NCBI RefSeq assembly: GCF_004682015.1
Contig: NZ_SMLM01000004.1
Span: 186,001-250,000, forward strand
Length of the DNA stretch: 64,000 nt
Direction of reading: 5' to 3'
Source of the DNA: Ramlibacter henchirensis
GTDB taxonomy: Bacteria; Pseudomonadota; Gammaproteobacteria; Burkholderiales; Burkholderiaceae_C
Positions 1 to 64,000 of this stretch are shown here, in pieces (within the stretch, counting starts at the first letter, position 1; each line of letters begins with the position of its first letter). Under the pieces are notes generated by a model, which was given only the letters and a program-made list of their open reading frames with translations, was not told where the DNA came from and ran no database searches. The position numbers and the translations under genes are program-made.

Positions 1-3000
1 CCCGTCGCTCACCGTGTAGCTGAAGCGGGCAGGCCCGTTGAAGTCCGCGGCCGGCGTGAAGGTGATGGTGCTGCCCGAAAGGCTGACCGTGCCGCCCAGG
101 ATCGCGGAGACGCCGGTGATCGAAGGCGAGTCGAACAGGTCCGGGTCGGAGTCGTTCGCCAGCAGCGTGGAGGCGGCGATCACCTTCGGCGTGTCCTCCG
201 TCGCTGCCACCGTGTCGGCGCCGGCGGTCGGCGGCGAGTTGAGCAGCACGATGTTGACGTGCACCGTGGCGGTCGCGAAACCGCCCCGCCCGTCGCTCAC
301 CGTGTACTCGAAGCTGGCCGGGCCGGTGTAGAGGGGCTGCGCCACGAACAGCACCGTATTCCCGAGCAGCGTCACCGTGCAGTGATCCGACGAGCCCACG
401 GAGACGACCGTCAGCGTGTCGCCCTCGAGGTCGAAATCGTTGGCCAGCAGAGCCGCCGTGTTGATGGTCAGATTGAGGGTGCCGGCAGTGAGGTTGTCGT
501 CGTTGGCCACCGGCGCGTCGTTCGCGGGCGCGACGTTCACGGTCACAGAGCCCGTCGACTCCGCGCCGCTCGGGTCCTTCACCGTGTACGTGAAGGTCGC
601 GGCGCCGTTGAAGTCGGCCTGCGGCGTGAAGACGATGTTGCCGCCGGAGAGCGCCACGGTCCCGCCCGTGCCGCTGGTGACACCGGTGAACGTCAGCGCG
701 TCGCCTTCGAGGTCGCTGTCGTTGAGCAGCAGCGTGCCGGGGGCGATCACCAGCGGCTGGTCTTCAGTGCCGGATACAGAGTCGGCCGCGGTGACCGGCG
801 CGTCGTTGACGGGGTTGACCGTGATCTGCAGCGACTGCGCCAGCGTGTCCGCGCCGCCGCCGTTGTCCTTCACCTGGAAGCCGAAGGTCGCGGTCCCGAC
901 GGCGTTGCTCGCGGTGACGAAGCGCATGCCGCGCAGTTCCTGCAGCGTGTACTCGCCCGTCGTGACGTCGGTGCCGTCCGCGAGCGTGATGCGGCCCAGG
1001 CTCGCAGGCGGCAGGGCCGCCACGATGAAGGTCAGGCCCTGCCCCGCCTCATCGGCGCCGCCGCCGGGGCCATAGTTCACCGCGCCGAGGCCGAGTCCGG
1101 TGCTGCCGCTGTCCTCGGCGACCACCAGGTCGGACACGACGCCGCCCACGGGAGCGTCGTTCACCGGGACCACCGTGATGCTGGTCACGGCGGTCGCCGT
1201 GCTGAACGCAGTGCCGGCGCCACTGAGCGTCGAGTTGCCCAGCCCGCCCGCGCTGCCCGAGGTGCCGTCCCAGGCGGCGAAGCCCAGCGTCGCCGTGCCG
1301 GTCCAGTCCGCAGCCGGCACGAACCGAACGCGCGTCAGCGCGTCGGCCAGCAGCAGCCGCGCGCTGCCCGCGGACGGGCTGCCGAAAGCGAGCCAGGTGG
1401 TGCCACCGTCCCTCGTGTACTGCCAGCTGCCGTGGCTGTTGTCCACGCTGACGACGGCGATGCCGCGCGTGCCCGTGGGGTCGTCCACCTGCCCCGCGAC
1501 AAGGTCGGCCACCAGCGTCCCGGCATCCGCGGTGTCCTCCTGGACCGGCGCCATCGGGTTCGCGCCGTTGAGCACCGGTGCGCGGTTGGTGACGGTGAGC
1601 CTGAGCGTGTGGTTCAGCCGGTCCGTGCCGCCGTTGTCGGTCCCGCCGTTGTCCAGCACCTCGAAGGCCACGGTCGCCACGCCCGGCGTCGCATTGAGGC
1701 CGGACCGGAAGACCATGCCCTGGAACTGCTCCCACGTGTAGACCGTTCCCAGGCTCACGGGTGTCACGCCGTCGGCCAGCAGGATGACGACGCGATCGGG
1801 AATGGCGGTGAAGCGGAACGTGAGCGCCTGGCCAGCTTCGTCGGTGGCCGTGGCCGGCCCGGGCGCGAAGCTTCCGCCGGCCAGCATCGGCACCGGGGCG
1901 GCGCCCTCCTGGACCGTGCCGCCCGTGGTGTTGCTGGCGACCGGGGCGTCATTTCGGGCGACGACCGTGGTCACCGACGTCGCCGTCGCCGCGCTGTACG
2001 CAAACGGCCCGCCGTTGTACGAAACATCCCCCAGCGTGCCGGGCGTGCCCACCGTGCGGTCCCACGCGCGGAAGGTGATGCCGGCCGTGCCCATCGTGCT
2101 GTTCCAGTCCGCCGACGGCAGGAACCGCACGCGCGTCAGCGTGTCGGCGGCGAGCTGCATCGCGCTGGTATTGCTCAGCCCCGCCAGCGACGTCCAGGTG
2201 GTGCCGCCGTCCATCGTGAATTGCCAGGTGCCGTTGCCCGAAGTGCCGATGACGGCGATGCCGCCCTGGCTGCCGCTGGTGTCGAAGACTTGCCCCGCGA
2301 TGATGTCGCTCACCAGCACGCCGGCTCGTTGCGCCGCACTGGCCCAGGGCGGCGGGGTGCCCGAAGGCGCGTTGTTGGTCCAGTCGAAGTCCTCGTAGAC
2401 GGTCAGGGGCGAATGGGCCCCGTCGAGCACCGGCGCCCGGTTGACGACCACGTTGACCGTGAACGTCGCCGTGTCGGTCGCGTCGTTGGCCGTGCCGCCG
2501 CTGTCGCGGGCCGCGAAGGAGAACGCCTGCGTGCCGAGCGAGCCGATCCCGTAGGACTCGAACTGCATGCCCTGGATCTGGGCCAGCGTGTAGCTCGCGC
2601 CCAGCACCACCGGCGTGGTGCCGTCGGCCAGGTACGTCGTGCCCAGGCCGGACGGCAGGCTGGTGATCGTGTAGCCGAGGATGGACTGCGCCGCCTCGTC
2701 GCCGCCACCGCCGGTGCCGACCGTGAAGCCTGCCAGTCCGAGCGAAGTGGTCGGCGTACCGTCCAGGACGACCAGCGGCCCGGGCGCAACGCTGGGCGCA
2801 TCGGTGCGCACTGGCGCATCGTTCACCGCGCCGACGACGACGGTGGCGCTCGCGGTCGCCGTGCTGAAGGCGGTCGAGCCTCCGTTCAGGGTCGTGTCGG
2901 CCGTGAGGCCGCCGTTGCCCGTGCTGCGGTCCCAGGCGCGGAAGGTGAAGGCCGGCGAGGTGCCGTTCCAGTTGGGCGCCGGGTTGAAGCGCACCCGCCA

Positions 3001-6000
3001 CTGGCCGCCGGCCTCCAGCAGGATCGCGTTGGTGCTGCTGGCCGCGCCCAGCGAGCTCCAGCTGGTGCCGCCGTTGCTGGTGTACTCCCAGGTGCCGGCG
3101 CTGCCGCCCGCCGCGGCGATCACGGCGATGCCCAGCGAGTTGCCCGGGTCGGTGACCTTGCCCGCGATCAGGTCGGCCACGCGCATGCCGTTGCCCGGCA
3201 CGTCCTCGACGGTGCCGGGCATGGCATTCACGCCGCTCAGGACCGGCGCGACGTTGCGCACGCGGATGGTGATGGACTCGACCAGCGTGTCCACGCCGCC
3301 GTTGGCCATGCCGCCGTCGTCCTTCACGATCCAGCTGAAGGTGCCCACGGCGTTCTGCACGCCGGCCGCCGCCTTGAAGCGCATGCCCTGGATCTGCGCG
3401 AGGGTGTAGCTCGTGTTGGCTGTGACGGCGGTTACGCCGTCGGCGAGGTAGACCGTGCCCATGCCGGCTGCCGGCACGGTGGCCACCGAGTAGCTCAGGG
3501 TCTGCGCGTAGTACTCGTCCGCGGCGTAGCCGGAGATGTACTGCATGGCCCCGAGGCCGAGCGACGTGATGGGCGCCGCTTCGTTCACCGTCACGTTGGC
3601 CGGCGCTGCGACGAACGTGCCGAGGTTGACGTCGTAGCGCACCGGGATGTCGTTGACCGGGATGACCGTGAGCTCCGCTGTCGCGAACGTGCTGCTGAAA
3701 GCGGTGGTGCCGCCCACGGCGCTCGTCGAAGCTGTTCCACCGGACACGCCGCTCGTGCCGTCCCACGCCCGGAACTCGAAGCCCGGGATGCTGCCGTTGA
3801 TGTTGGCGCCGGGGGTGCCGACGAACCGCACGCGCGCGTCGGGCCCCAGCAGCCGGGAGTTGTTCGTGGTTCCCGACAGCGCGAGCCAGGTCGTGCCGCC
3901 ATCCAGGCTGTACTGCCAGGTGCCGTTGATGTTGCCGTTGGGCATGTCGACCACGGCGATGCCGAGGAAGCCGCCGGCGTTGGCGACCTTGCCTGCGACG
4001 AGGTCGCTCACCCGAATTCCGATGCCGGGCTGGTCCTCCAGCTGCATGAACGCATTCCCGGAGGCGGCCAGCACCGGGGCCGCGTTGGTGACGGTGATCG
4101 TGATCGACTGCGACAGCGAGTCGAGTCCACCACCAATCGTGCCGCCGTCGTCGCGGACCGTGAAGGCGAAGGTGCCGCTGCCCGGCGCGCTCGACTGGAA
4201 GCGCATCGTCTGCAGCTGCGCGAGCGTGTAGCTGGCATTGACGGTGACGGGCGTGCCGTCGTCCAGCTGCACGCTGCCGACGCCGGTGGGAAGCGCCGTG
4301 ACCGTGACGGTGACGCCCTGCCCTGCTTCATCCGCACCGCCACCCGGGCCATAGCCCGGGAGGCCCAGCGGAGCGGTTGTGCCTTCGAGCACGTTCAGGT
4401 TGCCCAGCGTTCCAGCCGTGAGAACCGGTGCGTCATTGACGGCGGTGACGGTGACGCTGGCGGTGGTCGTGGCGGCGCTGAAGGCACTCGTGCCGCCGAC
4501 CACGCCCGCCGACACGACGCTGCCGTGCGTGCCCGCGCTGCGGTCCCAGGCCCGCAGAGCGATGGAGCTGGTGCCGGCGAAGTTCGCGTTCGGCACGAAC
4601 CGCACGCGCGTATTCGTGTCGGCCGCCAGCAGCAAGGCGTTACCGCTGGCGAGAGGAGCGAGGGTGGTCCAGGTCGTCCCATCCAGCGTGTACTGCCAGC
4701 TGCCGTTGCTGGTGTCCGCGCCGACGATGGCGATGCCGCGCGGCGCACCGGCGTCGTCGTCCGTGATCCGTCCGGCCACGAGGTCGACCACGCGCGTGCC
4801 GGTCCCCGGGGCCGCGTCCTCGACCTGCGCGGGCAGGGTGATCGCCGTGCCCGCCAGCACCGGCGCGCTGTTGGGGAAACCGCCGAAGACCGCGACGACG
4901 CCGTCGCCGCCGGTGCTGTAGTTGCTGTCGTAACCGTCGGACGTCGCCAGGCCACCGACCGTGACCGACCCCACCATGTAGACGCGGTTGCCCGTGCCCC
5001 AGGCGACGCCGCCGGTGGCCATGCCGGTGCCGTAGTACGTCCCATAGGCCAGGTCGCTGCTGCCGCCGCCCTTGGGCTTGAGCACGATCACGAAGCCCGT
5101 GGTGCCGCTGGTGTTGGTGCGGCTGACCGCGTCGGACGTGGTCGGGAAGTTCGAGGTGTCGGTCGAGCCCACGATGGCCACGTAGCCGCCCGACACGGCC
5201 ACGCCGGTGGGACTGTCGGTGAGCGTGCTGGACGTCGCGCCTCCCGCCGTGAGGCTGCCGCCGATGAAGGTGGAGTACTCCAGCGACGCGGCGCCCGTGA
5301 GCGTCGTGTCGTAGATGCGCAGGTAGCCGGTCTCGTGCGTGTAGGCCGTGGTCGCGAAGGCGCCTGCCGTCGTGGCGAAGCCCTGGCTCGGATCCTTGAT
5401 GCGCCCGACCACGTAGGCACGGCCGCTGTCGTCGGCCGCCACGCCGGTGATGGTGTCCGCCTTGGTGCCACCCACGTAGGTCGAGTAGGCGATGGCCCCC
5501 GACGCGTTGTACTTGACCAGGAAGCCGTCATCCGTGCCGGGACGCGTGGTCTGCGCGCCTCCCGTGATGACGAGATCGCTCGAGAGCGTGGTACCAGCGA
5601 CATAGACGTTGCCTGCCGAGTCCACGGCCACGCCGGCGGCGCTGTCGTTGCCACTGCCGCCGTACTGCAGCTTGGCCAACGAGGTCCCGGCGGCCGAGTA
5701 CTTGTTCAGGAACGCGTCGTCCGACGTGCCCGAGATCGTGCCGACGACATGGATCGTGCCGGCCGCGTCCACCGCCACGCCGCTGCCGACGTCGGTGTTG
5801 CCGCTGCCGCCGAAATAGGTGCTGAAGACCAGGCCGTTGCCGGCGGCGTTCAGCTTCGCGACGAAGGCATCCTGCGTGCCGTTGCGCGCGGCCTGGTCGC
5901 TGCCCGCGGAGACGCCGACGAAATCCGTGGACCGGGTCCAGCCGGTGACGATCGCATTGCCGCTCGCGTCGACCGCGATCGCGGTGCCCTCCTCCGTGCT

Positions 6001-7053
6001 GCTGCCGCCGAAGCGGGTGGCATAGATCAGGCTGGTGAGGTCGGCATTGAACTTGGCCACGTAGGCCTCGCTGCCGTCGGAGCCGCTCGCCAGCCGGCTG
6101 CCGAAAATGCCGCTGCTGGAAGTCGTGTGGCCGGTGACGTAGACGGACCCGTCGGCGCCCACGGCCACGCCGAGCGCGGTCTCCGCTCCGCCTTCGCCGA
6201 AATAGGTCGCGTGCGTCAGCACCGGGTCCACCACGAGGGCGCGGGTGGTGTCGTAGGGGCCGACCACGATGCGCACGGTGCCGTCCGCCAGCAGCTCGTA
6301 GTGGCTCTCGACGCTCTCGCGGCCTTGTGCACCTTGCTGGTAGCTCACTGGCGCCTGGAATCGGACCTCGCGGTTCGTGCCGGCCACCTGGAGCACCAGG
6401 TCGCCATCGGCATCCAGCCGCACGTCGTCCACGCCATGGAAGCGCAGCAGCAGCTTCGACGCGTCGGCGCCCGGGGCCAGCAGGAAGTCGTATTCCAGCT
6501 GGCCCTGGTTGCCGTAGTAGCGGACGTCGATGCCGTCCCAGACGCCCTCGTACCGCACGCTGCCGTAGTTGGCGATGTCGGTCGTCCACTTCGACGGGTC
6601 CTGTCCCACCAGGTGGTTGCTGCGCGTGGCCAGCAGGTTCTCGCCGGTGGCGGTGCCGGGCTGCGCGCCCACCAGTTCCAGCCGCACCGGTTGTTCGGCG
6701 CCGTCCAGCAGCAGTTCGGCCTGGCCGCCGCCGAGGCGCACGGCGTAGCCGATCCCGGTCGCGGCGAAATCGACGCCCTCGCCCAGTTGGCCGGCATCGG
6801 CCTCGAACTGCAGCGGCGTCAGCGCATAGGCCGAGCGGACTTCGCTCTCGGTCGGCGTGGCGGCGGTTGCGGTTGCGGTGTATTCGAGGCCGTCGTCGAG
6901 CGTGCGCGTCTCGGTGGCGTCGCTGCCGGCCGTGGCGGCCAGCAGGGCGCCGGCATCGGCCGAGTACAGCAGCCGTGGTTCCAGCCACTCGGCATGCGGA
7001 GCGATCCGGCGTCGCCGTGCGGGTCTCCTGCTTCGCAGCCAGCTGCGGGTCAT
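1..7053 (-). CDS. Giant LEPR-XLL surface/secreted protein with SBBP propeller and cadherin-like repeats (3' partial)
   Basis: The frame stays open for 2351 codons and leaves the left edge without a stop. Residues 24-33 read LEPRLLYSAD, the LEPR-XLL signature found at the N-terminus of very large exported proteins, after an Arg-rich stretch. Residues ~65-260 resemble the domain that commonly precedes SBBP repeats (PLQFEADAGQ, YYGNQGQLEYDF). Residues ~265-700 carry SBBP beta-propeller repeats (GNVYVAGTT, DGFLVKYN). From ~715 onward, cadherin/Ig-like modules alternate: type A with WQYT-DGGTTW and FRAWD, type B with AQIQGMRF and VKDDGG; the last part in view has LLANDSD modules ending FSYTVSDG. 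Probably an adhesin or matrix protein. Its ATG lies 7 bases after the upstream adaptor gene's stop, so it is very likely the cargo of that operon. The C-terminus, where a secretion or anchor signal would sit, is outside the window. Confidence 0.85.
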   Translation of the reverse strand, partial: MTRSWLRSRRPARRRRIAPHAEWLEPRLLYSADAGALLAATAGSDATETRTLDDGLEYTATATAATPTESEVRSAYALTPLQFEADAGQLGEGVDFAATGIGYAVRLGGGQAELLLDGAEQPVRLELVGAQPGTATGENLLATRSNHLVGQDPSKWTTDIANYGSVRYEGVWDGIDVRYYGNQGQLEYDFLLAPGADASKLLLRFHGVDDVRLDADGDLVLQVAGTNREVRFQAPVSYQQGAQGRESVESHYELLADGTVRIVVGPYDTTRALVVDPVLTHATYFGEGGAETALGVAVGADGSVYVTGHTTSSSGIFGSRLASGSDGSEAYVAKFNADLTSLIYATRFGGSSTEEGTAIAVDASGNAIVTGWTRSTDFVGVSAGSDQAARNGTQDAFVAKLNAAGNGLVFSTYFGGSGNTDVGSGVAVDAAGTIHVVGTISGTSDDAFLNKYSAAGTSLAKLQYGGSGNDSAAGVAVDSAGNVYVAGTTLSSDLVITGGAQTTRPGTDDGFLVKYNASGAIAYSTYVGGTKADTITGVAADDSGRAYVVGRIKDPSQGFATTAGAFATTAYTHETGYLRIYDTTLTGAASLEYSTFIGGSLTAGGATSSTLTDSPTGVAVSGGYVAIVGSTDTSNFPTTSDAVSRTNTSGTTGFVIVLKPKGGGSSDLAYGTYYGTGMATGGVAWGTGNRVYMVGSVTVGGLATSDGYDSNYSTGGDGVVAVFGGFPNSAPVLAGTAITLPAQVEDAAPGTGTRVVDLVAGRITDDDAGAPRGIAIVGADTSNGSWQYTLDGTTWTTLAPLASGNALLLAADTNTRVRFVPNANFAGTSSIALRAWDRSAGTHGSVVSAGVVGGTSAFSAATTTASVTVTAVNDAPVLTAGTLGNLNVLEGTTAPLGLPGYGPGGGADEAGQGVTVTVTALPTGVGSVQLDDGTPVTVNASYTLAQLQTMRFQSSAPGSGTFAFTVRDDGGTIGGGLDSLSQSITITVTNAAPVLAASGNAFMQLEDQPGIGIRVSDLVAGKVANAGGFLGIAVVDMPNGNINGTWQYSLDGGTTWLALSGTTNNSRLLGPDARVRFVGTPGANINGSIPGFEFRAWDGTSGVSGGTASTSAVGGTTAFSSTFATAELTVIPVNDIPVRYDVNLGTFVAAPANVTVNEAAPITSLGLGAMQYISGYAADEYYAQTLSYSVATVPAAGMGTVYLADGVTAVTANTSYTLAQIQGMRFKAAAGVQNAVGTFSWIVKDDGGMANGGVDTLVESITIRVRNVAPVLSGVNAMPGTVEDVPGNGMRVADLIAGKVTDPGNSLGIAVIAAAGGSAGTWEYTSNGGTSWSSLGAASSTNAILLEAGGQWRVRFNPAPNWNGTSPAFTFRAWDRSTGNGGLTADTTLNGGSTAFSTATASATVVVGAVNDAPVRTDAPSVAPGPLVVLDGTPTTSLGLAGFTVGTGGGGDEAAQSILGYTITSLPSGLGTTYLADGTTPVVLGASYTLAQIQGMQFESYGIGSLGTQAFSFAARDSGGTANDATDTATFTVNVVVNRAPVLDGAHSPLTVYEDFDWTNNAPSGTPPPWASAAQRAGVLVSDIIAGQVFDTSGSQGGIAVIGTSGNGTWQFTMDGGTTWTSLAGLSNTSAMQLAADTLTRVRFLPSADWNSTMGTAGITFRAWDRTVGTPGTLGDVSYNGGPFAYSAATATSVTTVVARNDAPVASNTTGGTVQEGAAPVPMLAGGSFAPGPATATDEAGQALTFRFTAIPDRVVILLADGVTPVSLGTVYTWEQFQGMVFRSGLNATPGVATVAFEVLDNGGTDNGGTDRLNHTLRLTVTNRAPVLNGANPMAPVQEDTADAGTLVADLVAGQVDDPTGTRGIAVVSVDNSHGSWQYTRDGGTTWLAFGSPSAGSARLLLADALTRVRFVPAADWTGTATLGFAAWDGTSGSAGGLGNSTLSGAGTAFSTATAVTSITVVPVNDAPVGGVVSDLVVAEDSGSTGLGLGAVNYGPGGGADEAGQGLTFIVAALPPASLGRITLADGTDVTTGEYTLQELRGMRFVTASNAVGTATFGFQVKDNGGGADTLAQSLQITVNPVNDAPVTAADSVSGTEDQPLVIAPGTLLLNDSDLEGDALTFTGVTSGTGGTVALSGGNIVFTPQADFNGAATFTYTVKDPSGAESTGSVTVNVAPANDAPVANDDNLTAGTLNLTINTAALLANDFDLEGDTLTVVSVGSSDHCTVTLLGNTVLFVAQPLYTGPASFEYTVSDGRGGFATATVHVNIVLLNSPPTAGADTVAATEDTPKVIAASTLLANDSDPDLFDSPSITGVSAILGGTVSLSGSTITFTPAADFNGPARFSYTVSDG
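840..4930 (-). repeat. A/B tandem super-repeats encoding Ig/cadherin-like modules
   Basis: Within the giant gene, the Trp-Gln/Glu-Tyr (or Trp-Gln-Phe) codons of the type A module recur near 4690, 3910, 3085, 2220 and 1420, a period of about 780-865 bases. Each period is one type A module plus one type B module, about 260-290 residues together. Sequence similarity is at protein level and moderate at DNA level, so this is old domain duplication, not a recent satellite. Confidence 0.75.
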
Positions 7054-7060
7054 GGCGACC

Positions 7061-7969
7061 TCAGAGTCCCTGTCGCACCCGCGGGCCGGGCGTCAGGGGC
7101 GCCTTGAATGGAGGTGGGGCGGCCGTCCCCGACACGGGCCTCGCCGCCGCGGCCGTGTCGCCGCCGGGCAGGTCGGCCTTGCAGCGCAGGCCGGCCGGCA
7201 GGGTGTTGTTCGGGTTGGCCAGCGCCAGCCGCGCGCGGAACGTGTTGCTGGCGCCTTCGATCACGCCGTCGACCAGGCTCACGGTGGCCAGGCGTGGCTG
7301 GGCGCCGGGGAAATCGGGCGTGATGCGCAGGGACACGCCCTTGCGCACCACGGGGTAGAGCGATGCGGGGAGCACCACCTCGACCCGCAGCGGATTGACC
7401 ACGGCGATGCGGAACATCGGCTTTTCCTCGACCCGTTCGCCCACCGACATGTAGCGGTCCGCCACCACGCCGTCGCTCGGGCTGCGGATCGTGCGCAGCC
7501 CAAGCTGCGCGCGGGCCAGTTCGTGCTCGCGCGCATAGATGTCGCGCTGCTCGCGCGCCTGGATCAGCCGGTTCTCGGCCACGAGGGCTTCGGCGCGTGC
7601 CTGCTCGAGGGCCTGCGGGCTGATGTATTCCTGCCGCGCGAGGTCGGCCGCGCGGGCGAGTTTCTGGCGCGCCAGTTCGGCGTTGGCCTCGGCCGCTTTC
7701 AGTTCGCCAAGCCCTTGCGCGCGGCCTTCGGCCACGCTCACCGACATGCGCTCGACGTCCGCGCGCAGGGTCGCGAGCGGCTGGCCGGCGCGGACCCGTT
7801 CGCCGCGCTCGACATGGACCTGTTCGATGACACCGACCACCGGGCTGCCCAGCTCGGAAACGCTGGCCGGCTCGATCAGGCAGCCCAAGGCCTGCGCGCC
7901 TGCCGCCGCATGGGCGGCGCCAGCCAGCCACAAAGTCAGGGACAGCAGCGCACGGCCGGACGGATTCAT
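7061..7969 (-). CDS. HlyD/MFP-type periplasmic adaptor
   Basis: 302 residues. Residues 1-27 form a signal peptide (LLSLTLWLAGAAHAAAGAQA). A lipoyl-like half motif follows (GVIEQVHVERGERVRAGQPL, ~45-65), then an Ala/Glu/Arg-rich helical hairpin (~75-155), the second lipoyl half (IRSPSDGVVADRYMSVGERV) and a beta-barrel region. This is the layout of membrane-fusion proteins that bridge an inner-membrane exporter to an outer-membrane channel. The start ATG overlaps the stop of the SecA-like gene (ATGA), so translation is coupled. The giant LEPR-XLL gene follows at once. No outer-membrane factor or ABC/RND pump is visible beside it. Family is clear; its partner is inferred. Confidence 0.85.
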   Translation of the reverse strand: MNPSGRALLSLTLWLAGAAHAAAGAQALGCLIEPASVSELGSPVVGVIEQVHVERGERVRAGQPLATLRADVERMSVSVAEGRAQGLGELKAAEANAELARQKLARAADLARQEYISPQALEQARAEALVAENRLIQAREQRDIYAREHELARAQLGLRTIRSPSDGVVADRYMSVGERVEEKPMFRIAVVNPLRVEVVLPASLYPVVRKGVSLRITPDFPGAQPRLATVSLVDGVIEGASNTFRARLALANPNNTLPAGLRCKADLPGGDTAAAARPVSGTAAPPPFKAPLTPGPRVRQGL

Positions 7970-9876
7970 CCCAATCCCCAGCGGCTGAAGTTCAGGTCGC
8001 GCTCTTCGTTCTCAGCCATGCGGGAAAGTCTTACACGTTGTTGCGTCCTAGTACAGACTTCTGCCACTTGCGCCGCCCGAAGGCTTGTCCAGACGAATGA
8101 ACGGGGGAACCGCAGCCGCCGGGTTAGGGTTTGCCACCATGCGGGCAGCCAGCGCTGGAGCAGCGGGAAGTCCTGCGCCACCATCACTTCGCAGCTTCCG
8201 GGCTGGCCTTGCCGTCCGGTGCGGCCGAGGAACTGGCGGTCGATGCGGGGGGATGAATTGAGTTGGCAGAGGATGACGTGCAGGCCGCCCGCCGCCAGCA
8301 CCTCCGGGGCCACGGTGATGTGGGCGCCGCGGCCGGCCATGCTGGTGGCGACGGTGAGCCGGCCCGGCAGCCCCGCCTGGCCGATCACTTCGGCCTCGTC
8401 CTGGTCCTGTCGCGCGTTGAGCACCACCGGATCGAGCCCGCGCGCGCGAAGGACGTCGGCCAACGCGTCCGACTGCTGCACGCTTTCGGTCCCCACGAGC
8501 ACCGCGCGTCCCGCACCGCAGAGTGCCGCCGCGCGCGCCGCCACCTCCTGCCACAGCGTGGCGCTGTCGGCGAACAGGCGCGTGGGTCCGTGCTGCACCC
8601 GGCGCGGCGTGCGCGGATGCACGCGCACCATGCCCAGCCCGTAGACCGCCCGCAGCTCCGCGCCCGATCCGTGCAGCGTGCCGCTGATGCCGGCCAGCCG
8701 GAGGTAGCGGATGAAGAAGCGCTGGAACGTGACTTGCGTCAGGGTGGCGTTGCGCCGAGTCAACGGTACGCCCTCCTTGAGTTCAACCAGCTGGTGCAAT
8801 CCGCGGCTCCACGCGCGCCCCGGCGCCGTGCGGCCCGTGGTCTCGTCGACCAGCTGCACCTCGCCATCGCGCACCACGTAGTCACGATCGCGCGAGAGGC
8901 GCGCGACGGCGGTGACCGCCAGTTCGAGCGTCGCGGCCCGGTGCTGCGGATGTCCGAGCAGCGGATGCGGGTCGGCCGGCCAATCGTCCAGATGCGCCAA
9001 GCCCGCCTCCGTCAAGCGCACGGAGCCCGCTTCCAGCGTGTAGTCGCGCCCCTGGATCAGGCGCCGCGCGATCAACAGCGCACGGCGCAGGAACGCCTGT
9101 TCGGCCAGCGATGGCGCAGCCTGCGACAGCACGAGCGGCACGCGCGCCTCGTCGATCAGGATGGTGTCGGCCTCGTCGAGGATGGCCATGCACAGCCCGC
9201 GCAGCACCGGGGCCTGCTGCACGGCGCCCTGGCGCAGGCGGCGCTCCAGCGGCGAAAGGTCCGTCGGCTGCAGCAGGCTGTCGCGCAGGTAGTCGAAGGC
9301 CAGTTCCTTGGCCGTGCAGTAGGTGACGTCGCAGGCGTAGGCCGCGCGGCGTTCGCCCATCTCCATGGATTGCGCGATCGACGACACCGAGAGGCCGAGC
9401 CGCGCATAGAACACCCGCAGTTCGTCGGCGTCGCGCTGGGCGAGGTAGTCGTTGGCGGTGACGACGTGCACCGGCGTGCCCGCCAGGGCCGCCGCTGCGG
9501 CGCCGAGAGCAATCGCCACCGTCTTGCCCTCGCCCGTGTCCATCTCCACCAGCCGCTGATCGAGCAAGGCGCGGGCCGCCATCAGCTGCTGCCAGTAGGG
9601 CCGCACGCCCTTGGTCTGTTTCATCGCCTCGGCCGACAGCCGCAAGGCCTGCTGCAACCACGCGTCGTCCCGACGCGCGTGTGGCACCTTGCGCAGCGCC
9701 TGCAGCGCGGGGCCCAGCGCGATCGGCGCCTGCAGCTCCACATGCAGCGCGAGGGCGCTTTCCGTCAGGCTCCGCGGGCGCAGCTTCGTGCGCCGCCGCA
9801 GTTCCTCGACCGGCAGGCGCATCTGCGGATAGGGCCCCCAGACCAGCCCCGGGAAAGGCCAGCTCGCGGTGCTCAT
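7966..9876 (-). CDS. Accessory SecA-like ATPase lacking the C-terminal region
   Basis: 636 residues from an ATG overlapping the M50 gene's stop (ATGA); housekeeping SecA is about 900. The SecA motor is recognisable: Walker A TGEGKT (114-119), VTANDYLAQRD (140-149), ELAFDYLRDS, Walker B/motif II ILDEADTILIDEAR (~232-245), a preprotein-binding segment with VDETTGRTAPGR and GLHQLVELKEGV, and the second motor lobe TSMAGRGAHIT ... DRQFLGRTGRQGQPGS. The sequence ends soon after the second lobe, so most of the helical wing/scaffold and the Cys-rich C-terminal linker are missing. Its place between two adaptor/protease genes and a giant cargo suggests a dedicated export motor rather than general secretion. 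An RNA-helicase-like role is less likely given the SecA-specific motifs. Confidence 0.88.
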   Translation of the reverse strand: MSTASWPFPGLVWGPYPQMRLPVEELRRRTKLRPRSLTESALALHVELQAPIALGPALQALRKVPHARRDDAWLQQALRLSAEAMKQTKGVRPYWQQLMAARALLDQRLVEMDTGEGKTVAIALGAAAAALAGTPVHVVTANDYLAQRDADELRVFYARLGLSVSSIAQSMEMGERRAAYACDVTYCTAKELAFDYLRDSLLQPTDLSPLERRLRQGAVQQAPVLRGLCMAILDEADTILIDEARVPLVLSQAAPSLAEQAFLRRALLIARRLIQGRDYTLEAGSVRLTEAGLAHLDDWPADPHPLLGHPQHRAATLELAVTAVARLSRDRDYVVRDGEVQLVDETTGRTAPGRAWSRGLHQLVELKEGVPLTRRNATLTQVTFQRFFIRYLRLAGISGTLHGSGAELRAVYGLGMVRVHPRTPRRVQHGPTRLFADSATLWQEVAARAAALCGAGRAVLVGTESVQQSDALADVLRARGLDPVVLNARQDQDEAEVIGQAGLPGRLTVATSMAGRGAHITVAPEVLAAGGLHVILCQLNSSPRIDRQFLGRTGRQGQPGSCEVMVAQDFPLLQRWLPAWWQTLTRRLRFPRSFVWTSLRAAQVAEVCTRTQQRVRLSRMAENEERDLNFSRWGLG

Positions 9877-12017
9877 GCCTGCCCCGTGGGACTGAACTGC
9901 TTGATCAGCAGGCGCTGCAGGCGCGCAAACCACTGCAGGCCCAGGGGCTGCGGTGGCAGAACCAGCTTCACCCAGGCCCGGCCGCCGAACGCAGCGGCTT
10001 GCAGGGACGGCACCTCCGCGTCGAGCAGGAACACGGGCACGAGGGTCCTCACGCCATCGGGGTCGGCGGGATCGAGCGGGATCGGGCCGCCGAAGCGATC
10101 GCCCAGCGCTTGCGCCGGCAATTCCAGGCTCGCGCCCGGCGCCATTTCGGACAGCCGCGCCTCGTACACCGTGCCGACGCTTTCCGCGAGGCGGACTTCA
10201 ACGCCGCGGACGCGGCCGCGCGTGCGCAGGTAGTCGTCTTCCAGCAGGGCGATGCGAACGTGGGCGGAGTTCCCGGTGAGCACGTGGCCCAGCATCGCGC
10301 CGCGCCGCACGTAGCTGCCCGGCAGGTCCTGCGGGCGCGCCCACACCACCTCGCCGGCCACCCGCGCGCGCACCTCGAGTTGCGCCAGTTGCTCCTCGGC
10401 CCGCGCGAGTTCCGCGGCATTGCGCTCCAGGTCCTCGCCGACGGCCGCGGCGCGGACCGGCTGCTTGAGGAGCGCGCGGTACTGCTGCGCGAGCAGACCG
10501 GTGCGCTCGGACACGACTCTCTGATGGGCGGCCACCAGCACCGGGTCCTGCAGCAACACGAGCGCCTGGTCGGCTTCGGCGAGCGCGCCCTGGGGCAGCT
10601 CGATGCGCTCGACGAAACCGGCGGCGCCGGCGCGCAGCACTGCCTCCTCGGGCGGCCAGACCACGGCGCGCGCGACGACCGCGTTCGGCGCCGGCACCAC
10701 CAACAGGAGCACGACCGCCGCACCCGCGACCAGGCCTGCGGCGCGCAACGAGCGCCGGCGGAACGCAGGATCGCCGCCCTGCCCGCCGAGCGCCCAGCGC
10801 CAGGCATGGCGTCCGATCCAGGCCAGCAGCACCAGGGCTGCGATCCATCCGAGCAGCCACGACTGGTTGCCGATCCAGAACACCAGCGCGAGCAGGAGCA
10901 CGACGCGGTACACGGCGGCCGCGGGCGCGTACGCAGCGAGCCACTTGACTTCGCCTCGCGCCAGCAGCGGCGCCGGGCCTGCCGCCGGAGCGCCGATCCA
11001 CTCGCGCCAGCGGCGCGACCACCACGCATTGCTGCGCAGCGCCAGATTGGGCAGCTGCAGCGCGTCGCACAAGGCGTAGTAGCCGTCGAACCGCATCAGC
11101 GGATTGGCGTTGAACAGCACCGTCGAGAGCGAACAGGTCAGCAGCACCACCAGCGCGATGTCCCGCACGGTGCCCGGGCTCACCACCGACCAGACCCAAA
11201 GCGCGAAGCACGCCAGCGCGACTTCCACCAGGATGCCGGCGCCGCTGACGACCAGCCGCTGACGCGGATGCGGGAAGGCGTTGGCCGCGCCGGCGTCCAC
11301 GTAGGGCGCCGGCGTGAGGAACATCAGCGACACGCCCATCTCGTTGACCTGGCCCCCATAACGCCGGACGGCCAGGCCATGCCCCAGCTCGTGCAGGAGC
11401 TTGAGCACCGGATAGCAGAGCCAGGCGACCAGGTAGCTGGAGGGCGTGGCGAACAGGCGGTTGGCGTCGGCGCGCAGTTCGCCGAAATGGACGCCGGCCG
11501 CCAGCAGCGCCAGCAGCACCGCCGCCACCCACACGACGAACGCCGGGCGACGGAACAGCCAGTCGCCCACCGGCGCCAGCTTGTCCAGCCAGCGGGAGGG
11601 ATTCCCCAGCGGCATGCGCACCATCAGCGGATTGAGCATGCCCCGCTGCCGCTGCCGCGCGTCTTCGTCGCGGCGCGCGAACAGCAGCGACAGGTGCGGC
11701 GCTGCGTCGAAGCGCACCATGCCGCCGCGGAACAGCTGGGCGAGCAGTCGAAGCACCTCGTCCTGGGTCGGTGCGTCCTCGCGCTGCTTGCGCAACTCGC
11801 GTTGCCACAGTTGCTCCACCGGAGCCTGTCCGTCGAAGCGGGCGACCAGCGAGTAGGCCGCGGGATTCAGGCGCAGCTGGCGGCCTGAAGCCGGTTCCAC
11901 CAGCACGTGCCAGACCTGGTCCCGCACCTGCTGCCGCACGATGCGAAGCCCCGGGACCAGGCTGGGCCGCAGGCCCGCGACCCGGTGCCACGAGGCGCTG
12001 ACCAGCGGTTCGCTCAC
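9873..12017 (-). CDS. M50-family membrane metalloprotease fused to a HlyD-like adaptor domain
   Basis: 714 residues from a GTG overlapping the previous gene's stop (GTGA). Residues ~20-105 look like a PqqD-type peptide-binding domain (SGRQLRLNPAAYSLVARFDG). A multi-pass membrane core follows with zinc motif HELGH at 209-213 and the second signature NPLMRFDGYYAL, as in 'peptide zinc metalloprotease' proteins (site-2 protease fold). The C-terminal ~250 residues are a lipoyl/barrel-sandwich hybrid with an Arg/Glu-rich hairpin, like HlyD adaptors. Active-site residues appear intact, so it may cleave or chaperone a substrate at the inner membrane. The start was chosen because GTG-AGC-GAA gives overlap coupling; extending it upstream enters nonsense Arg-rich frame. 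Confidence 0.85.
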   Translation of the reverse strand: MSEPLVSASWHRVAGLRPSLVPGLRIVRQQVRDQVWHVLVEPASGRQLRLNPAAYSLVARFDGQAPVEQLWQRELRKQREDAPTQDEVLRLLAQLFRGGMVRFDAAPHLSLLFARRDEDARQRQRGMLNPLMVRMPLGNPSRWLDKLAPVGDWLFRRPAFVVWVAAVLLALLAAGVHFGELRADANRLFATPSSYLVAWLCYPVLKLLHELGHGLAVRRYGGQVNEMGVSLMFLTPAPYVDAGAANAFPHPRQRLVVSGAGILVEVALACFALWVWSVVSPGTVRDIALVVLLTCSLSTVLFNANPLMRFDGYYALCDALQLPNLALRSNAWWSRRWREWIGAPAAGPAPLLARGEVKWLAAYAPAAAVYRVVLLLALVFWIGNQSWLLGWIAALVLLAWIGRHAWRWALGGQGGDPAFRRRSLRAAGLVAGAAVVLLLVVPAPNAVVARAVVWPPEEAVLRAGAAGFVERIELPQGALAEADQALVLLQDPVLVAAHQRVVSERTGLLAQQYRALLKQPVRAAAVGEDLERNAAELARAEEQLAQLEVRARVAGEVVWARPQDLPGSYVRRGAMLGHVLTGNSAHVRIALLEDDYLRTRGRVRGVEVRLAESVGTVYEARLSEMAPGASLELPAQALGDRFGGPIPLDPADPDGVRTLVPVFLLDAEVPSLQAAAFGGRAWVKLVLPPQPLGLQWFARLQRLLIKQFSPTGQA

Positions 12018-13393
12018 CAGGGCGTGACCTTCCACCAGGCCAGCCGCAGCCAGTCGACGGCGCGATGGGCCAGCAGCCAGGCGATCGGCCGCCAGCCGAC
12101 GTCGACCTTGCCGATGCCGCTCAGGCCCGGGCGCAGTTCCGGCACGGCCTCGTCGAGCGTGGCCTCGACCTCGAAGTAGTTGCGGCCCTCCGCGGTGGTC
12201 GCGATCGGCACCACGCGACGGGTGACGAACCGCAGCGTGCGATCGGGCTGCGCGGTGAGCGCGAGCCGGCCCGTCTGGCCGGTCTTGACGCTGCCGATGT
12301 CGGCTTCGTCGACTTCCAGGATCAGGCGGAAGCTGTCGTTGGGCGCCAGCACCATCAACACGTCGCCGCGCTGGACGGGCGCGCCCAGGTTCTGGCTCAG
12401 GTCGCCCTTGATCACGATGCCGTCGAAAGGCGCCTCGATGCGCGCGCGCTGCAGCTGCATCTCGACCAGCGACAGCAGCGCCTGTGCCTCCGCGGCCTTG
12501 GCCTGGAAGGTGACCATCTGCGCGCGATCGGCGCCCGCCTGCGCGGCGCGCAAGGCGCCCTCGTGCTGGCGCACTTCGCTCTCGCGGCGCCGCCGCTCCA
12601 GCTCCAGGTCCTGCGATGCGAGTTCGGCCAGCACCTGGCCGGCCCGCACGCGGTCGCCCGGACGCACGTTGGCCTGCTGCAGGAAGCCGTCGCTGGCGGC
12701 GACCACCGCGCGCTGCACCGAGCCTTCCAGCCGGCCGGGCGCACTGACCCGCCAAGGCAAGGGAACGGCCAGCGCGATCAGCACGAACGCGATCGCACCG
12801 CCGACCGCGAACCGGCGTTGCCTGGGCGCCGCGAGGCGCTCACGCACGGTTTCGACCAGACGGACGTGCCAGGGAAGCGCCAGCTGCCGCTTCAACTCGA
12901 AGACCGGTGCGGCCAGCCGCGAAAGGTCCTGGAGCAGGGGGAGTTCGACGGCAGCGAAGCGGCCGGACGTGCGCTCCAGCGTCATCGCTCCCACGACGCG
13001 GGTCCCGTCCACCAGCGGCACGGAACAGGCGGCGCCCGCCGCGGCGAGCTGCCGGTGCGCGAGAGTGATCAGGTCGTGGTGCTCGAGTGGCGGCCAGGCG
13101 ACCGGCTGGTGCTGGTCCAGGGCCTCCTGCATCGCGTCGAGCAGGGCCGCGGTGGCCGGCTGGCCGGGCTGGAGTTCGGCCGGATGAGAACTGCCCGCGA
13201 GACGAAGGACGCCGTCGTCGAGCACACCGATCGCAACGCGGGCGCAACCCAGAAGGTCACAAAGTTCTGCGCCAAAACCCGCTGCCGACTCCGCCAGGCC
13301 CGCACGCGACAAGGCGGCCGCGAGCGGTCCCAGGAGGAGGGGCTCGGTCGCCAGGGGGCCTGCCGACTGCGGAGGTGGGCTGGAGAGGTCCAT
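12014..13393 (-). CDS. GAF-domain HlyD-type membrane adaptor, first gene of the export operon
   Basis: 459 residues. Residues ~35-170 form a GAF-like sensory domain (LCDLLGCARVAIGVLDDGVL, CSVPLVDGTRVVGAMTLE). One membrane span lies at ~195-212, followed by a lipoyl half (SDGFLQQANVRPGDRVRAGQ), an Arg/Glu-rich hairpin, the second half (IEAPFDGIVIKGDLSQNLG) and a barrel domain. So a cytoplasmic sensor is joined to a periplasmic adaptor arm, an uncommon combination. It heads the operon; no clear Shine-Dalgarno precedes its ATG. A possible promoter is TTGCAT, 17 bases, TGAGAA, just upstream. It could gate export in response to a ligand; that is inference. Confidence 0.82.
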   Translation of the reverse strand: MDLSSPPPQSAGPLATEPLLLGPLAAALSRAGLAESAAGFGAELCDLLGCARVAIGVLDDGVLRLAGSSHPAELQPGQPATAALLDAMQEALDQHQPVAWPPLEHHDLITLAHRQLAAAGAACSVPLVDGTRVVGAMTLERTSGRFAAVELPLLQDLSRLAAPVFELKRQLALPWHVRLVETVRERLAAPRQRRFAVGGAIAFVLIALAVPLPWRVSAPGRLEGSVQRAVVAASDGFLQQANVRPGDRVRAGQVLAELASQDLELERRRRESEVRQHEGALRAAQAGADRAQMVTFQAKAAEAQALLSLVEMQLQRARIEAPFDGIVIKGDLSQNLGAPVQRGDVLMVLAPNDSFRLILEVDEADIGSVKTGQTGRLALTAQPDRTLRFVTRRVVPIATTAEGRNYFEVEATLDEAVPELRPGLSGIGKVDVGWRPIAWLLAHRAVDWLRLAWWKVTPW

Positions 13394-13540
13394 TTGTGAC
13401 AGGTGTGAAACAAATTCTCACCCGCCCTCCCAAGCTCATGCAAGCACGAATACCCGAAAGGCACTTGCCAATCCGTGAACGGTTCCCTATGGACAACGGT
13501 GTTGGAGCCCGAGGCCGAAGCCCTCGGCGCGCCGGCGAGC

Positions 13541-13562
13541 CGCCGGCTGGTGCTAGCCGGCG
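13541..13562. repeat. Perfect 8-bp inverted repeat at the end of the 79-residue gene
   Basis: CGCCGGCT, 6-base loop, AGCCGGCG. It covers the stop codon of the small minus-strand gene. No T-run follows on either strand, so it is not a standard intrinsic terminator; it may protect the transcript's 3' end. Confidence 0.4.
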
Positions 13563-13792
13563 GAAGGCATCTGCGTCAGCTCGCCGAAGCACTTGCTCTC
13601 CAGAAGCACCCGGAAGCTGGCGTCGGCGTGGGCGCGCAACTCGGTCGCGCTCTGCTGGATCTCATCGAGCGTGCTCGGTCCCGCAGCGCTGCGGCGGGTC
13701 AGCCAGCCCTCGGCATCACAGGCCGCGCGGTGCGCCTGCTCCCACGCTTCGAGCAGCGCGAGCGCTTGCGGAGTGAGCCGCTCGTATCTCAT
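13553..13792 (-). CDS. Small hypothetical protein, 79 residues
   Basis: I do not recognise the family. It begins MRYERLTPQALALLEAWEQA and is mainly helical by composition, with one Trp-Glu-Gln-Ala-His heptad-like stretch and a Cys at position 25. There is no signal peptide or membrane segment. It stands alone between the export operon and the CHRD gene, both also on the minus strand. Codon use (GC-rich third positions) fits a real gene, but the short length keeps confidence moderate. Confidence 0.5.
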   Translation of the reverse strand: MRYERLTPQALALLEAWEQAHRAACDAEGWLTRRSAAGPSTLDEIQQSATELRAHADASFRVLLESKCFGELTQMPSAG

Positions 13793-13927
13793 GGCGCGTC
13801 GGATGGATGAGGCACGAAGTCACTTTACATGCTCGGCTGGTTATGAGCCAGCCTTCGATGCGGTCGCGCCACGGCCTGCCGGACCGCAATCCGGAAACAG
13901 GCCGCGTGCAACCGCTTCCCGTGCGCC

Positions 13928-15118
13928 TCACTCGATCTGCCCGCGGATCTCTCCGTTCGGGAACGCCGTGCTGTGGGCGTTGTAGTACAGGTTGCCTTGC
14001 TTGAACGCCAGGGCCTGCTCGGGGGTGAGCGTCGAATTCGCGGGGACGGACCAGACGCCGCCGCCGGCGTTGGTGAGCGGCACGATGGCCGGTCCGTTCT
14101 CGCCGGGCGCACCCGGATGCACGTGTGCCACGGTCACGTCCATGCCGCTGACCGTGATGCCGCCGGTGACCGCGCGCGTCGCGGAATCCAGGACCAGCGT
14201 TCCGGTCCCCGTGGCGGTCGACGGCGTAGGCGGCACTTCTTCGGCGCCGGTCAGGGTGGCGAACCGCACTTCGCGTCCGATCTGCCCGCGGATCTCTCCG
14301 CCCGGGAAGGTGGCGCTGTGGGCGTTGAAGTAGAGACCGCCGGTCCGCATCAGGGCCAGCTGCGCCTCGGTCAGCGTCGCATCGGCCGCGGCGACCCACG
14401 TGCCGCTGCCGGGGGCCGTTTCGGCGAAGTGGACGATGATCGGACCGTTGGTGCCGGCCGCGCCCGTGTGGATGTGAGCCGCCGCGGCCGTCATGCCGGT
14501 CAGCGTGATGCTCGAAACGAGCTTGCGTGTCGCCGGATCGACGGTGAGGCGCCCGACGCCCGACGCGCTCGATGAAGTGGGCGGCACTTCCTGCGCCGGC
14601 GACATCTGCGAGACGAACACCTCGCGTCCGATCTGCCCGCGGATCTCGCCGTTCGGGAACGCGGTGCTGTGCGCGTTGAAGTACAGCCCGCCGTTGGCGA
14701 AAGCCGCGGCCTGGGCTTCGGTCAGCGTCGCGCCGGCCGGCACCGACCAGGTGCCCGGCGAGGTCTGGGCGAGGTTGACGATGATCGGCCCGTTGACGCC
14801 CGACTCGCCCGTGTGGACGTGTGCCGCGGTCGCCGTGATGCCGGTGATCGTGATGCCGCCGCTCACGTTGCGCGTACCGCTTTCCAGCCTGAGAGTGCCG
14901 GTCCCCGCCGCGCCCGTGATCACCGGAGGATTCTCCTGCTCGCCGGTGAGCGTCGCGGACAGCGTCGTGGCCGTCGGCCCCACCTGCGACGGGTCGCCGG
15001 TGGTCGCGACGCCGCTGCCGCCGTCGCCACCCCCGCAGGCGACGAATCCCGCGCCGACCGCGGCGACCAGGACCCACTTGAATGAACCAGGGAGCTGCAA
15101 GAATCGGCTGAGTCTCAT
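13928..15118 (-). CDS. Lipoprotein with three CHRD domains
   Basis: 396 residues from the ATG with an AAGGAG box 7 bases upstream. A signal peptide ends in a lipobox-like AGFVAC, so it is probably a lipoprotein with a Gly-rich linker. Three tandem CHRD (chordin-type) domains follow, each with AAHVHTG-like (AHVHTGESG, AHIHTGAAG, AHVHPGAPG), GLYFNAHS or NLYYNAHS, and FPNGEIRGQI motifs. CHRD domains occur in secreted bacterial proteins of largely unknown function; the conserved His residues may bind metal. The last domain ends exactly at the C-terminus. It is on the same strand as the export operon but 0.5 kb upstream of its first gene, so a functional link to the giant surface protein is only possible. 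Confidence 0.85.
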   Translation of the reverse strand: MRLSRFLQLPGSFKWVLVAAVGAGFVACGGGDGGSGVATTGDPSQVGPTATTLSATLTGEQENPPVITGAAGTGTLRLESGTRNVSGGITITGITATAAHVHTGESGVNGPIIVNLAQTSPGTWSVPAGATLTEAQAAAFANGGLYFNAHSTAFPNGEIRGQIGREVFVSQMSPAQEVPPTSSSASGVGRLTVDPATRKLVSSITLTGMTAAAAHIHTGAAGTNGPIIVHFAETAPGSGTWVAAADATLTEAQLALMRTGGLYFNAHSATFPGGEIRGQIGREVRFATLTGAEEVPPTPSTATGTGTLVLDSATRAVTGGITVSGMDVTVAHVHPGAPGENGPAIVPLTNAGGGVWSVPANSTLTPEQALAFKQGNLYYNAHSTAFPNGEIRGQIE

Positions 15119-15276
15119 GGGGATCTCCTTGAGCAAACAAGTTGAGGCAGCCCGTGCGGCGCGAGGCGGCAACGGGAAGTTCAGATTAGTTCACGAACGT
15201 CGCCTGAGCTTGACCGTCTGCACACATGCAGCAGCCACAATGACGGCTTGCAGCACCTGCTGAAGGCCTTGTTCCC

Positions 15277-16032
15277 GTGGTCCGCATGAAGCTTCCCTGG
15301 CTCGACCCTGGCGATCCGTTTCCGAAGGCGAGCGAAGCGTGGGACGCGTCCCAGCCCGCGCCGGGCCTGCTCGCCGCGGGCGGCGCGCTCGACGTGGCGA
15401 CGCTCAAGCGCGCCTACTCGGGCGCCATCTTTCCCTGGTTCAGCGAAGGCCAGCCGATCCTGTGGTGGAGCACCGACCCGCGCATGGTGCTGTTCACCCA
15501 GGAGTTCCGGCTGCACCGGTCGCTGCGCAAGACGCTGAAGAAATTCATCGACGACCCGAACTGCGAAGTGCGCTTCGACACCGCTTTCAGCCAGGTGATC
15601 CGCGCCTGCTCGGCCACGCCGCGCGAGGGCCAGTCCGGCACCTGGATCGTTCCGGAGATGGTTCGGGCCTACGAGGCGTTCCACGCCGCCGGGCACGCGC
15701 ACAGCGTGGAGACGTGGATCGACGGCAAGCTCGCGGGCGGCCTGTACTGCGTCGGTATCGGGCACGCCGTGTTCGGCGAGTCGATGTTCACGCGAGTGCC
15801 CGACGCATCGAAGATCGCGCTCGCGGGGCTGGTGGCGTTCTGCCGGCGCAACGGCATCGAGTGCATCGATTGCCAGCAGAACACCCAGCACCTCGCATCG
15901 CTTGGCGCGAGGGAGATCGCGCGCGAGGAATTTGTCGCGGCTGTCGCACACCGCATCCGCCGGCGCGGGCCTGCGTGGAAATTCGAGCCCGTATACTGGA
16001 GCGAACTCCTGTTGCCGAGGCCCGTCGCGTGA
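15277..16032 (+). CDS. aat: Leucyl/phenylalanyl-tRNA-protein transferase
   Basis: 251 residues. It transfers Leu or Phe from aminoacyl-tRNA to N-terminal Arg/Lys, tagging proteins for ClpS/ClpAP (bacterial N-degron pathway), in the cytoplasm. Family motifs are clear: [37 protein letters not shown] and [21 protein letters not shown] at 15277 has GAAGG ten bases upstream; an ATG three codons later (15286) is the alternative start. The stop overlaps the bpt start (GTGA), so the two transferases are co-translated. Confidence 0.95.
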
Positions 16033-16778
16033 CGCATCTCAAGGACCTTCCGCTCCAGACCCTGCAGTTCTACGCGACCGCGCCGTACCCGTGCAGCTAC
16101 CTGCCCGGCAAGCAGGCCCGGTCGCAGGTGGCGACCCCGAGCCACCTGATCCACAACGACGCGTACTCCGACCTGGTGACCAGCGGCTTCCGCCGCAGCG
16201 GCATGTTCACCTACCGGCCGTATTGCGATGGCTGCCGCGCGTGCGTGCCGCTGCGCGTCCTCGTCGACCGCTTCAAACCCGATCGCAGCCAGCGCCGCTC
16301 GTGGGCGCGGCACGGCAACCTGCAGGCGCGCGTGCTCAAGCTGTGCTTCGTGCCGGAGCACTACCAGCTCTACCTGCGCTACCAGAGCGGCCGCCATGCG
16401 GGCGGCGGCATGGACCACGACAGCATCGACCAGTACACGCAGTTCCTGCTCCAGAGCCGCGTCAATTCGCGGCTGGTCGAATTCCGCGAGACGCTGCCCG
16501 ACGGCTCGCCGGGCGTGCTGCGCATGGTGTCGATCCTCGACGTGCTGGGCGACGGACTGTCGGCGGTCTACACCTTCTACGAGCCGGATGCGTCGGCCAG
16601 CTTCGGCACGTACAGCGTGCTGTGGCAGATCGACCAGGCGCGCAAGCTGAAACTGCCGCACGTCTACCTGGGGTACTGGATCGCGGAGAGCCCGAAGATG
16701 AGCTACAAGGCGCGCTTCCGCCCGCACCAGGTGCTGCACGAAGGCGTGTGGACGGACAGCGATCCTCTCGGGCGCTGA
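16029..16778 (+). CDS. bpt: Aspartate/glutamate leucyltransferase (Bpt)
   Basis: 249 residues, GTG start overlapping the aat stop by 4 bases. It adds Leu from Leu-tRNA to N-terminal Asp/Glu, the companion N-degron activity to Aat; related to eukaryotic ATE1. Visible motifs: [35 protein letters not shown] (the conserved Cys-rich N-terminal site), TFYEP and [15 protein letters not shown]. Length matches the family. It is followed 49 bases later by an iclR-type gene. Confidence 0.94.
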
Positions 16779-16798
16779 TTTTCACAAGATAAAATCGC

Positions 16799-16824
16799 GG
16801 GAACGCCAGCAGTAGCAGGTTCCC
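16799..16824. promoter_or_regulatory. Inverted repeat upstream of the IclR gene, possible autoregulatory operator
   Basis: GGGAAC, 14 bases, GTTCCC, ending 3 bases before the ATG of the IclR-type gene. An AT-rich GATAAAAT lies just upstream (16787-16795) and could be a -10 region, which would place the repeat at the transcription start. IclR proteins often bind such dyads in their own promoters. No binding evidence exists. Confidence 0.35.
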
Positions 16825-16827
16825 CCG

Positions 16828-17622
16828 ATGAGAAAGTCCCCCGGCCCCGCGGCCACCCCCACCATCCAGGTCATCGAGCGCATGTTCGCGCTCATCGACG
16901 TGCTGGCCTCGCGCGAGGAGGCGGTGTCGCTCAAGGAGATCAGCGAGAAGACCGGTCTGCATCCCTCGACGACGCATCGCATCCTGAACGATCTGGCGGT
17001 CGGCCGGTTCGTCGATCGCCCCGAAGCGGGCAGCTACCGGCTCGGCATGCGCCTGCTGGAACTCGGCAACCTGGTGAAGGGGCGCCTGAACGTGCGCGAC
17101 GCGGCGCTCACGCCGATGCGCGAGTTGCACAAGCTGATCCAGCAGCCGGTGAACCTGTCGGTGCGCCAGGGCGACGAGATCATCTACGTGGAGCGGGCCT
17201 ACAGCGAGCGGTCCGGCATGCAGGTGGTGCGCGCCATCGGCGGTCGCGCGCCGCTGCACTTGACCTCCACCGGAAAGCTGTTCCTGGCGGCCGACGATCC
17301 GCAGCGCGTCCGGGCGTACGCGACGAGGACCGGCTTGGCGGGCCACACGCGCAACAGCATCACGCAACTCCCGGTGCTCGAGCGCGAGCTGGCGAAGGCG
17401 CGCCAGTACGGCATCGCGCGCGACAACGAGGAGCTGGAGCTCGGCGTGCGCTGCATGGCCGCGGGCATCTACGACGACCAGAGCAAGCTGGTGGCGGGCC
17501 TCTCGATCTCGGCGCCGGCGGACCGGCTGGATGAAGGCTGGCTCACCAAGCTGCAGTCGACGGCGAGCGAAATCTCCGCTGCGCTGGGCTACAAGCCGCC
17601 GCAGCAGCGCGCGGCTGCGTGA
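16828..17622 (+). CDS. IclR-family transcriptional regulator
   Basis: 264 residues. An N-terminal winged helix-turn-helix (~12-70, SLKEISEKTGLHPSTTHRIL) is followed by the IclR effector domain (~85-255), with LHLTSTGKLFLA and the conserved DNEELELGVRCMAAGIYD stretch. The ligand cannot be told from sequence and no catabolic genes adjoin it: upstream is aat-bpt, downstream is a convergent endopeptidase gene. An inverted repeat next to its start may be its own operator. Confidence 0.92.
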   Translation: MRKSPGPAATPTIQVIERMFALIDVLASREEAVSLKEISEKTGLHPSTTHRILNDLAVGRFVDRPEAGSYRLGMRLLELGNLVKGRLNVRDAALTPMRELHKLIQQPVNLSVRQGDEIIYVERAYSERSGMQVVRAIGGRAPLHLTSTGKLFLAADDPQRVRAYATRTGLAGHTRNSITQLPVLERELAKARQYGIARDNEELELGVRCMAAGIYDDQSKLVAGLSISAPADRLDEGWLTKLQSTASEISAALGYKPPQQRAAA

Positions 17623-17639
17623 GCGGCTCTTTCCAAAGC

Positions 17640-17664
17640 AAAACGGCGCCGAGGGCGCCGTTTT
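17640..17664. terminator. Bidirectional intrinsic terminator between the IclR and endopeptidase genes
   Basis: AAAACGGCGCC, loop GAG, GGCGCCGTTTT: an 11-bp perfect stem flanked by A-run and T-run, so it can stop transcription from both converging genes. Confidence 0.85.
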
Positions 17665-17682
17665 CCATCGAGGCACCAAGCC

Positions 17683-18744
17683 TCAACCGCTGACTTGCTT
17701 GATGGCGGTGGACGAACTCGTCGGCTCGGGCGTCGCCGCGGCCGGGGCATTGGTCTCGACCCAGCGGCGCACGCGCTCCGCATCGCCCAGGCGACTGAGC
17801 TTTCCGGCCGAATCCAGGAACACCATGATCAGCTTGCGGCCCGCGACCTTGGCTTGCATCACCAGGCACTGGCCCGCTTCGGAGATGTAGCCGGTCTTCT
17901 GCAGACCGATCTCCCAGTTGGGGTTCTTCACCAGCCGGTTGGTGTTGTTGTAGTGCAGCGTCCTCTTGCCCACCGCGACCTCGACGCCAGTGGAGGTGGA
18001 GTACTCGCGCAGCATCGGGTCCTGATAGGCGGCGTTGGCCAGCGTGGCCAGGTCCTGCGCGCTGGACTGGTTGCGGCTGGACAGGCCCGTGGGCTCGACG
18101 TACTGCGTGTCCTTCATGCCCAGCTGCTTCGCCTTGGCGTTCATGGCCTGCACGAAGACGTGAAGCCCGCCCGGGTAGGTGCGGCCGAGCGCGTTGGCGG
18201 CGCGGTTCTCGCTGGACATCAGCGCCAGGTGCATGGCCTCGGCGCGGCTGATCTGGGTGCCGACGCGCAGCCGCGAGGTGCTGCCCTTCTCGGTGTCGAC
18301 GTCGTCCTGCGTGATGGTGATCATCTCGTCCATCGGCAGCTTGGCCTCGCTGATCACCACGGCGGTCATCAGCTTGGTGAGCGAAGCGATGGGCAGCACG
18401 GCCTGCTCGTTCTTGGAGAACAGCACTTCCTGCGTGTCCTGGTCGATGACCAGCGCGACACTCGACCTCAGGTTCAGGTCGTCATCGGTGGCATGCAGCC
18501 CCGCGAGCTTGCCGAAGGACGGCCGCGCGGCCTGCGTGATGACGACGGAGCGGCGCTGCTTGGCGACGAAGGTCTTGCTGACGCGCTTGGCGTGCACCGA
18601 CCGCTGCTTCTTGGCGACGGTGGTGCGGCGCTCGGCGGCGTCGGCCGGAGAAGGCGCCAAGGCGGCGAAAACCGCGAGCGCCAGCACTGTGTGCAGCACA
18701 CTCGTCAAGGTCTTGCGTCTGGCTTCTTGCACCGCCGGTTGCAT
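17683..18744 (-). CDS. pbpG: D-alanyl-D-alanine endopeptidase, PBP7 type
   Basis: 353 residues from the ATG with AAGGAG 8 bases upstream; an in-frame ATG 25 codons earlier lacks such a site. A signal peptide (VLALAVFAALAPSPADA) is followed by a Lys/Arg-rich linker (~38-68), likely binding wall or membrane phosphates. The penicillin-binding serine peptidase core has SxxK at 121-124 (SLTK), SxN at 178-180 (SEN) and KTG at 283-285. It cuts D,D-crosslinks in peptidoglycan in the periplasm. A Ser/Thr/Pro/Ala-rich tail ends it. It stands alone, converging on the IclR gene and sharing its terminator. Confidence 0.92.
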   Translation of the reverse strand: MQPAVQEARRKTLTSVLHTVLALAVFAALAPSPADAAERRTTVAKKQRSVHAKRVSKTFVAKQRRSVVITQAARPSFGKLAGLHATDDDLNLRSSVALVIDQDTQEVLFSKNEQAVLPIASLTKLMTAVVISEAKLPMDEMITITQDDVDTEKGSTSRLRVGTQISRAEAMHLALMSSENRAANALGRTYPGGLHVFVQAMNAKAKQLGMKDTQYVEPTGLSSRNQSSAQDLATLANAAYQDPMLREYSTSTGVEVAVGKRTLHYNNTNRLVKNPNWEIGLQKTGYISEAGQCLVMQAKVAGRKLIMVFLDSAGKLSRLGDAERVRRWVETNAPAAATPEPTSSSTAIKQVSG

Positions 18745-18868
18745 ACAGGACTCTCCTTCTTCGTCCCCGGATTTCTGACGGCTCATCCGCTGAACCTGCC
18801 GAAAACCGTACAACTTCAACGACTTAGGAGACTTTCCTCAGTCGTGGCGGAATTATATGGACACAAAC

Positions 18869-20407
18869 CTAACCTTGTGCAGCCACCCGTTCAGCTTTAC
18901 TTTGTAACTTATTGAGAGCGCTCAGGTAAGCCTTGGCCGACGCGACCACGATGTCGGGATCCGCCCCCACGCCGTTGACCACTCTCCCCGAGTTCTGCAA
19001 CCGGACGGTGACTTCGCCCTGGCTCTCCGTCGAACCGCTGATGGCGTTGACGGAATACAACACCATTTCCGCGCCGCTCCTCACAAGGCTCTCGATCGCC
19101 TTGAGCGACGCGTCGACCGGGCCGTTGCCGTCGGATTCGCCGCGGACCTCCTTGCCCGCGGCGGTGAACACGACCACGGCGTGCGGCCGCTCGCCGGTCT
19201 CGCTGCGCTGGCTGAGCGACACCAGCCGGAAGGTCTCCTGCTCATGCGTGACCGACTCGTCGCTGACCAGCGCCAGGATGTCCTCGTCGAAGATCTCGCT
19301 CTTGCGGTCGGCCAGTTCCTTGAACTTGGCGAACGCCGAGTTGACGTCGGCCTCGCTGTCGAGCTGGACACCGAGCTCCTGCAGCCGCTGCTTGAACGCG
19401 TTGCGGCCCGACAGCTTGCCCAGCACGATCTTGTTGGCGCTCCAGCCCACGTCCTCGGCCCGCATGATCTCGTAGGTGTCACGCGCCTTGAGCACGCCGT
19501 CCTGGTGGATGCCGCTGGCGTGGGCGAAGGCGTTGGCCCCCACCACGGCCTTGTTGGGCTGGACGACGAAGCCGGTGGTCTGGCTGACCATCCGGCTGGC
19601 CGGCACGATGTGCCGGGTGTCGATGTTGACGTCGAGACCGAAGTAGTCGCGACGCGTCTTCACGGCCATCACGATCTCTTCGAGGGAGCAGTTGCCGGCG
19701 CGCTCGCCCAGGCCGTTGATCGTGCACTCGACCTGGCGCGCGCCGCCGATCTTCACGCCGGCCAGCGAGTTGGCCACCGCCATGCCCAGGTCGTTGTGGC
19801 AATGCACCGACCAGACCGCCTTGTCGGAATTGGGCACCCGTTCGCGCAGCGTGCGGATGAACTCGCCGTAGAGCTCCGGAACCGCATAGCCGACCGTGTC
19901 CGGCACGTTGATGGTGGTGGCGCCCTCGGCGATCACCGTTTCCAGCACGCGGCAGAGGAAATCCACGTCGCTGCGGTAGCCGTCCTCGGGCGAGAACTCG
20001 ATGTCGCCGCACAGGTTGCGCGCGAACCGCACCGACAGGCGCGACTGTTCCAGCACCTGCTCGGGCGTCATCCGCAGCTTCTTTTCCATGTGCAGCGGCG
20101 AGGTGGCGATGAAGGTGTGGATGCGGGCGCGCGAGGCGCCCTTGAGCGCCTCGGCCGCGCGCGAGATGTCGCGGTCGTTGGCGCGGGACAGCGAGCACAC
20201 GGTCGAGTCCTTGATCGCGTGCGCGATCGCCTGCACCGCCTCGAAGTCGCCGTTGGAGCTGGCTGCGAAACCGGCCTCGATCACGTCGACCCTCAGCCGC
20301 TCGAGCTGCCGCGCGATGCGCAGCTTCTCGTCCTTGGTCATCGAGGCGCCGGGCGACTGCTCGCCGTCGCGCAGGGTGGTGTCGAAGATGATCAGCTGGT
20401 CGGCCAT
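18869..20407 (-). CDS. leuA2: 2-isopropylmalate synthase, short bacterial type (second copy)
   Basis: 512 residues; ATG with GAGGAG 9 bases upstream. It condenses 2-ketoisovalerate and acetyl-CoA, the first step of leucine synthesis, unless this paralogue has a shifted substrate. The HMGL-like catalytic barrel has [14 protein letters not shown] (~10-23), [16 protein letters not shown] with metal-binding His, and [15 protein letters not shown]. The C-terminal ~120 residues form the LeuA regulatory domain ([28 protein letters not shown]). It starts 20 bases after the other leuA gene's stop, so both are in one operon behind the leu attenuator. Citramalate synthase activity is an alternative. Confidence 0.9.
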
Positions 20408-20427
20408 GGCGGGGCTCCTCTGCAGGG

Positions 20428-22131
20428 TCACTTGGCAGCGGCGACCGCCTGCGGCTCGTTCAGCGCGTTGCCTTGCGCGCGCTGAACGCCGGAGAGGATG
20501 GCCTTGAGCGACGCGGACACGATGTTCGCATCCATCCCCACGCCGAACAACGTTCGCGTCCCCACGCGCAGCTCCAGGTAGGCGACGGCCTGCGCGTTGG
20601 CGCCCGAGCCGATCGCGTGCTCGTGGTAGTCCAGCACGCGGACCTCCACGCCCGCGACCGCCGACAGGCCTTCCACGAAGGCGTCGATCGGCCCGTTGCC
20701 CGTGCCTCGCACCGACACCGGCCGGCCGCCGACCACCACGTCGGCAGAGAGACGCACCGTGGTGCCGGCCGCGCCCGCTTCTTCCACCAGCTGGTGCGTC
20801 GGCGCGGAGATGCCGCCGACGCCGTACTCGCGCGAGAACAGCTCGTACAGCTCGCGTGCGGTGAGCTCCTTGCCGCTGGCGTCCATCACGCCCTGCACTA
20901 CCTGGCTGAACTCGATCTGCAGCCGCCGCGGCAGCTCGAGCCCGTACTCGCTCTCCAGCAGATAGGAGATGCCGCCCTTGCCGGACTGGCTGTTGACGCG
21001 GATCACGGCCTCGTAGCTGCGGCCCAGGTCCTTCGGGTCGACCGGCAGGTAGGGCATGTCCCAGAGGTCGCCTTCCTTGCGGGCAGCGAACGCTTTCTTG
21101 ATCGCGTCCTGGTGCGATCCGGAGAACGAGGTGTAGACCAGCTCGCCCACGTAGGGATGGCGCGGATGCACCGGCAGCTGATTGCAGTGCTCCACCGTGC
21201 CGCGGATCTCGTCGATGTCCGAGAAGTCCAGGCCGGGGTGCACGCCTTGCGAGTAGAGATTGAGGGCGACGTTCACGAGGTCGAGGTTGCCGGTGCGTTC
21301 GCCGTTGCCGAAAAGGCAGCCTTCTAGCCGGTCCGCCCCGGCCATTACCGCGAACTCGCCGGCGGCCGTGCCCGTGCCGCGGTCGTTGTGCGGATGCACG
21401 GACAGCACGATGGAATCGCGCCGCGCCAGGTGGCGGTGCATCCACTCGATCATGTCCGCGAAGATGTTCGGCGTTGAATGCTCCACCGTCGACGGCAGGT
21501 TGACGATGCACTTGCGCTGCGGCGTCGGCTGCCACACGCCGGTGACTGCATCGACGACGCGCTTGGCGAACGGGAGCTCGGTGCCGGAGAACATCTCGGG
21601 CGAGTACTGGAACACCCACTCCGTCCCGGGCTGCTGGGTGGCGAGTTCCTGGAACAGGCGCGCCTGGCTGGTCGCCAGCTCGACGATGCCATCCTCATCG
21701 AGGCCCAGCACCACTTTGCGCATCACGGGCGCGGTGGCGTTGTACAGGTGCACGATGACGCGGCGCGCGCCGCGCATCGACTCGAAGGTGCGGCGGATCA
21801 GCGGCTCGCGCGCCTGGGTGAGGACCTGGATCGTCACGTCGTCGGGGATGAGCTCCTCGTCGATCAGCTTGCGCACGAAGCCGAACTCCACCTGCGAGGC
21901 GGAGGGAAAGCCGACCTCGATCTCCTTGAAGCCGATCTTCACCAGTGCCTGGAACATGCGCAGCTTGCGCGGGATGTCCATCGGCTCGATCAGCGCCTGG
22001 TTGCCGTCGCGCAGGTCGACGCTGCACCACGCCGGCGGGCGGGTCAGCACTGTGTCGGGCCAGGTCCGGTCCTTCAGGCCGACCGGGGCGAACGATCGGT
22101 ACTTGGCGGCGGGGTTCTTGAGCATGGACAT
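20428..22131 (-). CDS. leuA: 2-isopropylmalate synthase, long type
   Basis: 567 residues from ATG 22131 ([14 protein letters not shown]); ATG 22125 is equally possible. Longer in-frame starts would run into the attenuator hairpin and are rejected. Motifs of the long, actinobacterial/yeast-like [51 protein letters not shown] with metal ligands, [25 protein letters not shown]. The C-terminal LeuA dimer domain binds leucine for feedback inhibition. A Leu-rich leader peptide and terminator lie directly upstream. This and the downstream leuA2 belong to different IPMS classes, so they are not a recent duplication. Confidence 0.94.
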
Positions 22132-22169
22132 GTGATCTTTCGCTTCGAGGAAGGTGAACCGGCAGCCCC

Positions 22170-22206
22170 AAAACAAAACGGCCCGCTGCTGGTGCAAACG
22201 GGCCGT
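22170..22206 (-). terminator. leu operon attenuator (intrinsic terminator before leuA)
   Basis: On the minus strand: ACGGCCCG, 13-base loop, CGGGCCGT, then TTTTGTTTT. It sits between the leader peptide stop and leuA, exactly where a transcription attenuator belongs. Efficient leader translation (leucine-replete) should let it form. The antiterminator pairing was not resolved by eye. Confidence 0.85.
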
Positions 22207-22229
22207 AGAGGTCTGGTGAAACGCGCGCG

Positions 22230-22283
22230 CTACCGTCTCCGCCCGTGGGTGGATAGCAGTAGAGCCAGCGAAATCAGGTTCAT
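22230..22283 (-). CDS. leuL: leu leader peptide, 17 residues
   Basis: ATG to TAG encodes [17 protein letters not shown]: five Leu in the first ten residues, two of them by CTA, a codon that is very rare in this GC-rich genome. It lies 24 bases before the attenuator hairpin and ~100 bases before leuA. Ribosome stalling at the Leu codons under leucine-tRNA shortage would favour readthrough. A weak promoter (TGCACA, 18 bases, TATGCT) lies just upstream, past the pssA stop. There is no strong ribosome-binding site. Confidence 0.85.
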
Positions 22284-22315
22284 GGCGGGCGAATTTAGCA
22301 TAAAAGCAGAGCAGC

Positions 22316-23134
22316 CTATTTGTGCAGGCCGCTTTCCTCGGGCTCGTCGGTGGAGGTGCTGATCACGCTGGCGCGCTCTCCGCGCGCCTTGCGCCAGCCA
22401 TACAGCACGTAGCCCGACACGCCGTACACGCAGAAGAGCACGAACAGCACCACCGGCGGATCGATGTTGATCACGGCGATGCCGAGCGCGATCAGCACGA
22501 TCACCGCGAACGGCACGCTCTTCTTCATCGACACGTCCTTGAAGCTGTAGAACGGAACGTTCGTCACCATGGTGAGCCCCGCATACAGGGCGAAAGTGAA
22601 CATCACCCAGCTGACTTCGTAACCCTTGATGCCGTAGTCGTTCATCAGCCAGATGAAGCCGGTGACCAGCGCCGCGGCGGCCGGCGAGGGCAGGCCCTGG
22701 AAGTAGCGCTTGTCGACGACCGCGGTGTTGACGTTGAAGCGCGCCAGGCGCAGCGCCGCACAGGCGCAATACACGAACGCCGCGATCCAGCCCCAGCGGC
22801 CCAAACCCTTGAGCGCCCATTCGTAGGCGATGAGCGCCGGGGCCGCGCCGAACGACACCATGTCCGACAGCGAGTCCATCTGCTCGCCGAAGGCGCTCTG
22901 CGTGTTGGTCATGCGGGCGACGCGACCATCCAGGCTGTCGAGCACCATCGCGACGAACACGCCCGCGGCCGCCATGTCGAAGCGCTGGTTCATCGCCATC
23001 ACCACCGCGTAGAAGCCGCCGAACAGCGCCGCCAGGGTGAACAGGTTGGGCAGGATGTAGATGCCCTTGCGGCGCCGGCGCACGACCACGCCTTCCTGCG
23101 GAGTGGTGTCGGTGTGGACGGGGCCTTGGTACAT
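22316..23134 (-). CDS. pssA: CDP-diacylglycerol-serine O-phosphatidyltransferase
   Basis: 272 residues from ATG 23134 ([15 protein letters not shown]); an upstream in-frame start would overlap the REP-like repeat. It makes phosphatidylserine, precursor of phosphatidylethanolamine, at the inner membrane. The CDP-alcohol phosphatidyltransferase signature DG-x2-AR-x8-G-x3-D-x3-D is intact (DSLDGRVAR ... [10 protein letters not shown]). An Arg-rich segment (VVVRRRRKG) precedes about seven hydrophobic segments. In this lineage pssA sits inside the branched-chain amino acid cluster, between ilvC and leuA, as here. Confidence 0.94.
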
Positions 23135-23161
23135 GGGAGCAAGTGTAAATGGGCGCTCCAC

Positions 23162-23259
23162 CGTCATTCCTGCGAAGGCGGGAATCCAGAGCTTCCGTGT
23201 TCAAGAGAAAAAGCCCGCTTGCGCGGGCTCCTCTGGATCCCCGCCTTCGCGGGGATGAC
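23162..23259. repeat. REP-like inverted repeat pair between pssA and ilvC
   Basis: A left arm (23162-23190, GTCATTCCTGCGAAGGCGGG...) and right arm (23232-23259, ...CCCCGCCTTCGCGGGGATGAC) are near-perfect inverted copies of the extragenic palindrome GTCATTCCCGCGAAGGCGGG common in betaproteobacterial intergenic regions. About 40 bases separate the arms and hold a terminator hairpin. Confidence 0.75.
23206..23229 (-). terminator. Intrinsic terminator downstream of ilvC
   Basis: On the minus strand: AGCCCGC, loop GCAA, GCGGGCT, then TTTTCTC. It is nested within the REP-like repeat and lies 61 bases after the ilvC stop, so ilvB-ilvH-ilvC can be separated from pssA-leuA. Confidence 0.75.
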
Positions 23260-23289
23260 CTCGCGCGCGGCCTGCGCCGCAGAGCGAGG

Positions 23290-24336
<1,047 letters not shown>

Positions 24337-24339
24337 TTA

Positions 24340-24831
24340 TCAGACGCGCAGCACGCGCTCGCCGCGGCCGATGCCGCTGGCGCCGGTGCGCACGGTCTCC
24401 AGGATGGCGGTGCGGTCGATCGCCTCCAGGAACGCGTCGTTCTTGGACTGGTCGCCGGTCAGCTCGATGGTGTAGCTCTTCTCGGTGACGTCGATGATGC
24501 GGCCGCGGAAGATGTCGGCCATGCGCTTCATCTCCTCGCGCTCCTTGCCGACGGCGCGCACCTTCACCATCATGAGTTCGCGCTCGGTGTAGGCGCCTTC
24601 GGTGAGGTCGACCACCTTCACCACCTCGATCAGGCGGTTCAGGTGCTTGGTGATCTGCTCGATGACGTCGTCGGAGCCGGTGGTCTGGATCGTCATGCGC
24701 GACAGCGACGGGTCTTCCGTCGGCGCCACGGTGAGCGATTCGATGTTGTAGCCGCGGGCCGAGAACAGGCCCACCACGCGGGAGAGAGCGCCGGGCTCGT
24801 TCTCCAGCAGCACTGCGATGATGTGTTTCAT
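24340..24831 (-). CDS. ilvH: Acetolactate synthase small (regulatory) subunit
   Basis: 163 residues. It binds valine for feedback control and activates IlvB. An N-terminal ACT domain is clear: MKHIIAVLLENEPGALSRVVGLFSARGYNI..., with the conserved ENEPGALSR loop and TDDPSLSRMTI-like TEDPSLSRMTIQ. A C-terminal domain includes GRIIDVTEKSYTIELTG and LETVRTGASGIGRGERVL. It follows ilvB after ~90 bases and precedes ilvC, an ilvBHC operon. Confidence 0.96.
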   Translation of the reverse strand: MKHIIAVLLENEPGALSRVVGLFSARGYNIESLTVAPTEDPSLSRMTIQTTGSDDVIEQITKHLNRLIEVVKVVDLTEGAYTERELMMVKVRAVGKEREEMKRMADIFRGRIIDVTEKSYTIELTGDQSKNDAFLEAIDRTAILETVRTGASGIGRGERVLRV

Positions 24832-24921
24832 GTGTCCTCCGGTTCCCCTTCTCGCCGCCCTCCCCCACCGCCGGTAAGCGGCGGGCTCGGCGGGCGATAG
24901 GTTCGCCGCGTTACGGGTGGG

Positions 24922-26709
24922 TCAGAGTTCCTCGGAGCCGAGCAGCATCTCGGTGATGCCCTTGCCGGCCTGCACCATCGGCCAGACGTTCTCCGTCGGG
25001 TCGGTGCGGAAGTCCATGAAGACCGTGCGGTCCTTGAGCTTGCGCGCTTCGCGCAGCGCCGGCTCCACGTCCTGCGGCCGCTCGATCAGCATGCCGACGT
25101 GGCCGTACGCCTCGGCCAGCTTCACGAAGTCGGGCAGCGCGTCCATGTAGCTGTGGCTGTAGCGGCCCTCGTAATCGAGTTCCTGCCACTGGCGCACCAT
25201 GCCCAGGTAACGGTTGTTCAGCGAGACGATCTTGATCGGCGTCTTGTACTGGAAGCAGGTCGACAGCTCCTGGATGCACATCTGCACCGAGCCTTCTCCG
25301 GTGATGCAGTACACCTCGCTGTCGGGCTTGGCCAGCTTGATGCCCATGGCGTACGGGATCCCCACGCCCATGGTGCCCAGCCCGCCGGAGTTGATCCAGC
25401 GGCGCGGCTCCTGGAACTTGTAGAACTGCGCGGCCCACATCTGGTGCTGGCCGACGTCGGAGGTGATGTACGTATCGACGTCCTTCGTCATGTTCCACAG
25501 CGTCTCGATGACGTGCTGGGGCTTGATCACCTCGCGGTTCTTGCGGTCGTAGCGCAGGCAGTCGCGCTTGCGCCAGCCCTCGATGGCGTCCCACCAGCCG
25601 GACAGCGCCTGCGCATCGGGCTTCGCGCCCGACTCGCGGATGCTGGAGATGAGGTCGGCCAGCACCTCCTTGACGTCGCCCACGATCGGCACGTCCACCT
25701 TCACCCGCTTGGAGATGCTGGAGGGATCGATGTCGATGTGGATGATCTTGCGTTCGGCCGACCCGAAGTGCTTGGGGTTGCCGATCACGCGGTCGTCGAA
25801 GCGCGCGCCCACGGCCAGCAGCACGTCGCAGTTCTGCATCGCGTTGTTGGCCTCGATCGTGCCGTGCATGCCCAGCATGCCGAGGAACTTGGGGTCGGTG
25901 CCGGAGATGGCCCCCAGGCCCATCAGCGTGTTGGTGCAGGGGTAGCCGAGCATGTCGGCCAGCGCGCGCAGTTCCTGCGTGGCGTTGCCCAGGACCACGC
26001 CGCCGCCGGTGTAGATGTAGGGCCGGCTGGCCGACATCAGCAGCTGCACCGCCTTGCGGATCTGGCCGGAGTGGCCCTTGCGCACCGGGTTGTAGGAGCG
26101 CATCTCCACCTTCTCGGGATAGCCCTCCCAGGCCGCCTTGTTGAAGGAAACGTCCTTGGGGATGTCCACCACCACCGGGCCGGGACGGCCGCTGCGGGCA
26201 ATGTGGAAGGCCTTCTTCATCACCTCGGCCACGTTGCGCGCGTCCTTCACCAGGAAGTTGTGCTTGACGATCGGGCGCGTGATGCCGACGGTGTCGCACT
26301 CCTGGAAGGCGTCCAGGCCGATGGCGGCCGTGGGCACCTGCCCGGTCACGATCACCATCGGGATGGAATCCATGTAGGCGGTGGCGATGCCCGTGACCGC
26401 GTTGGTGACGCCGGGGCCCGACGTCACGAGCGCCACGCCGACTTCGCCGGTGGCGCGCGCATAGCCGTCGGCCGCATGCACGGCCGCCTGCTCGTGGCGC
26501 ACCAGCACGTGCTGGATCGTGTCCTGCTTGTAGAACGCGTCGTAGATGTGCAGGACGGCGCCGCCGGGATAGCCCCAGACGTACTTCACGCCTTCGGCCT
26601 GCAGTGCCTTGACGAGGATCTCGGCGCCGCGCAGTTCGGGGGGACGGGGGTTCTGGAGGCCGGCGGTGGCCGCGGCCGCGGAGCTGAGCTCCGCCTTCGA
26701 CATTTCCAT
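24922..26709 (-). CDS. ilvB: Acetolactate synthase large (catalytic) subunit
   Basis: 595 residues from ATG 26709 with GAAAGG 7 bases upstream; a longer in-frame N-terminus is untypical. A thiamine diphosphate enzyme making acetolactate and acetohydroxybutyrate. N-terminal ThDP domain has GYPGGAVLHIYDAF and the catalytic Glu in VRHEQAAVHAADGYARATG; the central FAD-binding domain follows (~215-375); the C-terminal ThDP motif is TGEGSVQMCIQELST...LNN, with GEG in place of the usual GDG. First gene of ilvBHC, divergent from a sigma factor gene 264 bases away. Confidence 0.96.
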   Translation of the reverse strand: MEMSKAELSSAAAATAGLQNPRPPELRGAEILVKALQAEGVKYVWGYPGGAVLHIYDAFYKQDTIQHVLVRHEQAAVHAADGYARATGEVGVALVTSGPGVTNAVTGIATAYMDSIPMVIVTGQVPTAAIGLDAFQECDTVGITRPIVKHNFLVKDARNVAEVMKKAFHIARSGRPGPVVVDIPKDVSFNKAAWEGYPEKVEMRSYNPVRKGHSGQIRKAVQLLMSASRPYIYTGGGVVLGNATQELRALADMLGYPCTNTLMGLGAISGTDPKFLGMLGMHGTIEANNAMQNCDVLLAVGARFDDRVIGNPKHFGSAERKIIHIDIDPSSISKRVKVDVPIVGDVKEVLADLISSIRESGAKPDAQALSGWWDAIEGWRKRDCLRYDRKNREVIKPQHVIETLWNMTKDVDTYITSDVGQHQMWAAQFYKFQEPRRWINSGGLGTMGVGIPYAMGIKLAKPDSEVYCITGEGSVQMCIQELSTCFQYKTPIKIVSLNNRYLGMVRQWQELDYEGRYSHSYMDALPDFVKLAEAYGHVGMLIERPQDVEPALREARKLKDRTVFMDFRTDPTENVWPMVQAGKGITEMLLGSEEL

Positions 26710-26973
26710 GATCAACCTTTCGGGCTTCGGGAACGAAAAACCTTGGGGTGCCCCTTCACGAGCCCTTGTGAGGCCGGGTCGGGACTTAGAACCCACAGAC
26801 CATGGACGGGCCGATTGCGCCGCCGGATCCGGGCTCGTTTGCCTTTGACTTGCAGCGCGCATTATGGCACCTCAACGAGGGGGAGCCGAACAACGGCGAC
26901 CCGATGCCATAATCGCGCCCGCCCAGGCACCCCCTCCTTTCGCACCCGCAGCGACCCGAAGGCCCCGTCCCAC

Positions 26974-27540
26974 TTGGCCACCGAACGAGAACTCTCCGAC
27001 TTTCTCAAGAGCGTCGAAAAGCGGGCCTTCAAGCGCTCCGTCTACCACGTCCGCGACGAGGAAGCTGCGCTGGACATCGTCCAGGAAAGCATGATGAAGC
27101 TGGCGGAGCACTACGGCGACAAACCGCCGGCGGAGCTCCCGATGCTCTTCCAGCGCATCCTGTCCAACTGCACGCTGGACTTTTTCCGCCGGCAGAAGAC
27201 GCGCAACGCGCTGTTCTCCAACATGAGCGACTTCGAGTCGTCCACCGACGACGGAGAATTCGACCTGCTGGAAACTTACACGGCCTTGGAGAACTCACAG
27301 CAGGCGGAGAGTGCCGAGGACTCCACCCGGCGCGCGCAGGTGCTGCGCGAGATCGAGGTACAGATCCAGGGTCTTCCCGCCCGTCAACGTGAAGCATTCC
27401 TCATGCGTTACTGGGAGGATATGGACGTGGCCGAAACGGCGGCGGCCATGGGCTGTTCGGAAGGCAGTGTCAAGACGCACTGCTCCCGCGCGGTCCAGGC
27501 CCTCAGCAAAGCACTGAAGGCAAAGGGATTACAACCATGA
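26974..27540 (+). CDS. Sigma-70 family RNA polymerase sigma factor (ECF-like)
   Basis: 188 residues from TTG 26974 (residues 2-10 ATERELSDF); no ATG or GTG is available in frame before the conserved region, and GAAGG lies 11 bases upstream. Sigma-2 covers ~10-85 (DEEAALDIVQESMMKLAE, FQRILSNCTLDFFRRQK), an acidic linker follows, and sigma-4 covers ~130-182 (LPARQREAFLMRYWEDMDVAETAAAMGCSEGSVKTH). The next gene, a DUF3619 membrane protein, overlaps its stop (ATGA) and may act as its anti-sigma factor; that role is inferred from position and one membrane span. Confidence 0.92.
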   Translation: MATERELSDFLKSVEKRAFKRSVYHVRDEEAALDIVQESMMKLAEHYGDKPPAELPMLFQRILSNCTLDFFRRQKTRNALFSNMSDFESSTDDGEFDLLETYTALENSQQAESAEDSTRRAQVLREIEVQIQGLPARQREAFLMRYWEDMDVAETAAAMGCSEGSVKTHCSRAVQALSKALKAKGLQP

Positions 27541-27956
27541 ACAGCATCAGCCCCGCCGTGGCGCTCGCCCGCCAGGACCAGTTCGGCCGTCGCATCGCGG
27601 CTCGCCTGAACGCCGGCGCGGAAGAGCTTCCGCACGACATCACCGAACGCCTGCGCGCCGCGCGGGTGCAGGCGCTGGCCCGGCGCCAGTCGGTCCTGCA
27701 GGCCGCCCGCTCGGTATCCGTTTCCGGCGGCCAGGCCGCATTGGCCGGCGACGAGCATGTCAGCCTGTGGCACCGCATCGGCCTGGCCCTGCCGATCATC
27801 GTGCTGGCCGCCGGCCTGGTGACGATCCACGTCATCCAGAACGAGCGCCGCGCCAGCGAGGTTGCGGAGGTTGACGCCGCCATCCTCACCGACGACCTGC
27901 CTCCGGCCGCTTACGCCGATCCGGGCTTCGTCCAGTTCCTCAAGACCAGCCGTTGA
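27537..27956 (+). CDS. DUF3619-family membrane protein, candidate anti-sigma factor
   Basis: 139 residues, ATG overlapping the sigma gene stop by 4 bases. A cytoplasmic N-terminal part (~1-75: FGRRIAARLNAG, PHDITERLRAARVQAL) precedes one membrane span (~79-98, IGLALPIIVLAAGLVTIHVI) and a short acidic periplasmic tail (EVDAAILTDDLPPAAYADPGF). This arrangement and coupling fit a membrane anti-sigma factor, though the family is formally uncharacterised. Confidence 0.82.
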   Translation: MNSISPAVALARQDQFGRRIAARLNAGAEELPHDITERLRAARVQALARRQSVLQAARSVSVSGGQAALAGDEHVSLWHRIGLALPIIVLAAGLVTIHVIQNERRASEVAEVDAAILTDDLPPAAYADPGFVQFLKTSR

Positions 27957-27970
27957 CCGGGGAGCCTCGC

Positions 27971-28654
27971 ATGAACGGGCTCCGTTTCGGCGCGCGGTTC
28001 GCCGCCCCCCTCCCTCGCGCGTGCCGCGCCGCCCTGGCCACGGCCGCAGTCCTGCTGTGGTGTCCCATCCAGGCTGCCCCGCCTGCCCCCCAAACCGCGG
28101 GAGCCGCCGCCGCTTCCTCGGCTCCTGCCCGAGCCCAGGGCACGCGCGTCGCGCAAGCCCCCGGCGCAGGCCCGGCATGGAACGAGCTCAGTCCCCAGCA
28201 GCGGGTTGCGCTGCAGCCGCTCGCGGGCACGTGGGCCACGTTGACCGAGCCGCACAAGCGCAAGTGGATCGCCCTGTCGCGCAACTACGCGGGGATGTCG
28301 CCGCAGGAGCAGGCCAAGCTGCACAGCCGCATGAGCGAGTGGGCGGCGCTCAGTCCGCAGCAGCGCACCCAGGCCCGGCTGAACTTCGGCCAGACCCAGG
28401 GCGTGTCGCCGGACGACAAGAAGGCCAAGTGGGAGGCGTACCAGGCCCTCTCCGAAGAGGAAAAGCGCAAGCTCGCCGCCGGCGCCAACGCGCGCACGCC
28501 GCCCACGGCCGCAGCCGTCAAACCCGTCCCCGCCGAAAAGCTCACCAACGTGCCCCGGGCCGAGAGGCGATCCAGCAAGCCTCCGCGCATCGCGTCGGGC
28601 GCCGCTGACCCACCGCAGCCGATGCCGGCGCCCCCGGCGGGCACCGCCAACTAG
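27971..28654 (+). CDS. DUF3106 domain exported protein
   Basis: 227 residues from ATG 27971, with GGGGAG 6 bases upstream; a TTG at 27953 overlapping the previous stop is the alternative. A signal peptide (ALATAAVLLWCPIQAAPPA) and an Ala-rich linker lead to a repeated helical motif of the WNELSPQQRVALQPLAGTW / WAALSPQQRTQARLNF type, characteristic of DUF3106. The C-terminus is Pro/Lys-rich. Function unknown; third gene of the sigma-DUF3619-DUF3106 set, so probably a periplasmic part of the same stress or envelope response. Confidence 0.8.
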   Translation: MNGLRFGARFAAPLPRACRAALATAAVLLWCPIQAAPPAPQTAGAAAASSAPARAQGTRVAQAPGAGPAWNELSPQQRVALQPLAGTWATLTEPHKRKWIALSRNYAGMSPQEQAKLHSRMSEWAALSPQQRTQARLNFGQTQGVSPDDKKAKWEAYQALSEEEKRKLAAGANARTPPTAAAVKPVPAEKLTNVPRAERRSSKPPRIASGAADPPQPMPAPPAGTAN

Positions 28655-28664
28655 TCTCCGCCTC

Positions 28665-29219
28665 ATGACCCCACCGCCGAGAGCGCCCGGCGGCGCGGCC
28701 GCTGCCGTGCCGCCCTCGCGCGCATCGCTCATCGCACCGCCCCTGCCTCGCCGCATGGCCTGCTGGCTCTACGAAGGCGTCCTGATGTTCGGCGTCGTGG
28801 TGCCGGCCGGGCTGCTGTTCAGCGTTGCCACCCAGATGCGGCACGGGCTGGACAACCGGCAGGGACTGATCGCATTCCTGTTCGCCGTGCTGGCCGCCTA
28901 CTTCGTCTGGTTCTGGTCGAAGGGGCAGACGCTCGCGATGAAGACGTGGCGCATCCGCGTGGTCGACCGATACGGCCAGCGCGTGCGGCCCTTGCGCGCG
29001 CTCATGCGCTACGTGTTCAGCTACCTGTGGCTGCTGCCGCCGCTGGCCGCCTTCCAGACGCACCGCATCGCCGTCGGCCCGGTGTTCGTCGTGTTCATTG
29101 GCTGGGTCGCGATCTGGGCGCTCCTCTCGCGCTTCCACCCGGAGCGGCAGTTCTGGCACGACGCGCTGGCCGGCACGCGGCTGGTCGAAGCGCCGCCACC
29201 GTCGCCGCGCGCGTCGTAG
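28665..29219 (+). CDS. RDD-family membrane protein
   Basis: 184 residues with a Pro/Ala-rich N-terminus, then three hydrophobic segments (~36-58, 68-84, 125-155) and the RDD region with the charged motif KTWRIRVVDRYGQRVRPLRAL. Here the first family position reads PRRMACWLYEG rather than R-x2-D. RDD proteins have been linked to ion or small-molecule transport, but nothing in the sequence tells the substrate. It lies 10 bases after the DUF3106 gene. Confidence 0.82.
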   Translation: MTPPPRAPGGAAAAVPPSRASLIAPPLPRRMACWLYEGVLMFGVVVPAGLLFSVATQMRHGLDNRQGLIAFLFAVLAAYFVWFWSKGQTLAMKTWRIRVVDRYGQRVRPLRALMRYVFSYLWLLPPLAAFQTHRIAVGPVFVVFIGWVAIWALLSRFHPERQFWHDALAGTRLVEAPPPSPRAS

Positions 29220-29232
29220 ACAATCCGCGCCC

Positions 29233-29841
29233 ATGTCCCGGCCGACCCAAGCTCCTTCGAACCCGCCGTTCTCGATCTGTGTCTACTGCGGCTCGCGCAA
29301 CGGCGTGGCCGAGCCGTTCGTGCAAGCCGCGCGCGATGTCGGCCGCTGGATCGGTAGCCGCGGCGGCCAGCTGGTCTACGGCGGCGGCCACAACGGGCTG
29401 ATGGGCACCGTCGCCGACGCCACGCTTGAAGCGGGCGGCGCCGTCATCGGCGTGATCCCGCAGGCGCTGGTCGAGAAAGAATGGGCCAAGCGGGATTGCA
29501 CCGAGCTGCACGTCGTCGACAGCATGCACGACCGCAAGCGCATGATGGCCGAGCGGGCTGGCGCCTTCCTCGCGCTGGCCGGCGGCATCGGAACGTTCGA
29601 GGAGCTGTTCGAGGTCTGGACGTGGCGGCAGCTGGGCTACCACGACAAGCCGGTCGGCATCCTGGACACGGCCGGCTATTACGGACCGCTGCTGCAGTTC
29701 CTGCAGCAGAGCGTGCGCCAGGGCTTCATGAACGGCTGGCAGATGGACCTGGTGCAGGTAGGCACCGAGCCCGGGGCGCTGCTGCAATCGCTGGTGGACG
29801 GCTCGACCGCGCCTTCGGCGCAGGATCTGTCGCAGATCTGA
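29233..29841 (+). CDS. LOG-family cytokinin riboside monophosphate phosphoribohydrolase-like protein
   Basis: 202 residues from ATG 29233. The Rossmann-like LOG fold shows SICVYCGSRNG, VYGGGHNGLMG and the signature AGGIGTFEELFEVWTWRQLGYH. The family's PGGxGTxxE motif has Ala for Pro here; the catalytic Arg (RKRMMAE) and Glu are kept. LOG enzymes release free base from nucleotide 5'-monophosphates, in bacteria probably purine nucleotide turnover or cytokinin production. It ends 27 bases from the convergent glnB. Confidence 0.9.
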   Translation: MSRPTQAPSNPPFSICVYCGSRNGVAEPFVQAARDVGRWIGSRGGQLVYGGGHNGLMGTVADATLEAGGAVIGVIPQALVEKEWAKRDCTELHVVDSMHDRKRMMAERAGAFLALAGGIGTFEELFEVWTWRQLGYHDKPVGILDTAGYYGPLLQFLQQSVRQGFMNGWQMDLVQVGTEPGALLQSLVDGSTAPSAQDLSQI

Positions 29842-29868
29842 AGGCGGCGCGGGCTGCGTCGCGCCCGA

Positions 29869-31889
<2,021 letters not shown>

Positions 31890-31891
<2 letters not shown>

Positions 31892-33071
31892 GTCAGCAGT
31901 GCGAAAACAGCCGGACGATTATGTCATCCGCCTCTGCGGCGCTCCGGGTGAGCTGCCCGCGAAAGCGTGGAACGAATTGCTGGCTTCGCAGGACCTGCCC
32001 ACGCCCTTCCTGCGCCACGAGTACCTGTCCGCGTTGCACGAAAGCGGCAGCGCCACGGTCAAGAGCGGCTGGCAGCCCAGCTTCGCCACGCTGTGGCGCG
32101 GCGATGAGTTGCACGCGGCCTGCGCGCTCTACCTGAAAAGCCATTCCTACGGCGAGTACGTGTTCGACTGGGCGTGGGCGAACGCGTACGAGCAGCACGG
32201 CCTGTCGTACTACCCCAAGGGCCTTGTGGCCGTGCCGTTCACGCCCGTGCCGGGCTCGCGCCTGCTGGCGCGCGATGCGGCTTCGAGACGCGCACTCGTG
32301 GACATCCTGCTCGCGCTGTGCCGCCAGAACGAGCTCTCCTCACTGCACCTGCTGTTCCTGTCCGACGACGATGTCGCGGCTTGCGCGCACGCCGGGCTGA
32401 TGGCGCGCCACACGGTCCAGTTCCACTGGCTGGCGCAGGGCTGGGCCGGCTTCGACGACTTCCTCGCCAGCCTGGCGCAGGACAAGCGCAAGAAGATCCG
32501 GCAGGAGCGGCGCAAGGTGGCCGAGGCCGACGTGCGCTTTCGCGCGCTTCGCGGCAACGCGATCCGCGAAGCCGACTGGGATTTCTTCTACCGTTGCTAC
32601 GACCGCACCTACCGCGAGCACGGCAACCCGCCCTACCTGAAGAGGGACTTCTTCCGGCGAATGGCCCGCGACCTGCCGCAGCACTGGCTGCTGTTCGTCG
32701 CGCAGCGCGGCGGGCGCGACATCGCATCCAGCCTGATCGCGCTTTCAGACGACAGCGCCTCGCCCGCGGCGGCGTACGGGCGCTACTGGGGCGCGCTGGA
32801 GCGCGTGGACTGCCTGCACTTCGAGGCCTGCTACTACCAGCCGCTGCAGTGGTGCATCGAAAACGGCGTCGGTCGCTTCGAGGGCGGCGCGCAGGGCGAG
32901 CACAAGATGGCCCGCGCGCTCATGCCGGTGAAGACGCACAGCGCGCACTGGCTGGCGCATCCGTCCTTCGCCGAGGCGGTGGAGCGTTTCCTGGAACGCG
33001 AGGGCCAGGGCATCGAGCACTACCTCGAGCACCTGGAGGCGCGCTCGCCGTTCCGGCAGCCGGGCGGCTGA
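31890..33071 (+). CDS. DUF482 / FemAB-like GNAT acyltransferase
   Basis: 393 residues of the DUF482 'peptidogalycan biosynthesis' family (COG3146). Visible family features: PFLRHEYLSALHESGSA, SYGEYVFDWAWANAYEQHGLSYYPK, SLAQDKRKKIRQERR, FEGGAQGEHKMARALMPV and HWLAHPSF. It has two GNAT-like halves like FemAB transferases; the substrate is not established. The ATG shares two bases with the nadE ATG on the other strand; GTG 31899 is an alternative start. It ends 12 bases from the convergent ppa. Confidence 0.88.
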
Positions 33072-33083
33072 GCGCGCGCCGCG

Positions 33084-33620
33084 TCAGCGCTGGGCCTTGC
33101 GGTAGTTCTCCATGCCTTCGACGATTTCCTTGCGGGCCGCGTCCGGCCCTTCCCAGCCCAGCACCTTGACCCACTTGTTCGGCTCGAGGTCCTTGTAGTG
33201 CTCGAAGAAGTGCGCGATGGCCTTCAACCGCATCGGGTTGAGGTCTTCCGGCTTCTGCCAGTGCGTGTAGATCGGAAGCACCTTGTCGACCGGCACGGCC
33301 AGCACCTTGGCGTCGTCGCCGGCTTCGTCTTCCATCTTCAGGATGCCCAGTGGGCGGCAGCTGACCACCACGCCCGGGATCAGCGGCACCGGCGTGATCA
33401 CCAGCACGTCGACCGGGTCGCCGTCGCCGCTGATGGTCCTGGGCACGTAGCCGTAGTTGGTCGGGTAGTGCATGGACGTGCTCATGAAGCGGTCCACGAA
33501 GATGGCGCCGGTCTCCTTGTCCACCTCGTACTTCACGGGGTCGGCGTTCATCGGGATTTCGATGATCACGTTGAACGCATCGGGGGCCTGGCGGCCGGGC
33601 GTGACGTTGTCGAGGGACAT
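33084..33620 (-). CDS. ppa: Soluble inorganic pyrophosphatase, family I
   Basis: 178 residues from ATG 33620. It hydrolyses PPi in the cytoplasm. Conserved residues: [29 protein letters not shown], the metal-binding [11 protein letters not shown] signature, [12 protein letters not shown] and [17 protein letters not shown] longer in-frame extension upstream is untypical for the family and is rejected. It is divergent from the membrane pyrophosphatase gene hppA across 221 bases. Confidence 0.96.
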
Positions 33621-33841
33621 GGATCGGGTCCGGTAAGAAAAAGGAAGCTCGGGATTAACCCTGATTCTACTTTCGCGACCCTTGCATCTCAGCAACAGCG
33701 CCACGGGGGCGTCATCGTTTGCCGATATATTCCGCGGGTTGGCCAATCGTCTCCCGGTCGTTGGGAGCCACGAGGAAGCAACGCAGCGGGGGCACCGCAG
33801 CGTCGCCTCCTCCAAGCAAACAACGGATCGGAGATGAAGAA

Positions 33842-35995
<2,154 letters not shown>

Positions 35996-36014
35996 GCCCC
36001 CGCAAGCCGCAAGG

Positions 36015-36039
36015 AAGGCCCGCTCCGGCGGGCCTTTTT
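36015..36039 (+). terminator. Intrinsic terminator after hppA
   Basis: AAGGCCCGC, loop TCCG, GCGGGCCTT, then TTT. It begins 20 bases after the hppA stop and abuts the stop codon of the convergent TetR gene. Confidence 0.88.
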
Positions 36040-36617
36040 CATTTGCCTGTCACGGCGTGCACCAGTTGCGCCGCCGGTGCGACCAGTTCGGCCAGTCGCT
36101 CCTCGTCATCCCGCTCGATGTATTCGAGCACCAGCTCGTTGATGCCGCCCACCACGGCCATCGCCATCTGAGGCGAGAGCGGCTTCTCGGGCGAGGCGCC
36201 GTTCACCACGTCGAGCATGAACGAGGCGATCTCCCGATTGACCCGGCGGCGCGCCGCGAGGCCTTCGGGCCCGAGTCCGAGGATCTCGATGTAGAGCGTG
36301 CGCATCAGCAGCGGGTTGGACGCCAATCCCGCGAAGTACGCGGCGAGCGCCTGCTCCACCTGCGTCTGCCACGGGTGGGCGGGATCGATCGCGGCACGCA
36401 GCACCTTGAGCGCGTTGTGGCTCGCGGCTTCGTACAGCGCGACGAGGCACTCGGACTTGGACTGGAAGTGCTCGTAGAAGGTGCGCCGCGAGACGCTGGC
36501 CTCGCGCACGATGTCGGCGATCGTCGTGGCGGCATAGCCCTTGGCCGCGACCGCACGCGCCATGCCTTCCAGGAGGCGGCTGCGGTGCTCGGGGATCAGG
36601 AAGTCGGGCTCGGCCAT
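36039..36617 (-). CDS. TetR-family transcriptional repressor
   Basis: 192 residues. An N-terminal helix-turn-helix (~12-58) reads RLLEGMARAVAAKGYAATTI, ADIVREASVSRRTFYEHFQS; the C-terminal ligand domain is typical of TetR with QTQVEQALAAYFAGLASNP. It is divergent from a ferritin-like hydrolase, aldehyde dehydrogenase and SDR cluster, with a 22-bp dyad between, so it probably represses that cluster and itself. The inducer is unknown. Confidence 0.9.
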   Translation of the reverse strand: MAEPDFLIPEHRSRLLEGMARAVAAKGYAATTIADIVREASVSRRTFYEHFQSKSECLVALYEAASHNALKVLRAAIDPAHPWQTQVEQALAAYFAGLASNPLLMRTLYIEILGLGPEGLAARRRVNREIASFMLDVVNGASPEKPLSPQMAMAVVGGINELVLEYIERDDEERLAELVAPAAQLVHAVTGK

Positions 36618-36656
36618 CAGGGCATTGTGTCCAGCGAATGGGGGCGCTCACAGGTC

Positions 36657-36678
36657 TTTGGTACTTGACAGTACCAAA
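36657..36678. promoter_or_regulatory. TetR operator: perfect 9-bp dyad enclosing a -35 hexamer
   Basis: TTTGGTACT, centre TGAC, AGTACCAAA: a 22-bp site lying 39 bases upstream of the TetR start and 68 bases upstream of the hydrolase start. The hexamer TTGACA (36665-36670) sits across its centre in the plus direction, so binding would block RNA polymerase. The matching -10 is weak (CATCAT/ATCATT near 36688). Confidence 0.7.
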
Positions 36679-36746
36679 CCTCGCAACCATCATTCCGCGC
36701 TCGGTGCCGCCGGCGCCACAGCTTTGCCATCCTCGAAAACAGCGCC

Positions 36747-37565
36747 ATGACCGACCTTGTCGTCCGCCGCCTCCTCGTCGACATGGAGGCGCCCATCGAG
36801 CGCCACTGGTGCGCAGGCGACGCCTTCCGCAGCGCGCTGTTCAACGCGCTCTCGATGAGCTTCCCCGTCGGGGAGCAGTTCTTCATCGACTCGGTGCGCA
36901 ACGGCTTCAAGGCGCTGCCGGCAGAAAAGCAGGAGCGCTTTCGCGCCGAGGTGCAGGGCTTCATCGGCCAGGAGGCCACGCACCGGCGCCTGCACAGTCT
37001 CTATAACGCCCATCTGGAAAAGCTCGGGCTGGTGAACCACTGGGAGCCTCGCGCGCGCGAGCGGCTCCAGCTGATGGAAGGCGCCGACGTGCGCCACTGG
37101 CTGGGGATCACCGCCGCCAACGAGCACTTCACCGCCATCCTGGCCGACTGGATGCTGCACAACGCCGACCTGCTGGGCGACCGCGACCCGCGCCTGGCGA
37201 CCCTCTGGCTCTGGCACAGCTCGGAGGAATCCGAGCACAAGAGCACGGCGTTCGACCTGTACCAGGCCCTCGGCGGCGACCACGAATGGCGGATGCGCTG
37301 GTTCCGCCGCGTGACCATCTTCTTCCTGGGGGACACGCTGCGGCAGACGATCAGCAACCTGCGGCAGGACGGCACGCTGTGGAAGTGGAGCACCTGGAAG
37401 AGCGCGGCGTCTTACCTGTTCGGCCGCCGCGGCCTCGTGCGCCAGACCTTCCGTCCCTGGAAGGACTACCTGCGGCGCGACTTCCACCCGAGCCAGCACG
37501 ACAGCTCGGCATCGCAGCGCTGGCTGGCCGCCAACCGCGAGCGCTTCGCCCTCGTCGGCCAGTGA
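36747..37565 (+). CDS. Ferritin-like metal-dependent hydrolase (COG3687 type)
   Basis: 272 residues. Family features: FPVGEQFFIDSVR (metal-ligand Glu), FIGQEATHRRLHSLYN, ITAANEHFTAILADWML and LWHSSEESEHKSTAFDLY, giving the Glu-x2-His pairs of a di-metal four-helix bundle; the C-terminus carries a basic RRDFHPSQHD. Annotated widely as 'metal-dependent hydrolase'; the substrate is unknown. First gene of a TetR-controlled cluster with aldehyde dehydrogenase and SDR genes, suggesting oxidation of an alcohol/aldehyde or fatty compound. Confidence 0.85.
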   Translation: MTDLVVRRLLVDMEAPIERHWCAGDAFRSALFNALSMSFPVGEQFFIDSVRNGFKALPAEKQERFRAEVQGFIGQEATHRRLHSLYNAHLEKLGLVNHWEPRARERLQLMEGADVRHWLGITAANEHFTAILADWMLHNADLLGDRDPRLATLWLWHSSEESEHKSTAFDLYQALGGDHEWRMRWFRRVTIFFLGDTLRQTISNLRQDGTLWKWSTWKSAASYLFGRRGLVRQTFRPWKDYLRRDFHPSQHDSSASQRWLAANRERFALVGQ

Positions 37566-37569
37566 GCGC

Positions 37570-37593
37570 GCATGCCGCAAAATCGCGGCATGC
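37570..37593. repeat. Hairpin covering the start of the aldehyde dehydrogenase gene
   Basis: GCATGCCGC, loop AAAATC, GCGGCATGC: a perfect 9-bp stem. Both candidate start codons (37572 and 37590) lie within its two arms, so it could limit translation initiation, or act as a coupling device after the hydrolase stop. Confidence 0.5.
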
Positions 37594-39023
37594 AGCTCCA
37601 CCACATCGGCAATGAAGGCGTGCGGTCCTCCTCCGGCCGCACCATCCCCGTGATCGACCCTTCGGACGGACAGCCGTTCGATGAACTGCAGCGCGGCTCG
37701 CCCGAGGACATCGACCGGGCGGTGCAGGCCGCGCGCAAGTGCTACGACAGCGTCTGGAGCCGCCTGAGCGGCGCCGAGCGCGGCCGCCTGCTGATGCGGC
37801 TGTCGTTCAAGGTCGCGGAACATGCCGACGAACTGGCCGCCATCGAGCAGCGCGACTGCGGCAAGCCGACCAAGCAGGCCCGCGCCGATGCGCTGGCGCT
37901 GGTGCGCTACTTCGAGTTCTACGCCGGCGCCTGCGACAAGCTGCACGGCGACACCATCCCCTACCAGGACGGCTACAGCGTGCTCACCTGGCGCGAGCCG
38001 CACGGCGTCACCGGCCACATCATCCCGTGGAACTACCCGATGCAGATCTTCGGCCGCAGCGTCGGCGGCGCGCTGGCCGCCGGGAACGTCTGCGTCGTCA
38101 AGCCGTCGGAGGACGCGTGCCTGTCGCTCATTCGCGTGGCGCAACTCGCGGCCGAATGCGGCTTCCCGGCCGGCGCGATCAACATCGTCACGGGGTTCGG
38201 CCATGAGGTCGGCGAGGCGCTCGCGCGTCACCAAGGCATCGACCACATCAGCTTCACCGGCAGCCCGCGCGTGGGCACGCTGATCCAGCAGGCCGCGGCC
38301 GAGCGCCACTGCCCCGTGACGCTGGAGCTGGGCGGCAAGAGCCCGCAGATCATCTTCGACGATGCCGACCTCGATGCCGCCCTCCCCACGGTGATCAACG
38401 CCATCGTGCAGAACGCCGGCCAGACCTGCTCGGCCGGCTCGCGCCTGCTGGTGCAGCAGTCGATCTATGAACCGCTGCTCGATCGCCTCGGAGGCGCTTT
38501 CGCCAACCTGCGCGTCGGCCCCGCCAGGATGGACCTGGACGTCGGCCCGCTGATCCGCGCCACCCAGCAGCAGCGCGTCTGGGATTTCCTCTCGGATGCG
38601 CAGCACGCCAGCATCCCGATGGTGGCGCAGGGGCAGATCGTCGACGAGGCGCCGGACACCGGCTACTACCAGGCGCCCACGCTGCTGCGTGACGTGCCGA
38701 TCACGCACCGCCTCGCACAGGAGGAAGTGTTCGGCCCCGTGCTGGCGGCGATGGCGTTCAAGGACGAGGACCACGCCGTGCAGCTGGCCAATTCCACCCA
38801 CTTCGGCCTGGTGGCCGGCATCTGGACGCGCGACGGCGGCCGGCAGCTGCGCATGGCCAAGCGCGTCAAGAGCGGCCAGGTGTTCATCAACAACTACGGC
38901 GCGGGCGGCGGCGTCGAACTGCCTTTCGGCGGCGTGAAGTCCTCGGGCTACGGCCGCGAGAAAGGCTTCGAGGCGCTGTACGGCTTCACCACCCTCAAGA
39001 CGGTCGCCATCCGCCACGGCTGA
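37572..39023 (+). CDS. NAD(P)-dependent aldehyde dehydrogenase
   Basis: 483 residues from ATG 37572; ATG 37590 (MQLHHIGNEG) is about as likely. The class-I-like ALDH fold shows TGHIIPWNYPMQIFGRSVGG, NIVTGFGHEVGEALA, FTGSPRVGTLIQ, catalytic Glu in TLELGGKSPQIIFDDADL and catalytic Cys286 in NAGQTCSAGSRLL, then EEVFGPVLAAMAF and KSSGYGREKGFEALYGFT. Closest by eye to betaine/gamma-aminobutyraldehyde-type dehydrogenases, but substrate is not assignable. Second gene of the TetR-linked cluster, 6 bases after the hydrolase. Confidence 0.92.
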   Translation: MPQNRGMQLHHIGNEGVRSSSGRTIPVIDPSDGQPFDELQRGSPEDIDRAVQAARKCYDSVWSRLSGAERGRLLMRLSFKVAEHADELAAIEQRDCGKPTKQARADALALVRYFEFYAGACDKLHGDTIPYQDGYSVLTWREPHGVTGHIIPWNYPMQIFGRSVGGALAAGNVCVVKPSEDACLSLIRVAQLAAECGFPAGAINIVTGFGHEVGEALARHQGIDHISFTGSPRVGTLIQQAAAERHCPVTLELGGKSPQIIFDDADLDAALPTVINAIVQNAGQTCSAGSRLLVQQSIYEPLLDRLGGAFANLRVGPARMDLDVGPLIRATQQQRVWDFLSDAQHASIPMVAQGQIVDEAPDTGYYQAPTLLRDVPITHRLAQEEVFGPVLAAMAFKDEDHAVQLANSTHFGLVAGIWTRDGGRQLRMAKRVKSGQVFINNYGAGGGVELPFGGVKSSGYGREKGFEALYGFTTLKTVAIRHG

Positions 39024-39055
39024 ACGCAAGAACGAAGAACCCAGGAGAGACGAAC

Positions 39056-39817
39056 ATGCGAGTCAAGGACAAGTCCATCATCGTGACGGGCGCCGGCCAG
39101 GGCATCGGCGAGGGCATCGCCAGGCGGCTGGCGCAGGAAGGCGCGCAGGTGCTGGTCAACGACATCAATGCCGCGCTCGGCGAGAAGGTGGTGGCGGCGA
39201 TCAAGGGCCAGGGCGGGCGGGCGTCCTTCTTTGCCGCCGACGTGACGAAGTCGGCCGAGATGAAGGCGCTGGTGCAGGCCGCCGTCGAGCGGCACGGCAA
39301 GCTCGACGTCATGGTCAACAACGCCGGCTGGACGCACCGCAACCGCCCCGCGCTGGAAGTGAGCGAGGAGGAGTTCGACCGCGTCTACGCGATCAACGTG
39401 AAGAGCATCTACCTCTCCACGATCCATGCGGTGCCGGTGTTCCGCGCCAACAAGGGCGGCGTCTTCATCAACATCGCCTCCACCGCCGGCATCCGGCCGC
39501 GCCCGGGGCTCACCTGGTACAACGGCTCGAAGGGCGCGGTCATCACGACCAGCAAGTCCCTGGCCGCCGAGTTCGGCCCGGACAACATCCGCGTGAACTG
39601 CATCAACCCGGTGTTCAACCCCGACACCGGCCTCTCGGCCGAGTTCGCCGGCGGCCCCGTGGACGAGGCGCGCAAGGCCAGGTTCCTGGCGACCATCCCG
39701 CTCGGCCGCTTCTCGACGGCGCTCGACGTGGCCAATGCCGCGCTCTATCTCGCCAGCGATGAGGCCGCGTTCATCTCCGGCGTCTGCATCGAGGTGGACG
39801 GCGCCCGCTGCGTCTAA
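39056..39817 (+). CDS. SDR-family oxidoreductase
   Basis: 253 residues; ATG with AGGAGA upstream. Classical short-chain dehydrogenase: cofactor motif TGAGQGIGEGIA (~12-23), NNAGWTH, active-site Ser in NIASTAGIRPRP and YNGSKGA (Tyr-x3-Lys), then RVNCINPVFNPDTG and SGVCIEVDGARCV. It probably interconverts a hydroxyl and a keto group with NAD(P). Third gene of the TetR-linked cluster, 32 bases after the ALDH; moaA begins 43 bases later. Confidence 0.92.
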   Translation: MRVKDKSIIVTGAGQGIGEGIARRLAQEGAQVLVNDINAALGEKVVAAIKGQGGRASFFAADVTKSAEMKALVQAAVERHGKLDVMVNNAGWTHRNRPALEVSEEEFDRVYAINVKSIYLSTIHAVPVFRANKGGVFINIASTAGIRPRPGLTWYNGSKGAVITTSKSLAAEFGPDNIRVNCINPVFNPDTGLSAEFAGGPVDEARKARFLATIPLGRFSTALDVANAALYLASDEAAFISGVCIEVDGARCV

Positions 39818-39860
39818 CCCCCGCTGCCGGGATGGATGAGCGCTGCGGCACAATTGCGTC

Positions 39861-40976
39861 GTGGCAGAACGCGTCATTCCCCTCGTCGACCAGCGCACCG
39901 CGGCGCTGACGGCGCGCATCCCGGCCGAGCCCGTCCCGGCGACCGGCCAGCTGCGCGACTCGCTGGCGCGCCCGCTGCGCGACCTGCGCATCAGCGTCAC
40001 CGACCGCTGCAACTTCCGCTGCAGCTACTGCATGCCCAAGGAGGTGTTCGGCAAGGACTACCCGTACCTGCCGCACGCCGAACTGCTGACCTTCGAGGAG
40101 ATCACCCGCCTCGCCCGGCAGTTCGTCGCCCACGGCGTGCACAAGATCCGCCTCACCGGCGGCGAGCCGCTGCTGCGCAAGAACATCGAAATCCTCATCG
40201 AGCAGCTCTCGCAGCTGCGCACCGTGGAAGGCGAGCCGGTGGAACTGGCCCTGACCACCAACGGTTCGCTGCTGGCCCGCAAGGCCGCGGCACTCAAGCA
40301 GGCGGGCCTGCGCCGCGTGACGGTGAGTCTGGACGGCCTGGACGACGCGGTGTTCCGCCGCATGAACGACGTCGATTTCCCGGTGGCCGAGGTGCTGCGC
40401 GGCCTCGAAGCGGCCGCGGCCGCGGGCCTCGGTCCGCTCAAGGTGAACATGGTGGTCAAGCGCGGCACCAACGAGCACGAGATCGTGCCGATGGCGCGCC
40501 ACTTCCGCGGCACCGGCATCGTGCTTCGCTTCATCGAGTACATGGACGTGGGCGCCACCAACGGCTGGCGGATGGACGAAGTCCTGCCCTCGGCCGATGT
40601 CGTGCAGCGTCTTCAGGAGGTCTTTCCGCTGCGCGCCCTGGAGCCCACGGCGCCCGGGGAGACCGCCGAGCGCTGGGCGTACGAGGACGGCGCCGGCGAG
40701 ATCGGCGTGATCAGCAGCGTGACGCAGGCGTTCTGCGGCACCTGCAACCGCGCGCGGCTGTCCACCGAGGGCCGCCTGTACCTGTGCCTGTTCGCCGACC
40801 AGGGCCACGACCTGCGCGCGCTGGTGCGCGGCGGCGCCAGCGACGAACAGCTCGCCTCGGCCATCGCCCACATCTGGCACGGCCGGGCGGACCGTTATTC
40901 GCAGCTGCGCAGCCAGCTGCCCCCCGACGCCGGCAAGGGCCGCAAGCGCGTCGAAATGAGCTACATCGGCGGTTGA
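39861..40976 (+). CDS. moaA: GTP 3',8-cyclase (molybdenum cofactor step 1)
   Basis: 371 residues from GTG 39861 (residues 2-9 AERVIPLV). Radical SAM enzyme that starts molybdopterin synthesis with MoaC. The N-terminal cluster is [10 protein letters not shown] (Cys-x3-Cys-x2-Cys), then [10 protein letters not shown]. The second cluster is [20 protein letters not shown] (Cys-x2-Cys-x13-Cys). The C-terminus SYIGG keeps the Gly-Gly needed for catalysis. It has a ~40-residue N-terminal extension before [13 protein letters not shown]. mobA and moeA follow in an operon. Confidence 0.96.
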
Positions 40977-40978
40977 GG

Positions 40979-41583
40979 ATGCATCGGGAAGAAGTCACCG
41001 GAGTCGTGCTCGCGGGCGGCCGCGGCTCGCGCATGGGCGGGGTCGACAAGGGCCTGCAGAACTTCAACGGCGTGCCGCTCGCGCTGCACACATTGCTGCG
41101 GCTGCAGGTTCAGGTGGGCGAGGCGATGGTCAATGCCAACCGCAACCTGGCCGCGTACGAATCGTTCGGCGTGCCGGTCTGGCCGGACGCCCTGCCCGAC
41201 TTCGCCGGACCGCTGGCGGGCTTCCTCGCCGGCCTCGAGCAGTCGCAGACGGAGTGGGTGGTGACGGTGCCCTGCGACACGCCGATGTTCCCCGCCGACC
41301 TGGTCGAGCGCCTGGGCGAAGCCGCGGAGCGCGAGGACGCCGAGATCGCGATGGCCAGCGCCAAGGAAGCGGACGGCCAGCTGCGCACGCAGCCGGTGTT
41401 CTGCCTCCTGCGCCGCGACCTGCTCGAAAGCCTCGTGCAGTTCACCCATGGCGGCGGCCGCAAGATCGACGCCTGGACTGCGCAGCACCGCACCGTCGTC
41501 GTGCCGTTCGACCGGCCGGGCGATGATCCCCAAGCCTTCTTCAACGCCAACACACTGGCCGAGCTGCGACAGCTGGAGCGGCG

Positions 41584-41587
<4 letters not shown>
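40979..41587 (+). CDS. mobA: Molybdenum cofactor guanylyltransferase
   Basis: 202 residues from ATG 40979, two bases after the moaA stop. It attaches GMP to molybdopterin to form MGD. Nucleotide-binding motif [20 protein letters not shown], then [15 protein letters not shown] and [17 protein letters not shown] with the Mg-binding Asp, and [10 protein letters not shown] at the C-terminus. Its stop overlaps the moeA GTG. Presence implies DMSO-reductase-family molybdoenzymes elsewhere in the genome. Confidence 0.95.
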
Positions 41588-42855
<1,268 letters not shown>

Positions 42856-42891
42856 CGTTCGCCGCCGGGCGGCGTCCCGCTGCCGAAGACC

Positions 42892-43041
42892 TCAGGCGAA
42901 CATCCGCCGCGCCTGGTCCGCCAGCTCCTGCCGCCGCATCACCAGCTTGGGCAGGTCGGGGTGCATGGGATCGATCTCGCGTAACGCCCAACCATAGAAC
43001 GCTTGAGCGAACGACAGGTGGATAAAGCGAATGATCTTCAT
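42892..43041 (-). CDS. Small conserved-looking protein, 49 residues
   Basis: Starts at ATG 43041 (MKIIRFIHLSFAQAFYGWAL) with GGAG close upstream; a longer in-frame start 17 codons earlier is weaker. The sequence is amphipathic with an aromatic N-terminal half and ends LVMRRQELADQARRMFA. There is no signal peptide or recognised domain. It sits between moeA (convergent) and the RND permease gene (same strand, 144 bases upstream). I do not recognise its function. Confidence 0.55.
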   Translation of the reverse strand: MKIIRFIHLSFAQAFYGWALREIDPMHPDLPKLVMRRQELADQARRMFA

Positions 43042-43184
43042 GGGCTCCATGGTGCCGGGGTACGGCAGAGCCATCCCGTCAGCATCGCCCACAAGGCCGA
43101 GTCAGCGCCTCACTGCACAGCTTGTCGGACGGCGGCGACACCACCGTGCCGCTGAGCCACCAACGCGGCGGCTGCAAGGATCGG

Positions 43185-46100
43185 TTACTTCGCGATGAGG
43201 TCGCCGCGGATGGGCTCGCGGTGCTCATCCTCGCGTGCATCCGCCTTGTTGGCGCCGGGCACCTTGTCGCGGGCGAACAGCATGTACATCGTCGGGACCA
43301 CGAACACGGTGAGCACGGTGCCCAGCGACATCCCGCCGACGATCACCCAGCCGATCTGGATGCGGCTCTCCGCGCCGGCGCCGGTGGACAGCGCCAGCGG
43401 GATGGCGCCCAGCACCATCGCGCCGGTGGTCATCAGGATCGGCCGCAGCCGCAGCGTGGCGGCCTCGACCACCGCGTCCAGGAGCGCCTTGCCCTGCTCG
43501 CGCAGCTGGTTCGAGAACTCCACGATCAGGATGCCGTGCTTGGTGATCAGGCCCACGAGCGTGATCAGGCCGATCTGCGAGTAGACGTTCAGCGAGCCGC
43601 CCGACCACTTGAGCGCGAGCAGCGCGCCGATCATCGACAGCGGCACCGACAGCAGGATCACGAAGGGGTCGACGAAGCTTTCGAACTGCGCCGCCAGCAC
43701 CAGGAAGATGAACACCAGCGCCAGCACGAACACGATGGCCAGCGCGCCCTGCGAGTTGCGGAACTCGCGCGAGGTGCCGTTCAGGTCGGTGGTGTAGCCC
43801 TGCTTCAGCACCTTGGCCGCCGTCTGCTCCATGAACTGCAACGCCTGGCCGAGCGAGTAGTCGGAGGACAGGTTGGCCGTGATCGTGGCCGAGCGCCGCT
43901 GCCCGAAGTGGTTGAGCTCGCGCGGGCTGACGCTCTCGCTCACCTTCACGAGGGCCGACAGCGGGATCATGGTGTCGTTGCGGCCGCGCACGTAGATGCT
44001 GTCGATGTCCTCCGGCGTGCTGCGGCCGCTGGCGCGGGTCTGGATGATCACGTCGTACTGCTCGGCGTCTCGCTTGTAGCGCGTGACCTGGCGGCCGCCC
44101 AGCTGGGTCTCCATCGCGCGGGCCACCACGTCGACGCCGACGCCCATGTCGGCCGCCTTGTCGCGGTCGACCTGGATGCGCAGCTCGGGCTTGTTCAGCC
44201 GCAGGTCCACGTCGACGCCGATGATGCCGGGGTTCTTCGCGATCTCGTCCTGCATCTCCCGCACGACGCGGCTGAGGTTCTCGTAGCTGTCGGAGGTCTG
44301 GATGACGAAGTTGACCGGCCGGTCCCGGAAGCCCTGTCCGAGCGACGGCGGGGTGACGATGAAGGCGTTGATGCCGGGCAGGCCGCTCACCCGGGGCTGC
44401 AGTTCGCGCGCGATCTCGAGCGTGGTGCGCTTGCGGTCTTCCCAGGGTGTCGCGCGGTAGATCACGCTGCCCTGCGACACCGTCGGGTTGCCCAGGCTCG
44501 CGAAGATGCGGTCGAACTCCTTGTACTGCTGCCCCAGGCGCTCCAGCTCCTGCGCATAGCGGTTGGTGTAGTCCAGCGTCGCGCCGTCGGGCGCATTGAT
44601 GGTGGCCAGGATGGTGCCGCGATCCTCCAGCGGCGAGAGCTCGGACTTCATCGTCGGCCACACGGCCGCGATCCCCAGCGCGCTGGCCAGCATGACGCCG
44701 ATGACGATCCAGCGCGCCTGCAGCAGCCGGCCGCCCGCGCCGCCGGCTCGCGCGGTGAGCACCCAGCGCAGTGTGCGGCCGTAGCGTTTGGACAGGCCGA
44801 CCAGCAGCTTTTCCATGCCGCGGTCGAAGAAGTTGGGCTTCGGGTTGTGGCGCAGCAGCTTGGAACACATCATGGGCGTGAGCGTCAGCGCCACGAACCC
44901 CGACACCAGCACCGAGCCGGCCAGCGCCAGCGCGAACTCCACGAACAGCCGCCCGGTGCGCCCCGGCGTGAACGCCAGCGGCGCGTACACCGCGACCAGC
45001 GTCAGCGTCATGGTGATGACCGCGAAGCCGATCTCGCGGGCGCCCTTGATGGCTGCCGAGAACGGGTCCAGCCCCTCCTCGATGTGCCGGAAGATGTTCT
45101 CCAGCATCACGATGGCGTCGTCGACCACCAGGCCGATGGCCAGCACCAGCGCCAGCAGCGTGAGCGTGTTGATGGTGAAGCCGGCCAGCGCCATCATCCC
45201 GAAGGTGCCGATCAGGCTGACCGGGATGGTGACGATCGGGATCACCGAAGCGCGCAGCGTGCGCAGGAAGACGAAGATCACCAGCGCCACCAGGATCACC
45301 GCCTCGGCGATGGTGCGGTACACGTTCTGCACCGACCGGTCGATGAACAGCGAGTTGTCGTTGGCGACATCGACGTTGACGTCCGGCGGCAGGTCCTGCT
45401 TGAGCTGCGGGATCATGTCCCGCACGCCCTGCGCCAGCGTCAGCGGGTTGGCGGTCGCCTGGCGGATCACGCCGGTGCCGATCGCCTGCCTGCCGTTGAG
45501 CCGCACGCCGCTGCGCACGTCGGCGGGCGCTTCCTCGACCCGCGCCACGTCGCGGATCTTCACCGGGAAGCCGTTGACGTTCTTGACCACGATCTCGCCG
45601 AACTGGGCCGGCCGCACCAGGTCCGTCTGCGAGGTGACGCTGAACTCGCGCTGCTGCGACTCGATGCGCCCGGCCGGCACCTCCAGGTTGCTGCGCCGCA
45701 CCGCGTCTTCCACGTCCTGGGTGGTCAGGCGGTAGCCGGCCAGCTTGTCGGGATCGAGCCAGACCCGCATCGCGTACTTGCGCTCGCCGAAGATGCGCAC
45801 GTCGGCGACGCCCGTCACCGTCTGAAGCCGCGGCTTGACGATGCGGTTGACCAGGTCGTTGATCTGCAGCGGGCTGAGCGTGTCGCTGGTGAAGGCCAGC
45901 CAGAGCACCGGGAAGGCGTCGGCCTCGACCTTGGCGATGACCGGCTCGTCGATTTCCTGCGGCAGGCGGTTGCGCACCCGGGACGTTCGGTCGCGCACCT
46001 CCGCCGCGGCGGCGTCGGCGTCCTTCTCGAGCCGGAAACGCACCGAGATCTGGCTCTGCTCGGCGCGGCTGATGGACGAAAGCACGTCCACCGCGTCGAT

Positions 46101-46319
46101 GCCCGCGATGGAGTCCTCCAGCGGCTTGGTCACCTGAGACTCGATGACTTCGGCCGAGGCGCCGGGATAGCGCACGCTGACCGTGACGACCGGCTCGTCG
46201 ATCTTGGGGTACTCGCGCACCGGCAGCCGATTGAAGCTGACCGCGCCGATCAGCACCACCAGCAGCGACAGCACGGTGGCGAACACCGGGCGGCGGATCG
46301 CGATCTCGGGCAGTTGCAT
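43185..46319 (-). CDS. RND multidrug efflux permease (HAE1/AcrB type)
   Basis: 1044 residues. Inner-membrane proton antiporter of a tripartite pump. N-terminus IRRPVFATVLSLLVVLIG, two large periplasmic loops and 12 predicted membrane segments. TM4 carries the proton-relay Asp-Asp in LALVLAIGLVVDDAIVMLEN, and FTPGRTGRLFVEFALALAGS follows. ATG has GGAG 6 bases upstream and lies 21 bases after the adaptor gene stop. No outer-membrane factor gene is adjacent, so a shared TolC-like channel elsewhere is likely. Substrates unknown. Confidence 0.94.
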   Translation of the reverse strand: MQLPEIAIRRPVFATVLSLLVVLIGAVSFNRLPVREYPKIDEPVVTVSVRYPGASAEVIESQVTKPLEDSIAGIDAVDVLSSISRAEQSQISVRFRLEKDADAAAAEVRDRTSRVRNRLPQEIDEPVIAKVEADAFPVLWLAFTSDTLSPLQINDLVNRIVKPRLQTVTGVADVRIFGERKYAMRVWLDPDKLAGYRLTTQDVEDAVRRSNLEVPAGRIESQQREFSVTSQTDLVRPAQFGEIVVKNVNGFPVKIRDVARVEEAPADVRSGVRLNGRQAIGTGVIRQATANPLTLAQGVRDMIPQLKQDLPPDVNVDVANDNSLFIDRSVQNVYRTIAEAVILVALVIFVFLRTLRASVIPIVTIPVSLIGTFGMMALAGFTINTLTLLALVLAIGLVVDDAIVMLENIFRHIEEGLDPFSAAIKGAREIGFAVITMTLTLVAVYAPLAFTPGRTGRLFVEFALALAGSVLVSGFVALTLTPMMCSKLLRHNPKPNFFDRGMEKLLVGLSKRYGRTLRWVLTARAGGAGGRLLQARWIVIGVMLASALGIAAVWPTMKSELSPLEDRGTILATINAPDGATLDYTNRYAQELERLGQQYKEFDRIFASLGNPTVSQGSVIYRATPWEDRKRTTLEIARELQPRVSGLPGINAFIVTPPSLGQGFRDRPVNFVIQTSDSYENLSRVVREMQDEIAKNPGIIGVDVDLRLNKPELRIQVDRDKAADMGVGVDVVARAMETQLGGRQVTRYKRDAEQYDVIIQTRASGRSTPEDIDSIYVRGRNDTMIPLSALVKVSESVSPRELNHFGQRRSATITANLSSDYSLGQALQFMEQTAAKVLKQGYTTDLNGTSREFRNSQGALAIVFVLALVFIFLVLAAQFESFVDPFVILLSVPLSMIGALLALKWSGGSLNVYSQIGLITLVGLITKHGILIVEFSNQLREQGKALLDAVVEAATLRLRPILMTTGAMVLGAIPLALSTGAGAESRIQIGWVIVGGMSLGTVLTVFVVPTMYMLFARDKVPGANKADAREDEHREPIRGDLIAK

Positions 46320-46340
46320 TGGGAGCTCCCGGGCTCGCGA

Positions 46341-47702
46341 TCAGTTGGCCCGGCCGCGTGAGGCGGACCGCGTCGCGGGTGCCTCGGCCTGCGACATCAG
46401 GCAGGGGTTCGGTCCCGATACGCGTGCCGGCGCCGAGACCGGAATGGCCGCAGGAGCCGCAGCCCGGGCGGGGGCTCCCTGCGCAGCGGCTTCCGGTGCC
46501 GCGGCCGGCGGCACGCCGTTCGCACCCGGCTGGGCGCCGTTGCCGCCCTGGCGGCCCGCGCCGCCTGCGCCGCGCCCGGCACCCGAGAGGTCGACCACGC
46601 GCACCGGCATGCCGTCGCGCTGGATGCGCTGCTGGCCCGCAACGACGACCACGTCGCCCGGCTGCAGGCCTTCGGTGATCTCGACGCGGCCGGGGCGGCG
46701 GATGCCGGTCCTGACCTCGACGCGCTGGGCCGTCTTGCTGTCCTGGTCGGGGCCATCCACCAGCCGCACCACCATCTGCCGGTTGCCCTCGGGAACGATG
46801 GCTTCCTCGGGCACCACCAGCGCGTTGTCGCGTTCGCCGAACACGGCCGTGATGCGGGCGAACATGCCGGGGCGCAGCATGAGCTGGCGGTTGTCGATGC
46901 AGCCGCGGATGCCCACCGAACGGCCGTTGGCATCGACCAGCGGATCGATGGCCTGGATCACCGCGTTCCAGGTGCGTCCCGGCAGGGCGTCGGTCTGCAC
47001 CATGGCCACCTGGCCCGGCCGCAGCTTGGTCTGGAAGCGCTCGGGCAGGCGGAAGTCGACGAACACGGCGTCCAGGTCTTCGAGGTTGACGATGTCGGCG
47101 CCGTCCTTGAGGTAGTCGCCGATGTTCACGGTGCGGATGCCCGCGATTCCGTCGAACGGCGCCAAGATGCGCAGCCGCGCCGCGGTGGCCTCGGCCAGCG
47201 ACAGCTTGGCCTGCGCCACCTGCAGGTTGGCCGCGCTCTCGTCCACCGAGCGCTGGCTGATGAAGTTCTGCGCCACCAGCTCCTGGTTGCGCTTGTGGTT
47301 GGCGCGGGCGATCGACAGCTCGGCCCTGGCCTGCTCGACCTGCGCGCGCGGCAGCTGGTCGTCCAGTTGCACCAGCAGCTGGCCCTTGCGCACGCGCTGG
47401 CCGTCACGGAAGTTCAGCTGGGTCACTCGGCCGCTCACCTCGGGCCGCACCACGACGCTCTGGCGCGAACGCAGGCTGCCGACCGCCTGGGCGTCGTCGG
47501 TCAGGCGCATCACCTCGACACGGGCGATTTCCACCCCCGGCGGGCGGGCCGGGGCGCCGGGCGCACCGGGAGAGGCAGGCGCTGTGGCGGTGGCGGCCTG
47601 GGGCTCGGGAGCGGGTCGCTTGTTCTGGAACCACCAGGCGGCGCCCGAGGCTGCCGCGATGCCGGCAACGGCGATCACCGTGTAGAGGGGCTTCGATGCC
47701 AT
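46341..47702 (-). CDS. RND efflux periplasmic adaptor (MFP)
   Basis: 453 residues. An N-terminal hydrophobic anchor (LYTVIAVAGIAAASGAAWWF) is followed by the hairpin and lipoyl halves (SGRVTQLNFRDGQRVRKGQL; ILAPFDGIAGIRTVNIGDYL), then barrel and membrane-proximal domains (VPEEAIVPEGNRQMVVRL, GLQPGDVVVVAGQQRI). The last ~85 residues are a Gly/Ala/Pro-rich low-complexity tail, unusual for the family. Cotranscribed with the RND permease just downstream. An extended -10 (TGCTACATT) occurs about 50 bases upstream of the start. Confidence 0.93.
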   Translation of the reverse strand: MASKPLYTVIAVAGIAAASGAAWWFQNKRPAPEPQAATATAPASPGAPGAPARPPGVEIARVEVMRLTDDAQAVGSLRSRQSVVVRPEVSGRVTQLNFRDGQRVRKGQLLVQLDDQLPRAQVEQARAELSIARANHKRNQELVAQNFISQRSVDESAANLQVAQAKLSLAEATAARLRILAPFDGIAGIRTVNIGDYLKDGADIVNLEDLDAVFVDFRLPERFQTKLRPGQVAMVQTDALPGRTWNAVIQAIDPLVDANGRSVGIRGCIDNRQLMLRPGMFARITAVFGERDNALVVPEEAIVPEGNRQMVVRLVDGPDQDSKTAQRVEVRTGIRRPGRVEITEGLQPGDVVVVAGQQRIQRDGMPVRVVDLSGAGRGAGGAGRQGGNGAQPGANGVPPAAAPEAAAQGAPARAAAPAAIPVSAPARVSGPNPCLMSQAEAPATRSASRGRAN

Positions 47703-47842
47703 GAACTTCTAGCCTGGGAAGGGAGCGGGAGCGCCGATTGCATGCAAACACTCCAATGTAGCAGCGTGTGTAAGCCGACTGCGTGCGCAGGCCCGTAGTT
47801 CCCGGTGCAGCCGGGCCGCGTGCGGAGGGATTTACCGCAGGT

Positions 47843-48304
47843 TTACACGGGCGGCTTGCGTTGGCCCAACGCAAGCTCCACGCCCATGTTGGCCAGGGCG
47901 TCGGCGCGCTCGTTGCCAGGGTCGCCGTTGTGCCCGCGCACCCAGCGCCAGTCGATCACGTGGCCGCTCTGCTGGACGAGGTCGTCCAGCCTCTTCCACA
48001 GCTCGGCGTTCTTGACCGGCGTCTTGCCGGCCGTGCGCCAGCCCTTGGCCTTCCAGCCCGGCAGCCACTCGGTGATGCCCTTCAGGACGTACTGGCTGTC
48101 GAGGTACAGCGTCACCGCGCAGGGCCGCTTGAGCGCCGACAGCGCCTGGATCACCGCCATCAGCTCCATGCGGTTGTTGGTGGTGCCCAGCTCGCCGCCG
48201 AACAGCTCCTTCTGGGTGCTGCCCGAGCGCAGCAGCACGCCCCAGCCGCCGGGGCCGGGATTGCCCTTGCAGGCGCCGTCGGTGTAGATCTCCACCTGGT
48301 TCAC
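47843..48304 (-). CDS. rnhA: Ribonuclease HI
   Basis: 153 residues from GTG 48304, overlapping the methyltransferase stop (GTGA). It degrades RNA in RNA-DNA hybrids. Catalytic residues are present: Asp9 ([12 protein letters not shown]), Glu47 (NNRMEL), Asp69 (LYLDSQYV), His125 (RGHNGDPGN) and Asp134 (ERADALA). Length matches E. coli RNase HI. Confidence 0.96.
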
Positions 48305-49107
48305 GGCAGGCGCACTTCCTGCCGTTCGGCCGTGGCGGTGGTCTCCAGCTGCGGCCGTCGGTTGGCCAGCGGCACCGGCGCGGTGGCGATCGCCTTGGCC
48401 GGCTTCCAGAGCTTGCCCACCAGCTTCATGCCGCGCACGCGCTTGGTGGCGACGACGAAGTAGACGGCGCCGAAGATGGGCCACCAGCGCTCGCCGAGCG
48501 AGTCCATCCAGTCGAAGCGATCGAGCCAGCGGTCGGTGGCCAGCGCGGGCCGCCAGCAGCCGAAGTTGCCGGTCTCGACCTCGAAATTGAGCAGGCGCAG
48601 CCAGTCGCGCAGGCGCCGGTAGCCGATGAACTCGCCCGCGTCGGGCAGGAACAGCTGGCCGAAGCCGAGGCGGCGGTAGATGTGCGCGCGGCGCTGCCTC
48701 AGGCCCCACAGGCTCGCCGGGTTCAGGCAGCAGATCACGACCTTGCCCTCGGGCACCAGCACGCGCTCGACCTCGCGCAGCGTGGCGTGGGGGTCCGTGT
48801 TCAGCTCCAGCGAGTGCGGCAGCACCACCAGGTCCACGCTGTTGGCCTCGAACGGCAGCGCCGCGTAATCCGTCATCAATGCCGGTTTGCGTGAACCGTC
48901 CAGCGGATGCAGCTCGCGCAGCCCGAGCCACTTGTGCGGCATCCGGTTGGAAGCGAGCGTGTCGAGTTCGGGCAGGCCCAGTTGCAGGGCGTGGTAGCCG
49001 AAGATGTCGGCCACTGCGCGGTCGAATTCCGCCTTCTCCCAGGCGAGCAGATAGCGCCCGGGCGGGGTCTCGAACCACTCATGCATTCCTATAATCGCAT
49101 CGCTCAT
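48301..49107 (-). CDS. SAM-dependent methyltransferase (class I)
   Basis: 268 residues from ATG 49107 ([20 protein letters not shown]). A compact methyltransferase-11-type domain: [41 protein letters not shown] and [19 protein letters not shown]. The N-terminal [14 protein letters not shown] motif is typical of the betaproteobacterial protein next to rnhA and gloB. Substrate unknown. The ATG overlaps by two bases the ATG of the divergent gloB (CATG). Confidence 0.88.
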
Positions 49108-49879
49108 GAAGTTAGTTCCTCTGCCCGCGTTCCAGGACAACTACCTCTGGGTGTTGCACGATGGGCAACGGGCGCTGGTGGTCGACCCGGGCGACGCGCA
49201 GCCGGTGCTGGAATTCATCCGGCGCTCCGGCTTGCAACTGGAAGCGATTCTAGTCACGCACCACCATGCGGACCATATCGGCGGCCTGGCCGCCGTGCGC
49301 GACGCCACCGGCGCGCAGGTGTTCGGGCCGGCGCGCGAATCGATTCCCGAGCCCTACCGGCCCCTGGCGCAGGGCGACCGGATCGGCGCCCTCGGCCTGC
49401 CCTTGGAGGTGCTGGACGTCCCCGGCCACACCGCCGGGCACATCGCCTACTTCACGCCGGACGTCGATGGCGCGCCGGTCCTGTTCTGCGGCGACACGCT
49501 GTTTTCCGGCGGCTGCGGCCGGCTGTTCGAAGGCACGCCGGGGCAGATGCTTTCCTCCCTCGACGCGCTGGCCGCCCTGCCCGCGTCCACACGCGTGTGC
49601 TGCGCGCACGAGTACACGCTGGCCAACCTGCGCTTCGCGCGCGCGGTGGAGCCGTCCAACGAGGAACTCGCCCGCTACCAGCAGCACTGCGAGGAGTTGC
49701 GCGGCCGCGGCGAACCGACATTGCCCGCCACCATCGGCGAGGAAAAGCGGATCAATCCTTTCCTGCGCACCCGCCAGCCTTCGGTGGTGCGGGCCGCGCA
49801 GGCCTACAACGGCGCCAGCGCCAGGGACGAAGTAGCGGTCTTCGCCGCCATCCGCCAATGGAAAAACGAGTTCAGATGA
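49106..49879 (+). CDS. gloB: Hydroxyacylglutathione hydrolase (glyoxalase II)
   Basis: 257 residues. Metallo-beta-lactamase fold; hydrolyses S-lactoylglutathione to lactate and glutathione in methylglyoxal detoxification. Metal motif THHHADHIGG (51-60), VPGHTAGHIAY, FCGDTLFSGGCGRLFEGTP with bridging Asp, and CCAHEYTLANLRFA. The C-terminal domain has NPFLRTRQPSV. Its start overlaps the divergent methyltransferase start, and its stop overlaps mltD (ATGA). Confidence 0.95.
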   Translation: MKLVPLPAFQDNYLWVLHDGQRALVVDPGDAQPVLEFIRRSGLQLEAILVTHHHADHIGGLAAVRDATGAQVFGPARESIPEPYRPLAQGDRIGALGLPLEVLDVPGHTAGHIAYFTPDVDGAPVLFCGDTLFSGGCGRLFEGTPGQMLSSLDALAALPASTRVCCAHEYTLANLRFARAVEPSNEELARYQQHCEELRGRGEPTLPATIGEEKRINPFLRTRQPSVVRAAQAYNGASARDEVAVFAAIRQWKNEFR

Positions 49880-51393
49880 AGAAACTTCTGCAGGCCGCCG
49901 GCTTGTCCCTGGCGTTGTGGCTGGCCGGTTGCGCGACCGGGCCGTCTCCCGCTCCCTCTCCCGAACCGTCCCTTCCCCCGCCTTCCACCCAAGCTCCGCC
50001 CCCTGTGTCGCAGCAGGCGCCCGCCGCGCCTCCGGTGGTGTGGAGCGGGCCCCTGAGCCCGATCACGCCCGCCGAGGCGGCGTCGCTCGGCGTGGTCTCC
50101 ACCGAGCCGCCGGCCGACCTCTGGGAGCGCATCCGCGGCGGCTTCTCCATGCCCGCGCTCGACACGGACCTGGTGCGCCGCCACGAGCAGTGGTACGCCA
50201 CCCGGCCCGACTACATGCAGCGGATGACGGACCGCTCGCGCAAGTACCTGTTCCACATCGTCGAGGAACTGGAGCGCCGCCGCATGCCCAGCGAACTCGC
50301 GCTGCTGCCCTTCATCGAAAGCGCGTTCAACCCGCAGGCGGTGTCCAGCGCGCGCGCCGCGGGCATGTGGCAGTTCATGCCCGCCACGGGGCGCGACTAC
50401 GACCTGAAGCAGAACTTCTTCCGCGACGACCGCCGCGACGTGCTGGCGTCCACCCGCGCCGCGCTCGACTACCTGCAGCGCCTGCACGGCATGTTCGGCG
50501 ACTGGCACCTCGCGCTGGCCGCCTACAACTGGGGCGAAGGCAGCGTGGGCCGCGCCATCGCGTTCAACAAGCGCAAGGGCCTGGGCACGGGCTACGAAGA
50601 CCTGAAGATGCCCGACGAGACACGCAACTACGTGCCCAAGCTGCAGGCGGTCAAGAACATCATCGGCAACCCCGACCAGTTCCGCGCGGAGCTGCCGGTG
50701 ATCGAGAACCATCCCTACTTCGATGTCGTGACGGTCGACCGCGACATCGACACCGCGCTGGCCGCCAAGCTGGCGGGGGTGGCGCTGGACGACTTCAAGG
50801 CGCTCAACCCGCAGCTCAATCGCCCGGTGATCCTCGCGGCCGGCACGCCGCAGATCCTGCTGCCCTGGGACAACGCGAAAGTCTTCCAGCGCAACCTGAC
50901 CGACTACAGCCAGGGCCGCTTCGCGAGCTGGACGGCGTGGACCGTGCCCGGGACGATGAGCGTGGCCCAGGCCGCGCGCCGGGTGGGCATGAGCGAGGCC
51001 GAGCTGCGCAGCGTCAACACCATCCCGCCGCGCATGCTGATCAAGGCCGGCTCGGTGCTCGTGGTCCCGCGTCCGCCCAGCGAGCAGAAGGACGTGGCGG
51101 AACACCTGGCCGACAACGGCCAGCTCGCCCTCGCCCCCGAAGCGACGCTGCGCCGCACGACCGTGAAGGCCGGCCGCAAGGACACCGTGGCGTCGATCGC
51201 GCGCCGCTACCGCGTGACGCCGGCCCAGGTGGCGGACTGGAACGACGTCGGCGCGTCCGCCGCTTTCCGTGCGGGCCAGCAGGTCATCCTGTACCTGCCG
51301 GTGCGCGGCAAGGCCGCCCCGCGCAGCACGAGCCGCGCGCGGGTGGCGCCCGCCGCGCGCGCCAAGCCGGTGGTCAAGAGCCGGCGTCGCTGA
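49876..51393 (+). CDS. mltD: Membrane-bound lytic murein transglycosylase D
   Basis: 505 residues. A lipoprotein signal ends LWLAGC (Cys19), followed by a Pro/Ser-rich linker. The SLT domain has catalytic Glu148 in LLPFIESAFNPQA, then ARAAGMWQFMPATGRDYDL and ALAAYNWGEGSVGRAI. The C-terminal half has one degenerate LysM-like region (GTMSVAQAARRVGMSEAELR) and a clear LysM (KDTVASIARRYRVTPAQVADWN) for peptidoglycan binding. The tail is Arg/Ala-rich. Its last 20 bases overlap the convergent MFS gene. Confidence 0.94.
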   Translation: MKKLLQAAGLSLALWLAGCATGPSPAPSPEPSLPPPSTQAPPPVSQQAPAAPPVVWSGPLSPITPAEAASLGVVSTEPPADLWERIRGGFSMPALDTDLVRRHEQWYATRPDYMQRMTDRSRKYLFHIVEELERRRMPSELALLPFIESAFNPQAVSSARAAGMWQFMPATGRDYDLKQNFFRDDRRDVLASTRAALDYLQRLHGMFGDWHLALAAYNWGEGSVGRAIAFNKRKGLGTGYEDLKMPDETRNYVPKLQAVKNIIGNPDQFRAELPVIENHPYFDVVTVDRDIDTALAAKLAGVALDDFKALNPQLNRPVILAAGTPQILLPWDNAKVFQRNLTDYSQGRFASWTAWTVPGTMSVAQAARRVGMSEAELRSVNTIPPRMLIKAGSVLVVPRPPSEQKDVAEHLADNGQLALAPEATLRRTTVKAGRKDTVASIARRYRVTPAQVADWNDVGASAAFRAGQQVILYLPVRGKAAPRSTSRARVAPAARAKPVVKSRRR

Positions 51394-52858
51394 CCGGCGC
51401 CTTGACGTCGGGCCGTTCGGCCCGCGTCCGCTGCACCAGGTCCATCGTCGGCGCGCGGGAGGCCGCGAAGGCTCCCGCCGCGGCGTAGACGGCGAGCGCG
51501 CCGAACACCAGGTGGAAAGCCTGCGTGACACGCTCGGCCGACAGGCCTTCCAGCCGCACGCCGGCGCCCTCCGCGCCCGAGCCCTGCACGTTGAGCAGCG
51601 CGAAAGCCAGTCCCCCGAAGGCCGCGGTGCCGAGCGCGGCGCCCGTCGAGCGCGTCAATGACAGCAGCGCCGCGGCGGCGCCCAGGCGTTCCCGTCCGGC
51701 CAGCATCTGGGTGGCGATCTGCGCGCTGGGCATCACGGTCCCGAATCCCACGCCGCACATCGCGGCGGCGATGCCGATCGACAGCGTCGAAGGCGGCCAC
51801 ACGGCCAGCGTCAGCAACGCGAACGAGGCCGTGCCCAAACCCCAGGGCGGCAGGACGCCGCTGCGCTGGGTGCGCGCGCTGAACCGCGCGTTGAGCGTGG
51901 AGCCGACCACCATGCCGATCGTCAGCGGCAGCAGCTGGATGCCCGCGCCCGCGGCGCTCGCGTTCTGGGCCACCTGCAGGTAGATCGGCAGCAGGAACAC
52001 CAGCGCGAACATCGTGCCGGCGAAGCCGACGATGGAGAGGCAGACCCAGCCGACTCCGCGGATGCGCAGCACGTCCAGCGGCAGGAACGGGGACGGATGC
52101 CGGCGCTGCTGGAACGCGAGCAGCCCCCCGGCCAGAAGCGCGGTCCCGGCCAGGGCCGCGCTGGTCGGCGAGAACAGCGGGAAGCGGTGACCCACCAGGC
52201 TCAGCCACAGCAGCGCACTGACTGCGCAAGCCGCGAACAGCACCACGCCCGCCGGGTCGTAGGGCGCGTCCCGCATCGCCGAAGGCTCCGGCCGCGGCAG
52301 ACTGGCCACGCGCCACGCGGCCAGCAGCGCGAGCGGCAGGTTGGCCCAGAACAGCCAGCGCCAGTCGCCGTGGTTGACGACGAATCCGCCGATCACCGGG
52401 CCGCCCACGCTGGAGACGGTGAACACCGCGGCGAAGTAGCCCTGGTAGCGCGGCCGCTCGGAGGGCGCGACCAGTTCGCCGATCAGCGCCTGCGACAGCA
52501 CCATCAGCCCGCCGCCGCCAGCGCCCTGCAGCACGCGCGCGGCGATCAGCCCGAACATGCTGGCGGACAGCGCGCATGCGAGCGAACCGGCCGCGAACAC
52601 GCCGAGCGCGACCAGCAGCACGTTGCGGCGGCCGTAGCGGTCGCCCATGCGGCCGTAGATCGGCGCGACGATGGTGGTGGCCAGCAGGTAGCCCACCGCG
52701 ATCCAGGACGTGTCCGAGAGGCCGCCCAGGTCGCCGGCGATGCGCGGAGTGGCCGCCGCAAGCAGCGTCTGGTCGATCGCCGCCATGAACATGGGCAGCA
52801 TCACCGCGCTGAACAGCGCGCCGAAGCCGGCGGTCCTGCCCGCGCCGTCAGCGTTCAA
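51374..52858 (-). CDS. MFS drug:H+ antiporter, DHA2 (14-segment) family
   Basis: 494 residues from TTG 52858, overlapping the stop of the substrate-binding protein gene (TTGA); start at a downstream Met (MLPMFMAAIDQTLL) is the alternative. EmrB/QacA-type features: FMAAIDQTLLAAATPRIAGD, GRMGDRYGRRNVLL (motif A), RVLQGAGGGGLMVLSQALIG (motif B) and GPVIGGFVV (motif C), and about 14 hydrophobic segments. Substrate unknown. Its coupling to a periplasmic binding protein gene is odd, since MFS pumps do not use such proteins. Confidence 0.9.
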   Translation of the reverse strand: MNADGAGRTAGFGALFSAVMLPMFMAAIDQTLLAAATPRIAGDLGGLSDTSWIAVGYLLATTIVAPIYGRMGDRYGRRNVLLVALGVFAAGSLACALSASMFGLIAARVLQGAGGGGLMVLSQALIGELVAPSERPRYQGYFAAVFTVSSVGGPVIGGFVVNHGDWRWLFWANLPLALLAAWRVASLPRPEPSAMRDAPYDPAGVVLFAACAVSALLWLSLVGHRFPLFSPTSAALAGTALLAGGLLAFQQRRHPSPFLPLDVLRIRGVGWVCLSIVGFAGTMFALVFLLPIYLQVAQNASAAGAGIQLLPLTIGMVVGSTLNARFSARTQRSGVLPPWGLGTASFALLTLAVWPPSTLSIGIAAAMCGVGFGTVMPSAQIATQMLAGRERLGAAAALLSLTRSTGAALGTAAFGGLAFALLNVQGSGAEGAGVRLEGLSAERVTQAFHLVFGALAVYAAAGAFAASRAPTMDLVQRTRAERPDVKAPVSDAGS

Positions 52859-53898
52859 ACCTTGAACTTTTCCTTCGCGCGGCGGGCGAATTCGTTCGTG
52901 TAGGTGCGCGCCAGGTCGATCTTCTCGGGCCGGATGCCGGCCTCGAAATCGGCCACGGCGCGCAGCGCGGTGCGCGCGCCGTCCTCGGGCAGCATGCCGT
53001 CCAGCGAGATGGCCTCGCGCACCTTGTTGAACGAGGCCAGGTACAGCGCCCGATCGCCGAGCAGGTATGCGTCGGGCACCGTCTTGATGATGTCGCTGGG
53101 ACCGGCGTGCTGCAGCCACTTGAGCGCGTGCACCACGGCGTTGGCCATCGCCTGGCAGGTGTTGGGGTTCTTCTGCACGAACTCCGCGTTGGCGTAGAAG
53201 CAGGCCGCCGGCATCGGGCCGCCGAAGACGTCCTGCGTGCCCTTGAGCGTGCGCGTGTCGCTGATGATCTTCACCTCGCCGCGCTGCTCCAGCATGGTCA
53301 TCACCGGGTCGGTGTTGCTCATCGCGTCGATCTGGCCCGAGCGCAGCGCCGACAGCGCGCCCATCGAGGTGCCGACGCCGACGTAGCTCACTTCGTGCGC
53401 CTTCACGCCGGCGCGCGAGAGCACCAGGTTGGCCACCATGTTGGTGGAGGAGCCCGGCGCGGAAACGCCGATCTTGCGGCCGCGCAGGTCGGCCGGCGCG
53501 CGGTAGTGGGGCACCGACTTCGTCGACACGCCCACTGCGATCTGCGGCGCGCGCCCCATGAGCACGAACGACTGCACGAAGTGGTTGCGGCTCTGCATGT
53601 TGATCGTGTGCTCGTACGCACCGTTGATCACATCCGCGGAGCCGGCGACCAGCGCCTGCAGCGCGCGCGGGCCGCTGGCGTGGTCGACGATCTCGACGTC
53701 CAGGCCCTCGGCCCTGAAGTAGCCCAGCTGCTCGGCGATGGTGAGGGGTAGGTAGTAGAACGCCGCCTTGCCGCCCACCGCGATGACCACGCGCGCTTTT
53801 TCCAGGCGTGCCTGCGCGCGCAGCGCCGGCGCGCCCAGCAGCACCGCGCAGGCGCCCCCGAAGGCAAACCCGCGGCGAGTGATGGCCGTTTTTCTCAT
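52855..53898 (-). CDS. NitT/TauT-type ABC substrate-binding protein (orphan)
   Basis: 347 residues. A twin-arginine-like signal (ITRRGFAFGGACAVLLGAPALRA) leads to an NMT1/SsuA-like binding fold: KAAFYYLPLTIAEQLGYFRA, EGLDVEIVDHASGPRALQAL, LRGRKIGVSAPGSSTNMVAN, QIDAMSNTDPVMTMLEQRGE. Family members bind nitrate, sulfonates, pyrimidine or aromatic compounds. No ABC permease or ATPase gene is near; the next gene, translationally coupled, is an MFS transporter. A 7-bp inverted repeat (CTCTGGC/GCCAGAG, 53911-53941) lies in its leader. Confidence 0.9.
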   Translation of the reverse strand: MRKTAITRRGFAFGGACAVLLGAPALRAQARLEKARVVIAVGGKAAFYYLPLTIAEQLGYFRAEGLDVEIVDHASGPRALQALVAGSADVINGAYEHTINMQSRNHFVQSFVLMGRAPQIAVGVSTKSVPHYRAPADLRGRKIGVSAPGSSTNMVANLVLSRAGVKAHEVSYVGVGTSMGALSALRSGQIDAMSNTDPVMTMLEQRGEVKIISDTRTLKGTQDVFGGPMPAACFYANAEFVQKNPNTCQAMANAVVHALKWLQHAGPSDIIKTVPDAYLLGDRALYLASFNKVREAISLDGMLPEDGARTALRAVADFEAGIRPEKIDLARTYTNEFARRAKEKFKV

Positions 53899-54000
53899 TC
53901 TTGACTTCCTCTCTGGCAGGCGCTTGCGAGGTTAGCCAGAGCTCTTGTGCACCGCATCAGGACCATCCCGTGCGGGTTTCCACGTAAAGCAGGAATGAGG

Positions 54001-54414
54001 CTAGCGAAGGGCGGAAAGCAGGATGCCGATGTTGACCAGCAGCGCCGCGGCCCACACCGCCGAACGCACCGTGGGCAGGCCCGCGACGTACATCGCGATG
54101 TAGATGATCCGCAGCGTCACGAAGAGCACGGCGAGGATGTCCAGCCGCGTCTGCGGAGCGCCCAGCTGGTGCGCGATGATCACCGCACCTATGAAAAGCG
54201 GCAGCGCCTCGAAGCTGTTGGCCTGCGCCGCGTTGGCGCGCGCGTGCCAGTCGGTCTGCCTGGCCAGCCAGGCGCGCGGATCGTGGTTGTCGAAGCCGCC
54301 CTGGCTGCGCGGCTTGAACAGCCCGCCCGACTTGGCGAGGTACGCGCACAGGTAGGGCAGCAGCGCGGCCGCGAGCACGCACCAGTACGCGACGGTGAAG
54401 CGGGTCGGTCCCAT
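54001..54414 (-). CDS. MAPEG-family membrane protein
   Basis: 137 residues from ATG 54414. Four hydrophobic segments with the MAPEG pattern: ARANAAQANSFEALPLFIGA (the conserved N-x2-E region) and LFVTLRIIYIAMYVAGLPTVRS. MAPEG proteins include membrane glutathione transferases; bacterial members are mostly uncharacterised. It follows recR by 35 bases, probably as a last gene of the dnaX-ybaB-recR transcript. Confidence 0.88.
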   Translation of the reverse strand: MGPTRFTVAYWCVLAAALLPYLCAYLAKSGGLFKPRSQGGFDNHDPRAWLARQTDWHARANAAQANSFEALPLFIGAVIIAHQLGAPQTRLDILAVLFVTLRIIYIAMYVAGLPTVRSAVWAAALLVNIGILLSALR

Positions 54415-54449
54415 CGTTGTCCTGTTTCCTCTCGCCGCAACGCGGCGGC

Positions 54450-55037
54450 CTAGCGCCGGTCGACCAGCGCGTGGGCGATGGTGCCCAGGTCCACGTACTC
54501 CAGCTCGCTGCCGGCGGGCACCCCGCGCGCCAGGCGTGTCACCTTCAGGCCGCGCTGCTTGAGCGCTTCGCCGATGACGTGCGCTGTGGCCTCGCCTTCG
54601 GCGGTGAAGTTGGTCGCGAGGATCACCTCCTGCACCGCGCCGTCGGTCGCGCGCTCGAACAGCTTGGCCAGGCCGATGTCGCGCGGGCCGATGCCGTCGA
54701 GCGGACTGAGCTTGCCCATCAGCACGAAGTAGCGGCCGCGGTACGCCGCGGTGCGCTCCAGCGCCGCCTGGTCGGCGGGCGTCTCGACGATGCACAGCTT
54801 GCTGGCATCGCGCTGCGGATCCAGGCAGGTCGCGCAGACCTCGCCTTCGGTGAACGTATGGCACAGGCTGCAATGCCGCATTCGCGTGGACGCCTGCTGC
54901 AGCGCCTGCGCGAGCAGCTGCGCGCCTTCGCGATCGTGCTGCAGCAGGTGGAACGCCATGCGCGAGGCGGTCTTCACGCCGACGCCGGGAAGGCGCCGCA
55001 GGGCTTCGATCAGGGCGTTGAGGGACGAATCAGGCAA
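54450..55037 (-). CDS. recR: Recombination protein RecR
   Basis: 195 residues from TTG 55037, three bases after the ybaB stop. Works with RecO/RecF to load RecA at gaps. N-terminal helix-hairpin-helix ([20 protein letters not shown]), zinc finger Cys56, Cys59, Cys68, Cys71 ([16 protein letters not shown]), Toprim domain ([20 protein letters not shown]) and the C-terminal [18 protein letters not shown]. Length is standard. Confidence 0.95.
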
Positions 55038-55040
55038 GGC

Positions 55041-55373
55041 TCAGAACGGAAACTTCATCCCGCCCGGCAGACCCGGCATGCCCGCGGTGAGCTTTCCCAT
55101 CTTCTCCTGCGAGGTCTCTTCCGCCTTGCGCACGGCGGCATTGAAGGCGGCGGCGACCAGGTCCTCGAGCATGTCCTTGTCGTCGGCGAGCAGGCTGGGG
55201 TCGATCTCCACCCGCTTGACGTCGTGCTTGCACGTCATCGTGACCTTCACCAAGCCGGCGCCCGACTCCCCCGACACCTCGATGGTGGCGAGTTCCTCCT
55301 GCGCCTTCTTCAGGTTCTCCTGCATGGCCTGGGCCTGCTTCATGAGGCCGGCCAGCTGTCCCTTGTTGAACAT
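55041..55373 (-). CDS. ybaB: YbaB/EbfC nucleoid-associated protein
   Basis: 110 residues. Small DNA-binding dimer, conserved between dnaX and recR. It begins [20 protein letters not shown] and has [20 protein letters not shown] and [20 protein letters not shown]; the C-terminus [12 protein letters not shown] is the usual Gly/Pro/Met-rich tail. It starts 9 bases after dnaX. Confidence 0.95.
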
Positions 55374-55382
55374 GTCGATTCC

Positions 55383-57218
55383 TTAGCTGCCCTGGATGGG
55401 CTTGATGCTTCCAGGCACGATTTTCGCGCCAAAGTCCCGCATCATCTGCTGCACGAACGGGTCGTTGAGGATGATCTCCTCGGCCTCGCGCTGGCGCTGC
55501 GCCGCGGCGGCGGCATTGCGGCGCGCGGGGCTGTCGCTCACCGCACCGAGCTCGATGGTGATCGCCACCTCGTGCCCGGCGACCTTCAGCGCGTTCTGCA
55601 GGCGTTCTCGCGACGCCGGCTGGTTCAGCGATTCGCGCTCGACGCGCAGCAGCCAGTGGCCCTCGTCGCGCGCGACCAGCTGCGACTGCAGGGCCAGCTC
55701 GCGGACCAGGGCGGTGATCGCTTCCGCAGCGACCAGCGCCTGCACCGTCGAATGCCAGAAGTCGCCCTCTTCGCTCGGCACGAAGCTCGTCGCGACGCTG
55801 GCGGCCTCCCGCGGCGACTCGGGCTGCACGCGAACGGGCACTCCGACCACCGCGCCGTCGCCTGCCGGGCGCGCGCGGCTGGGCGCAGGTGCCGCGCCCC
55901 GGGCGGGCGGATCGACCACGGGCAGGACCTGTCCCGGCGGTCGCGCGGGCGATGGTGCGGCTTGCGCAGCGGGCGCCGGGCCCGTCACGGTTGCGGCCAC
56001 AGGGAGCTGGACCCCAGGCGCTTGCGGCGCACGGACCGCCGGTGCGGCGGAAAGCGCGGGCTCAGGCGAAGGCCTGGCTGCGTTCAGAGTTTTTTTTTCC
56101 GCGGGGGCCGCAGCATCGGCGCCTGGGCGGAAAGCCAGCAGGCGCAGCAGCACCATCGTGAGCGCCGCGTACTCGTCGGGCGCCAGGCCCAGCTCGGCGC
56201 GGCCGTGCAGGCACATCGTATAGAGCAGCTGGGTTTCGTCGGCCGGCAGCAGCGCCGCCAGGCGCGCGATGTCCGCATGGTCCGGGTCGCCCGCGTCACC
56301 GGTGTCCGGCACCGCCTGCACCACCGCCATGCGCTGCAGCACGGCCGTCATCTCTTCCAGCGCGCCGGCCGCCGACAGGCCGTTGACGCGCAGCGCTTCC
56401 GAGATGTCGACCACCGCGCGGCCATCGCTCCCGGCCAGCGCCTCGACCAGCCGGAACACGTGCGTGCGATCCACGCTGCCGAGCATCTGGCGCACCGCGG
56501 CTTCCTGCAGAGCCCCGCCGCCGAACGCGATGGCCTGGTCGGTGAGAGACAGCGCATCGCGCATCGATCCGCGCGCGGCGCGGGCCAGCAGCCGCAGCGC
56601 CTGCGGCTCGGCCTCGACGCCTTCGGACTGCAGCACGGCGGCCAGGTGCTCCTGCACCGTCTGCGGCGCCATCGGCCGCAGGTTGAACTGCAGGCAGCGC
56701 GACAGCACCGTGACCGGCACCTTCTGCGGGTCGGTCGTGGCCAGCACGAACTTGAGGTATTCCGGCGGCTCTTCCAGCGTCTTGAGCATCGCGTTGAACG
56801 CGTGCCCGGTGAGCATATGCACCTCGTCGATCATGAAGACCTTGAAGCGCCCCTGCACCGGCTTGTAGACCGCCTGCTCCAGCAGCGACTGGACCTCGTC
56901 GACGCCCCGGTTGGAGGCCGCGTCCAGCTCGGTGTAGTCGACGAACCGGCCGGCGTCGATGTCCGCGCAGGCCTGGCACACGCCGCAGGGCGTGGCGGTG
57001 ATGCCGCCCTGCCCGTCCGGGCCCTGGCAGTTGAGCGACTTGGCCAGGATGCGCGAGACCGTGGTCTTGCCCACGCCCCGGGTGCCGGTGAACAGGTACG
57101 CGTGGTGCAGCCGCTGCTGCTCCAGCGCATTCGAGAGCGCCTGCACCACGTGCTCCTGGCCGACCATCTGGCCGAAGTTCTTCGGCCGGTACTTGCGGGC
57201 GAGCACGAGATAGGACAT
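55383..57218 (-). CDS. dnaX: DNA polymerase III subunits tau (and gamma by slippage)
   Basis: 611 residues (tau). Clamp-loader AAA+ subunit. N-terminal VLARKYRPKNFGQMVGQEHV, Walker A FTGTRGVGKTT, zinc-binding Cys of CGVCQACADI, VFMIDEVHMLTGHAFNAML, sensor LATTDPQKVPVTVLSRCLQF. Domain III ends near residue 370, followed by a Pro/Ala-rich linker and the tau-specific domains. A run of nine A at codons 374-377 sits at this boundary; slippage by -1 leads to a stop after 9 more codons, giving a gamma-like product of about 385 residues. ybaB and recR follow. Confidence 0.95.
   Translation of the reverse strand: MSYLVLARKYRPKNFGQMVGQEHVVQALSNALEQQRLHHAYLFTGTRGVGKTTVSRILAKSLNCQGPDGQGGITATPCGVCQACADIDAGRFVDYTELDAASNRGVDEVQSLLEQAVYKPVQGRFKVFMIDEVHMLTGHAFNAMLKTLEEPPEYLKFVLATTDPQKVPVTVLSRCLQFNLRPMAPQTVQEHLAAVLQSEGVEAEPQALRLLARAARGSMRDALSLTDQAIAFGGGALQEAAVRQMLGSVDRTHVFRLVEALAGSDGRAVVDISEALRVNGLSAAGALEEMTAVLQRMAVVQAVPDTGDAGDPDHADIARLAALLPADETQLLYTMCLHGRAELGLAPDEYAALTMVLLRLLAFRPGADAAAPAEKKTLNAARPSPEPALSAAPAVRAPQAPGVQLPVAATVTGPAPAAQAAPSPARPPGQVLPVVDPPARGAAPAPSRARPAGDGAVVGVPVRVQPESPREAASVATSFVPSEEGDFWHSTVQALVAAEAITALVRELALQSQLVARDEGHWLLRVERESLNQPASRERLQNALKVAGHEVAITIELGAVSDSPARRNAAAAAQRQREAEEIILNDPFVQQMMRDFGAKIVPGSIKPIQGS
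56062..56098 (-). other. dnaX slippage site: A9 tract with downstream hairpin and shifted-frame stop
   Basis: On the minus strand GG-A9-CTCTG: nine A at 56098-56090 read GAA-AAA-AAA-ACT in frame. Reading one base back gives nine codons, then TGA at 56064-56062; skipping one A gives CTC-TGA at once. A small perfect hairpin (CAGGC, CTTC, GCCTG; 56076-56063) starts 13 bases after the tract. E. coli dnaX uses A6G ribosomal frameshifting; Thermus dnaX uses A9 transcriptional slippage. Confidence 0.7.
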
Positions 57219-57396
57219 CGGGTCGATTCTAAGGGTCGCGGTCGGGCGAACTCATCCTGCGCAGAACGGCTGAATCGAAGAATCCGGACGCGAAGAGTCC
57301 AGGATGGCGGTCGGCCTGCGCCCAGGCGATGCGTTCGATGAATGGCCCCCGTTCCTTCACCCGAGCGGAACGGGCCACAACCCAAAGGAGATCGAA

Positions 57397-57711
57397 ATGC
57401 GCAAACACATCGCTTCACTGATGCTGATCGCTTCCTGCGCCGCCGCCCCGGCGCTGGCACAACAGTCCGGGCTGGTGAACGTGGACATCCGGAACGTGGC
57501 GAACAACATCGCGCAGAACCTGAAGGTCAACGTCAGCCAGATCCCGGTCACCGTCCAGGTCCCGGTCGCGGTCGCCGCGAACGTCTGCGGCGTCGCTGCC
57601 AACGTGCTCGGCACGCAGGCGGCCGGCGGCAGCGGCAGCGGCAGCTGCACGGCGACGACCACGTCCGACGCACTGAACGAGATCGTGCAGCGGCAGCTCA
57701 GGACAGGCTGA
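57397..57711 (+). CDS. Small exported protein, unknown function
   Basis: 104 residues with a strong AAAGGAG site 7 bases before the ATG. Signal peptide MRKHIASLMLIASCAAAPALAQ. The mature part alternates hydrophobic and polar residues (GLVNVDIRNVANNIAQNLKV, IPVTVQVPVAVAANVCGVAA), has two Cys about 20 apart separated by a Gly/Ser-rich stretch, and ends NEIVQRQLRTG. I cannot name a family. The VQVPV...N-CG pattern loosely recalls chaplin-type surface proteins of actinobacteria. It is divergent from dnaX and directly upstream of the SRP RNA gene. Confidence 0.75.
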   Translation: MRKHIASLMLIASCAAAPALAQQSGLVNVDIRNVANNIAQNLKVNVSQIPVTVQVPVAVAANVCGVAANVLGTQAAGGSGSGSCTATTTSDALNEIVQRQLRTG

Positions 57712-57726
57712 GCCTTGCGGACCGCC

Positions 57727-57732
57727 TACAAT
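57727..57732 (+). promoter_or_regulatory. Likely -10 box of the 4.5S RNA gene
   Basis: TACAAT, 7 bases before the predicted 5' end of the RNA. The -35 is poor (GGCTGA-like near 57706). Confidence 0.5.
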
Positions 57733-57739
57733 CGGCCGT

Positions 57740-57833
57740 GACGGGCCTCCCCGCATGGTGAAGCGGCCAACCGGGTCAGGTGGGGAACCAAGCAGCCCTA
57801 ACTGTGGAGCCAGTGCCGGGGGTAAGGCTCGTC
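57740..57833 (+). ncRNA. ffs: Signal recognition particle 4.5S RNA
   Basis: About 94 bases. The ends pair (GACGGGCCT with AGGCTCGTC, one G-U). The conserved domain IV is recognisable: GGTCAGG, GGGGAACCAAGCAGCC, then AGCCAGTGCCGGGGGTAAGG, as in betaproteobacterial SRP RNAs. It binds Ffh to target membrane proteins to FtsY and SecYEG. Its position near dnaX is usual in Burkholderiales. Exact ends are estimated from the closing stem. Confidence 0.9.
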
Positions 57834-57861
57834 ACCTTCCATACCCACACACGTTTCGACC

Positions 57862-57880
57862 GGGGCCGATCGGCCGCTTT
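57862..57880 (+). terminator. Possible terminator of the 4.5S RNA gene
   Basis: GGCC, GATC, GGCC palindrome followed by GCTTT, about 30 bases after the RNA end. The T-run is short. Confidence 0.3.
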
Positions 57881-57892
57881 CGACGTGCCCGC

Positions 57893-57967
57893 TCAGCCAC
57901 CCAGTGCGACGGCGGCGACGACGACCAGCATGAACAGCGACCAGGCGGTGAACTTTTCGAGCGTCAT
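57893..57967 (-). CDS. Possible 24-residue single-span membrane peptide
   Basis: ATG with GAGGAG 8 bases upstream encodes MTLEKFTAWSLFMLVVVAAV plus ALGG and a TGA stop. After five polar residues nearly all is hydrophobic: one membrane span. The ribosome-binding site is good and nothing else occupies this stretch. It lies opposite and downstream of the 4.5S RNA gene. Small membrane proteins of this kind can modulate enzymes or act as toxins; no homologue is recognised. Confidence 0.45.
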   Translation of the reverse strand: MTLEKFTAWSLFMLVVVAAVALGG

Positions 57968-58424
57968 GGCGTTTACTCCTCTTCGACCTGCACTTTGCCT
58001 GGCGTGCTCGCGCCCATGAAGCGCAGACTCTGCCCACCATAGGTTCAGCGGCGTCGGCGTGCATGGGAAATTGTCCCAACGTCGGCGTAGGACGGTTCTA
58101 GCGTCGAGCGTCCATGCCGGTGTCTCGTCGAAACCTCCTCTAGCTCTTGGACCAAGCGCATCACAGTTTTTTCGCGCCGAGGTAGCGCCCCAACAACTCC
58201 CCGTTGCGCCTAGCACGACTTTTCTTCATCCAGCCGAGCTGGCCGCCATTTGTCGGCGACGTCCTACACCCGCTGTGGGACCGTTTCCCGACACTACGGT
58301 TGCGCTCACGTCCTGCTGAGCCCGCGAGCGAGAGGCGTCCCGCCGGTGCGCCGGCCGGACACCCGAGCATGAGACCCATCGCGCCGTTTCCCGGCGAACA
58401 AGAGCAAGAAAGCAGTACCGCGTC
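57968..58424. other. Intergenic region before the giant histidine kinase gene
   Basis: 457 bases with no convincing gene. It holds a small dyad TGGGA, AATTG, TCCCA (58064-58078), flanked by two copies of GTCGGCGT, which could be an operator, and a CTTGG-A-CCAAG dyad near 58145. No clear promoter hexamers were found. Short open frames here lack ribosome-binding sites and recognisable content. Confidence 0.5.

Positions 58425-64000
<5,576 letters not shown>

Follow-up and report, generated by a model that had tools for sequence, protein, structure and literature searches.

The closest described system is the locus reported by Kamneva, Poudel and Ward in 2015, in which GAF-HlyD, M50, secondary SecA_DEAD and HlyD proteins are encoded as one locus with no ABC gene (PMC4452313). 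The same paper, which gives the four-gene locus of Methylobacterium extorquens AM1 as META1p2402-2399, proposed that SecA acts as the ATPase and the M50 protein as the pore, argued that the locus spread by horizontal transfer, and presented microarray data from one strain in which three of the four genes were expressed little or not at all (PMC4452313). Its main text names no cargo for the locus, and the words "giant," "LEPR," and "cadherin" are absent from it (PMC4452313); beyond this paper, our literature search gave no further description of the exporter. The locus analyzed here has the same four genes, a SecA_DEAD protein without the wing domain, and no ABC gene, and the statement in a sequence-only reading of this DNA that no described system has such a gene set was therefore wrong. 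What is new here, relative to the 2015 account as given in its main text, is that a candidate cargo with an N-terminal leader is tied to that orphan SecA locus, that a PqqD (leader-binding) domain is placed on the M50 protein, and that SecA-less members and a SecA-less, TolC-bearing sister system are added.

Other known systems share parts with this locus. Type I secretion is of the HlyB-HlyD-TolC or LapBCE type, and RTX-bearing cargo is common in it, though not universal. HlyD-type adaptors and a giant repeat adhesin as putative cargo are likewise present here; unlike in type I secretion, the operon has no ABC transporter, encodes an M50 membrane protein, and would use an N-terminal rather than a C-terminal tag, and no RTX family match was found in either half of the giant (Pfam, NCBIfam). 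As in accessory SecA2 systems, a second SecA keeps its motor and preprotein-binding domains, but here the scaffold-wing is mostly absent, the partners are HlyD and M50 proteins, and the operon has no SecY2. In the PqqD and M50 proteases of RiPP pathways (daptide HExxH), a PqqD-like region is also joined to M50, whereas the protein described here has an HlyD domain fused at its C terminus and is encoded beside a giant adhesin-like protein rather than a small peptide.

The window analyzed is a stretch of 64,000 nucleotides of the Ramlibacter henchirensis genome (G000:C4:186001-250000 in contig coordinates). A check of its open reading frames placed all five genes on the minus strand, with gene starts refined by comparison with relatives, as follows.

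12014..13393, minus strand: GAF-HlyD protein, 459 aa; GAF at about residues 43-164, one membrane segment, HlyD-type adaptor
9873..12017, minus strand: PqqD-M50-HlyD protein, 714 aa; PqqD-like region at about residues 22-107, multi-helix M50 domain, C-terminal periplasmic adaptor at 442-692
7966..9876, minus strand: secondary SecA-like ATPase, 636 aa; motor and preprotein-binding domains kept
7061..7969, minus strand: HlyD-type periplasmic adaptor, 302 aa; TIGR01730 5.6e-34, Pfam HlyD_3 1.7e-16
1..7053, minus strand: LEPR-XLL giant, first 2,351 residues; DUF7948, SBBP propeller repeats, cadherin/Ig repeats
6955..6990, minus strand: core of the LEPR-XLL leader, EWLEPRLLYSAD, residues 22-33 of the giant

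The GAF-HlyD and M50 genes overlap by GTGA (12017-12014), the M50 and SecA-like genes by ATGA (9876-9873), and the SecA-like and HlyD genes by ATGA (7969-7966), while a 7-base gap separates the HlyD gene from the giant gene, which starts at 7053. The first product matched Pfam GAF (3.7e-8) and HlyD_3 (3.7e-19), and its membrane segment was assigned by eye from the sequence. The order GAF-HlyD, M50, SecA, HlyD, LEPR giant recurred in 46 of 80 related loci, some of them hand-picked and non-random; because of this recurrence the operon is not a chance arrangement, and the five genes, domains and overlaps first read from the sequence are confirmed. The operon extends beyond the window: left of position 1 lie the remainder of the giant, a hybrid histidine kinase gene that overlaps the giant's stop by TTGA, and then a response regulator-GGDEF-EAL gene. 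Domain searches of the seven operon genes (Pfam, NCBIfam) gave no ABC, RND or TolC-type match, and a scan upstream of the operon found no promoter or terminator. Kinase and c-di-GMP genes frequently accompany the giant.

The giant, which had been read as longer than 2,351 residues, is 4,757 aa in full, its reading frame continuing outside the window to C4:178780. It matched the LEPR-XLL model NF012209 at 17.3 bits versus a cut-off of 17, and its leader scored 40.1 bits with our own leader profile and 64.1 bits with a profile from alignment A3, which includes the giant's own sequence. Over 60 leaders, the core E-x-[LM]-E-x-R-x-L-x-S was conserved at E (60/60), E (60/60), R (59/60), L (60/60) and S (58/60). 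These leaders had no clear hydrophobic core, with a 12-residue hydropathy maximum of 1.86 versus 1.99-2.52 for three E. coli signal peptides, a modest margin. The longest open frame with a leader hit, in what is the candidate cargo class, had 19,427 aa and came from a genome that also has the module. C-terminal motifs were judged by eye.

The M50 protein carries HELGH and NPxxRxDGY, and the HExxH and distal N/D residues were invariant in 47/47 sequences. Against Pfam M50 the window protein scored 26.9 bits, just below the cut-off of 27.2, and it matched the daptide protease model at 2e-45. The PqqD assignment comes from the family profile, which matched 3g2b at E 3.9e-5 over residues 22-107, the single window protein being sub-threshold (19.6 versus 23.4; 3g2b at E 0.23); PF05402 was precomputed in many of the 120 homologues listed. 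A fold search with the PqqD and M50 parts returned lists filled by HlyD and biotin-carrier chains.

Linkage of the leader to the module was then assessed in related loci and genomes. An LEPR gene was present in 59 of the 80 related loci; of the 21 loci without one, 16 sequences end before, or at most about 470 bases past, the last module gene, and five (L049, L051, L061, L075 and L079) gave no leader match despite room. At the genome level, with kinship ignored throughout, the module, an LEPR gene and both were found in 22, 22 and 21 of 150 genomes of the family (Fisher p 2e-23), in 33, 30 and 28 of 369 genomes of the class (p 1e-34), and in 38, 24 and 23 of 319 genomes of the phylum (p 5e-24). 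LEPR places on an M50-bearing contig lay within 15 kb of the M50 gene in 28/29, 17/18 and 15/17 cases (family, class and phylum), and one LEPR giant lay 610 kb away from the module. Module genomes without a detected leader numbered 1/22, 5/33 and 15/38, respectively. LEPR-like matches without the module occurred in G061, an Arg-rich 356-residue frame that is probably spurious, in a 351-residue frame of G622, and in G361 and G433, where they look real.

For these counts, thresholds were chosen by eye where the score lists showed gaps (M50, 365 bits with A1 and 380 with A4; leader, E 0.001), the next scores below the M50 cut-off with A4 being 326 (class) and 354 (phylum). Of 54 leader places, 19 that had E of 0.001-0.1 were thereby excluded, as were 11, 19 and 47 genomes with only sub-threshold M50 matches in the family, class and phylum searches. 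The leader profiles were partly built from loci and a genome later counted. At a first look, up to 45 (family), 18 (class) and 21 (phylum) leader candidates and, for class and phylum, up to three M50 candidates were scored per genome, making misses likely. Overall, the linkage of module and LEPR-XLL genes to which the sequence-only reading had pointed is conserved across family, class and phylum, and the LEPR-XLL giant as the likely cargo is strongly supported by the 59 of 80 loci together with the genome-level co-occurrence.

Pairing of the leader with the M50 protein was kept where the module precedes the giant, where the giant precedes the module, and where SecA is lost, and tandem-95 proteins were present in 62 of the 128 family genomes that lack the module. 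Both observations argue against the leader being only a general mark of large adhesins that is linked to the module through joint transfer in a biofilm cassette. Although the kinase and c-di-GMP companions, the neglect of kinship in our counts, and the horizontal transfer argued by Kamneva et al. (PMC4452313) would fit such a cassette, we regard this explanation as highly improbable. The repeat body was also tried as the link and rejected, since 82 of the 150 family genomes have tandem-95 repeats (E ≤0.001) and 62 of those 82 lack the module; just 8 of the 150 exceeded the family's cut-off.

In SecA, the helical wing and two-helix finger contact SecY and push into it. The SecA-like protein matched SecA_DEAD at 2.1e-75 with no SecA_SW match at E 0.01 (Pfam), and its TGEGKT and DEAD motifs were invariant in 44/44 sequences. 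Its family profile aligned with B. subtilis SecA only up to residue 606-609, and the structural model stops after one long helix, the scaffold-wing region beyond being absent; the wing and, judged from its known position in SecA, the finger are thus missing. By TM-score the model was nearest to SecA bound to SecY (5eul, 0.81; 6itc, 0.78). This resemblance and the invariant motor motifs would suit a SecA2-type motor working with SecYEG, with Sec taking the giant through the inner membrane and the M50 and HlyD proteins left only to process it and transport it across the periplasm. The missing SecY contacts and, by the modest margin given above, the leaders' hydropathy weigh against Sec export, as does the loss of the second SecA in some lineages, though ordinary SecA could serve there; we consider this route unlikely.

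A second SecA was absent from eight M50-bearing genomes, six of which have an LEPR giant alongside and two of which (G442 and G431) have borderline M50 scores; SecA as a universal core was rejected on this basis. In G490, G457, G230 and G501, the SecA-like gene was missing at one M50 copy and present elsewhere in the genome. The PqqD-M50-HlyD protein, rather than the SecA-type motor, is what the SecA-bearing, SecA-less and sister systems have in common. Of the exporter first proposed, a SecA-type motor paired with adaptors, the conserved unit with its adaptors stood, but the motor as its core did not.

The genome also has nine ABC_membrane matches, eight TolC-type frames and one T1SS-like locus, and PMC10868602 reports a Vibrio giant that starts with LEPR-XLL and has RTX domains at its C terminus; such a protein could be a T1SS substrate. 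An ABC-based type I system located elsewhere in the genome might accordingly export the giant, with the linked genes regulating or trimming it. However, the giant has no RTX match, the T1SS-like locus adjoins its own RTX-like protein, and genomes with the leader tend to have the adaptors as well. A T1SS ABC query, moreover, matched just one of the 80 loci, and weakly, and 8 of some 178 stretches overall. The domain searches of the operon bear out the earlier remark that no ABC or RND pump is visible there. We judge type I export of the giant to be quite improbable. A profile of three sister-system proteins found no TolC-type gene in the 80 SecA-type loci.

Together, the gene set, the leader linkage and co-occurrence, the conservation of active-site motifs, the lack of any T1SS-type ABC match in 79 of 80 loci, and the SecA-less lineages that keep M50 and leader make it likely that the operon is a dedicated ABC-less exporter for proteins with an N-terminal LEPR-XLL leader. 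In such an exporter, the M50 protein would bind the leader in the cytoplasm through its PqqD-like domain, and its M50 domain, which has a site-2-type active site, would span the inner membrane and probably cleave the leader. The truncated SecA-like ATPase, as an optional motor, may feed the unfolded giant into the M50 gate. Judging from their domains, the HlyD domain of the M50 protein, GAF-HlyD and the small HlyD protein could form the periplasmic conduit, and a TolC-type channel encoded elsewhere in the genome would complete the path. The giant has a hydrophobic C-terminal domain and is predicted to end as an anchored surface fibre, which the downstream kinase and c-di-GMP regulator may switch.

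More tentatively, and as a possibility we do not yet favor outright, this may be a pathway of its own kind, in which an N-terminal LEPR leader is read by a PqqD/RRE domain fused to a site-2-type protease and an HlyD adaptor, the fusion protein gating a tripartite channel for very long cargo without an ABC, RND or MFS pump, and the cut-down SecA being an optional motor. If so, tripartite export of giant proteins would be possible without any of these pumps, and a leader reader of small-peptide pathways would be reused for adhesin-like proteins. Through the LEPR-XLL link the locus gains a compact signal open to residue-by-residue testing, with PqqD as candidate receptor and M50 as candidate protease.

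The idea that DUF4347 marks the sister system was rejected, as this domain occurred in 27 of 150 genomes, with both types and, in seven, with neither. Automated reading of leaders at 14 DUF4347 loci recovered two and missed known ones, so that blanks there are uninformative. The sister loci themselves have M50, HlyD-type and TolC-type genes and no SecA-like gene, the TolC-type gene thus lying within the locus.

The window corresponds to G000:C4:186001-250000 in a 4.79-Mb genome. The five genes of the operon, recognized in the sequence-only reading, were located on its minus strand, and the gene overlaps and 7-base gap reported there are correct. The named closest proteins to the window proteins are from Ramlibacter. 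As genes for a kinase and a receiver-GGDEF-EAL protein follow the giant in the stretch past the window edge (L003), the whole looks like a seven-gene cluster:

12014-13393, minus strand, GAF-HlyD
9873-12017, minus strand, PqqD-M50-HlyD ("M50")
7966-9876, minus strand, SecA-like ATPase
7061-7969, minus strand, HlyD
7053 to C4:178780 past the window edge, minus strand, LEPR-XLL giant, 4,757 aa in total
L003:12783-12990, conserved C-terminal domain at the C-terminus of the giant
L003:10297-12783, hybrid histidine kinase directly after the giant, 828 aa
L003:8357-10285, receiver-GGDEF-EAL protein after the giant and the kinase, 642 aa

Upstream of the operon (13928-15172, minus strand) lies a secreted-looking protein with three repeats, which we take to resemble CHRD domains. 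About 3 kb past the last operon gene (L003:4142-5476, minus strand), a further protein may join a Clp N-domain to a TIR domain. An open frame of 2,368 residues that runs antisense to the giant (1-7107, plus strand) is probably an artefact of the high G+C content rather than a gene.

The 80 loci compared here are the best of 351 confirmed in a contig scan with the SecA-like alignment. A 22-residue profile of the giant's N-terminal leader, built from 46 seeds drawn from these same loci and the window, was applied to every stop-to-stop frame of at least 60 residues (9,769 in total). It returned 60 matches scoring 43.3 to 12.8 bits, the next score being 4.6; these lie in the window and in 59 of the best 80 loci. 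In 16 of the 21 loci lacking a match, the sequence ends before the last module gene or no more than about 470 bases past it; the other five (L049, L051, L061, L075, and L079) have room and gave no leader match in the profile search. The full order GAF-HlyD, M50, SecA, HlyD, LEPR is kept in 46 of the best 80 loci. Relatives of the N-terminal part of the kinase occur in 20 of the 80, mostly immediately after the giant, in a set where many loci stop inside the giant.

Pairing was also assessed in three genome samples with a few genomes in common. In the family sample (150 genomes; M50 orthologue at 365 bits or more, next group at most 198; leader at E of at most 0.001), the M50 orthologue was found in 22, the leader in 22, and both in 21. 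Corresponding numbers were 33, 30, and 28 for the class (369 genomes) and 38, 24, and 23 for the phylum (319 genomes). The sole family genome with the module and no leader (G109) has a contig that stops just past M50, and the sole one with a leader and no module (G061) owes it to an Arg-rich frame of 356 residues. Where the contig is shared, the leader lies within 15 kb of M50 in 28/29 family, 17/18 class, and 15/17 phylum cases, mostly at 1-4 kb and either downstream or upstream; leader places on contigs without an M50 gene number 6/35, 20/38, and 11/28, respectively. From the loci and this genome-level pairing, we strongly infer that the module serves the LEPR-XLL giant, the cargo proposed in the sequence-only reading. 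The body of the giant does not explain the link, because 62 of the 82 family genomes that have its tandem-95 repeats (150 searched, E 0.001; 8 above the cut-off of the repeat family) lack the module. Two further frames were recorded: a leader-like match in a 19,427-residue open frame of a module-bearing genome (G565:C115:112847-112921), and a 7,373-residue frame with an LEQRLLLS-type start (G361:C57, L117) from a complete genome in which M50 has no match at E 1e-70.

In an alignment of 60 leaders anchored on the core pattern itself, E-x-[LM]-E-[P]-R-x-L-[YFHL]-S-[AG]-[DG], the two E residues and L are conserved in 60/60, R in 59/60, and S in 58/60; a basic stretch usually precedes the core. 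By hydropathy, the leader seems unlike a Sec signal peptide: its best 12-residue mean reaches at most 1.86 (median 1.35, 60 leaders), whereas three E. coli signal peptides give 1.99-2.52, a modest margin.

Where a giant is encoded after the module, its C-terminus often consists of a hydrophobic domain, GYVxWLxRGGxLxxSxLSxLPAWRxxDPLPVL, together with an acidic tail. A pattern search identified the domain in 12 frames, and inspection by eye added 8 of another 13 frames and locus L211; relatives lie in L007, L018, L021, L026, L027, L030, L034, L037, and L121. By eye, it is absent from those inspected frames that precede the module. No Pfam family matched over this domain in the window's giant. 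It is possibly a membrane anchor.

Walker A and DEAD motifs are invariant in all 44 SecA-like sequences. By TM-score, the structure model (pLDDT 87, pTM 0.87) is closest to SecA from SecA-SecY complexes (5eul, 0.81). Because the model ends after one long helix and the profile aligns with B. subtilis SecA only up to residue 606-609, we conclude that the wing and two-helix finger of SecA are missing, in agreement with a 2015 report (Kamneva, Poudel and Ward, PLoS One 2015, PMC4452313). The machine, for which the sequence-only reading knew of no described system, has been in print since 2015. That report describes a locus without an ABC gene and with a TolC-type (OEP) gene in some cases, suggests that the ATPase is SecA and the pore M50, and in its main text names no cargo, the words "giant," "LEPR," and "cadherin" being absent there. 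A literature search, with most subscription papers outside its reach, found no later description. As far as the searches reach, the cargo with its leader is new, and so are the hypothesis of a leader reader, the optional role of SecA, the sister system, and the C-terminal domain.

SecA is not the core of the system. Among 40 hand-picked class and phylum loci, a SecA-like gene adjoins M50 in 30 and does not in 9 (one locus is cut), and 7 of these 9 still have a leader match. A search of 20 chosen genomes found no second SecA in eight that bear M50 (G354, G497, G338, G684, G523, G437, G442, and G431, the last two scoring a borderline 390-403 bits for M50); in G490, G457, G230, and G501, the SecA-like gene lies elsewhere in the genome. 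An LEPR giant stands beside M50 in six of the eight (five by profile, G437 by eye). The leader of G431 is on a contig other than that of M50, and the profile search detected none in G523.

A sister M50 group scores 242-326 bits with the M50 search alignment. All 12 loci examined from this group (L108-L111, L157-L164) lack the SecA-like gene and carry M50 and HlyD-type genes, with a TolC-type gene in 11 (4 Pfam-confirmed), and five sister-group genomes have ordinary SecA only. A TolC-type profile built from three sister-group proteins matched in none of the 80 SecA-type loci. LEPRxMFDGA leaders are present on both adjoining giants with a visible start (L109, L110), and similar starts occur in two DUF4347 proteins encoded elsewhere in sister-type genomes, on other contigs (L172, L179).

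In the window's own genome, TolC-type, HlyD, and ABC genes at about C3:360-372 kb (L165, G000:C3:352001-372000) adjoin a protein with RTX-like repeats, read by eye; the genome therefore has a conventional type I system that serves another cargo.
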